Of a DNA stretch of 38,973 nt, positions 1-38,973 are shown piece by piece. The stretch lies in the NCBI GenBank assembly GCA_001778985.1, contig MFIU01000003.1, positions 1 to 38,973 of the forward strand, given 5' to 3'. How positions within the stretch are numbered: the first letter of the stretch is position 1; the number at the start of each line of letters is the position of its first letter. The stretch is from Candidatus Giovannonibacteria bacterium RIFOXYD1_FULL_48_21 (GTDB lineage Bacteria; Patescibacteriota; Minisyncoccia; JACPKW01; UBA11713). Position numbers and translations under genes: made by a program. A model generated the notes under the pieces. It did not search any database. It had not been told where the DNA came from and was given only the letters and a program-made list of their open reading frames with translations.

Positions 1-1357
1 TGTTGCCAAAGAGAGAAGTGGTCGCGGTTCCTCCGATGGTGACGCCGGAGATGGAAGAAAGTCTGGTGGAGGAGGAGTTCAGAGTGCGTAAGATGTTCGC
101 CGCGTCATCCCAGAAGAAGTTGGCGTTGTCCTGCTGCAGGTTTCCCGAAGCGTCCACGAAAAGAACCGAGCCTGCTGTTCCGCTGGTAACCACCGCGCCA
201 ATCTCCATTCCAGCACCCCCAGAAGAATCTGTTCCGCATTGGACCACGCCAGAGGCGGAGGTTTCCAAAACCGAAGCGCCGTTGCAGTTTAGAATAGTAT
301 CCAGCCGTATTCCACCGCCAGTTATAGCCAAGCCGTTGGCAAAGGTAGAAGTCGCCGTTGTTGAGGTCGCGTTAATTACCGGCAGAGATAAACCGGCGTA
401 AAGAGTGGAGGTTGGGGCCGCGAAGTTGCCAATCGATTGGATGGAGAGAATCGAGCCCGGAGTCGAGGTGCCGATGCCGACAAAGTCTCCGGCATCAGTC
501 AGGCGAACAATAGTGCCGTCATCGGTCCAGCCGCTGGTGTTAGAACTTCCTCCGCCGCAGCCGGAACAGCTCCCAGTAATGGTTAGATTTCCAACGGTGA
601 GATTATCAGTATTCACCGTGCTCGCCCCAGAAGGAACCTGTATCTCCCGGATCGTTACCGTCCCCAGATTGTCGATATGCTGGGAAAGAGCGAGAGAGCG
701 CGCCACCTGTGTAATTTTATCCGACAAAGTTTTGTCAAGGTTCGACAACTTTTGGTCAACTTCTTCGGAAGACAGCCCGGCCACAAGTTTTTCAATAATT
801 CTTTCAGTACTGCGTCCTCCTTCCACCCGGAGCCCGTTCGTCTGTGAGCGTTCGAGCTCGGCCTGAAGTTTTTTGACCTCCTCCCGAAGCGGCTCGAGCT
901 CATTCGGACCGAGGGTCAATGTGAGCGGCAATTCGGAGACTGGCCTCGCGCCGAGCAACGACAATTTCAACGAGCGGCCAAAATCTTCCAAGCGAAACCC
1001 AAACGTAGCAAATAATCCAGCAACTTGGTCAGAGTCGCCGAGGTTAAGCGGGGAGGACGCAAAGATAAAAAGTGATATGAAAATAACGGCCAGAACCAGG
1101 CCTGTTTTCAGGCCCGGAAGCCGACTTCGGTATTCAAAATGCTTTAAAAGTTTATCTTCGGGCTTTTTCCGAAAATAATCAGTTTCGGCGACCAGCCGCA
1201 AGATGGCGTTATATTCCTCATCAGTATAAAAACGCCACCCGTGTAGGTCCCGACTGGCCTTTGGAATTTTGCCTTCTGACTCCCAATTCAAAAAGGTGGT
1301 CTTGGCCACGCCAAGCCGCTTTATTAAATCGGCTACGTTGTGAGAAACAGGGCTCAA
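1..1357 (-). CDS. Large surface/tail-fibre-like protein (3' end outside window): N-terminal MerR-like HTH, TM helix, coiled coil, Ser/Thr/Gly-rich repetitive extracellular region
   Basis: Manual translation of the minus strand is open from a TTG at 1357 (AGGA Shine-Dalgarno 7 nt upstream) to the window edge: LSPVSHNVADLIKRLGVAKTTFLNWESEGKIPKASRDLHGWRFYTDEEY...TGLVLAVIFISLFIFAS...VGIGTSTPGSILSIQ...ATSTTATSTFANGLAITGGGIRLDT. Not in the ORF track, probably because it runs off the edge. Confidence 0.85.
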   Translation of the reverse strand, partial: MSPVSHNVADLIKRLGVAKTTFLNWESEGKIPKASRDLHGWRFYTDEEYNAILRLVAETDYFRKKPEDKLLKHFEYRSRLPGLKTGLVLAVIFISLFIFASSPLNLGDSDQVAGLFATFGFRLEDFGRSLKLSLLGARPVSELPLTLTLGPNELEPLREEVKKLQAELERSQTNGLRVEGGRSTERIIEKLVAGLSSEEVDQKLSNLDKTLSDKITQVARSLALSQHIDNLGTVTIREIQVPSGASTVNTDNLTVGNLTITGSCSGCGGGSSNTSGWTDDGTIVRLTDAGDFVGIGTSTPGSILSIQSIGNFAAPTSTLYAGLSLPVINATSTTATSTFANGLAITGGGIRLDTILNCNGASVLETSASGVVQCGTDSSGGAGMEIGAVVTSGTAGSVLFVDASGNLQQDNANFFWDDAANILRTLNSSSTRLSSISGVTIGGTATTSLFGN

Positions 1358-1390
1358 AAAAGAATCCTGATTTGCTCTTTGTCAGAAACA

Positions 1391-1415
1391 TAAAAAGAGC
1401 CTCGAAAAGGCCCTT
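1391..1415 (-). terminator. Terminator-like hairpin in the leader of the surface-protein gene (possible attenuator)
   Basis: Minus strand AAGGGCCT-TTTCG-AGGCTCTT followed by TTTAT, between predicted TSS and TTG start. Confidence 0.5.
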
Positions 1416-1433
1416 CCCATAGAACGCGTTAGC

Positions 1434-1450
1434 TGTATACATAGTATACA
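1434..1450. promoter_or_regulatory. 17-bp perfect palindrome overlapping the minus-strand -10 (candidate operator)
   Basis: TGTATAC-ATA-GTATACA. Confidence 0.5.
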
Positions 1451-1471
1451 TGGATACCTGCGTGAATTCAA
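1443..1471 (-). promoter_or_regulatory. Sigma70-like promoter for the surface-protein gene
   Basis: Minus strand TTGAAT (1471-1466), 17 nt, TATACT (1448-1443). Confidence 0.55.
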
Positions 1472-1476
1472 ACGGC

Positions 1477-1485
1477 TGTGGATAA
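1477..1485. promoter_or_regulatory. Perfect DnaA-box 9-mer between divergent promoters
   Basis: TGTGGATAA = reverse complement of TTATCCACA. Confidence 0.5.
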
Positions 1486-1489
1486 CTCC

Positions 1490-1518
1490 TTGACGTGCTC
1501 CAGCCTCCGGTGTATTAT
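1490..1518 (+). promoter_or_regulatory. Sigma70-like promoter of the orphan transcript
   Basis: TTGACG (1490-1495), 17 nt, TATTAT (1513-1518). Confidence 0.65.
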
Positions 1519-1577
1519 TTTAATAGAGTCTCAAAAATGGAACGCTCTTTAACGAGTCAAATTCTCTGCCGATTATC

Positions 1578-1601
1578 AAGGAGAAATTAAAGGAGAAATT
1601 A
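1578..1601 (+). repeat. Tandem 12-nt direct repeat AAGGAGAAATTA x2 within the candidate RNA
   Basis: Two exact adjacent copies, 1578-1589 and 1590-1601. Confidence 0.8.
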
Positions 1602-1700
1602 TTAGTTAATATTGTTCTTTGTTCCGACATAGAAAGGATAGATAGCGGAAGGCGAGGAGGTCCTTCCCAAAACGCAATTAGCCGGCAGAGAACGGAACCG

Positions 1701-1739
1701 AAGGCCCCACAGCTCGAAACATAGCACGGGGCCTTTTTT
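1701..1739 (+). terminator. Rho-independent terminator
   Basis: AAGGCCCC...GGGGCC followed by TTTTTT. Confidence 0.75.
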
Positions 1740-1740
1740 G

Positions 1741-2025
1741 TTACTTTTTTATAAGCCCGAAACGGTGCATTACCCTCAAAATACGCTTCTTATTGACCTG
1801 AAGCTCTTTGGCTATCCTCCGGTGTCCGTATGATGGGTGAAGGCGTAAGATTTCTTCCAATTTGGCCTTCAAGACCAAATCCTTCGAAAGTGTGTCCGAA
1901 CGGTAGTAAAGGGTCGAGCGCGTAATCCCGAGCTAAGCCGTATAGTTAAGGATGGCCATTAGTTCATAAAGTGTGAGCGGTAAGTTTTGACACAGCGTGC
2001 GGTAATATAAAAGATGCCGCACAAC
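1741..2025 (-). pseudogene. IS3-type transposase OrfB N-terminal (HTH_21) remnant, with internal stop and no catalytic domain
   Basis: Minus-strand frame: VVRHLLYYRTLCQNLPLTLYELMAILNYTA*LGITRSTLYYRSDTLSKDLVLKAKLEEILRLHPSYGHRRIAKELQVNKKRILRVMHRFGLIKK*; the YGHRRI...NKKRILRVMHRFGL pattern is typical of IS3 OrfB. Confidence 0.75.
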
Positions 2026-2041
2026 TTAAATCCTTAATAAC

Positions 2042-2080
2042 GTATGCTATTGTATGCTATAGACGTATACTATTGTATAC
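2042..2080. repeat. Duplicated GTATRC-TATT-GTATRC motif
   Basis: GTATGCTATTGTATGC (2042-2057) and GTATACTATTGTATAC (2065-2080), 23-nt period. Confidence 0.6.
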
Positions 2081-2082
2081 TA

Positions 2083-2802
2083 CTAGCTACCAGTTTTCTC
2101 TAGAGACAAGGAGCTGTAAATAACTAAAAGCCCGGCAATCGTGGCCAGCTCCGCGAGGATGACTATCCAAAAGCCGTAAAGCGGAAACGCGCTCAAGACA
2201 AAAGCTAAAAAAGCGGCCGCGGCCAAAAGAACGAAACCCGCGCCCAACCGCAAGCCTTTGGCTCTGACCGAAACCTCCTTGATATAAGCCGAACTGTAAA
2301 AAAAGAAAAAGAGGCCCGAGAAAAGGCTTAAGGCGGTTCCTCCGATGCCTATCAGCAATCTCACCCAGGCCGCTCCCCCATGGCTCCAGCTTATCAATCC
2401 AACGCCGTCCACAACGATTTCATGCAATCTAGCCGGCCCTAAATCCCAAAGGCTGAAAATAAAAACCAAAATTCCGGTCCCTAAAACCGAATAAAAAGCA
2501 TAGGGAGAAAACGCGGCATAATTTATGCCTCCCAATTTAAAGATTAAAGAAAGAAAAACAGCTATGCCGGCGTACAGAAAAAGATGAGCAAAAACGAAAA
2601 ACCCCTGAACTAATATCGGGGAGTCCGGCACGAAAAAAGGAAAACCGAGGAAGGCGAAGAAAACGCCGAAAACCAGGTAAAAGGAGGCGAAGTTTTGAAC
2701 CAAGGCGTTGCCGGATTGGCGGAAAGAAACCCGCAGTCTTTGCGCGAGCAAAAAGCAGACCAGGGCGTTAAGCAAATCAATAAACGAACTTAAGGAAAAC
2801 AT
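2083..2802 (-). CDS. Hypothetical multi-pass membrane protein
   Basis: 239-aa ORF with several hydrophobic segments. Confidence 0.7.
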   Translation of the reverse strand: MFSLSSFIDLLNALVCFLLAQRLRVSFRQSGNALVQNFASFYLVFGVFFAFLGFPFFVPDSPILVQGFFVFAHLFLYAGIAVFLSLIFKLGGINYAAFSPYAFYSVLGTGILVFIFSLWDLGPARLHEIVVDGVGLISWSHGGAAWVRLLIGIGGTALSLFSGLFFFFYSSAYIKEVSVRAKGLRLGAGFVLLAAAAFLAFVLSAFPLYGFWIVILAELATIAGLLVIYSSLSLEKTGS

Positions 2803-2810
2803 TCTTTAAA

Positions 2811-3389
2811 TTATAGCAAACTTGACAAAAAGTCGTAGGCGCGCGTCGAGAGATAAGCTAGAGAGACGTTAAAAATCGCGTTGCCCAATCCCAGCGGAAT
2901 CATCACGCGCCAGAAAGGATATCGCGCGATACCGGCGGAAATAGTGATGAAGTCGTTGGAAAAAGGCACGAACGAACCGTACAACAAACAAAACAAAGGC
3001 AAGATTTTGGGATGCGTCGAATTAAAAGAATAAATCTGCTGAAAAATTCTTTGCACGCCCTCCGGAGCAATGGCGCCCCCGCGATAACCGACGTAATAGG
3101 AAGTGGAGTCCCCCAGCATAACTCCGCCGGCGGCCGAGAAGCCCAAAAACAGCGGGTTAAGACCGCCGGTGGCGAGCGTAATGAGAAATAAATGATAAGG
3201 AACGCCGCTGAAAGTTGTCAGCCCTCCCAAAAAAGCCAGGATAAAAAGAAGGGCGTATGCGTTGTTCACGCCGATTAAATCAACGATGCGTTCCGGGCTG
3301 GAATAGGCAAACAGATAAAAAGAAAGGCTGGCAAAAAATAAGAGGGGCAGAATCCCCAGTAGATACTTTAATTTTTTCTTATCAATCAT
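2811..3389 (-). CDS. DedA/VTT (SNARE-associated-like) family membrane protein
   Basis: GxPYHLFLITLATGG...GDSTSYYVGYRGG pattern and TM segments. Confidence 0.65.
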   Translation of the reverse strand: MIDKKKLKYLLGILPLLFFASLSFYLFAYSSPERIVDLIGVNNAYALLFILAFLGGLTTFSGVPYHLFLITLATGGLNPLFLGFSAAGGVMLGDSTSYYVGYRGGAIAPEGVQRIFQQIYSFNSTHPKILPLFCLLYGSFVPFSNDFITISAGIARYPFWRVMIPLGLGNAIFNVSLAYLSTRAYDFLSSLL

Positions 3390-3738
3390 CAGCGAAAATA
3401 CGGATGACTCTAGCCTCTATTTGCTTTTCATCATTTGGAGAGCCGACCACAATCACGTAACTGCCGACCCGCAAAGCCTCCTTGGTAATAAATTGTCTCC
3501 CCTTCCTGACTCGCGTATCGCTTTCAATCAAAATTGATTTTTCTCTGTCATTCTCGTCTATGATGGTAAAGCCGCCGTCATGGATTTCCGTGATTTTGCC
3601 AAAATACTGGTCTTCTGCCCAGCGCTGGAAAAACCCGGTTTTGATTCCAGCCGCGAACATAACGGCGTTAATCAGCACGACGGCCAGCAAGAACCCGACA
3701 AAAACAAAAATAATGCGTTTAAGAATGGGGTAATTCAT
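3382..3738 (-). CDS. Hypothetical membrane-anchored protein (DUF5666/OB-like)
   Basis: 118 aa; N-terminal TM then a beta-rich domain; overlaps the next start by 8 nt. Confidence 0.6.
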   Translation of the reverse strand: MNYPILKRIIFVFVGFLLAVVLINAVMFAAGIKTGFFQRWAEDQYFGKITEIHDGGFTIIDENDREKSILIESDTRVRKGRQFITKEALRVGSYVIVVGSPNDEKQIEARVIRIFADD

Positions 3739-3785
3739 TATTAAAATATTACCATAAACTTCGGGAAAGAAATTAATAAAATAGA

Positions 3786-3814
3786 AAAGGCCTGAAATGG
3801 CAGGCCTCTTCTAT
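3786..3814 (-). terminator. Terminator downstream of the metalloprotease remnant
   Basis: Minus strand GAGGCCTGccatttCAGGCCTTTTC. Confidence 0.6.
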
Positions 3815-3833
3815 AATAAGTGTTTCTTATTGA

Positions 3834-4028
3834 TTACAGAGCACAACCCGGTCCAGCACTTATATTTCCAGTGCCGTAGAGCGCATCCATACCCAGTTTA
3901 TCTCCCAAACCTAAAGTTCGTTTCTGAATTTCTCCCAGGCCCGCAAATTTGTACATCGTGAGACATCCGCTTCTGGGTGGATTATCATGACCCAATCCGG
4001 CTACATGGCCGAATTCGTGAGAGGCAAC
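3834..4028 (-). pseudogene. 5'-truncated matrixin-type zinc metalloprotease remnant
   Basis: Minus strand VASHEFGHVAGLGHDNPPRSGCLTMYKFAGLGEIQKRTLGLGDKLGMDALYGTG...*; HExxHxxGxxH retained but an in-frame TAA lies two codons upstream. Confidence 0.75.
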
Positions 4029-4131
4029 ATTTTAAACCTTTTGTTTCGGTAAATGTATAGCATGATAGGGATTAGTTGTAAAGTCTTTTTTAGCATGGGG
4101 AAATTTCTTTTCGCGTTTGCAAATTCCTGTC

Positions 4132-4205
4132 TGGCGGGAGCGCCAGGATTCGAACCTGGATTACTGGTTTTGGAGACCAGAGTCCTGCCGTTGAACGACG
4201 CTCCC
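4132..4205 (-). tRNA. tRNA-Trp(CCA), CCA encoded
   Basis: Cloverleaf: acceptor GGGAGCG/CGCTCCC, anticodon arm CTGGT-CTCCAAA-ACCAG, T-loop TTCGAAT. Confidence 0.93.
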
Positions 4206-4445
4206 ACTTATTAACTCTTTTAATAATTTCCTTGCCTTTCCCCCACCCTTGAAATATTTTTCTCTGGCTTGAGCTCTTGCTTTTGTATCAAACTCTTCCT
4301 TATAAACCAAGTCGAGTGGCCTTCGATTCTTAGTTGAAATAACTAAACCTTCCTGATGTTGCATCAAGCGTAATTCAAGATTTCCAGTAAAACCAACATA
4401 CAATTTACCATCTTTCTTACTTTTCAGAACATAAACTGTAAACAT
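4161..4445 (-). CDS. GIY-YIG single-domain endonuclease (copy 1); 3' end reads into tRNA-Trp
   Basis: MFTVYVLKSKKDGKLYVGFTGNLELRLMQHQEG...STKNRRPLDLVYKEEF. Confidence 0.85.
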   Translation of the reverse strand: MFTVYVLKSKKDGKLYVGFTGNLELRLMQHQEGLVISTKNRRPLDLVYKEEFDTKARAQAREKYFKGGGKARKLLKELISGSVVQRQDSGLQNQ

Positions 4446-4458
4446 TTTTAAGGATTCG

Positions 4459-4474
4459 CCCGGCAGCTGCCGGG
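4459..4474. repeat. 16-bp perfect palindrome upstream of GIY-YIG copy 1
   Basis: CCCGGCAGCTGCCGGG. Confidence 0.85.
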
Positions 4475-4484
4475 TTGGAGAGCG

Positions 4485-5219
4485 TCATGATGCCGTTTCA
4501 CCATACCCCCGTTTTTCTTCTCTTAAAATTCTCAAATGCGCCGAGTGGAACAAGAGCGAAAGCCAGGAAATCGAGATGGACATTATGATAAGCGTTTCGG
4601 CCGCGATATCCAAAGTTCTACTATATGGTATCAAAATCAGCAAGAGGACGCCTATCCAGGCGAGCGTCAGACGGACTCTGTCCAGCGCGAATTTATAATC
4701 TTCACCCGAGGAGAAAATATTTCCTCCGGAAGCTTTAAACTCGAGCATCCTTATAAAACCCAGAAAAATCCAGCCGGTGAAAAACCACCAAAAAAATTCC
4801 TCGCGCAAAAACCCCTGAATGATGAGAAAATAACCAAGCGTCAGAGCCAAGAATAAATCTCGGCTCACGTCCAGCATCGCCCCGAGTTTCGTCACGCGAT
4901 TATTATTCCGCGCTAGCGAACCGTCGAGCATGTCGGTAAAGCCGGCGAAAAGCGCTGTCAGAAAAATTACCAAAGGAGGGGCGCTGATTGAAAAAAGATA
5001 AATCAGCAAAAACACCAAGACAAACCCAAAAAGGCTGACGGCGTTCGGCGCGAGAAAAGTCAGGCGGTCAGTCATAAATTTCAAAGACTTATCCCGCCAG
5101 TCCGCTTCCGAGCTCGTGGTGTGCGAAAGGAAGAGATGCAGGGTTTCTTTTTTCAAAACCAGCGGCAGCAGAAAATAGCCGAGAAGAGCCGCTAGCGCGA
5201 AAACCCCCAAGGACGGCAT
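4485..5219 (-). CDS. CDP-alcohol phosphatidyltransferase family protein
   Basis: DMLDGSLARNNNRVTKLGAMLDVSRD matches the DG-x2-AR-x8-G-x3-D-x3-D motif. Confidence 0.9.
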   Translation of the reverse strand: MPSLGVFALAALLGYFLLPLVLKKETLHLFLSHTTSSEADWRDKSLKFMTDRLTFLAPNAVSLFGFVLVFLLIYLFSISAPPLVIFLTALFAGFTDMLDGSLARNNNRVTKLGAMLDVSRDLFLALTLGYFLIIQGFLREEFFWWFFTGWIFLGFIRMLEFKASGGNIFSSGEDYKFALDRVRLTLAWIGVLLLILIPYSRTLDIAAETLIIMSISISWLSLLFHSAHLRILREEKRGYGETAS

Positions 5220-5221
5220 AG

Positions 5222-5380
5222 TTACGCCTTGGCCTCTTTATGCAAGGTGCGCTTTTTGCACCAGCTGCAAAACTTTTGGAATTCGAGCTTCCGCTCCACC
5301 TTTTTCTTGTTCTTGCTCGAGTAGTAGTTGAAGCGCTTGCAGACCGAACACTGAAATTTTATTAAATTTACTTGCGCCAT
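5222..5380 (-). CDS. rpmG: 50S ribosomal protein L33
   Basis: MAQVNLIKFQCSVCKRFNYYSSKNKKKVERKLEFQKFCSWCKKRTLHKEAKA*; short, so not in the ORF track. Confidence 0.9.
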   Translation of the reverse strand: MAQVNLIKFQCSVCKRFNYYSSKNKKKVERKLEFQKFCSWCKKRTLHKEAKA

Positions 5381-5400
5381 GTTTATCCGCTAAAAGCGGG

Positions 5401-5473
5401 AGCCGATGGCCGGAATCGAACCGGCGACCTTTCCCTTACCATGGGAATGCTCTGCCGTCTGAGCTACATCGGC
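5401..5473 (-). tRNA. tRNA-Thr(GGU)
   Basis: Acceptor GCCGATG/CATCGGC; anticodon arm TTCCC-ATGGTAA-GGGAA; CCA not encoded. Confidence 0.93.
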
Positions 5474-5527
5474 CTTCACGTTAAAACCTAGTTTATCAAA
5501 AATACGGCAAATGGTAAAATAAGTACA

Positions 5528-6517
5528 ATGAAACAAAAAATAGCGATTGTAGCTTTGGCCGTCGCGGTAATCGCGGCTTTCGTTTGGCTGGCGTGGCCCA
5601 ACGAAAAACAGGCGCCGAAAATCTATCGCATCGGCATCATAAAACCCTCGCCCTCCTTGGAGCCGGCGGTGAATGGTTTTAAAGCGGAGATGTCAAAATT
5701 GGGATATCAAGAAGGAGTGAATATAGAATACGTTCCCGTAGAAGCCGCGCCAGACAAGGCCGTAACTGAAGAGCGTTTTAAAGAATTGATTGAGTCCCCC
5801 GTAGATTTAATAGTGGTCACTGGCGTTCGCGAAACGCTCTCCATCAAAGGAGCCACGGAGAAATTCGCTCCAACCCTGCCCATCGTCTTCGGCGTGGTTT
5901 CCGACCCGGTTGGGAGCGGCGTCGTTAAATCCACGCAAAACTCCGGCAATAATTTGACCGGGGTTACGCCCGCCAATGAAACTTTGGTGGCCAAACGCGC
6001 CAGGCTCGTTTTGGACCTTATCCCCTCGGCGAAACGATTAGTCATAGCTTGGAATAATCCTAACACCAGCGGCATCGACAACCTGCGCGGCAAAATAAAG
6101 GAGCTTGGCGTCGAACTCTTCGAGAAGAAAGTCGAAAATGCGCAGGAGCTGGATAATTTTCTAGCAACATTTAAACCGCGGCCGAGCGACGTTTATTTAA
6201 GAGCGACTGATACTGTGAGCGCGGATAGGGTCAAAGAAATTATTGAGTGGGGGCTTAAAAACAAGGTGCCGGTTTCAGGAACCAATATCGGAGACGTGGA
6301 GCGAGGCGCGTTTATGAGCTACGGGGCGGATTATGAATCAATCGGCACGCAGGTAGCGCGCTTGGCGGACAGAATCTTAAAAGGCAGCAAGCCTTCGGAA
6401 CTGCCCATAGAGCCGCCGGGCAAAGTGGAGCTCGTAGTCAATTTGCAAACCGCCGAAAAACTTGGTATTATCATTCCTCAAGCGGCCTCAATCGGCGTCA
6501 ACAAATTCATCAAATAA
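5528..6517 (+). CDS. ABC transporter substrate-binding protein (COG2984-like)
   Basis: Signal/TM N-terminus then YRIGIIKPSPSLEPAVNGFKAEMSKLGYQEGVNIEY...PIVFGVVSDPVGSGVV. Confidence 0.85.
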   Translation: MKQKIAIVALAVAVIAAFVWLAWPNEKQAPKIYRIGIIKPSPSLEPAVNGFKAEMSKLGYQEGVNIEYVPVEAAPDKAVTEERFKELIESPVDLIVVTGVRETLSIKGATEKFAPTLPIVFGVVSDPVGSGVVKSTQNSGNNLTGVTPANETLVAKRARLVLDLIPSAKRLVIAWNNPNTSGIDNLRGKIKELGVELFEKKVENAQELDNFLATFKPRPSDVYLRATDTVSADRVKEIIEWGLKNKVPVSGTNIGDVERGAFMSYGADYESIGTQVARLADRILKGSKPSELPIEPPGKVELVVNLQTAEKLGIIIPQAASIGVNKFIK

Positions 6518-6531
6518 CGCGTGGGTGGCGG
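6518..6531 (+). repeat. 14-bp direct repeat (upstream copy of the tRNA-Tyr 5' end)
   Basis: CGCGTGGGTGGCGG, identical to 6832-6845. Confidence 0.9.
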
Positions 6532-6561
6532 CCAGCCCACGGCTGGTCGGCCTAGGGCCGA
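6532..6561 (+). repeat. Two abutting REP-like hairpins
   Basis: CCAGCC-CAC-GGCTGG then TCGGCC-TAG-GGCCGA. Confidence 0.85.
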
Positions 6562-6577
6562 AGTGGTTATAGTTGTT

Positions 6578-6829
6578 ATGTATTATGTGTATATTTTAAA
6601 GAGCGAGAAAACTGGTAAGCTCTATAAAGGGCTGACTAGTGATTTGAAGCGAAGATTAAATGAGCATAATAATAGAGAGGAAAAATCTACCAAAAATGGA
6701 GCTCCTTGGAAGTTAATTTACTATGAAGCCTTCAGTAATAAAACTGACGCAAGAAGAGAAGAATTATTTCTTAAGTCGGGAAAGGGGAAAGAAAGAATTA
6801 AATATTTACTTACCCAAACCTTAAGATAA
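6578..6829 (+). CDS. GIY-YIG single-domain endonuclease (copy 2)
   Basis: MYYVYILKSEKTGKLYKGLTSDLKRRLNEHNNREEKSTKNGAPWKLIYYEAF; the ATG at 6578 is preferred over the GTG at 6521. Confidence 0.87.
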   Translation: MYYVYILKSEKTGKLYKGLTSDLKRRLNEHNNREEKSTKNGAPWKLIYYEAFSNKTDARREELFLKSGKGKERIKYLLTQTLR

Positions 6830-6832
6830 ATC

Positions 6833-6917
6833 GCGTGGGTGGCGGAGTGGTCAATCGCACTTGGCTGTAAACCAAGCGCCCTAACGGGCTACGGGGGTTC
6901 GAATCCCTCCCCACGCA
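6833..6917 (+). tRNA. tRNA-Tyr(GUA)
   Basis: Class II tRNA: acceptor GCGTGGG/CCCACGC, anticodon arm CTTGG-CTGTAAA-CCAAG, long variable arm. Confidence 0.93.
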
Positions 6918-6933
6918 CTTTGTCTAGAAAATT

Positions 6934-9606
6934 TTAAGCGACAGAAACGATTTCTTTTTTGGGGCGGCGCTTTTTCGCGGAGGTTATCTCAATCACCAGC
7001 TCTTTATTTCTGACGCCGACTAAAATTTTATCACCGGGTTTTATCGAACCTCTCACCAGTTTTTCAGCGAGGGGATTTAAAATTTTAGCTTCAATGAAGC
7101 GCTTCAGGGGTCTCGCGCCGTAATGCGGGTCGTAGCCTTCTTGGGCGATAAATTCTTTCGCGGCCGGAGCGATATCGAGATTGATGGATTTCTTTTCAAG
7201 CCTAGAACGCATTCTCGCCAGCTGAATCTCGACAATCGCTTTCAAGTTCTCCTGGGAGAGGGTGTTGAAAATTATTATCTCATCCAGACGGTTTAAAAAT
7301 TCCGGACGGAAACGGCGCTCCAGCGATTTTCGGATTTTATCTTTAAGCTCCTCTTCTTTTTTAGACTTGCCGCCGTCTTCCTCGGCGACGAAGCCCAGTT
7401 TTTCCATCTCGTGAACGAACTCCGAGCCGACGTTTGAGGTCATCACGATAATCGTGTTTTTGAAATTGACGTGCCGGCCTTTGGCGTCGGTTAGGCGGCC
7501 GTTATCTAAAATCTGAAGCATGACGTTGAAAACCTCCGGGTGAGCCTTCTCAATCTCGTCAAACAGCACCACGGCGTAAGGCCGGTGGCGGATAAGCTCG
7601 GTCAGCTGTCCGCCTTCTTCGTAACCCACGTAGCCGGGCGGAGAGCCGATGAATTTGGAAACGGTGTGTCGCTCCATATATTCGGACATATCAATTCTGA
7701 CCAGGGATTTCTCGTCGTTGAACATGAATTCCGCCAGAGTTCGCGCGAGCTCGGTCTTGCCCACCCCGGTCGGACCCAGGAAAATGAAAGAGCCGATGGG
7801 CCGGTCTTCGTCCGAAATCCCCGCCCGCGAGCGCCTGACCGCGTTCGCAATTTTGGAAATCGCCTCGTCCTGACCGACCACCCGTTTTTTAAGGTCGGCT
7901 TCCATGCGGAGAAGTTTTTCGGCCTCTTCCTCCAGCATTCTGACCACGGGTATCCCGGTCCAGCGCGAAACCACTTCGGCAATGTCCTCGCCCCGAACCT
8001 CTTCCCGCAGAACGCGGCGGGTGGTTTGAAGTTTTTTCAAGCGCAGTTCTTCGGCGTGAAGCCGCTTTTCCGTTTCAGGAATTCTCCCATAGCTTATCTC
8101 GGCCACTCGCGCCAACTCCCCTTTTCGCTCGGCCGAGGCCGCCTCCTGCCTCAAGAGTTCTAAATCTTTTTTCAATTTCCGGAGGCTATCGATAGTTTCC
8201 TTCTCACTCTTCCAGCGCAACTCCAGGTCCCGAGATTTTTCTTTCAATTCTTCAATCGCCTTCTGAATATTTTTAATTTTTTGTTTGGAAGCAGGGCTGT
8301 CCTCTTTCTTTAAAGCCTCTTTCTCGATCTCGAGCTTCATCTCCTCCCGCCGGGATTTCTCCAGTTCGTCCGGCATGGAATCAAGTTCGAGGCGCAAAGC
8401 TGAAGCCGCTTCGTCAATCAGGTCTACGGCTTTATCCGGCAAAAAGCGCTCCGTGATATAGCGCGAAGAAAGCTGGACCGCCGCGCCGATGGCCTCTTCG
8501 GTAATCCTGATGCCGTGGTGCAGTTCGTATTTTTCTTTGAGCCCGCGAAGAATGCTGACGGCATCCTCCAGCGACGGCTCCTCCACATAGACCGGCTGGA
8601 AGCGTCGGGCTAACGCCGGGTCGCGCTCAATATATTTCTGATATTCCTTGAGAGTTGTGGCGCCGATGGCGTGAAGCTCCCCCCGCGCCAAAGCCGGCTT
8701 CAGCATATTGGAAGCATCAATGGCGCCTTCGGCCGCGCCCGCGCCCACGATGGTATGAAGTTCGTCTATAAAAAGAAGCACGCGGCCTTGCGAGCGTTCT
8801 ATCTCCCGCATCACGGCCTTTAATCTTTCTTCAAACTCTCCGCGGTATTTGGTTCCGGCTACGAGCGAAGCCAAATCCAGAGCTATCAATTCTTTATCCT
8901 TCAAAATATCCGGCACGTCGCCCCGGGCGATCCGCTGGGCCAGTCCTTCCGCAATCGCGGTCTTCCCCACTCCGGCCTCGCCGATTAAAACCGGATTATT
9001 CTTGGTGCGGCGCGAGAGAATCTGCATCAGGCGTTTGATTTCGTCCTCCCGGCCGATAACCGGGTCAAGCTTATCCTGCCTGGCGAAGCGCGTTAAATTC
9101 CTGGCGTAGCGCTCGAGCACTTGAAGTTTCAGCTCCGGCTCCACTTCCAAAACCCGCTCTTTGCCGCGAAGCTCGGAGAGCACCCGCAAAACCCGCTCTT
9201 TGTCAATTCGAAAACGCGCCAAAATTTCTCGGGCCGGAGAGTTGACTTCCAAAATTCCCAAAAATAAATGCTCCGAAGAAATATACTCGTCTTTGAGGGC
9301 GCCGGCGGCTTTATGCGCCTCTTCCAGACTGCGGCCGAGCTCCGGCGTCAAATAAATCTGATGGGGAGAAACCATTAAATTGGAGCGGGTTTGGCCGTCC
9401 AGAGCGTCCAGAATCGAATCGGTCAAAAGCGCCAAATCTATTTCCAGTTTGTCCAAAATAGAAATCACCACGCCCTCGTCCTGTAAAACCAAAGCCGCCA
9501 GAAGATGCATAGGCTCAATCTGGTTTTGTCCCCGCTCGATGGCGAGCTCGTGCGCGCGGCGAATCGCTTCCTGCGCTTTTACCGTGAAGTTATGAAACGG
9601 CGGCAT
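6934..9606 (-). CDS. clpB: ATP-dependent chaperone ClpB
   Basis: Clp N domain, two Walker A motifs ([16 protein letters not shown]), coiled-coil middle domain. Confidence 0.92.
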
Positions 9607-9624
9607 ATATTTTTATTTATACCC

Positions 9625-10839
9625 CTATTTGGCTCTTTCTTCAAGGGTGGTCTCCAAAATAATTTCTTTGCCTTCGCGAAGAATTTTCAAGCGAACTTTG
9701 TCGCCGATTCGCTTTGAGGCAATCAGGTCGCCCAAGGCGTGGTCTGAATCCACTCTCGCCCCGTCAAACTCTAAAATAATATCCCCCTGCTGAAGTCCGG
9801 CTTTTTTCGCCGGAGAATCCGGCAGGACTGCCAAATCCCCCGGCCCTGCGGTAATCAAAGCGCCGTAATCCACCGGAAGTTTTCGCTCCGCCTTGAGAGC
9901 GGGATTAATAATAAGGTAGCGAACGCCCAAAAACGGATAGCGGACTTTCCCGAAGGCTTTCACGTCTTCTACGGCTTTTCGAACCGAGTTTATGGGCAGA
10001 GCAAAGCCGATGTTCTCCGCTCCCTGGGCGAGCGCCGTGTTAATGCCAATCGCGCGCCCGGTTATATCGAGCAAAGGCCCGCCTGAATTTCCGGGATTTA
10101 TCGCGGCATCAGTCTGAATAACCTGCTGCAGGCGTTCCGGTCCGGAGGCCGCGCCTAGGGCCACGATACTCCTTGAAAGCCCGGAGATAACGCCGACTGA
10201 AACCGTATTCTGAAACTCGCCCAAAGCGTTGCCGATGGCGATCACGCTCTGCCCGACCCGAAGATTATCAGAGCTTCCGAGAGGAATGAAAGGAAAATTT
10301 TCGCCTTCGACTTTCAAAACCGCGATATCTTTCAACGGGTCGAGCGCGAGCACTTTTGCCGAAAGCCTTTTGCCGTCATTCATCACTACGGAGTATTCGG
10401 CAGAAGTATCCTCCACCACATGGCGGTTCGTGACCAAAAGCCCGTCGGCCGACACTAAAAAACCGCTTCCGAGAGAAAACTGCTGTTTCTGGGTGCCGCG
10501 CTGGCGATATTGCGGAATCACAAAATCTTCAAACGGATTTATGAGAAACTCCTCAATGACCGGGACGTCTTTGGTGGCGACAATGCTCACCACGGCCGGG
10601 GTTACGTTCTTCGCAATATTCACTATTAATTCTTCCTGCGTCGCGGGCGGATTCTCTATAACAGGCGTCGGAGTCGGAACCCCCACCGAACGCTCAATCA
10701 CGCGCTGAATCGTCTGAATCGGCCCGCCAGACTCGCCTTGCGAAACCAAAGCCACAGTCACAATTCCAGTGACGATTGAAGTCACAAAACTCACAAGCAA
10801 AACCAGCAGAATAAATTGGGTTTTAGTCAGATGCTCCAT
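9625..10839 (-). CDS. HtrA/DegP-like trypsin-type serine protease with PDZ domain
   Basis: TNRHVVED, DIAVLKV, NPGNSGGPLLD; C-terminal PDZ-like region. Confidence 0.92.
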   Translation of the reverse strand: MEHLTKTQFILLVLLVSFVTSIVTGIVTVALVSQGESGGPIQTIQRVIERSVGVPTPTPVIENPPATQEELIVNIAKNVTPAVVSIVATKDVPVIEEFLINPFEDFVIPQYRQRGTQKQQFSLGSGFLVSADGLLVTNRHVVEDTSAEYSVVMNDGKRLSAKVLALDPLKDIAVLKVEGENFPFIPLGSSDNLRVGQSVIAIGNALGEFQNTVSVGVISGLSRSIVALGAASGPERLQQVIQTDAAINPGNSGGPLLDITGRAIGINTALAQGAENIGFALPINSVRKAVEDVKAFGKVRYPFLGVRYLIINPALKAERKLPVDYGALITAGPGDLAVLPDSPAKKAGLQQGDIILEFDGARVDSDHALGDLIASKRIGDKVRLKILREGKEIILETTLEERAK

Positions 10840-10853
10840 AAAAATAAATTATA

Positions 10854-11801
10854 CTAAAAATTCTCTAAAAATTCCAGAAGGTCAACTCCTTTATCCTGCC
10901 GGAGGATTCTATCAATATAATCGGATAGAAACATAAATTGTTTGCGGCTGGCGGTGGTGGTGCCCTCGGTAAGGCCCACGAAAAGGCCGACAACTTTGCC
11001 GTTTTGCGCTTCGAGAAAAACTCCGCCGGAAGAGCCGTGCTGGGCCGAGAGCTCGCCTTTCAGATACGCGCCTTCGGCGTCTTGCGTGTTTTCATCCACC
11101 GTCACCAGCTTCTCCACCGCGCCTAGCGTAAAAACAAGGTTGGCGTCCTTGAGCGCGATCTCCGGACTCAAAAACTCCGTGGGGTAATTCAGCGAATACA
11201 AGACTTCGCCTTCTCTCACATTGTAGTCCGGCTCAAATTCAAAATAATCAAACTCTTGGGTAAATTCAGTGATCTTCAGGAGCGCCGCGTCTTTTTGAGG
11301 AATTTCGGTGGTGCCGATTTTTTGACTCTGGTCCGGCAGCCAAATAATTTTTGCTTTCGCGAAATTTTTAGCGGGCGAACCCTTGCGCAATTGGCAGTCC
11401 GCGCCCGGCTCTTGAAAATGCTCGGCCAAGTGGCCATTGGTTAAAACGTAGCCTTTCGGGTGGATAATCGCGCCCGAACCTAAAATATAAGAGCTTTTTT
11501 TGTTATCAAAACATAAAATATTAACGACGGCTTTGAGCGCTTTCTCGTAAACCTCGCTAGACTTTATCGCCGACGGAGGCGGGGGTTGAGGCGGAGGAGG
11601 ACTCGGCGCTGGAGGCGGCAGGGCCTTAATCTCTTCGGAAATTGATTTCAGTTCTTTTTTAAGATTTTCTATCTCGGGCTCGGGCCTTTCGGGAATCTCA
11701 AATTTTATTTCCGGAAGCTCAATCTCGCTCGCCGGAATCCGCAGAAAAAAGAACGCTCCTGCGAGGAGAAAAATAGAAACAAGCGCTAAAATTATTTTCA
11801 T
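10854..11801 (-). CDS. Membrane-anchored trypsin-like peptidase
   Basis: TM plus Pro-rich linker; LTNGHLAEH, KDAALLKI, HGSSGGVF triad motifs. Confidence 0.8.
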   Translation of the reverse strand: MKIILALVSIFLLAGAFFFLRIPASEIELPEIKFEIPERPEPEIENLKKELKSISEEIKALPPPAPSPPPPQPPPPSAIKSSEVYEKALKAVVNILCFDNKKSSYILGSGAIIHPKGYVLTNGHLAEHFQEPGADCQLRKGSPAKNFAKAKIIWLPDQSQKIGTTEIPQKDAALLKITEFTQEFDYFEFEPDYNVREGEVLYSLNYPTEFLSPEIALKDANLVFTLGAVEKLVTVDENTQDAEGAYLKGELSAQHGSSGGVFLEAQNGKVVGLFVGLTEGTTTASRKQFMFLSDYIDRILRQDKGVDLLEFLENF

Positions 11802-12397
11802 CCCTCCAAAAAGTAAATTCCGAACCTGGACATCAATTTATCTATTGAGCGCCAGTCGATGTTTTTGAAAAAAGCTTCGATATAAGCCTTGCGGCCGGCG
11901 GCGTAATCAATAAAATAAGCGTGCTCATAGACATCCATGATGAAAAGCGAAATCATATTCCAGACTCCCCCCTGATTATGCGAGTCGCAAAGAATATTTT
12001 TTAATTTTTTCTCGTCGAGGTCGTAACCCAAAACCACCCAGCCGCGAGCCGCGAGTCCCAAGGCTTTAAATTCTTTTTCCCAATTCTCATACGAGCCGAA
12101 GTCGCGTTCAATCATTTCTAAAATTTTTCCCGCAGGTTCATTTCCTCCTTTAATCATGTTGTCAAAGTAACCTTCGTGGAGTTTCGCTCCGTTCAAGGCA
12201 AAAGTTTCCTCAAGTTTAAGCTCCCGCAGGTCAGAATAGACGGCTCCGGCAGACGCGAGGTCAATTTTTTTCAGCTTCTCTTCAATCTCATCAATTTTCT
12301 TGACATAGCCGGCATAAAGCACGTCGTGGTGCTCTTTTAACTGCTTTTCCGAAAGCCCGTCGAGCTCCTTATACTTAAGCGGCCTTACTTCGCGCAT
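11798..12397 (-). CDS. Fe/Mn superoxide dismutase
   Basis: EHHDVLY, LHEGYFDN, IMDVYEHAYFIDY metal-ligand motifs. Confidence 0.85.
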   Translation of the reverse strand: MREVRPLKYKELDGLSEKQLKEHHDVLYAGYVKKIDEIEEKLKKIDLASAGAVYSDLRELKLEETFALNGAKLHEGYFDNMIKGGNEPAGKILEMIERDFGSYENWEKEFKALGLAARGWVVLGYDLDEKKLKNILCDSHNQGGVWNMISLFIMDVYEHAYFIDYAAGRKAYIEAFFKNIDWRSIDKLMSRFGIYFLEG

Positions 12398-12401
12398 AAA
12401 C

Positions 12402-13553
12402 TTATCTTAAAACAAGCTTGGGCAAAACCTCAAGCGCCCGCTCGAGCTCTTCTTTGGCGGTATGCCGTCCGAGGGTGAAACGGATGGCGCCTTTGGCGTA
12501 TTCGGGCTCTCGGCCCAGCGCCAAAATCACGTGCGAAGGCCCGGTTGAGTCCCGGCGGCAGGCCGAGCCGGTCGCGACCGCGATGCCTTCGGCATCCAGG
12601 CGCAAAACCAGCTCTTCATTGTCTGTATTTTTAAAAGAGATATTCGCGTTTCCCGGAAGGCGTTTTTCCAAATCACCGTTAACGAGAGCCCCCGGAACTC
12701 TTTTCAAGACTTCTTCGATAAAATAATCCCGAAGCTTGGCAAGCCGTTTATTTTCTTCCGCGCTCGGTCTCGAAAGCTCCAGGGCTTTCGCCATTCCGAC
12801 GATTAAGGGCACGGCTTCGGTTCCGGGCCGAAAGCCGAATTCCTGCTCTCCCCCAACCACCGGCGGCTCGAGCAAAACTTTTCGCGATTTATATAAAAAT
12901 CCAATCCCCTTCGGGCCGTAAAATTTATAGCCGGAAAAACTCATCAAATCCACGCTGAGATTGTCTGCGTTTAAATCCAAATAGCCCGCGGCCTGGCAGG
13001 CATCGGTATGAAAGAATAGTTGGTAGTTTTTAGTTCGTAGTTTATAGTCCTTAATTATTTTCCCAATTTCTCGAATCGGTTGAATCGTTCCGATCTCGTT
13101 ATTCGCGTGCATTATACTGACCAGAGTCGTCTCCGGCCGGAGAGCTTTTCTTAAATCCTCCGGATTTACAATTCCATTTTCTCCGACTTCAAGATATGTG
13201 ACCTTAAAACCCTCTTTCTCCAAAAGCTGAAAAGGATGCAGAACCGCGTGGTGCTCGATTTTAGAAGTTATAAGGTGTTTCCCTCTATCTTGATATTTTC
13301 TTGCCGCGCCTAAAATTGCCAAGTTGCAGGATTCCGTGCCGCTCGCCGTAAAAATAATCTCATCATCTCTGGCGCCGATTTCCCGCGCGATTTTTCTGCG
13401 CGCCTCTTGGACTGCTTTTTTAGCAATGATTCCTTCCGCATGAAGCCCGCCGGGATTCCCAAAATTCTCGCTCCAAAAAGGCTCCATGGCCTCTTTCACC
13501 CGCGGGTCCACAGGCGTCGCCGCCGCATAATCCAGATAAATTCGTTCAGCCAT
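12402..13553 (-). CDS. Cysteine desulfurase (NifS/IscS family)
   Basis: IYLDYAAATPVDPRV, SKIEHHAVLHP, SFSGYKFYGPKG, ATGSAC. Confidence 0.92.
   Translation of the reverse strand: MAERIYLDYAAATPVDPRVKEAMEPFWSENFGNPGGLHAEGIIAKKAVQEARRKIAREIGARDDEIIFTASGTESCNLAILGAARKYQDRGKHLITSKIEHHAVLHPFQLLEKEGFKVTYLEVGENGIVNPEDLRKALRPETTLVSIMHANNEIGTIQPIREIGKIIKDYKLRTKNYQLFFHTDACQAAGYLDLNADNLSVDLMSFSGYKFYGPKGIGFLYKSRKVLLEPPVVGGEQEFGFRPGTEAVPLIVGMAKALELSRPSAEENKRLAKLRDYFIEEVLKRVPGALVNGDLEKRLPGNANISFKNTDNEELVLRLDAEGIAVATGSACRRDSTGPSHVILALGREPEYAKGAIRFTLGRHTAKEELERALEVLPKLVLR
13014..13048. repeat. Heptad repeat (NNNTAGT x5) inside the cysteine desulfurase gene
   Basis: GAATAGT TGGTAGT TTTTAGT TCGTAGT TTATAGT. 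Confidence 0.8.
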
Positions 13554-13583
13554 GAAAAAATTATATCAAAAGCGCTATAATAA

Positions 13584-16181
13584 ATGAAGCTTATGCGGCG
13601 CCACATCAAAATTCTAATTTTTTTGGCGGTCTTGGCAGGGGGTCTTTCCCTGTCTGGAAGCGAAGCCCAAGCTTCACACTGCGCTGTGGCAGCGAGCGGT
13701 ACAGGCTATCTTTTTGAAAATTTCGAGTCGGCGGAGTATGTGAACGGTCTTTTAGTCCTGCATTTCAAGACCAAAATTCCTTTTCCCCAAAGCCAGCGCT
13801 TTCGCACCAACCTTTCTTTTCTGACTGACGAATGCCGGAACGGCACGAATTCTTCTTTCGAGAGAGAAGTTTTCCTGACGACCGGCATCCAGAATTTTTC
13901 CATCCGCTTCACTTCCACCACCACTTTTGAGATTTGGAACGACGAAGCGGACGTCAAGGAAAATTGTTTCAACTGCACCCAGGAAATATTTGCTTCTTTC
14001 CCCGGCTACTACGAGGTGATTTTTCGCGCTTTTACCGCCGACAGCGGGAGCGATTTAAATTCATCTTCCTATAAGATTTTTCAGAACGCGCCAGGGCCGC
14101 CGGTGAAAAACGAGACACTTCCCACGCCGGAAGCCTGCGCTTCCAAGCCGTTCGGAAATTTCGACGCCGAGGGTTTTTTCTTTGATTTCTACGAGCGCGC
14201 CGAATATGTTGACGGACTTCTGGTCTTTCACTTCAGGCTTCTCCCGCCCTCGAACGATGGCCGCAATTGGTTTTCACAGGTGCGTCTTTTTGACCAAAAC
14301 TGTGAAGGCTTGGTTGACGGCTCATTGAATCCTTTGACTTTCATCAAACCTTTCTCACGCTACTACAGCGTGCGTTTCGCGTCGACGACCCACTACGATA
14401 TCTGGAATGACGAGGCCGGTACAAAAGAAACCTGTCCGGCTTGTTCCTTGGACCTTCCGGCAACTCCGGGCGGCTCGGAGGCTTTTTATGTTTCTTTTTT
14501 CTACTCCATCGTGGGGCCGCCCGGCACCAGTAATTTTTTAAGCTCCACTCCGTTCCCAATCAGAGAGCCGGGGCCGGCCAAGCCGGATCCGGTGATTATT
14601 ATTCCAGGGATTTTGGGCTCGTCCGAAAAAAACGACGAGTTTGTGATTGACCCGATTTTCCATACGTATGATGATCTCATTCGTCTTCTCGACGAGGCTG
14701 GTTACACCCCAGGCGAAGACTTATTTACTTTCCCTTATAACTGGGAGCAACCAGTGAGTTTGAACGGAGATGAGCTTGGACAGAAGATTCAGGAAATAAA
14801 AAATATCTGCGGCTGTTCCAAGGTCGATATAATCGCTCATTCAATGGGAGGGCTTGTGGTTCGCTCCTACGCCCAGGGCAACTCCTATCAAAACAACATT
14901 GACCAGATTATATTCGTTGGGACTCCGCACGAAGGCTCTTCTTTCGCCTATCTTTTGTGGGATGGTGGAGATTTGACGCCCGTGATACCTCCAACTACAT
15001 CAGACAGATTTCTAGAACTTTGGCTTAATATGAAATCTATTTTTTCCGGATTTACAAGCAAGTTTTCTTACATAAGGAACAATGTTTTTTCAGTGCAGGA
15101 TTTGTTGCCGATTTACAATTACTTGAAAGACGATGATACCGGCATAGTCAGAAATTATCCTGAAAATTATCCGCGAAATCTCTTATTGGAACTATTGAAT
15201 TCCGCAAGTTCAGAAGCCAGATTGAACGAGCGCGGAATTAGAATTACCAATATTGCAGGCAATATTGAGCCGAATTTTGTTGATGGCGAGCAGATTGATT
15301 TGACGCTCGGGAATATTCGAGTGGTTGATGACCCTTCTCGGCTTCCGAAATGGGAGCACGGCTATCCTGAAAATTATGAGGTTCCGTTTACTGACCATGG
15401 TCTGGAGTTTGTGGAAGGAGATGGACGTGTTTCGATTAACAGCACCATTCATTCCTTTGCATCTATAGGGATTACCAAAGCGGATATTGATCTCCACTCC
15501 AATCTAATAAAAGGCGTTGCCTGGCCAGAGATTTCCAAAGCTCTTTTTGGGACGCCGGCTCCTGAAGAGTTGCCGCAGATTGCGATAAATGATATTTTGG
15601 TTATTCCGGTCTTCTCGCCGGTTGATATTCAGGTAGTTGATCCCTTAGGCAGGAGAGTAGGCAAAGATTTCGGCACGGGTGGAGAGCTTAATGAAATTTC
15701 GCTTGCTTTTTACAGCGGCACAGAAGAAGAGTTTGTGACTATTCCCAATCCCTTAGATGGCGAGTACAAAATTCAGACCCAGGGAACTGGTTCTGGAGGT
15801 TCTTACACAGTTGAGATAAACTATATTACAGAGGCGACTTCAACTGTAGCGGAATTCACCGGGGAGACCGCGCCAGGAGTTGTTTCGGATATTGATTTTA
15901 CCTTCACCAGCTCGACCCCCGAAACTCTCGGATTTGAAATTACGATTGACGATGTTATTGCAGATGTTGAAATGTGCTATGACCTCGGCTGGATTACAAA
16001 GAAAAGCGTTAAAAAAAACCTAATTAAAGAGCTTGAGAAAATTATAAAGAAAAAGAAAGAAATTAGTCAGAAGACTTTAGAGGGCTTTATTAAAAAACTT
16101 GAAAAAAATCATCCCAAACACATCAACGACCAATGTTTTAATTTATTGAAAGAAGATGTCGAGTGGTTATGGAATAATTGA
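13584..16181 (+). CDS. Secreted alpha/beta-hydrolase (lipase/LCAT-PGAP1-like) with duplicated N-terminal domain
   Basis: Signal peptide; PVIIIPGILGS oxyanion region; GHSMGGLVVRSY nucleophile elbow; two related about 130-aa N-terminal repeats. Confidence 0.85.
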   Translation: MKLMRRHIKILIFLAVLAGGLSLSGSEAQASHCAVAASGTGYLFENFESAEYVNGLLVLHFKTKIPFPQSQRFRTNLSFLTDECRNGTNSSFEREVFLTTGIQNFSIRFTSTTTFEIWNDEADVKENCFNCTQEIFASFPGYYEVIFRAFTADSGSDLNSSSYKIFQNAPGPPVKNETLPTPEACASKPFGNFDAEGFFFDFYERAEYVDGLLVFHFRLLPPSNDGRNWFSQVRLFDQNCEGLVDGSLNPLTFIKPFSRYYSVRFASTTHYDIWNDEAGTKETCPACSLDLPATPGGSEAFYVSFFYSIVGPPGTSNFLSSTPFPIREPGPAKPDPVIIIPGILGSSEKNDEFVIDPIFHTYDDLIRLLDEAGYTPGEDLFTFPYNWEQPVSLNGDELGQKIQEIKNICGCSKVDIIAHSMGGLVVRSYAQGNSYQNNIDQIIFVGTPHEGSSFAYLLWDGGDLTPVIPPTTSDRFLELWLNMKSIFSGFTSKFSYIRNNVFSVQDLLPIYNYLKDDDTGIVRNYPENYPRNLLLELLNSASSEARLNERGIRITNIAGNIEPNFVDGEQIDLTLGNIRVVDDPSRLPKWEHGYPENYEVPFTDHGLEFVEGDGRVSINSTIHSFASIGITKADIDLHSNLIKGVAWPEISKALFGTPAPEELPQIAINDILVIPVFSPVDIQVVDPLGRRVGKDFGTGGELNEISLAFYSGTEEEFVTIPNPLDGEYKIQTQGTGSGGSYTVEINYITEATSTVAEFTGETAPGVVSDIDFTFTSSTPETLGFEITIDDVIADVEMCYDLGWITKKSVKKNLIKELEKIIKKKKEISQKTLEGFIKKLEKNHPKHINDQCFNLLKEDVEWLWNN

Positions 16182-16585
16182 TTATGAATCAGAATAAAAA
16201 ATTAACTCAAGTTCAGAAAGGGACACTAGTTATATTTTTAACAGCATTGTTAGTTTACTTCACTGGAGACTTTTTCGGCTCGATTTTAGGTAGCTTTCCT
16301 AAATTATACCGTTTTGGCGGTGCGCTTATTGGGACTACTGAACAGTATAGATACATCTTCGGCCTTTTAATTTCTCCAACCTTCTTTCTTTCTCTATTTC
16401 TTTTTCTTTTAACTAAAAAGGGGGAAATCATACTTCGAAGGATTTTATTTGCACTAATCGCGCTTGTTGTGATTGTGAATGCCGCCATCGGCCTTTCTAG
16501 CATCATTTTCTCCGCGGCTTTCATTGTTGCGGGTTATCTCTTGGCGCGATTCATGCTTCACCTAAAGACGTTACTATTTGGTTGA
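16178..16585 (+). CDS. Hypothetical membrane protein
   Basis: 135 aa, several TM segments, overlaps the upstream stop. Confidence 0.6.
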   Translation: MIMNQNKKLTQVQKGTLVIFLTALLVYFTGDFFGSILGSFPKLYRFGGALIGTTEQYRYIFGLLISPTFFLSLFLFLLTKKGEIILRRILFALIALVVIVNAAIGLSSIIFSAAFIVAGYLLARFMLHLKTLLFG

Positions 16586-16612
16586 AATTTTGCGGAGGAA
16601 CTCAGTGATTCT

Positions 16613-17101
16613 ATGAAAAATGAGTTTCTTTTTTATTTCCCCGAACTTTTTGAAAAATGGAAAGCGAAAAGACTCCAACGAACTTGGCGGCGAAAATTTC
16701 GTAAGATATTTGACAAAGATGATTTACGCATTGCGCTTACGCAGCCGCGATATCATTTTGGAGAATGGTTTGTAGCCATTCATTATGCGAATAAAGGTTA
16801 TAAAGTTTTAGTTGAAAAATATCTGTATAGAAATCATTCAAGAAAATTCAAAATAATTTCTAGATTTTTTACGCCACAGCAGATTGGAATCTTAAAGTAC
16901 CCGAATCCGCGTCATCAATCACCAGACCTTTTTGTCTATCGTGACAAGAAATTCTTTTTTGTGGAGGTAAAACTTGGCAAAGATAGATTGAGACGTTCCC
17001 AGAAAAACTGTTTCAAAAATATCGAGAAGAAACTTAGATGCGAAGTGAAGGTATTTTACTTGAAACCTTCAGCAGAGGCAGCTGAGAATTACCGAGGTTG
17101 A
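16613..17101 (+). CDS. Putative VRR-NUC/PD-(D/E)XK-like nuclease
   Basis: SPDLFVYRDKKFFFVEVKLGKDRLRRSQ resembles PD-Xn-ExK followed by a DxLRxxQ-type tail. Confidence 0.55.
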   Translation: MKNEFLFYFPELFEKWKAKRLQRTWRRKFRKIFDKDDLRIALTQPRYHFGEWFVAIHYANKGYKVLVEKYLYRNHSRKFKIISRFFTPQQIGILKYPNPRHQSPDLFVYRDKKFFFVEVKLGKDRLRRSQKNCFKNIEKKLRCEVKVFYLKPSAEAAENYRG

Positions 17102-17126
17102 ATCTCGATAACGGCCCCTCCTCTTT

Positions 17127-17144
17127 GCTTCGATATATCGAAGC
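17127..17144. promoter_or_regulatory. 18-bp palindrome, copy 1
   Basis: GCTTCGATATATCGAAGC. Confidence 0.75.
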
Positions 17145-17183
17145 AGAGATCGCACCTTTGCGTCTAATCTGTAAATGCGAGGT

Positions 17184-17600
17184 CTATGGCTTGTCGAGCA
17201 TTCGCATCACGTTGGTCCATCGGCCCCGGCCGCGCGGCGGGAGTCCCATCCTCAAAAGTCTTTCAATTTCTTCCCAAAACTTTTTCTTTTCTTCTTTCGT
17301 TTTAATGCCTTTCATAATTACGTCAAAAGGCTGTGTCTTTGTCATCTTCCAAAATCGGCTAGAAGTTGAGGGACTTACCTTTAAGGCTTTCTCTATCGCC
17401 CTAAAAGAATAGCCTCTCTTGAGCATCATAATGATGGCAAGCCGTTTTGCCAACATCACCCGCTCCGTCGGGGTCAATAATTCTCGCAAAAAACCACTAA
17501 TATCATCGCGAGTTTTAAGTCCAGAGATAGTATTTATAAACTCGTTAGTCATCCGCTTAAAAATATTTTTCTTTACTCTTTTCCTGGAGATATGCGGCAT
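17184..17600 (-). CDS. TrpR/YerC-YecD-like DNA-binding protein
   Basis: FLRELLTPTERVMLAKRLAIIMMLKRGYSFRAIEKALKVSPSTSSRFWK; start assigned at the ATG at 17600. Confidence 0.8.
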   Translation of the reverse strand: MPHISRKRVKKNIFKRMTNEFINTISGLKTRDDISGFLRELLTPTERVMLAKRLAIIMMLKRGYSFRAIEKALKVSPSTSSRFWKMTKTQPFDVIMKGIKTKEEKKKFWEEIERLLRMGLPPRGRGRWTNVMRMLDKP

Positions 17601-17625
17601 ATATACAACAATACCATATCCTCCC

Positions 17626-17643
17626 GCTTCGATATATCGAAGC
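17626..17643. promoter_or_regulatory. 18-bp palindrome, copy 2, in the promoter of the TrpR-like gene
   Basis: GCTTCGATATATCGAAGC, identical to 17127-17144; overlaps a possible -10 (minus strand TTGATA-N17-GATATA). Confidence 0.75.
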
Positions 17644-17671
17644 GTTACAACCAACTATCAACTATCTAAAA

Positions 17672-18310
17672 TCATGCCAATAAAATTTTCGTGATCGGGC
17701 ATAAGTTATGGGCGTGGGGCCGGGCCGGGCAGAATTTGCGGCCATAGTCAATCGCCATATAGGTGAATTTAAACCAGTCTTTTTTGGGAATTAGCCGCAT
17801 CAAATCTCGCTCAATTTTCACCGGGTCGTTTTCGTCCGTAAGCCCCCAGGCGCGCGAAAGCCGTCTGACATGCGTGTCCACCGCTATCCCCTCCACAATG
17901 CCGTAAGCGTTTCCAAGAACGATATTCGCGGTTTTTCTGGCAACGCCAGGTAAAGTCAAAATCTCTTCCATTGTTTTTGGAATTTTCCCGCCGAATTTTT
18001 CTTTGATAATTCGAGCTGAAGTTAAAATATTTTTGGCTTTCGCCCGGTAAAATCCGGTTGGCCGGATATCTTTTTCAAACTCGCGAATGTCCGCCTTCAC
18101 GTAATCTTCAAGTCTTTTATATTTCTTAAAAAGCTTTTCGGTAACTTCGTTCACTTTTTTGTCAGTGCACTGCGCCGACAGAATCACTGCTGCCAAAAGC
18201 TCCCAGTTCGAGGAATAATTCAAAACAATTTTGGCGTGCGGAAAAAGCTTTTTGAGCTCGGCTACGATCTTTCTTGCGACTCTCTGTCTTTTTCTTAACT
18301 CTTCAGTCAT
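17672..18310 (-). CDS. nth: Endonuclease III
   Basis: ILSAQCTDKKVN, LPGVARKTANIVLGNAYG, VDTHVRRLSRAWGL. Confidence 0.9.
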   Translation of the reverse strand: MTEELRKRQRVARKIVAELKKLFPHAKIVLNYSSNWELLAAVILSAQCTDKKVNEVTEKLFKKYKRLEDYVKADIREFEKDIRPTGFYRAKAKNILTSARIIKEKFGGKIPKTMEEILTLPGVARKTANIVLGNAYGIVEGIAVDTHVRRLSRAWGLTDENDPVKIERDLMRLIPKKDWFKFTYMAIDYGRKFCPARPHAHNLCPITKILLA

Positions 18311-18320
18311 CTTTCGATTC

Positions 18321-18752
18321 TCAATCCCCTTTAATAATGCGTTTGGAATCTTCTTCAAAGTGGGTTGTCGAAAATTCAAATAAGTTTGAATCTTCCAGGG
18401 CTATCATCTGGTGCCGCAATCCCTTCGGTATTTCGAGGCAATCGCTGGGATTTAAAATATATGATTTTATTTCTGATCCATTTAAATCGTCTTCCCATCC
18501 AACCCGTATCTCCATTTTGCCCGAGAATAAATAAAATGTCTCGCGCTTTTTTTCATGATAATGAAAGCTGCAACGTTTGCCTTTTTTGAAGAATAAAAGT
18601 TTTCCGCAATATTCCTCATTATTACTGACCCAATCCTCGTGTCCCCATCCTTTTGGATGGTGTTGGGGCTTGTATGGCGCTGGTATTTGGCGTTTGCTCA
18701 TACTCAATCCGTTGAACACCCGGTGTTTAACATTATTATTCCAACTTGCCAA
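18321..18752 (-). CDS. Cupin-domain protein
   Basis: KRCSFHYHEKKRETFYLFSGKMEIRVG...PKGLRHQMIAL. Confidence 0.75.
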   Translation of the reverse strand: MASWNNNVKHRVFNGLSMSKRQIPAPYKPQHHPKGWGHEDWVSNNEEYCGKLLFFKKGKRCSFHYHEKKRETFYLFSGKMEIRVGWEDDLNGSEIKSYILNPSDCLEIPKGLRHQMIALEDSNLFEFSTTHFEEDSKRIIKGD

Positions 18753-19449
18753 TATAAGCCACCATTGCTCGAATTTCGGCGGGTTTATCTCTTCGATAAG
18801 AAAAATATCTATCTTTTAAACAATATGTGCACTCGCCGGAGTTTTCTACCTTTTCTTTAGGAACCCCAAAAGCCGCAATCTGCTTTTGAATAATGGCGCT
18901 CAGGTCAACAAATGTTTTCCCATCACGTTCGATTATTTCATCATGCCTGCCAAATTCTTTTAAAGCATCTTCTTTCACTTCAAAATGGCAAACTTGTATT
19001 CCTGGGCCAATTCCAATTAATAAATTACTAGCAGTAGCTCCCAATTTACTTAAAATTTCCAAAGCTTTTGAGGTTATATTTTTTGTTACACCTCTCCACC
19101 CTGCGTGCACTAATCCAATAATTCTTATTTCGGGATCAAAAAAATAGATTGGGAAACAATCAGCTACCGTTATGGCCAAAAATAAATTAGGAAATTTTGT
19201 TAAAAGCCCGTCCGTTTTAGGTATAACGATACCCCCGTTATTATAGTCAACCACGGAAACATTTATGCCGTGAATCAAGTCCGCACTTACAACCTTCTCG
19301 TATGGAACACCTAGCTTCTTAAAATGATTATTTCGTCCTATTGGCTCGGCCCCATTCAATATCTGCTTCCCCAGCTCCATCGCCCCATCGGATTTTTCTG
19401 AAATTCCATATCGAAGTCTGGGATATTTTTCGAAAATAGAAAATTTCAT
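18736..19449 (-). CDS. YfiH/polyphenol oxidase-laccase domain protein
   Basis: ADCFPIYFFDPEIRIIGLVHAGWRGV; ECTYCLKDRYFSYRRD. Confidence 0.88.
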   Translation of the reverse strand: MKFSIFEKYPRLRYGISEKSDGAMELGKQILNGAEPIGRNNHFKKLGVPYEKVVSADLIHGINVSVVDYNNGGIVIPKTDGLLTKFPNLFLAITVADCFPIYFFDPEIRIIGLVHAGWRGVTKNITSKALEILSKLGATASNLLIGIGPGIQVCHFEVKEDALKEFGRHDEIIERDGKTFVDLSAIIQKQIAAFGVPKEKVENSGECTYCLKDRYFSYRRDKPAEIRAMVAYIGKLE

Positions 19450-20363
19450 CCCAAATATTGCACTTCTTCTTCTAATTCGACGCCAAATTTTTTCATGACC
19501 CTGTCCTTCAAAATAATGGCGAGCTTTTTGATGTCCTGCGCCTTGCCGCCGCCGGAATTATAAAATAAATTCGCGTGATGTTTTGCAATCTTAATCCCGC
19601 CCTTCGAAAGGCCCTTGGCGCCGACCACCTCCAGAAGATACCCGGCTGAAACTTTTCCGTACATAACTTTATCCGGCGGTATCTTTTTTTGCGCTGATTT
19701 AGGAAGATTTTTAAAGATTATATTTTTGAAAAAACTCCCCGGACAAAGAAGCGAAGGCCGGTATTTTTTTTCGCGAAGTTTTATAATCTCCCGCGAAATT
19801 CTTGAAAGCTCTTTGGGTTTGCCTTTTTTGAAAGAAAACTCCGCCTCAACTATTGCCCAATTTTTATGCTTTTTAAAAATGCTGTCGCGATAGAAAAACC
19901 TGCAGGCGCGGCGCGAAAGCCAGCGAAAATTTCTCCCATCAAAAATCCGAACTCGGCGTAAATTCTCGCAAATTTCCTGACCGTAGGCGCCGGCGTTGCC
20001 GTAAATCGCTCCAGCGATTGTTCCGGGGATTCCCGCCATCCGTTCCACCCCTCCCAGTCCGAGCCGGTTTATTTTTCTGATAAAGGCTAAGAGCTCATTC
20101 CCCGCCCCCGCGAGAACTTTGCTTCTATCGCGAGAAAATTTTCGAATGTTCGCTTTAATTATAAGGCCCGGAAACCCTTTATCGGAAACAACGAGGTTCG
20201 AACCCGAACCCAGAATATACCACGGGACTTTTTTCTCTCTGGCCCGCCGAAGCGCCTCCAAAAGTTCTTTCTCGCTTTTCGCCTCGCAAAAAAATCTGGC
20301 TGGCCCGCCGATCCCCAAAGTGGTCAAATCTTTCAACGGCTTACTTTTTTGAATACGCGTCAA
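19446..20363 (-). CDS. murB: UDP-N-acetylmuramate dehydrogenase
   Basis: TTLGIGGPARFF, LGSGSNLVVSDKGF, GIPGTIAGAIYGNAGAYGQEI. Confidence 0.93.
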   Translation of the reverse strand: MTRIQKSKPLKDLTTLGIGGPARFFCEAKSEKELLEALRRAREKKVPWYILGSGSNLVVSDKGFPGLIIKANIRKFSRDRSKVLAGAGNELLAFIRKINRLGLGGVERMAGIPGTIAGAIYGNAGAYGQEICENLRRVRIFDGRNFRWLSRRACRFFYRDSIFKKHKNWAIVEAEFSFKKGKPKELSRISREIIKLREKKYRPSLLCPGSFFKNIIFKNLPKSAQKKIPPDKVMYGKVSAGYLLEVVGAKGLSKGGIKIAKHHANLFYNSGGGKAQDIKKLAIILKDRVMKKFGVELEEEVQYLG

Positions 20364-20382
20364 TAGTGTTTATTATAGAATT

Positions 20383-20940
20383 ATGCTCCTTGGAAGGATA
20401 GCAATAGCCCTCCTTATCCTTTTTGAACTCCTAAACCTAGCGGGTATTTTGAAATTCACTCTGGATTTTTCGTGGCTCGGGCTTTTGGTAACTTCGGTCG
20501 GAAGTTTAATCGTCATCGAAGCCCTCGCCTTATCTCCCCTGCCTTATTTTTTGGCGGCGATCGGACTCTGGCTCGACGCCCTCGGCGACGTGGCGCATCT
20601 TTACGGAAGATTCGATTGGTATGACCAGTTCATGCATCTGGCGGGCGGCGGAATCGTGATGGCGGCTTCTCTCTCGCTTCTCAAAAAGCACGGACAGAAA
20701 TACGCTCTGCCGCTGATTCTGACAATCTTTTTGGCGCTGGGCTTTGTGGCGCTCTTCGGAGATTTTTACGAAATCGAAGAATATCTCGAAGACCGGCTTT
20801 ACCACGGCCGCCAAGTCCGCTTGGGTGGCGGCCCGGACACCGCCGATGATTTACTTTTTAATCTCGTCGGAGGAGTGGCGGTGGGGTTAGTCTATCTTTT
20901 TTCAAAAAAAATTTGGAGCCGGCGGTCAGATTCGAACTGA
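20383..20940 (+). CDS. Membrane protein, DUF2238-like
   Basis: YDQFMHLAGGGIVM; GDFYEIEEYLED...DTADDLLFNLVGG. Confidence 0.6.
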   Translation: MLLGRIAIALLILFELLNLAGILKFTLDFSWLGLLVTSVGSLIVIEALALSPLPYFLAAIGLWLDALGDVAHLYGRFDWYDQFMHLAGGGIVMAASLSLLKKHGQKYALPLILTIFLALGFVALFGDFYEIEEYLEDRLYHGRQVRLGGGPDTADDLLFNLVGGVAVGLVYLFSKKIWSRRSDSN

Positions 20941-20951
20941 CGACCTGTTTA
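20914..20951 (-). pseudogene. 3' half of an interrupted tRNA-Thr-like gene (CCA encoded)
   Basis: Minus strand TAAACAGGTCGTCAGTTCGAATCTGACCGCCGGCTCCA: T-arm GTCAG-TTCGAAT-CTGAC and 3' acceptor. Confidence 0.7.
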
Positions 20952-20969
20952 CCCCGTTAGAAATGTCGA
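20952..20969. repeat. Inverted-repeat arm (left) flanking the inner tRNA
   Basis: CCCCGTTAGAAATGTCGA; 17/18 match to the reverse complement of 21039-21056. Confidence 0.85.
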
Positions 20970-20971
20970 TG

Positions 20972-21043
20972 AGCCGACGGAGGGATTCGAACCCACGACC
21001 TACGGTTTACAAAACCGTTGCTCTACCACTGAGCTACGTCGGC
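20972..21043 (-). tRNA. tRNA-Thr(UGU), intact, nested
   Basis: Acceptor GCCGACG/CGTCGGC, anticodon arm ACGGT-TTTGTAA-ACCGT, T-loop TTCGAAT; CCA not encoded. Confidence 0.93.
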
Positions 21044-21056
21044 ATTTCTAACGGGG
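21039..21056. repeat. Inverted-repeat arm (right) flanking the inner tRNA
   Basis: TCGGCATTTCTAACGGGG. Confidence 0.85.
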
Positions 21057-21060
21057 CGGG

Positions 21061-21095
21061 CAAAACAACTGCTCTAGCCACTGAGCTATCCTGGC
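21061..21095 (-). pseudogene. 5' half of an interrupted tRNA-Thr-like gene
   Basis: Minus strand GCCAGGATAGCTCAGTGGCTAGAGCAGTTGTTTTG: acceptor-like start, D-arm, 5' anticodon stem and start of loop. Confidence 0.7.
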
Positions 21096-21500
21096 CTACC
21101 CTGGTTTATCTTTTGTCCCGTTTTTTCCGTTCTTTTTCGCTCCGTTTAGATTCTGCCAGTACTCGGACTTCTCGCCAACATCCAGATTTATATGCCGGCC
21201 CCGGATGTTATCCGCGAGCCATTTGAGGCGCGTTTCCAATTTCAAAACCAAAACGCGCACTTTAGTGACAAGCTTTTCCAAACCCCGCCAGAAAGCCGGC
21301 AGAATCACCTCGTAAAATTTCGTCTCCGCCGGATTATACCAGCGCTCTTTAAGCTCCCGGCGCACCGAAGACGAAGCCGACAATCTTTCCTGAAGCTGGA
21401 TGGCCGGCATTTTTTTTACCTCCCTGAAATATTTTCCGAAAAGAAAAACGGCTCCGGCGGCGGAAAAAACCAACAGCGCTAAATAGAAAATAAATGCCAT
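21096..21500 (-). CDS. Hypothetical membrane-anchored coiled-coil protein
   Basis: 134-aa ORF with N-terminal TM; stop abuts the interrupted tRNA. Confidence 0.6.
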   Translation of the reverse strand: MAFIFYLALLVFSAAGAVFLFGKYFREVKKMPAIQLQERLSASSSVRRELKERWYNPAETKFYEVILPAFWRGLEKLVTKVRVLVLKLETRLKWLADNIRGRHINLDVGEKSEYWQNLNGAKKNGKNGTKDKPG

Positions 21501-21501
21501 A

Positions 21502-21954
21502 TTATAATTCTAGTCTGGCGAAACGGGAAACCTCAATATTCTCCCCGAATTTACCGATGGCTTCTTTTAAAAAATCAGATACCTTGACGGCAGGATTCCG
21601 AATATAGTCCGTTTTCAGAAGTTCGGCAACGTCCGCCGGGTCCGAAGCCGCAATCTGCATCGCGATCTCCCGGCCGAAGTTTTGAAACTCCGGGTTTTTG
21701 GCTACAAAATCCGTCTCCGTTCGAAGCTCCACCAAAACTCCGATTTTTCCTCCGTGAACGTAGCTCTGGATGATGCCGGCCTTGGTCTGGCGTTGAGCTT
21801 TCTTGGAGGCCATCTCATTAGCCTCCCCTTTCAGAAGTTCCAGGGCGCGCTCCATGTCGCCTCCCGCCTCTTCCAAAACTTTTTTCACCGCCATTACCGA
21901 AACCCCGGTTCTGGAACGAAGTTCTTGAATTGCCTCTTTCGAAATTCTAACCAT
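21502..21954 (-). CDS. tsf: Elongation factor Ts (short form)
   Basis: LRSRTGVSVMAVKKVLEEAGGDMERALELL; ETDFVAKNPEF. Confidence 0.92.
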   Translation of the reverse strand: MVRISKEAIQELRSRTGVSVMAVKKVLEEAGGDMERALELLKGEANEMASKKAQRQTKAGIIQSYVHGGKIGVLVELRTETDFVAKNPEFQNFGREIAMQIAASDPADVAELLKTDYIRNPAVKVSDFLKEAIGKFGENIEVSRFARLEL

Positions 21955-22678
21955 TATTTTCAGGCGCCGAGCTTGCCGCCCCCTCCCGATAAGCCTTGGC
22001 TAAACGCTCCAGCAGATACACTAAACTTGAAGACGCGGAATCATTGGCCGGAATGGGATAGGCCACGCCGCTGGGGTCGTTATCCGAAGAAAGCACCGCC
22101 ACGATGGGCAGGTTAACTCGTCTCGCTTCAGAGAAGGCGGTTTTCTCCTCCCGAGGGTCGACGATAACGATCGCCTCCGGGCCGTTCTTAAGATTTTCAA
22201 TGCCGGAAAATTTCTCCGCCAAACTCCCAATCTCCCGGCTGATTGTCAAGCGTTCCTTCTTGGTGTATTTCTCAAGCTCTCCCGACTCCCGCTTTTTCTT
22301 CAGGTCCTCAAAATATTTCAGGCGTTCGCGAATCAGCTTAAAATTGGTAAGAGTGCCGCCGATCCAGCGTCTAGCCACGTAATTTTGGCCGAGCTCCCGC
22401 CCTATTTTCTCGATAACCGCGCGGGCCGAGGGTTTGGTCCCCACCCACAAAACGCTCTTTCGCGCCTGGCCCGCTTTCCTTAAAAAGTCCTCGGCTCGGC
22501 CCAGCGCTTCACTGGTTTTCTCCAAATCGAAAATTTCCACGTTGTTTTTAATGCCCTGGATAAAAGACGACATCTTGGGGTGCCGGCGCGAAGGCGAATA
22601 AGCAAAGTGCGCTCCGGCCTGGAACATGTTTTCCAGCTCTTTATCAGCCCCTATTACTTCAGCCTCGGCCTCTGCCAT
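21947..22678 (-). CDS. rpsB: 30S ribosomal protein S2
   Basis: MFQAGAHFAYSPSRRHPKM; RWIGGTLTNFKLI; VDPREEKTAFSEARRVNLPIVAV. Confidence 0.95.
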   Translation of the reverse strand: MAEAEAEVIGADKELENMFQAGAHFAYSPSRRHPKMSSFIQGIKNNVEIFDLEKTSEALGRAEDFLRKAGQARKSVLWVGTKPSARAVIEKIGRELGQNYVARRWIGGTLTNFKLIRERLKYFEDLKKKRESGELEKYTKKERLTISREIGSLAEKFSGIENLKNGPEAIVIVDPREEKTAFSEARRVNLPIVAVLSSDNDPSGVAYPIPANDSASSSLVYLLERLAKAYREGAASSAPENNG

Positions 22679-22754
22679 ATGCGAACCAGTTTAATACCAA
22701 ACCGGTCAGGAAGCAACCCTTTTCTTTTCCGAGGATCTCTGCTACGATAGAGCG

Positions 22755-22964
22755 ATGAAATCAGAGATTCATCCCAAATATTTCCCGCAAGCGAAAATTA
22801 AATGCGCCTGCGGCAATATTATCGCTGTGGGAGCAAGCAAAGAAAAAATGGAAGTGGAGATTTGTTCCAAATGTCATCCCTTTTACACGGGCAAGGGAAG
22901 ATTGATTGACGCCGCCGGCCGGGTGGAGCGCTTCCGGGCTAGGGCCAGCAAAAAAAGAAAATAA
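22755..22964 (+). CDS. rpmE: 50S ribosomal protein L31
   Basis: [21 protein letters not shown]...[26 protein letters not shown]. Confidence 0.93.
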
Positions 22965-23656
22965 TGGAGACGATTATTCTTGAAATTAGGGCTGGGGCCG
23001 GAGGCCACGAAGCTTCCATCTTCGCCGCCCAACTTTTTCGCATGTACAAAAATTATGCCGCCAAACAAGGCTGGCCTTTTGGTATTGCCAGCGAATTGGT
23101 GGCGGAGATTCGGGGCGAAAGAGTTTACGTAAAATTAAAACAGGAATCCGGCGTGCATCGGGTCCAGCGCGTCCCCAAGACGGAAAAAACCGGCCGCATC
23201 CATACCTCGACCGCCTCGGTCGCGATTCTGCCGGAAGCCAAAGAAAAAGACATTGAGGTGAAAGAATCTGATTTGGAAATTACTTTCTCCCGCGCCGGGG
23301 GGCCGGGAGGACAGAACGTCAACAAGGTGGAAACGGCGGTTCGGATTCTCCACAAGCCGACCGGCCTCGTGGTCTCCTCTCGAGAAGAAAGAAGCCAGCA
23401 GAAAAACCGCGAAAGGGCACTGCGCATCCTCCGCGCCAAACTGCTTGACGAGAAAAGGCTCAAAGAAGCCCAGGCGCTCGCGAAAGAGAGACGGGAACAA
23501 ATTGGAACAGCTGACCGCTCCGAAAAAATCCGCACCTATAATTTCCTGCAGGACCGCCTTACCGACCATCGAATTAAAAAATCCTGGCACAATATAGAAA
23601 AAATCCTCGACGGCGATCTCGGTCCGATTGTAAAAGCGTTTGCGAGAACTAGTTAG
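22964..23656 (+). CDS. prfA: Peptide chain release factor 1, lacking N-terminal domain
   Basis: [83 protein letters not shown] coupling with rpmE. Confidence 0.88.
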
Positions 23657-24200
23657 GATACTCGATAACAATATACTCACCGCGCCCAAGGGGCGGTTTT
23701 TTCAGATAGGCCAGGAGGGTGCCGAGGCCGGTACCGTGGCCAACTAGAAGCATGGGCTCCGGGCCGCCTTCAATATAAAGTTCGTCTAAAAGCGAAAGGT
23801 GGCGCCGCAGAACCCGGTCTCTCGACTCTCCGCCGAAAGGCTCAAAATCATATTCAATAAAAGAACCGTGCCACATACCATCGATATCAATTCGCCTCGG
23901 CAGATAAAGTTTTGAAACTTCTTCGCGATTTTTTCCCTCGAGGCTACCGAAATCGCATTCGCGGAGTCTCGCCTCAAGTTTTATTTCCAGTTCTAAATGG
24001 CCCGCGAGGAGAGAGGAAGTTTCCTGGGCGCGCTTCAAATCCGAGCTGACGATTCCAGTGATATTCCGGCCTTTTAATTTTTCGGTAAGCTCCTCGGCCT
24101 CCAGCCAGCCTTTTTCATTGAGTCCGATATCACTCCGGCCCTGCAGGCGTCCTTCCCGGTTCCAATCAGTTTCGCAATGCCGCGCCAAGACAAATTTCAT
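23649..24200 (-). CDS. Histidine phosphatase (phosphoglycerate mutase-like)
   Basis: [36 protein letters not shown]. Confidence 0.88.
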
Positions 24201-24205
24201 ACCGC

Positions 24206-25510
24206 TTATCTTTGCGCGACTCCCGCCAGGATGTCGATCTGCTCCTGATATTTCTGGGCGAGCGCCATCACGTCGTCTCCGTAAAAACGGTAAGCCGGTT
24301 TTCGCCAGTTGGAGCCTGCCAAATATTTCAAAGCCGCGGTGTGTTCCGCCTGATAGGTTCTGGCTCCGGCTCCGTTGTCGCGCAAAAGAAGCGAGGAGGC
24401 GACGAAAGCGTCTTTTGGGTTCCAGGGATTGGCGGGCCGATTACCGGTGATTTCACTAACCTTATCTTCATATAAAAGCCAAGTTGTGGGAATAAACTGC
24501 GCCGGACCCATCGCGCCTCCGCAGTAGCCGTACCAAGCTTTTTTGGAGACTGGCATTAAATCCGGATTCAGGCCCAAGCGCGAAGTGATATCGACGAAGG
24601 CTTCACGCTGTTTGGCGCAGCGAGAATGAGAAAGGTCAATCGTCCAGTTCCCCGTGCCCACATTCGCGCCCAGATTTGATTCCTCGGCAATGACCCCCAA
24701 AAGAAAAGCAGGGCGAACGCCGGCGGCCTTCTCGGCCGCAATCGCGTATTCAAGCGCCCGCTCGAAAGGAATGGCCGGAGAACCGACCAGCAAAAAAAGC
24801 TGGGAGCGAATCGTGGCCGCGCTTTTAGCCCGTTCTCCTAAAATTTTCTGGTAAGCCTTCTCTTGCCCGCGGGTCGCCTGCAAAATTTTCTTCTTTTCCG
24901 CCTCGCGCTCCTCAATGCGCTTCTTCTCGAGCTCCTGCAGTCCCTTGAGCTGAACCTCCTCGGCCTTGCGGTCCTCCAAGTCATCGCGCTCCTTTCCGGC
25001 CAGGTCCCGGTCAGAGCGAATTTCACCGAAAGAAAGCTGCAGCGCTTCCTGGATGATGTTGAAGGAATCCGCTTGGACGAAAAATTCTGAAAGATTATTA
25101 TAGCCCAAAAGTATTTCCACCAGCGAGGATTGGTCAAACTCATGGAGCTTTCTTAAAAGCTCGGCCAGCGAAGCTTTCTCCCGCCGAATCTTTTCCTCCA
25201 GCGCAGAAATAGTTTCTGTTTTTTCGGAGATTTGCCCCGCCAGACGCGAAATGGCAAGGGTGCGCGCTTTTATTTCCAGCTTGGCTTTATTTATTTGGGC
25301 GTCCAGAATGGCGATATCGCGCTCCAAACTTTGAGCTTCATTTTGTTTAGATTGAATCAGACCGCGATAATCTTCAATTTCTTTTTCCAGCGCGGCGAGA
25401 TCCGCCTCCAGCTGGGCGCGCCTTTCTAGAACTGCCGACGGGGCCGGAGTTTGGGCAGAAAGATACAAAAAAGGCAAAAACAATAAGCTCGCCAGCAAAA
25501 AAAACCGCAT
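24206..25510 (-). CDS. Lytic murein transglycosylase-like protein with N-terminal coiled coil
   Basis: Signal peptide; long coiled coil; GVIAEESNLGANVG...YCGGAMGPAQFIPTTW...NPWNPKDAFVASSLLL. Confidence 0.85.
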   Translation of the reverse strand: MRFFLLASLLFLPFLYLSAQTPAPSAVLERRAQLEADLAALEKEIEDYRGLIQSKQNEAQSLERDIAILDAQINKAKLEIKARTLAISRLAGQISEKTETISALEEKIRREKASLAELLRKLHEFDQSSLVEILLGYNNLSEFFVQADSFNIIQEALQLSFGEIRSDRDLAGKERDDLEDRKAEEVQLKGLQELEKKRIEEREAEKKKILQATRGQEKAYQKILGERAKSAATIRSQLFLLVGSPAIPFERALEYAIAAEKAAGVRPAFLLGVIAEESNLGANVGTGNWTIDLSHSRCAKQREAFVDITSRLGLNPDLMPVSKKAWYGYCGGAMGPAQFIPTTWLLYEDKVSEITGNRPANPWNPKDAFVASSLLLRDNGAGARTYQAEHTAALKYLAGSNWRKPAYRFYGDDVMALAQKYQEQIDILAGVAQR

Positions 25511-25525
25511 ATCCCTATTATACTA

Positions 25526-26236
25526 CTATTTCTTCCCCTCCTTTTTTTCTTCCTTGCCCTCCGAAGTCCCGCCTGCAGGACGAGCAGGTTCAGCGGAAGG
25601 GGGCTCTTCAGCCTTTTTCTTGCTGACGACTTCTATAGTTTCAAGAGCGGGGACGGCTTGGGCTTCTTCGGCTTTAAGTTCTTCTTCGCTCTTCGGAGCC
25701 TCCACTAAAACCAAAATTTCATCCAAGGGAGCGTGAATCTTCACGCCCCGAGGCAGTTTCAAATCCTTCGCCGCGAGCCGAGCGCCCAAATTTTGAAGTC
25801 CGGAAATATCCACCCTAATTTCATGAGGCAGATCTCGGGGCAGAGCTTCCACCTCCAACTCGTGCGCCACTTTCACAAGAATTCCTCCCAAATTTTTAAC
25901 AGCCAGCGGTTCTCCCTCGAAAACCAGCTGAACCTTAGCGCGAATGGGCTTATCCAAGCGCACCTGTAAAAAATCAACATGAAGGGGCCTGTCCTCAACC
26001 GGGTCAAAAGCCACCTCGTGAATCAAAACGTTCTTGCGCTCCGCTCCCACCTCTAATTCCACCAGGCTCGATTCCCCGGCCTGGCGAAAAACTTTTTCAA
26101 AATCCTTCTCGGGGATTTGAAGCAAAATTCCTTTTTCTCCGGCGCCGCAAACCACAGCCGGAATTTTCCCGCGCTTTCTCAGATTTTGGACTTTTTTACC
26201 CGTTATTTCGCGTTTTTCAGCTTTAAGAATTGGCAT
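25526..26236 (-). CDS. rplY: 50S ribosomal protein bL25 (CTC form)
   Basis: LKAEKREITGKKVQNLRKRGKIPAVVCG; HVDFLQVRLDKPIRAKVQLVFEGE. Confidence 0.9.
   Translation of the reverse strand: MPILKAEKREITGKKVQNLRKRGKIPAVVCGAGEKGILLQIPEKDFEKVFRQAGESSLVELEVGAERKNVLIHEVAFDPVEDRPLHVDFLQVRLDKPIRAKVQLVFEGEPLAVKNLGGILVKVAHELEVEALPRDLPHEIRVDISGLQNLGARLAAKDLKLPRGVKIHAPLDEILVLVEAPKSEEELKAEEAQAVPALETIEVVSKKKAEEPPSAEPARPAGGTSEGKEEKKEGKK
25568..25590 (-). repeat. In-frame palindrome-type element, copy A, in bL25
   Basis: CCCGCCTGCAGGACGAGCAGGTT; encodes PARPAGG; 21/23 identical to 36351-36373. Confidence 0.8.
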
Positions 26237-26241
26237 GGGGA

Positions 26242-27213
26242 CTATTTTATCAGATTGGGAGGAGTTTGGCCAGCCAGCGCTAAGATGATGTTCTCCGCCG
26301 CAAGTTCGGCCATTTTCGCGCGGGTTTCTTGGGTGGCGGAAGCGATATGCGGAGTTAAAATCACGTTCTCAAGTTTTAAAAGTTCCGGCTCGATTCGCGG
26401 TTCGTTCTCAAAAACATCAATGGCGGCTCCCTTGATGACTCCTTTTTTCAAAGCCTCGGCGAGGGCCTTTTCGTCAATCACCGGGCCGCGCGAGGTGTTT
26501 ATCAGATATGCCGTCGGCTTCATCATTTTTAAACGCTTGGCATCTATCAAGTGGTGCGTCGAAGGCAGAAGCGGAACATGAATTGAAACAAAATCCGCTT
26601 CTCGTAAAACTTCCTCCGCGGCGAGGCGATATTGCGCGGAAAATTCTTTTTCGAAATCTTCGTTTCTCTTCACGTCATAATAAAGAACTTTCATGTCAAA
26701 ACCGCGCGCCGCGTGATGCGCAACGCGCGAGCCGATTCTGCCGAGGCCCAAAATCCCTAAAGTTTTTCTGGAAACATCCGCTCCAAGAAGGAGCATGGGC
26801 TCCCAGCCATGATATTTTCCAGCGCGGGAAAACCTGTCCCCTTCCGCAATCCGATGCGCAATCGCGAGCATCAGGGCGAAAGTATGCTCCGCCACCGTGT
26901 CTGTCAAAACCCCGGGCGTATTCGCGACCATAATTCCGACTTTTTTTGCGGCCGCGACCTCCACATTGTCAAATCCAACGGCCATATTCGCAAAAATCTT
27001 GCATTGTTTGCCAGCCGCCTCAAAAACCTCCGCGTCCAACTTATCAGTCAAAAGCACCAAAACTGCGTCATATTTGCCTCTCTTCAAAAAAGAAATCAAT
27101 TCTTCTTTTTTCAAAACCCGGTCTTCGGGATTTACTTCTACTTCGTATCCAGCTTTCTTTAATTTCTCTGTTCCAGCCTCCGGAATTTTCCTGGTAATAA
27201 AAACTTTCGGCAT
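26242..27213 (-). CDS. D-isomer-specific 2-hydroxyacid dehydrogenase
   Basis: LGILGLGRIGSRVAHHA; INTSRGPVIDEKALAEAL; LTPHIASATQETR. Confidence 0.92.
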   Translation of the reverse strand: MPKVFITRKIPEAGTEKLKKAGYEVEVNPEDRVLKKEELISFLKRGKYDAVLVLLTDKLDAEVFEAAGKQCKIFANMAVGFDNVEVAAAKKVGIMVANTPGVLTDTVAEHTFALMLAIAHRIAEGDRFSRAGKYHGWEPMLLLGADVSRKTLGILGLGRIGSRVAHHAARGFDMKVLYYDVKRNEDFEKEFSAQYRLAAEEVLREADFVSIHVPLLPSTHHLIDAKRLKMMKPTAYLINTSRGPVIDEKALAEALKKGVIKGAAIDVFENEPRIEPELLKLENVILTPHIASATQETRAKMAELAAENIILALAGQTPPNLIK

Positions 27214-27220
27214 ATTTCGA

Positions 27221-28075
27221 TTATACTCTATTCACAGAACCGAATAATTTTATTTTTTCAATGGCTTTCTCTTTGATACCTTCCACCACCGGCCCCATTA
27301 TCTTGTACGGCGCGTATTCGGTCTCGCCCTTTTTATGCAAAGATTTTTCAAGCTCTTCGCGAAATTCAGAGCGAAGCTCGGTGGAAATATGAATATTGGA
27401 AATTCCGGCTGCAATCGCGGCTTTAATCTCCTCGTCCGGAATTCCGGAGCCCGCGTGAAGCACGAGCGCGATATCTTCTGAAAGCGCTTTCCGAACCGCT
27501 TTAATGCGTTCAATATACAAAGCCGGCTCGTCAAGAGAAATTCCGTGAATATTTCCAAAAGCGCCCGCGAATCTATCAACCCCAGTCTCGCGCACGAATC
27601 TCGCGGCCTCGTCAGGGTCGGTCAAATCCTCCGGCTTTAGCTCAAATTTTTTATTCTGAATTTTTGACTCTCCTGGCAGATAACCCAGCTCCCCCTCTAT
27701 CGAAGTCGGACCTCGATAATTTACTACCTCTTTAGTTCCTTTCACATTTTCTCCGAATGAAAGGTTCGATAAATCAATGTGCACCGAATCATAACCGGAA
27801 TCAATCGCTTTTTTCGCGGATTCAGCTGATTTGGAGTGGTCGGCGTTCAAAAAAATCTCAACCCCGAACTCTTCCCGGAAAGATTCAACCATAAAAACCG
27901 CCTCCCGAAGTCCGATGAAATTTCTCTCCCCTTCCGAAGTTCCTACCATCACGGGGCTTCTCGCCTCTTGAGCCGCTTGGACAAGGGCTTTCAGCATCTC
28001 TAGATTCGAAAAATTAAAATGAGGCAGAGCCCAACTTTCCTTTTGCGCTTTTGCCAGCCACGATTTGAGGGTCAT
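27221..28075 (-). CDS. Class II fructose/tagatose-bisphosphate aldolase family
   Basis: WALPHFNFSNLEMLKALVQAA; LNADHSKS; GAFGNIHG; LVLHAGSGI. Confidence 0.9.
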   Translation of the reverse strand: MTLKSWLAKAQKESWALPHFNFSNLEMLKALVQAAQEARSPVMVGTSEGERNFIGLREAVFMVESFREEFGVEIFLNADHSKSAESAKKAIDSGYDSVHIDLSNLSFGENVKGTKEVVNYRGPTSIEGELGYLPGESKIQNKKFELKPEDLTDPDEAARFVRETGVDRFAGAFGNIHGISLDEPALYIERIKAVRKALSEDIALVLHAGSGIPDEEIKAAIAAGISNIHISTELRSEFREELEKSLHKKGETEYAPYKIMGPVVEGIKEKAIEKIKLFGSVNRV

Positions 28076-29067
28076 ATTCTTTGCGGCTTATAGCTCCGGG
28101 GCGCTTTTTGGAGATAAGCCTTGAGCTGTTTTCTTGTCAAAAGCCCTTCCCTGGCCCCGACGTACTGCACCACGGACATGGAGTTAATCGGCGCCCACTC
28201 GAGCGCTTCCGGAACGCTCCGGCCGCAACAGAGCGCGACCACAAAAGTGGAAGAGAACGCGTCTCCGGCTCCGGTTCGTTCCAAGGGCGGCTTCGGGTCC
28301 GGGTAGGGCGGCATGAACCAAGCTGATTTTCCATCGGACGCGTACGCTCCTTTTGGCCCATCAGTTATCACAACTATCTTAGGGCCGATGTTGTGCATTT
28401 TTTTCAAAAGAATTTTTACATTATTTTCATCAATTCCTAGAATGCGCTGGGCCTCTTCTTTGTTGCAGATTACGACTTCCGCGCGGGAGTAAACCCCGGC
28501 GAGTTTTTTTCTCCCCATCTTCATCTGAAAAGTGCCGGGCTGAAAGGCCAGTTTTATTTTGGGGCGCTTTCTTAGGTAAGAGAGGACTACTTTATGGAAC
28601 GCTTCGGAATTCCCTCCGAGCGAAGAAAAATAAATCCAAGAGGGGTCATCAACATTTGTAAGTTTATAAGGATACTCCTCGTGTTTAATCAAAATCGTCC
28701 GGTCGTCTTCATACCACAAAACATAGTGGTAGTTGGTCTTCGCGCCTTTATGAATTTTCACAAATTCCGTGGAAACTTTTTCGGCCCGAAGCGTATCCAA
28801 ACATTCTTTTCCAAAATAATCACCTCCTACGTTTGAAACCAAGGCGCTTTTCAGCCCAAGACGCGAGGCCGCAACCGCGGCGTTGGCGCTGTTTCCCACT
28901 GCCGGAATCACATAGACGTCGTCATAGGGAATCTTATCGGCAAAGCGCATGCAAAGCTCCCGCGTCCCCCTATCGATATCCAAATGCGCCGAAGCCCCCT
29001 CTTTTAAATCAATGAAAGCGTCCGTTACCGTATCGCCGATAGCGATGAAATCATAGCTTTTGGCCAT
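28072..29067 (-). CDS. PfkB-family carbohydrate kinase
   Basis: GNSANAAVAASRLGLKSALVSNVGGDYFG; ERTGAGDAFSSTFVVAL. Confidence 0.9.
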   Translation of the reverse strand: MAKSYDFIAIGDTVTDAFIDLKEGASAHLDIDRGTRELCMRFADKIPYDDVYVIPAVGNSANAAVAASRLGLKSALVSNVGGDYFGKECLDTLRAEKVSTEFVKIHKGAKTNYHYVLWYEDDRTILIKHEEYPYKLTNVDDPSWIYFSSLGGNSEAFHKVVLSYLRKRPKIKLAFQPGTFQMKMGRKKLAGVYSRAEVVICNKEEAQRILGIDENNVKILLKKMHNIGPKIVVITDGPKGAYASDGKSAWFMPPYPDPKPPLERTGAGDAFSSTFVVALCCGRSVPEALEWAPINSMSVVQYVGAREGLLTRKQLKAYLQKAPRSYKPQRI

Positions 29068-29070
29068 AGA

Positions 29071-29589
29071 TTAATCATAAGCCATCTGGTCGAGAATTGT
29101 AAAAATGGTGACGTTGCTTTTTCCTTCGTAAGTGAGCACACCAACAAAATAAATATCGGAAGGAACTTGCGGCACATTAAAACTCAAGGTTTCGCCGTCA
29201 GTCGAAGGTACACTCGCCACAATATCTTCTCCGAAATAAATCACGTTATCAACCGAAGAAAATCCAGAACCCTTCACAATTATCGTTGTCCCAGAAGGTC
29301 CGGAAGACGAGGAAAGAGAAGTAATCAGCGGGCCGGAAGTGTTATCTAGAGCCTCGAGGGAATTCTGAGAGGCTTCAACTATCGGCAAAGGCGGAATTAT
29401 AATCTCTTCCTCCTTTTGAAGATTGCCGAAAATCGCACTCAGGGCGACGGCGGCCGCAAAGCCAATAACAAGCCACGCGTCCCACGAGTTGACGCGCGTT
29501 TTCCCGAGTGTAAAGCGCTTTGAAAATTTATTGCCGGTCCTTTTACCATTCCTGCCGTTCTTTCCATTTTTTCTGCCGTTTTTACGCAT
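29071..29589 (-). CDS. Membrane-anchored IPT/TIG-domain surface protein
   Basis: Basic N-terminus, TM, then GPLITSLSSSSGPSGTTIIVKGSGFSSVDNVIYFGEDIVASVPSTDGETLSFNVP. Confidence 0.8.
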   Translation of the reverse strand: MRKNGRKNGKNGRNGKRTGNKFSKRFTLGKTRVNSWDAWLVIGFAAAVALSAIFGNLQKEEEIIIPPLPIVEASQNSLEALDNTSGPLITSLSSSSGPSGTTIIVKGSGFSSVDNVIYFGEDIVASVPSTDGETLSFNVPQVPSDIYFVGVLTYEGKSNVTIFTILDQMAYD

Positions 29590-29604
29590 AAAAAATCTAG
29601 AAAA

Positions 29605-29650
29605 TAAAAAATCGGCTTCTATCAGCCCCTCAAAAGGGCTTTAGCCGATT
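29605..29650 (-). terminator. Terminator-like hairpin in the leader of the IPT/TIG gene (possible attenuator)
   Basis: Minus strand AATCGGCT...AGCCGATT enclosing GCCC...GGGC, then TTTTTATTTT, ending about 15 nt before the ATG. Confidence 0.6.
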
Positions 29651-29666
29651 CTTATCTTCTTGTTTT

Positions 29667-29695
29667 ATAGTACCAGTCCTAGCTAAAATCGCCAG
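29667..29695 (-). promoter_or_regulatory. Extended -10 promoter for the IPT/TIG gene
   Basis: Minus strand TGGTACTAT with weak -35 CTGGCG at 17 nt. Confidence 0.4.
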
Positions 29696-29702
29696 GAAGT
29701 GG

Positions 29703-29711
29703 TGTGGATAA
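29703..29711. promoter_or_regulatory. Perfect DnaA-box 9-mer, second copy
   Basis: TGTGGATAA. Confidence 0.5.
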
Positions 29712-29715
29712 AAAT

Positions 29716-29744
29716 TTGCCGCTCCAAGCAATGTATGAAATAAT
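29716..29744 (+). promoter_or_regulatory. Sigma70-like promoter of a second orphan transcript
   Basis: TTGCCG (29716-29721), 17 nt, AATAAT (29739-29744). Confidence 0.45.
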
Positions 29745-29748
29745 TAAC

Positions 29749-29871
29749 ATGAAGTCCGGTTCTTTCCATAATTTTTTAAATCGATTCTTATCCGTTCTTT
29801 TCTCTTTAGGGGGAACTAACTAGGAGGGAAGAATTGGGCTGATGCGTCATAAGTGCCTTCGGCCCTTTTTT
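29749..29871 (+). ncRNA. Candidate orphan short transcript (about 120 nt), optionally encoding a leaderless 24-aa peptide
   Basis: Promoter upstream, terminator at 29836-29871; sORF MKSGSFHNFLNRFLSVLFSLGGTN* at 29749-29823. Confidence 0.4.
29836..29871 (+). terminator. Rho-independent terminator
   Basis: GGGCTGA...TCGGCCC followed by TTTTTT. Confidence 0.6.
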
Positions 29872-29907
29872 ATTTATATTTTCAGAAGAAAACATTAATA
29901 AGGTATA

Positions 29908-30936
29908 CTATTTTCTTTTTATAACTTTTTTAACAGCCTCTTTAATATGCGAAACCCCCATGCCGAAGTGTTCGATAAGCTCATCTGGAGCCCCTGACTC
30001 GCCGAAGCGATTTTGGACCCCAACAAATTCTATCGGCACCGGGCAACTCCTCGCAAGAACTTCCGCCACGGCCGAGCCCATGCCGCCCCGCACCTGATGT
30101 TCCTCAACCGTCACTACTGCTCCGGCGTCTTTGGCGGCTTGAATTATGGTTTTTTCATCCATCGGTTTTATGGTGTGATTATTAATCACGCGGACTTTCA
30201 CGCCCTCTTTTTCTAATTCAGCCGCGGCCAAAATTGCGTTATGCACTAAAGGGCCGCAGGCGATGATGGCGACATCTAATGCGGTTTCACCGCCACTTGG
30301 CGGTGAAACCGCCAAGTCCGCTTCCCAGAAAATTTCAGCGCGCCCAACCTGAAACAGCGTTTCTCGCGTAGTAAAAACCGGGGTTTTTTCGCGGGCAAAA
30401 CGAAGGTAAACCGGGCCGGGTAAATCCGCCGCGGCTAGCGTGGCTTTCTCGGCTTCGTTAACATCCGAAGGCGCGATAACAATCATATTTGCGATAGGTC
30501 TCATTATCGCGATATCTTCTATGGCCTGGTGCGTCGCGCCGTCCGGACCGACCGAAACGCCGGCATGCGCGCCGGCGATGATAACATGCAAGTCATTGTA
30601 ACAAATCGTAGTCCGAATCTGTTCCCAATTCCGGCCCGGAGAAAACATGGCGTAGCTCGCGATATAAGGAATCTTGCCGTAGTTCGCGAGTCCGGCGGCC
30701 ACCGTTGCCAAATTCTGTTCCGCCACGCCCAACTCAATAAATCTCTCTGGAAATTTTTTAGCGAAAGCTTCAGTGCGAGTGGATTCAGTAAGGTCAGCGC
30801 AAAGTGCCACCACGTTCTGATTTTTTTCTCCGGCTTCGACCAGCCCCAAACCGTATCCGTCTCTGGTCGGTTTTTGTTCAAGAGATTTAAGGTCGAGGAT
30901 ATTCTCGACTAATTTTGCCTTAAGGTTTACCGGCAT
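29908..30936 (-). CDS. Transketolase C-terminal subunit
   Basis: RDGYGLGLVEAGEKNQNVVALCADLTESTRTEAFAKKFPERFIELGVAEQNL. Confidence 0.93.
   Translation of the reverse strand: MPVNLKAKLVENILDLKSLEQKPTRDGYGLGLVEAGEKNQNVVALCADLTESTRTEAFAKKFPERFIELGVAEQNLATVAAGLANYGKIPYIASYAMFSPGRNWEQIRTTICYNDLHVIIAGAHAGVSVGPDGATHQAIEDIAIMRPIANMIVIAPSDVNEAEKATLAAADLPGPVYLRFAREKTPVFTTRETLFQVGRAEIFWEADLAVSPPSGGETALDVAIIACGPLVHNAILAAAELEKEGVKVRVINNHTIKPMDEKTIIQAAKDAGAVVTVEEHQVRGGMGSAVAEVLARSCPVPIEFVGVQNRFGESGAPDELIEHFGMGVSHIKEAVKKVIKRK
30281..30319. repeat. Nested/overlapping palindrome in frame in the transketolase gene
   Basis: GCGGTTTCACCGCCA-CT-TGGCGGTGAAACCGC (15-bp arms), overlapping ACTTGGCGG-TGAAA-CCGCCAAGT (9-bp arms). 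Confidence 0.85.
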
Positions 30937-30945
30937 TATAAAAAA

Positions 30946-31155
30946 TTACATCCTCTTCTCTTCTTTGAGCATGATGAGAACACCAAGTTTTGAGCCGAGC
31001 ACTAGAACGCCAAGAACGAGCGCGTTCCAATACCAAGTCATATAATTGACGTTCAGAAACTCACTGCCCAACGCCATGGAGACTAGGCCGCCGAGATACA
31101 TCAAGCTTGCGAATATCCACCCCAGCATTCCCACTTTTTTCATCATCTGTGTCAT
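30946..31155 (-). CDS. Hypothetical 69-aa membrane protein between the transketolase subunits
   Basis: Two predicted TM segments; same strand as flanking subunits. Confidence 0.55.
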   Translation of the reverse strand: MTQMMKKVGMLGWIFASLMYLGGLVSMALGSEFLNVNYMTWYWNALVLGVLVLGSKLGVLIMLKEEKRM

Positions 31156-31158
31156 ATT

Positions 31159-31193
31159 TTAGAAATTAGATATTAGAAATTAGTAATTAGAAG
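31159..31193. repeat. Heptad repeat TTAGNNN x5
   Basis: TTAGAAA TTAGATA TTAGAAA TTAGTAA TTAGAAG. Confidence 0.85.
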
Positions 31194-31201
31194 TTCGACC
31201 T

Positions 31202-32062
31202 TTATTGGTGTTCACTTACAATTTTACCGCCTAAAGTCCTAAGCTCTTCTAAAAACTTTTTAGCCTGTTCTTTATTGGGCGGGATGCCGTGCCACCTATA
31301 ATCAAATTCTATCTCTTTTATGCCCTTTCCGGGAATGGTGTGCGCGATTATCACCACGGGTTTCTCGTAAATTGCTCTCGCCTCCTCGACCGCCCCGACA
31401 ATTTCCTCAAAATTATGTCCGTCGATTTCCAAAACATGCCAATTAAAAGCTTCGTATTTATCGCGCAGCGGTTCTAGCGGCATGATATCTTCGGTCATCC
31501 CATCTATCTGAATGTTGTTGCGGTCAATCAAGGCGGTCAAATTCTGAAGTTTATTTTTGCCGGCAAACATGGCCGCCTCCCAGGTGTTGCCGGCTTCCTG
31601 CTCGCCGTCGGACATAAAACAATAAACTTGAAACTTCTTTTTATCCATCCTCGCGCCGTAGGCGATTCCCGCCGCCTGTCCCAAACCAGAGCCCAAAGGT
31701 CCGGAAGTTGTTTCAACGCCGGGCAAAGCGGTCCGGTGCGGATGGCCTTGCAATCTCGTTCCGAATTTCCGCAGAGTTTTCAATTCTCCCAGCCCAAAAT
31801 ATCCGGCGTGCGCCATGGCGGCATAGCGCACCGGGCAGATATGGCCATTCGACAAAATCAAGCGGTCACGCTCCGGCCAGTCCGTATTCCGAGGGTCGTG
31901 GTTCAAAATATGAAAATAGAAAGCGGTAAAAATATCCGCCATCCCCAAGGGCCCAGCCGTGTGTCCGCTCCCCGCCTCAACCAGCATCTCAATAATAGAT
32001 TGACGAATTTCGTTCGCTTTCTCTTCAAGAAATTTAATTTTATCTTCGTGCAGATGAGACAT
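31202..32062 (-). CDS. Transketolase N-terminal subunit
   Basis: EAGSGHTAGPLGMADIFTAFYFHIL; GPLGSGLGQAAGIAYGARM; DGEQEAGNTWEA. Confidence 0.93.
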   Translation of the reverse strand: MSHLHEDKIKFLEEKANEIRQSIIEMLVEAGSGHTAGPLGMADIFTAFYFHILNHDPRNTDWPERDRLILSNGHICPVRYAAMAHAGYFGLGELKTLRKFGTRLQGHPHRTALPGVETTSGPLGSGLGQAAGIAYGARMDKKKFQVYCFMSDGEQEAGNTWEAAMFAGKNKLQNLTALIDRNNIQIDGMTEDIMPLEPLRDKYEAFNWHVLEIDGHNFEEIVGAVEEARAIYEKPVVIIAHTIPGKGIKEIEFDYRWHGIPPNKEQAKKFLEELRTLGGKIVSEHQ

Positions 32063-32693
32063 GCTTTAAATTTTCAATTGTTTTTGATATATCTTCAGAA
32101 TTAAAAATATAATTTGCGGAAACTAGAATATTGGCACCTGCGGAAACACATTTTTTGCCGGTTTCAGGATTGATTCCGCCGTCTATTTCAATTATACATT
32201 TAGGATGAATTTTCCTTAAGTGCCTAATTTTATCAAGAGTTTCGAGGCGAAATTCCTGCCCGGCCCGGCCAGGGGGAACCGCCAAAGTCTGAACCAAATC
32301 GGCTTTTTCGCAAAACGGCTCTAATTTCTTCCAATCGGTTTCGGGACGAATCGCCACGCCGACCTCTTTCCTCGCTTCTTTGACTTTATTTAAAACAAAC
32401 TCTGGATCATGCGCCGCCTCTTCGTGAAAGATTACCCGATTGACCCTCGGCAAAACCCAATCCCGCCAGCGAAAATCCATATCTGAAATCATTAAGTGCA
32501 CTTCTACCAAAAGCTGCGTTTCTAAAGTCAGAAGGTCGGCCGGCTGATGCCAAATGGCGTTGGAAGTAAAAGTCCCGTCGGCCACGTCCAAATGCACCCA
32601 TTTTACGAATGGCTCCACAAGCTTTATTCGCCTCCTTACCTCTTCAAAATTTTCAGCGTTTATCGCCGGAATAATCTCTGACATTTTTCGCAA
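32040..32693 (-). CDS. rpe: Ribulose-phosphate 3-epimerase-like protein (start may be internal, near 32684)
   Basis: WVHLDVADGTFTSN; LLVEVHLMISD; IEIDGGINPETGKKCVSAGANILVSANYIF. Confidence 0.85.
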   Translation of the reverse strand: MRKMSEIIPAINAENFEEVRRRIKLVEPFVKWVHLDVADGTFTSNAIWHQPADLLTLETQLLVEVHLMISDMDFRWRDWVLPRVNRVIFHEEAAHDPEFVLNKVKEARKEVGVAIRPETDWKKLEPFCEKADLVQTLAVPPGRAGQEFRLETLDKIRHLRKIHPKCIIEIDGGINPETGKKCVSAGANILVSANYIFNSEDISKTIENLKHVSSARR

Positions 32694-32926
32694 ATAAAAG
32701 TTCCGCGCGAGGCGACTTTTATTCTTTTAATTATAGCACCACGGCGTTTGCACTTTTCCCCCGCCCGCTGATAGACCAGGCGCGCTTTGTAATAGCGGCG
32801 CTCAACTTTCAAAACTTTTCGGCTTTCCCAAACCTGCCTGCCGGCAGGCAGGTTCAAAATCCGCTTTCCTTTCAAAAGTGGCTCAAGCTTTCTTTTGGTC
32901 GTCTCTACTTCCGGTAGCTCAGGCAA
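32660..32926 (-). pseudogene. Internally deleted formamidopyrimidine-DNA glycosylase (Fpg) remnant carrying a palindromic element
   Basis: MPELPEVETTKRKLEPLLKGKRI... (Fpg N-terminus) joined to LVYQRAGEKCKRRGAIIKRIKVASRGTFICEKCQRLFRR (Fpg zinc-finger C-terminus); middle missing. Confidence 0.8.
32831..32854. repeat. 24-bp perfect palindrome, in frame in the Fpg remnant
   Basis: AACCTGCCTGCCGGCAGGCAGGTT; encodes NLPAGRQV. Confidence 0.92.
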
Positions 32927-34539
32927 GCTTTGATGAATTCCCTAAACAAAGGATGAGGTTCGAGCGGACGAGATTTAAATTCCGGATGGAACTGCGTTCC
33001 TAAGAAAAAAGGATGATTTTTAAGTTCAACTATCTCCACAAGGCCTGATTCCGGATTAACTCCGGAGATGACCAGGCCCTTGGATTCCAAAACTTTCTGC
33101 AAGTTCGAATTGAATTCATAGCGATGGCGGTGCCGCTCATGAATAGTCCGTACTCCGTAGGAACGGCGCGCGATAGTGTTCTCTTTCAAACGGCAGGCGT
33201 AGGCACCCAATCGCATGGTCCCTCCAATTTTCCCCTTAAAAACTTTCTCTTTCTGCTCCGCCATCAAATCAATCACGGGATATTTAGTGCGCCGATTAAC
33301 CTCGGTGCTGTGCGCTCCTTTCATCCCGGCCACATTGCGCGCAAATTCAATCACCGCCAACTGCATCCCGTAGCAAAGCCCAAGATAGGGTTTTTTATTT
33401 TTCCTCGCGAAACCGATGGCTTTTATCTTCCCTTCAACGCCCCTGGAACCAAACCCACCAGGAACGATGATGCCGTCCAGCGTCCCCAGCTCTTCTTTCA
33501 TCCGATTTGGACTCTTCTCGTAAACTTCGGCGTCGAGCCACAAAATGTTAGGCTTTCTGGAAAAATGCCAGGCGGCGTGTTTGATGGCTTCAATCACGGA
33601 GAGATAGGAATCTGACAGGGTAAATTTTCCGGTGCCGAAATATTTGCCGACGATGCCGATGGTCACTTCTTTTTTTGAAAAAATGGCGCGCCGCACCATC
33701 TTTCCCCAATCCTTCAAATCTTTCTTCCGCTCTTTGATTCCGAACTTCTTTAAAATTTTTGCGCCCAGCCTCTCTTTCTCGAAATTTAACGGCACTTGAT
33801 AAATGCTGTCGATATCCGGAGCGGAAATAATATCGCCGGGGTGAACATTGCAAAACACCGAGAGTTTCTGTTTGCGCGGCTCATCCAAGGGAACTCTGGA
33901 GCGCGCGATAATAAAATCCGGCTGAATGCCGGCGGAGTTCAAGGCTCGGACCGCGTGCTGGGTTGGCTTAGTCTTCATCTCCCCAATCTTATCGGGGATG
34001 GGCAGATAACTTACCAGCATAAATAAAACATTCTCGGGGTGTTTCAAATGCATCATCCGCGCCGCTTCCAAAAACAAAAGGTTCTCATACTCGCCGGCCG
34101 TCCCGCCAATTTCCACCAAAATAAAATCCGCCTTGGCTTTTCTCGCGACCAGATTTAAGCGCCGAATAACCTCCTCAGGAATATGCGGCACCATCTGCAC
34201 GCACTTGCCGTCGTACCCCAAAGCGCGCTCCCGCTCAATCACGGCCAGATAGACCGAACCCGAGGTCATGTAATTCAGTGCGAGGATATCTTCATCCAAA
34301 AAACGTTCGTAGTTGCCGATGTCCTGGTCCGCCTCCATCCCGTCTTCGGTAACAAAAACTTCGCCGTGCTCGATCGGATTCATCGTGCCGGCGTCAACAT
34401 TAAGATACGGGTCGATTTTAACGCAAGTAGTCCGGTAGCCTTTAGACTTCAATATTCTCGCCGTGGAAGAAGCGGCAATACCCTTGCCGATGCCGGACAT
34501 AACTCCGCCAATAACAAAAATAAACCTTGGGCTTGACAC
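32905..34539 (-). CDS. pyrG: CTP synthase
   Basis: RFIFVIGGVMSGIGKGIAASSTARILKSKG; GLCYGMQLAVIEFARNV. Confidence 0.96.
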   Translation of the reverse strand: MSSPRFIFVIGGVMSGIGKGIAASSTARILKSKGYRTTCVKIDPYLNVDAGTMNPIEHGEVFVTEDGMEADQDIGNYERFLDEDILALNYMTSGSVYLAVIERERALGYDGKCVQMVPHIPEEVIRRLNLVARKAKADFILVEIGGTAGEYENLLFLEAARMMHLKHPENVLFMLVSYLPIPDKIGEMKTKPTQHAVRALNSAGIQPDFIIARSRVPLDEPRKQKLSVFCNVHPGDIISAPDIDSIYQVPLNFEKERLGAKILKKFGIKERKKDLKDWGKMVRRAIFSKKEVTIGIVGKYFGTGKFTLSDSYLSVIEAIKHAAWHFSRKPNILWLDAEVYEKSPNRMKEELGTLDGIIVPGGFGSRGVEGKIKAIGFARKNKKPYLGLCYGMQLAVIEFARNVAGMKGAHSTEVNRRTKYPVIDLMAEQKEKVFKGKIGGTMRLGAYACRLKENTIARRSYGVRTIHERHRHRYEFNSNLQKVLESKGLVISGVNPESGLVEIVELKNHPFFLGTQFHPEFKSRPLEPHPLFREFIKACLSYRK

Positions 34540-34611
34540 GAAATTCTGAGAGCAAAAACAAAGCTCTCCTCCAGAATAGCACGGCGAACTTCCAAATCCG
34601 CTGTGAATAAG

Positions 34612-35049
34612 CTATCCGTCTATTTTCTCGATTCTTCTTTGATGCAGACCTCCAGAAAACTTAGTTTTTAGCCAAAGTTCAAGAGCTTTTTTTGCTTTCT
34701 CCTCGGAGATAAAACGGGCTCCCAAAGATAAAATATTGGCGTCGTTATGTTCCCGAGAAAGTTTTACTATTTTCATGGACCCCCCGCAGTAGACCGCGGC
34801 GCGAATTCCTTTAATACGATTCGCGACTATAGCTTCCCCCTGACCGGAGCCGCCCAAAACAATCCCTCTCAATTCCGGCTCTTTTGCTACCTCTTCAGCC
34901 ACGGGCCGAATGAAATCAGGGTAATCATCTTCGGGATTGAATTCAAAAGCGCCTTTATCCTCGACTTCGTATCCCTTCTCCTGCAAAAATTTTTTCAGGG
35001 CTTCTTTCAACTCATATCCCGCGTGATCCGAGCCAATATAAATCCTCAT
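34612..35049 (-). CDS. rpiB: RpiB/LacA/LacB family sugar-phosphate isomerase
   Basis: MRIYIGSDHAGYELKEALKKFL; GSGQGEAIVANRIKGIRAAVY; REHNDANILSLGARFI. Confidence 0.93.
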   Translation of the reverse strand: MRIYIGSDHAGYELKEALKKFLQEKGYEVEDKGAFEFNPEDDYPDFIRPVAEEVAKEPELRGIVLGGSGQGEAIVANRIKGIRAAVYCGGSMKIVKLSREHNDANILSLGARFISEEKAKKALELWLKTKFSGGLHQRRIEKIDG

Positions 35050-36017
35050 AGTGTGGCGACAATCCTCCTCACATGCTCCACCAAAGTCGCCGTATATCCG
35101 GATTCGTTGTCGTACCAGGAAAAAACTTTTACGAGGTCGCCGCCTAAAACTTGCGTCAGCGACAAATCTATAATCGCGCCGTAGGGCTCGCCTACAATAT
35201 CCGAGGAAACTATCGGGTCCTCCGTCACTTTCAAAACTTTTGACCAGCGCGGGTCTTTGGCGGCCCTCTCAAAAAACTCATTAACTTTTTTAGCGTCGGT
35301 TTTTTTCTCAACAAGCACCGAGGTAATGCTGATGGAGCCTGTAATGGTTGGAACGCGAATTGATTCCGCCTGGAATTTGCCTTTGAGCTCGGGAATGGAT
35401 TGAATTACCGCTTCAGTGGCACCAGTGGTGGAAGGAATAATATTCACGGCCGCCGCTCTTCCGCGCCTGACATCTTTCATATCCGGAGCGTCCACGAGTT
35501 TCTGGGACGCGGTATAGCCGTGAACCGTGGTCATCACCGCTTTTTTAATCCCGAAATTTTCCAAAAGAATCTTCAGAACCGGCGCCACAGAGTTAGTAGT
35601 GCAAGAGGCGTTGGCCGTGAGCGGATTTTTTCCATCGAAACGGTCATCGTTCACTCCGACGAGCGCAGTCAACGCGCCATCGTCAGCGGGCGCCGTAATC
35701 ACCGCTCGTTTCGCTCCAGCCTCAAGATGCGCCTTGGCTTTCCCGCCATTCGTAAAAAGTCCAGTGGACTCAACTACAATATCTATCCCCAATTTTTTCC
35801 AAGGAAGCTTAGCTGGGTCTTTCTCGGCGAAAAACTGGACACCCTGGGTTTCTTTTTCATATCGTCCATAGACCGAATCGTATTTCAAAAGATAGAGAAG
35901 ATTCTTTTCATCGGCCAAGTCATTAACGGCAACGATATCGAATCCGGGGAGCCCAAAAGCCGCCCGAAAAAACGAACGGCCAATTCTTCCAAAACCGTTT
36001 ATCGCGATTTTCGCCAT
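35046..36017 (-). CDS. gap: Glyceraldehyde-3-phosphate dehydrogenase
   Basis: KIAINGFGRIGRSFFRAA; ASCTTNSVAPVLKIL; SWYDNESGYTATLVEHV. Confidence 0.96.
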   Translation of the reverse strand: MAKIAINGFGRIGRSFFRAAFGLPGFDIVAVNDLADEKNLLYLLKYDSVYGRYEKETQGVQFFAEKDPAKLPWKKLGIDIVVESTGLFTNGGKAKAHLEAGAKRAVITAPADDGALTALVGVNDDRFDGKNPLTANASCTTNSVAPVLKILLENFGIKKAVMTTVHGYTASQKLVDAPDMKDVRRGRAAAVNIIPSTTGATEAVIQSIPELKGKFQAESIRVPTITGSISITSVLVEKKTDAKKVNEFFERAAKDPRWSKVLKVTEDPIVSSDIVGEPYGAIIDLSLTQVLGGDLVKVFSWYDNESGYTATLVEHVRRIVATL

Positions 36018-36032
36018 AAATTTATTATAACA

Positions 36033-37025
36033 TCAGCCCGCCGCCGGCGTTAATTTCTCGCGCTTCAAAAGATAGTTGTAGGCCGCGAGTGCCGCTTTGA
36101 CGGCGTCGCCTGCTGAAATGTTGTTCTGCTTATAGGGGTCATCCGTGATGTCGCCGGCGGCAAAAATTCCCGGATGCGAAGTTGAGGCGTGCTTGGAATC
36201 AATTACCACCTGCCCCCATCTATCTAAGTCCACCAACCCTTTCACCATTTCCGAATTTGGCACCGAGCCCACCTCAACAAATACTCCGTCCACAGCCAGC
36301 GTCTTATCTTCACCGGTCTCGCGGTCTTTATATTTGAGACCGGTTACAAACCCGCCTGCCGGACGGGCAGGTTTATCTCCCAGAATTTCGAGAGTTTGGG
36401 CATTGAGTATGATTTGCTTTAGCTTGGAATTTTTTTTAATTTCTTCTTGGGTCACGGGATCTCCCTTTAATTGCTCCGCGTATTCCAGTAAATATACTTC
36501 GGAAGCGTACGGAAAAAGGTCCACCGCGGCCTCCAGGCCCGCGTTCCCGCCGCCGATCACGGCTACCTTTTTGCCGGAAAAAAGCGGCGCGTCGCAGGTC
36601 GAGCAATAAGCCACACCCTTGCCTTCAAATTTATCCTCTCCCGTGATACCGAGTTTCCGGCGCCTTGCGCCCGCGACCAGAATTATAGTTTTCCCTTCGT
36701 AAACGTTCCCCTTGTCAGTCTGAACTTCAAAATCGCAGATTCTGCCATTTTCAACACACTTTATGGAACGGACCCCCACCGCTTTCTCCGGCATTTTAAT
36801 TTCCACCATGTCGCCGAACGAGCGGACATGCTCCTCAAATTTTTTTGCCAAATCAAATCCCGAGATATGCGCCTCGCCAATCCAGTTCTGAATATCGTCA
36901 GAAACTATCGACTGCCCGCCGAAAGATTCGGTGAGCAAAAGCGTCTTAAGGCGCTTTCGCGCCGTATACACCGCGGCCGCGCTCCCCGCCGGCCCCCCGC
37001 CGATTATAATTACGTCGTAAAGCAT
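36033..37025 (-). CDS. trxB: Thioredoxin reductase
   Basis: DVIIIGGGPAGSAAAVYTARK; YCSTCDAPLFSGKKVAVIGGGNAGLEAA; GIFAAGDITDDPYKQ. Confidence 0.93.
   Translation of the reverse strand: MLYDVIIIGGGPAGSAAAVYTARKRLKTLLLTESFGGQSIVSDDIQNWIGEAHISGFDLAKKFEEHVRSFGDMVEIKMPEKAVGVRSIKCVENGRICDFEVQTDKGNVYEGKTIILVAGARRRKLGITGEDKFEGKGVAYCSTCDAPLFSGKKVAVIGGGNAGLEAAVDLFPYASEVYLLEYAEQLKGDPVTQEEIKKNSKLKQIILNAQTLEILGDKPARPAGGFVTGLKYKDRETGEDKTLAVDGVFVEVGSVPNSEMVKGLVDLDRWGQVVIDSKHASTSHPGIFAAGDITDDPYKQNNISAGDAVKAALAAYNYLLKREKLTPAAG
36351..36373 (-). repeat. In-frame palindrome-type element, copy B, in trxB
   Basis: CCCGCCTGCCGGACGGGCAGGTT; encodes PARPAGG. Confidence 0.85.
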
Positions 37026-37027
37026 GA

Positions 37028-37552
37028 TTAGGGAATTAATTCGGGCCCTTTATTTTTATACCTTTTAATAAAATCTTCGATTCTTTTTTGGTCTAGGGGC
37101 CTGCCGTCTAAATTAAATTTGTCCAGGCGCCCCCAAGCGGCTAAGGCGATATCCGTATCATTTTTCGAACGCGGAGCCAGGACCACTTTGGAAAAATCTT
37201 TAGTGATTTTACGAAGCTCCTCTTTTGTTTCTTCGGGAATTCTCGGATGATACGAAATCCAAACTTCACCGTGCTCCAAATTATGCACCAGGGCTTCATC
37301 CGGCTCTTCTTCTTCGTGAATGCCGCGCGCCACCGGCGCCTTCGAATCCGACCAGTGTTTGCCCGAAGTCGGCGGATTGGAATTGTAATCCGTCACGGAA
37401 GTAGGGCGCGTGACGTGAAGGGGGTCCAAAACCGGAATTAACTGACTAAAATCCTGGCCCTGGGGCTGGGAACTACGGATAAAATAAAAAAGTCCTCCTA
37501 AAATCCCCGCAACGACGACCGCGACCGCCGCCCATTTAAAAATTTTTCTCAT
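37028..37552 (-). CDS. DUF3105 family protein
   Basis: YNSNPPTSGKHW; LVHNLEHGEVWISYHP. Confidence 0.8.
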   Translation of the reverse strand: MRKIFKWAAVAVVVAGILGGLFYFIRSSQPQGQDFSQLIPVLDPLHVTRPTSVTDYNSNPPTSGKHWSDSKAPVARGIHEEEEPDEALVHNLEHGEVWISYHPRIPEETKEELRKITKDFSKVVLAPRSKNDTDIALAAWGRLDKFNLDGRPLDQKRIEDFIKRYKNKGPELIP

Positions 37553-37570
37553 AAGACTAATATTATACCA

Positions 37571-37744
37571 CTATCCGCGATTTTCTTTTGGCCCGGGCAT
37601 CACGTGCCTGCAGCCGCAAAATTGGCACCGGCCGTTTTTGTATTTTTTGCCATGCTGGTGCTTGCAGTACTGACACGCGATTTTAGTGCAGCCGCATTGG
37701 CAGATGCCGAGATGGTGATGTCCGCAATCGTCACAATGTGGCAT
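37571..37744 (-). CDS. 57-aa Cys/His-rich small protein (putative metal-binding)
   Basis: Manual translation MPHCDDCGHHHLGICQCGCTKIACQYCKHQHGKKYKNGRCQFCGCRHVMPGPKENRG*; overlaps the dsbA-like 3' end by 14 nt; below the ORF-track cutoff. Confidence 0.75.
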   Translation of the reverse strand: MPHCDDCGHHHLGICQCGCTKIACQYCKHQHGKKYKNGRCQFCGCRHVMPGPKENRG

Positions 37745-38447
37745 TGAGAGCTTGCTCCACTATCGCTTTAACTTGCTGATAAGGAAGCGCTCCGGAAAAA
37801 GGGAAAAAATCTCCGTCTTTTGTAATGACCACGGAGTACGGCGTCCCGTCGCCTCCGGAATTTATGGCGTCTTCTAAATCTTTCGCCACCCGCTCGGCGT
37901 ATTTGCCGGAGTCAAGACATACTTCGAATTTACCCCGCTCCAATCCGACCTCCTCGGCAATCTTCGGAAGTTCGGAAGGTTCCAAGCGGTTGTTGGAAGG
38001 CGTTACCTCAAAAATTTTATCAACGTAAGCCCAGAATGCCTGATTCCCGCCAAGCTCGGCCGCGCACTCCGCGGCTTCGGCTTCTTTTCGCGCCTTGGGA
38101 TGGATGGAATCAAGTGGAAAGTGCCGATAGACCCAGGCCACGCGCCCGTCCTTTCCGTATTCCTCCACAATTCTTTTCATCGTGGGGTGAAAACTCTTGC
38201 AGAAAGGACATTCCAAATCCGAAAATTCCACGATTTTAATCGGGGCGTCAGGATTACCCAAGATATGATCTTTGTCACTTACGGGACGTATATTCTTCGC
38301 GGCCGGCGAGAGAGAATTCTCAAACGAAGAATCAGACGGAGAAGAAGTGCCCGGGCCTGCCTTGACATAAAAGACCGCAAACGCGACTAGCGCTCCGGCT
38401 ACAATGATGCTCGCGGGAATGAGATATGGGTTTCGATCTGGGCCCAT
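37731..38447 (-). CDS. DsbA-like thioredoxin-fold protein
   Basis: N-terminal TM; IVEFSDLECPFCKSFHPTMKRIVEEYG; TPYSVVITKDGDFFPFSGA. Confidence 0.9.
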   Translation of the reverse strand: MGPDRNPYLIPASIIVAGALVAFAVFYVKAGPGTSSPSDSSFENSLSPAAKNIRPVSDKDHILGNPDAPIKIVEFSDLECPFCKSFHPTMKRIVEEYGKDGRVAWVYRHFPLDSIHPKARKEAEAAECAAELGGNQAFWAYVDKIFEVTPSNNRLEPSELPKIAEEVGLERGKFEVCLDSGKYAERVAKDLEDAINSGGDGTPYSVVITKDGDFFPFSGALPYQQVKAIVEQALNATL

Positions 38448-38973
38448 GGTCCTAAAAATGGTCTTAATACCTCTATAAAGTCGGGGTCTCTAAGTTTAAC
38501 ATTTAACGCCACGTTGACGCTTCGAGGCGGGAGTCCTCCTCCTGTACCCTGGACTGTGATGTTGTAGAGAACGGGAGAGGCGCTCGCCGGAACAGTCACG
38601 GAAAATTCAGAACCGGTTGAATATTCCGCGGAACTAAGAGTGGAGTCGCTGAAATTGCCGGTCGCGCCGGGAATAACCGACGCGGCGTTGCTGGAAAGCG
38701 AAACCGAAGAGTCAAAATCGTTAAAAGCAGTAACTCTAATCACGGATTTCGACGAAGTGACCGGACTTGAGCCAGTAATCGTGGCGAAAATCGAGTTCGG
38801 GTCAGCCGAGAGAGAAAAGTCCGGCGGCAGAATCAAGGGAGCCACCGTAAACGTCTGGGTCGCGCAGTTGTTCGACTCGTTTGATTCCGTGATAACAGAA
38901 GAGCTGTCAGCGCAGATTTCGAAGCGATGCGTGCCGACTTGGGCGGTCCAGGCGTTGGTCCAGTTTTCGACTT
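38399..38973 (-). CDS. C-terminal part of a secreted CARDB-like repeat protein (5' end outside window)
   Basis: Minus strand open to the window end: ENWTNAWTAQVGTHRFEICADSSSVITESNESNNCATQTFTVAPLILPPDFSLSAD... Confidence 0.8.
   Translation of the reverse strand, partial: VENWTNAWTAQVGTHRFEICADSSSVITESNESNNCATQTFTVAPLILPPDFSLSADPNSIFATITGSSPVTSSKSVIRVTAFNDFDSSVSLSSNAASVIPGATGNFSDSTLSSAEYSTGSEFSVTVPASASPVLYNITVQGTGGGLPPRSVNVALNVKLRDPDFIEVLRPFLGPWAQIETHISFPRASL

Follow-up and report, generated by a model that had tools for sequence, protein, structure and literature searches.

Short inverted-repeat elements are scattered in small genomes, among them MITEs, IS-derived palindromic repeats and Rickettsia palindromic elements. 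In the tRNA-dependent lysogeny of actinobacteriophages, the phage breaks an essential tRNA and brings along one of that isotype (PMC10865867). The SegB protein of phages T4 and T6 is a free-standing GIY-YIG homing endonuclease that is associated with tRNA genes in phages (PMC13096335). We found no description, in the open-access literature, of nested tRNAs or of an element such as the one analyzed here in CPR bacteria. The locus lies in a 38,973-nt stretch of a Candidatus Giovannonibacteria genome (the window, meaning the whole stretch analyzed), where a complete tRNA-Thr(UGU) inside the inverted arms CCCCGTTAGAAAT and ATTTCTAACGGGG splits the anticodon loop of a second tRNA-Thr. We consider it likely that a selfish cassette, consisting of the arms and one tRNA-Thr(UGU), inserted in an ancestral single-copy tRNA-Thr(UGU) gene and replaced it, and that its family is probably mobilized by GIY-YIG nucleases.

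The 182-nt locus reads from 21095 to 20914 on the minus strand, where we confirmed the sequence quoted by the first-pass annotation. The 5′ half of the outer gene (21061–21095, minus strand, as for all parts of the locus) runs to TTTTG of the anticodon loop and begins immediately past the stop codon of a conserved ORF (21096–21500, minus strand), which encodes 134 amino acids without a Pfam match and whose orthologues mark the ancestral tRNA-Thr(UGU) locus. It is followed by a 4-nt left junction, CCCG (21057–21060), the 5′ arm CCCCGTTAGAAAT (21044–21056), the inner tRNA (20971–21043), a 6-nt spacer, ATCGAC (20965–20970), the 3′ arm ATTTCTAACGGGG (20952–20964) and the 3′ half of the outer gene (20914–20951; TAAACAGG ... 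GGCTCCA). CCA is encoded by the outer gene and not by the inner one. The left junction is identical in genome G025, and is CGCG, TTCG or CTTG in other Thr nests. The cassette, at about 105 bp, has space for the tRNA and its arms only, and carries no integrase, att core or nuclease gene. The arms had been described as 18 bp with 17 pairs; these pairs are present, but the last 5 bp (GCCGA) reach the inner acceptor strand, and the repeat shared with other copies is a perfect 13 bp.

ARAGORN and Rfam called the inner tRNA-Thr(UGU) alone at the locus (76.6 bits), and no other intact gene with a UGU anticodon was found in the genome. The outer gene is identified by its position, which is orthologous to that of intact genes in relatives, and by its joined halves, which best match Thr-UGU. 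Joining these halves between TTTG and TAA, as the first-pass annotation proposed, does recreate a UGU loop. The resulting anticodon stem, however, lacks 3 nt of its 3′ strand compared to the intact orthologues and the inner copy. The suspected decay of the outer gene is also borne out by three mismatches in its acceptor stem. Consequently, the mismatches and the shortened anticodon stem indicate that the outer gene is no functional tRNA.

Orthologues of the neighboring ORF were found in 24 of 114 genomes (all genomes in this study are MAGs), and a tRNA-Thr(UGU) adjoins the ORF in all 24. In about 13 of them, including G002, G004 and G005 of the window's own family, this tRNA is uninterrupted, so that the intact outer form does exist at the same locus. 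The tRNA is nested as in the window in the window's own genome (G000), in G003 and in G025, while G036, G060 and G080 retain arm remnants. In the genomes G007, G086, G102, G104 and G105, tRNA-Thr is broken and one or both halves are left; a complete Thr-UGU adjoins or lies within them, and in some cases the inverted repeats are of a different kind. In four examples of this locus (L270, L274, L275 and L276), other inverted-repeat families, for example CCCGCCATTTA/TAAATGGCGGG, surround or precede a Thr-UGU that lies beside or inside a broken tRNA-Thr, in some cases in the D-arm, a case of convergent behavior.

The outer halves in G003 nearly equal the intact gene of G004, a member of the same family, the main differences being the insert and the loss of 3 nt: TTTTGTAAACCGTAGG in G004 corresponds in G003 to TTTTG-CGCGC, the cassette and G-TAAATAGG, with CCG lost. 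Because of this match and the uninterrupted orthologues at the locus, we regard the outer gene as the ancestral tRNA and the inner cassette as the insertion. The window's cassette and that of G025, which belongs to a different family, are the same at 101 of 103 bases, while their outer halves agree at only 23 of 31 and 23 of 37 positions. The two loci do agree in the bases adjoining the anticodon loop (TTTTGCCCGC / GTAAACAGGT). Such near-identity would fit a cassette that was transferred together with a few flanking bases.

The same genome contains further nests. Searching its 714 kb with the 182-nt locus recovered two similar loci, a tRNA-Thr(CGU) and a tRNA-Val(UAC), each in arms within another tRNA, and a fourth nest, tRNA-Pro(CGG), is located at C1:72192-72295. 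According to a tRNA census of the genome, the four inner tRNAs are all the sole copies of their anticodons. The arm CCCGTTAGAAAT, with at most one mismatch, occurs 80 times compared to 4 times for the reversed control, and its occurrences pair up as about 40 elements of 27–277 bp with varied interiors. As the nested layout is also present in dozens of genomes, the arrangement is not due to chance. At another locus (L057, 760–955), a tRNA-Glu(CUC) is followed by a decayed second tRNA-Glu that lacks its 5′ part.

The census initially lacked a tRNA-Asn, and this gene carries a true group I intron: at L074 (G000:C4:37500-38600, about 271–899), an intron occupies the tRNA-Asn anticodon loop, scores 83.5 bits and contains an ORF resembling an HNH nuclease. 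We had considered whether an outer gene could be the missing tRNA-Asn, since the outer gene of the L002 nest looked Asn-like; this was rejected, as the tRNA-Asn with its intron exists and Thr proved to be the nearest match of the L002 outer gene.

Arm pairs with interiors of 78–108 bp were found in 27 of 57 genomes, and arms with a tRNA T-loop between them in 39 of 387 genomes of the class, with no control matches. The latter pattern matched 103 stretches in named genomes, mostly of the Parcubacteria group (for example Giovannonibacteria, Portnoybacteria, Sungiibacteriota, Uhrbacteria and Kaiserbacteria). Several matches outside Patescibacteria had no detected inner tRNA, and Val cassettes were present on two short contigs, binned as Cloacimonadota (L193) and Planctomycetota (L205), which may be mis-binned. 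A search of viral contigs for the element gave no match. From these loci we extracted 203 distinct arm elements, 108 of them non-tRNA elements and 95 with an inner tRNA, the latter chosen for their exact 9-bp arms and, in most cases, for a T-loop motif as well. The 9-bp core arms are extended by one more complementary pair in 202 of the 203.

Each pair of joined outer halves, its anticodon loop masked, was aligned to 196 tRNAs that are not part of any cassette. The inner and the best-matching outer isotype agreed for 44 of the 48 strong cases, for 52 of 56 when the cut-off was lowered and for 75 of all 95. Flanks that form a tRNA when joined surround 36 of the 95 tRNA cassettes and 1 of the 108 non-tRNA elements. 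The inner and outer genes differ in condition: perfect 7-bp acceptor stems are present in all 95 inner tRNAs, in 31 of the 58 outer genes with a recognizable T-loop and in 2% of control pairs made from halves of different isotypes. The T-loop motif is missing from 37 of the 95 outer genes, and many lack either the T-loop or a half. We examined whether selection keeps the outer genes as functional tRNAs and rejected it on this mixed stem pairing, which fits genes that were once functional and are now decaying. Several nests are themselves nested, with a second, two-sided set of arms in a Leu (L132), a Val (L138) and an Arg (L199) example; a Pro example (L249) probably has three layers too.

The non-tRNA elements have exact 4-bp direct repeats beside their arms in 68 of 108 cases, versus a mean of 11 and a maximum of 20 after shuffling. 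The repeats are typically TTCA or TGAA, often at start codons. In G000 and its relatives, arm elements such as L016, L018, L020 and L094 often lie exactly at gene starts, with TGAA duplicated and RTGAA again forming the start codon after the element. At L027, L040 and L092, the 3′ end of the arm element (ACGGG) is also the 5′ end of a tRNA gene that starts with (C)GGG. A 4-bp target duplication accompanies only 1 of the 95 tRNA cassettes, which is not the window's, and therefore their insertion chemistry may differ from that of their non-tRNA siblings. Instead, the tRNA cassettes have recurring junction pairs, TTCA/CAAG in 14 cases and its reverse complement CTTG/TGAA in 11, at nests of different isotypes. 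This pattern suggests that cassettes and flanks were copied together, and did not follow the siblings' cut-and-duplicate route. Two known systems were also considered and set aside: by inspection, the arms (GTTAGAA...TTCTAAC) have the order opposite to that of an integron attC site, and insertion of the IS200/IS605 type is made less likely by the 4-bp direct repeats that flank non-tRNA copies.

The longer arm-bounded elements point to a candidate enzyme. Of those with at least 240 bp, 21 of 22 encode a GIY-YIG protein (Pfam). Two of about 275 bp in the window's genome, L053 (G000:C2:123972-124248) and L055 (210489-210763), encode nothing else, and the L053 ORF ends within its 3′ arm (..SLTG). 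Across 57 genomes, small arm elements averaged 8.8 in those with an arm-bounded GIY-YIG gene versus 1.5 in those without (p = 7e-5, in a correlation that ignores phylogeny). Among the GIY-YIG domains listed in the window's genome, 6 of 9 are followed within 60 bp by a tRNA on the same strand (binomial 4e-15), and there are several similar cases among the single best matches of other genomes. Two are in the window and are linked to the cassette by association only: one ORF (4161–4445, minus strand) runs into a tRNA-Trp (4132–4205, minus strand), and the other (6521–6829, plus strand) ends 3 bp before a tRNA-Tyr (6833–6918, plus strand). An arm-bounded GIY-YIG gene was not found in several cassette-bearing genomes, for example G025 and G003. 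Based on these associations, a GIY-YIG family probably mobilizes the arm elements.

A sequence of events consistent with these observations can be proposed. The cassette would be one member of a palindromic element family that is common in this class of Patescibacteria, with probable autonomous members in which the same arms surround a small GIY-YIG endonuclease gene. Homing would be the likeliest route: the nuclease would cut a naive cognate tRNA gene at its anticodon loop, and repair from a cassette-bearing copy, either on taken-up DNA or at another locus, would copy in the cassette and a few flanking bases, with repeated rounds producing nests inside nests. In the window, the insertion into the anticodon loop would have destroyed the ancestral tRNA-Thr(UGU), a loss presumably lethal to the cell were it not for the cargo, and the cell would have survived because the cassette brought a working tRNA of that isotype. 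The work would now fall to the inner gene, which could not be lost, leaving the outer halves to decay. Release of the inner tRNA could proceed by ordinary tRNA processing, and since 85 of the 95 inner tRNAs encode no CCA, it would presumably need both end processing and CCA addition.

This reading develops a proposal of the first-pass annotation, a palindromic element that inserts into tRNA-Thr with a replacement copy, which is strongly supported by the empty-site orthologues, the class-wide arms, the isotype agreement (44/48) and the sole intact Thr-UGU. The findings that would have spoken against it did not appear: uninterrupted outer forms exist, the arms match a class-wide family and the outer gene aligns to Thr-UGU. 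The annotation's other proposal, a nested pre-tRNA with non-canonical processing, is not supported at this locus. In such a mechanism, the cassette would be removed from the outer transcript like an intron or an RNase III-type intervening sequence, and both tRNAs would be functional. RNase III is known to remove intervening sequences from rRNA (PMC11270868), and in the predicted RNA fold of this strand the arms, together with the inner acceptor, form a single long helix that adjoins the outer loop (z = -3.3). Some outer genes elsewhere keep perfect stems, which counts for this mechanism and against a replaced gene. Moreover, some precise excision would yield a tRNA of the inner isotype in 34 of 95 cassettes, compared to about 19 expected with random reachable isotypes, an excess that is partly explained by left-over anticodon bases; many Ala cassettes reach the inner isotype by the same cut, and in some Ala nests one cut would restore a CGC anticodon. 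However, none of 169 excisions of the window's cassette gives a tRNA-Thr (ARAGORN), the Thr nests that were read lack 3 nt of the outer anticodon stem, and many outer genes have lost the T-loop or a half. Rfam reports only tRNAs in the window, with no group I or II intron core at the nested locus, whereas the tRNA-Asn intron of the same genome is clearly group I. RNA-level rescue of the outer gene is thus disfavored in the window, less so in some Ala nests, and we consider this explanation very improbable.

The main serious alternative to a replacement by homing concerns its targeting step only, and the remainder of the explanation would stand without that step. Elements could insert anywhere, with survivorship retaining, among those in tRNA genes, only the ones that carry the right tRNA, and with no same-isotype homing. 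The non-tRNA copies do look like ordinary insertions with 4-bp duplications, and other inverted-repeat families also hold a Thr-UGU at tRNA-Thr loci, some in the D-arm. Yet nearly all recognizable tRNA cassettes are inside tRNAs of the same isotype, rather than at the intergenic or start-codon sites of their siblings, and the junction bases, which are specific to the isotype, accompany the cassette; untargeted transposition is therefore unlikely in our view, although it carries real weight. Palindromes are known to promote template switching, and the common isotype of inner and outer genes, like the tandem tRNA-Glu with its decayed second copy, could be produced locally by template switching or tandem duplication at a tRNA beside a palindrome, with no mobile cassette. 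A local origin is very improbable, as the same arm was found, in 39 of 387 genomes, around tRNAs of many isotypes and a near-identical cassette in two families, within divergent outer genes, argues for transfer. Palindromes can also yield chimeric assemblies, but the same structure with conserved junctions recurs in assemblies from many projects, which makes the chance of an artefact negligible.

If replacement by a mobile cassette is right, bacteria whose genomes are among the smallest are losing essential single-copy tRNA genes to selfish elements of about 100 bp, which become irreplaceable on arrival. Such elements would rank with the smallest known ones that ensure their own retention by substituting for what they destroy, and would provide both a route for horizontal tRNA replacement and a concrete candidate function for many GIY-YIG genes of Patescibacteria. 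They would also account for decayed tRNA halves overlooked by annotation tools, and the nests would be a natural experiment on the processing of a tRNA that lies within the transcript of another. We judge the balance to be even for a broader claim, that these hairpin-plus-tRNA homing cassettes are an undescribed class of Patescibacteria element, driven in trans by arm-bounded GIY-YIG genes, which repeatedly invades cognate tRNA genes, becomes indispensable by replacement and supplies part of the minor-codon tRNA set.

Each of the known systems shares part of this behavior. Like MITEs and IS-derived repeats, the elements have terminal inverted repeats, and their non-tRNA copies have 4-bp direct repeats; unlike them, the cassettes carry complete, apparently functional tRNA genes, and the long siblings (21/22) code for GIY-YIG proteins, with no transposase found inside the arms. 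Group I introns insert in the same region, the tRNA anticodon loop, as in the tRNA-Asn of this genome, but they are ribozymes, whereas the nested cassette has no ribozyme and the outer tRNA is not restored. Insertions are known in other essential, usually single-copy RNA genes of the same bacteria, some of them with GIY-YIG genes and matching no intron class; the main text that describes them does not include tRNA, and the cassettes replace the host RNA gene rather than repair it. As with SegB, small GIY-YIG nuclease genes are statistically associated with tRNA genes, although SegB is a phage gene that is not described with inverted arms or nested tRNAs (PMC13096335), and the link between GIY-YIG genes and mobility in our case is one that we infer. 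By functional analogy, tRNA-dependent lysogeny appears to be the closest precedent. It employs a whole phage with a tyrosine integrase and an att core, whereas the cassettes are about 105 bp, have no integrase, insert mostly in the anticodon loop and nest recursively. In both, the element carries the isotype that it disrupts (here in 44 of 48 clear cases, with the empty site found), and the cassettes would thus be a miniature analogue of such a phage.
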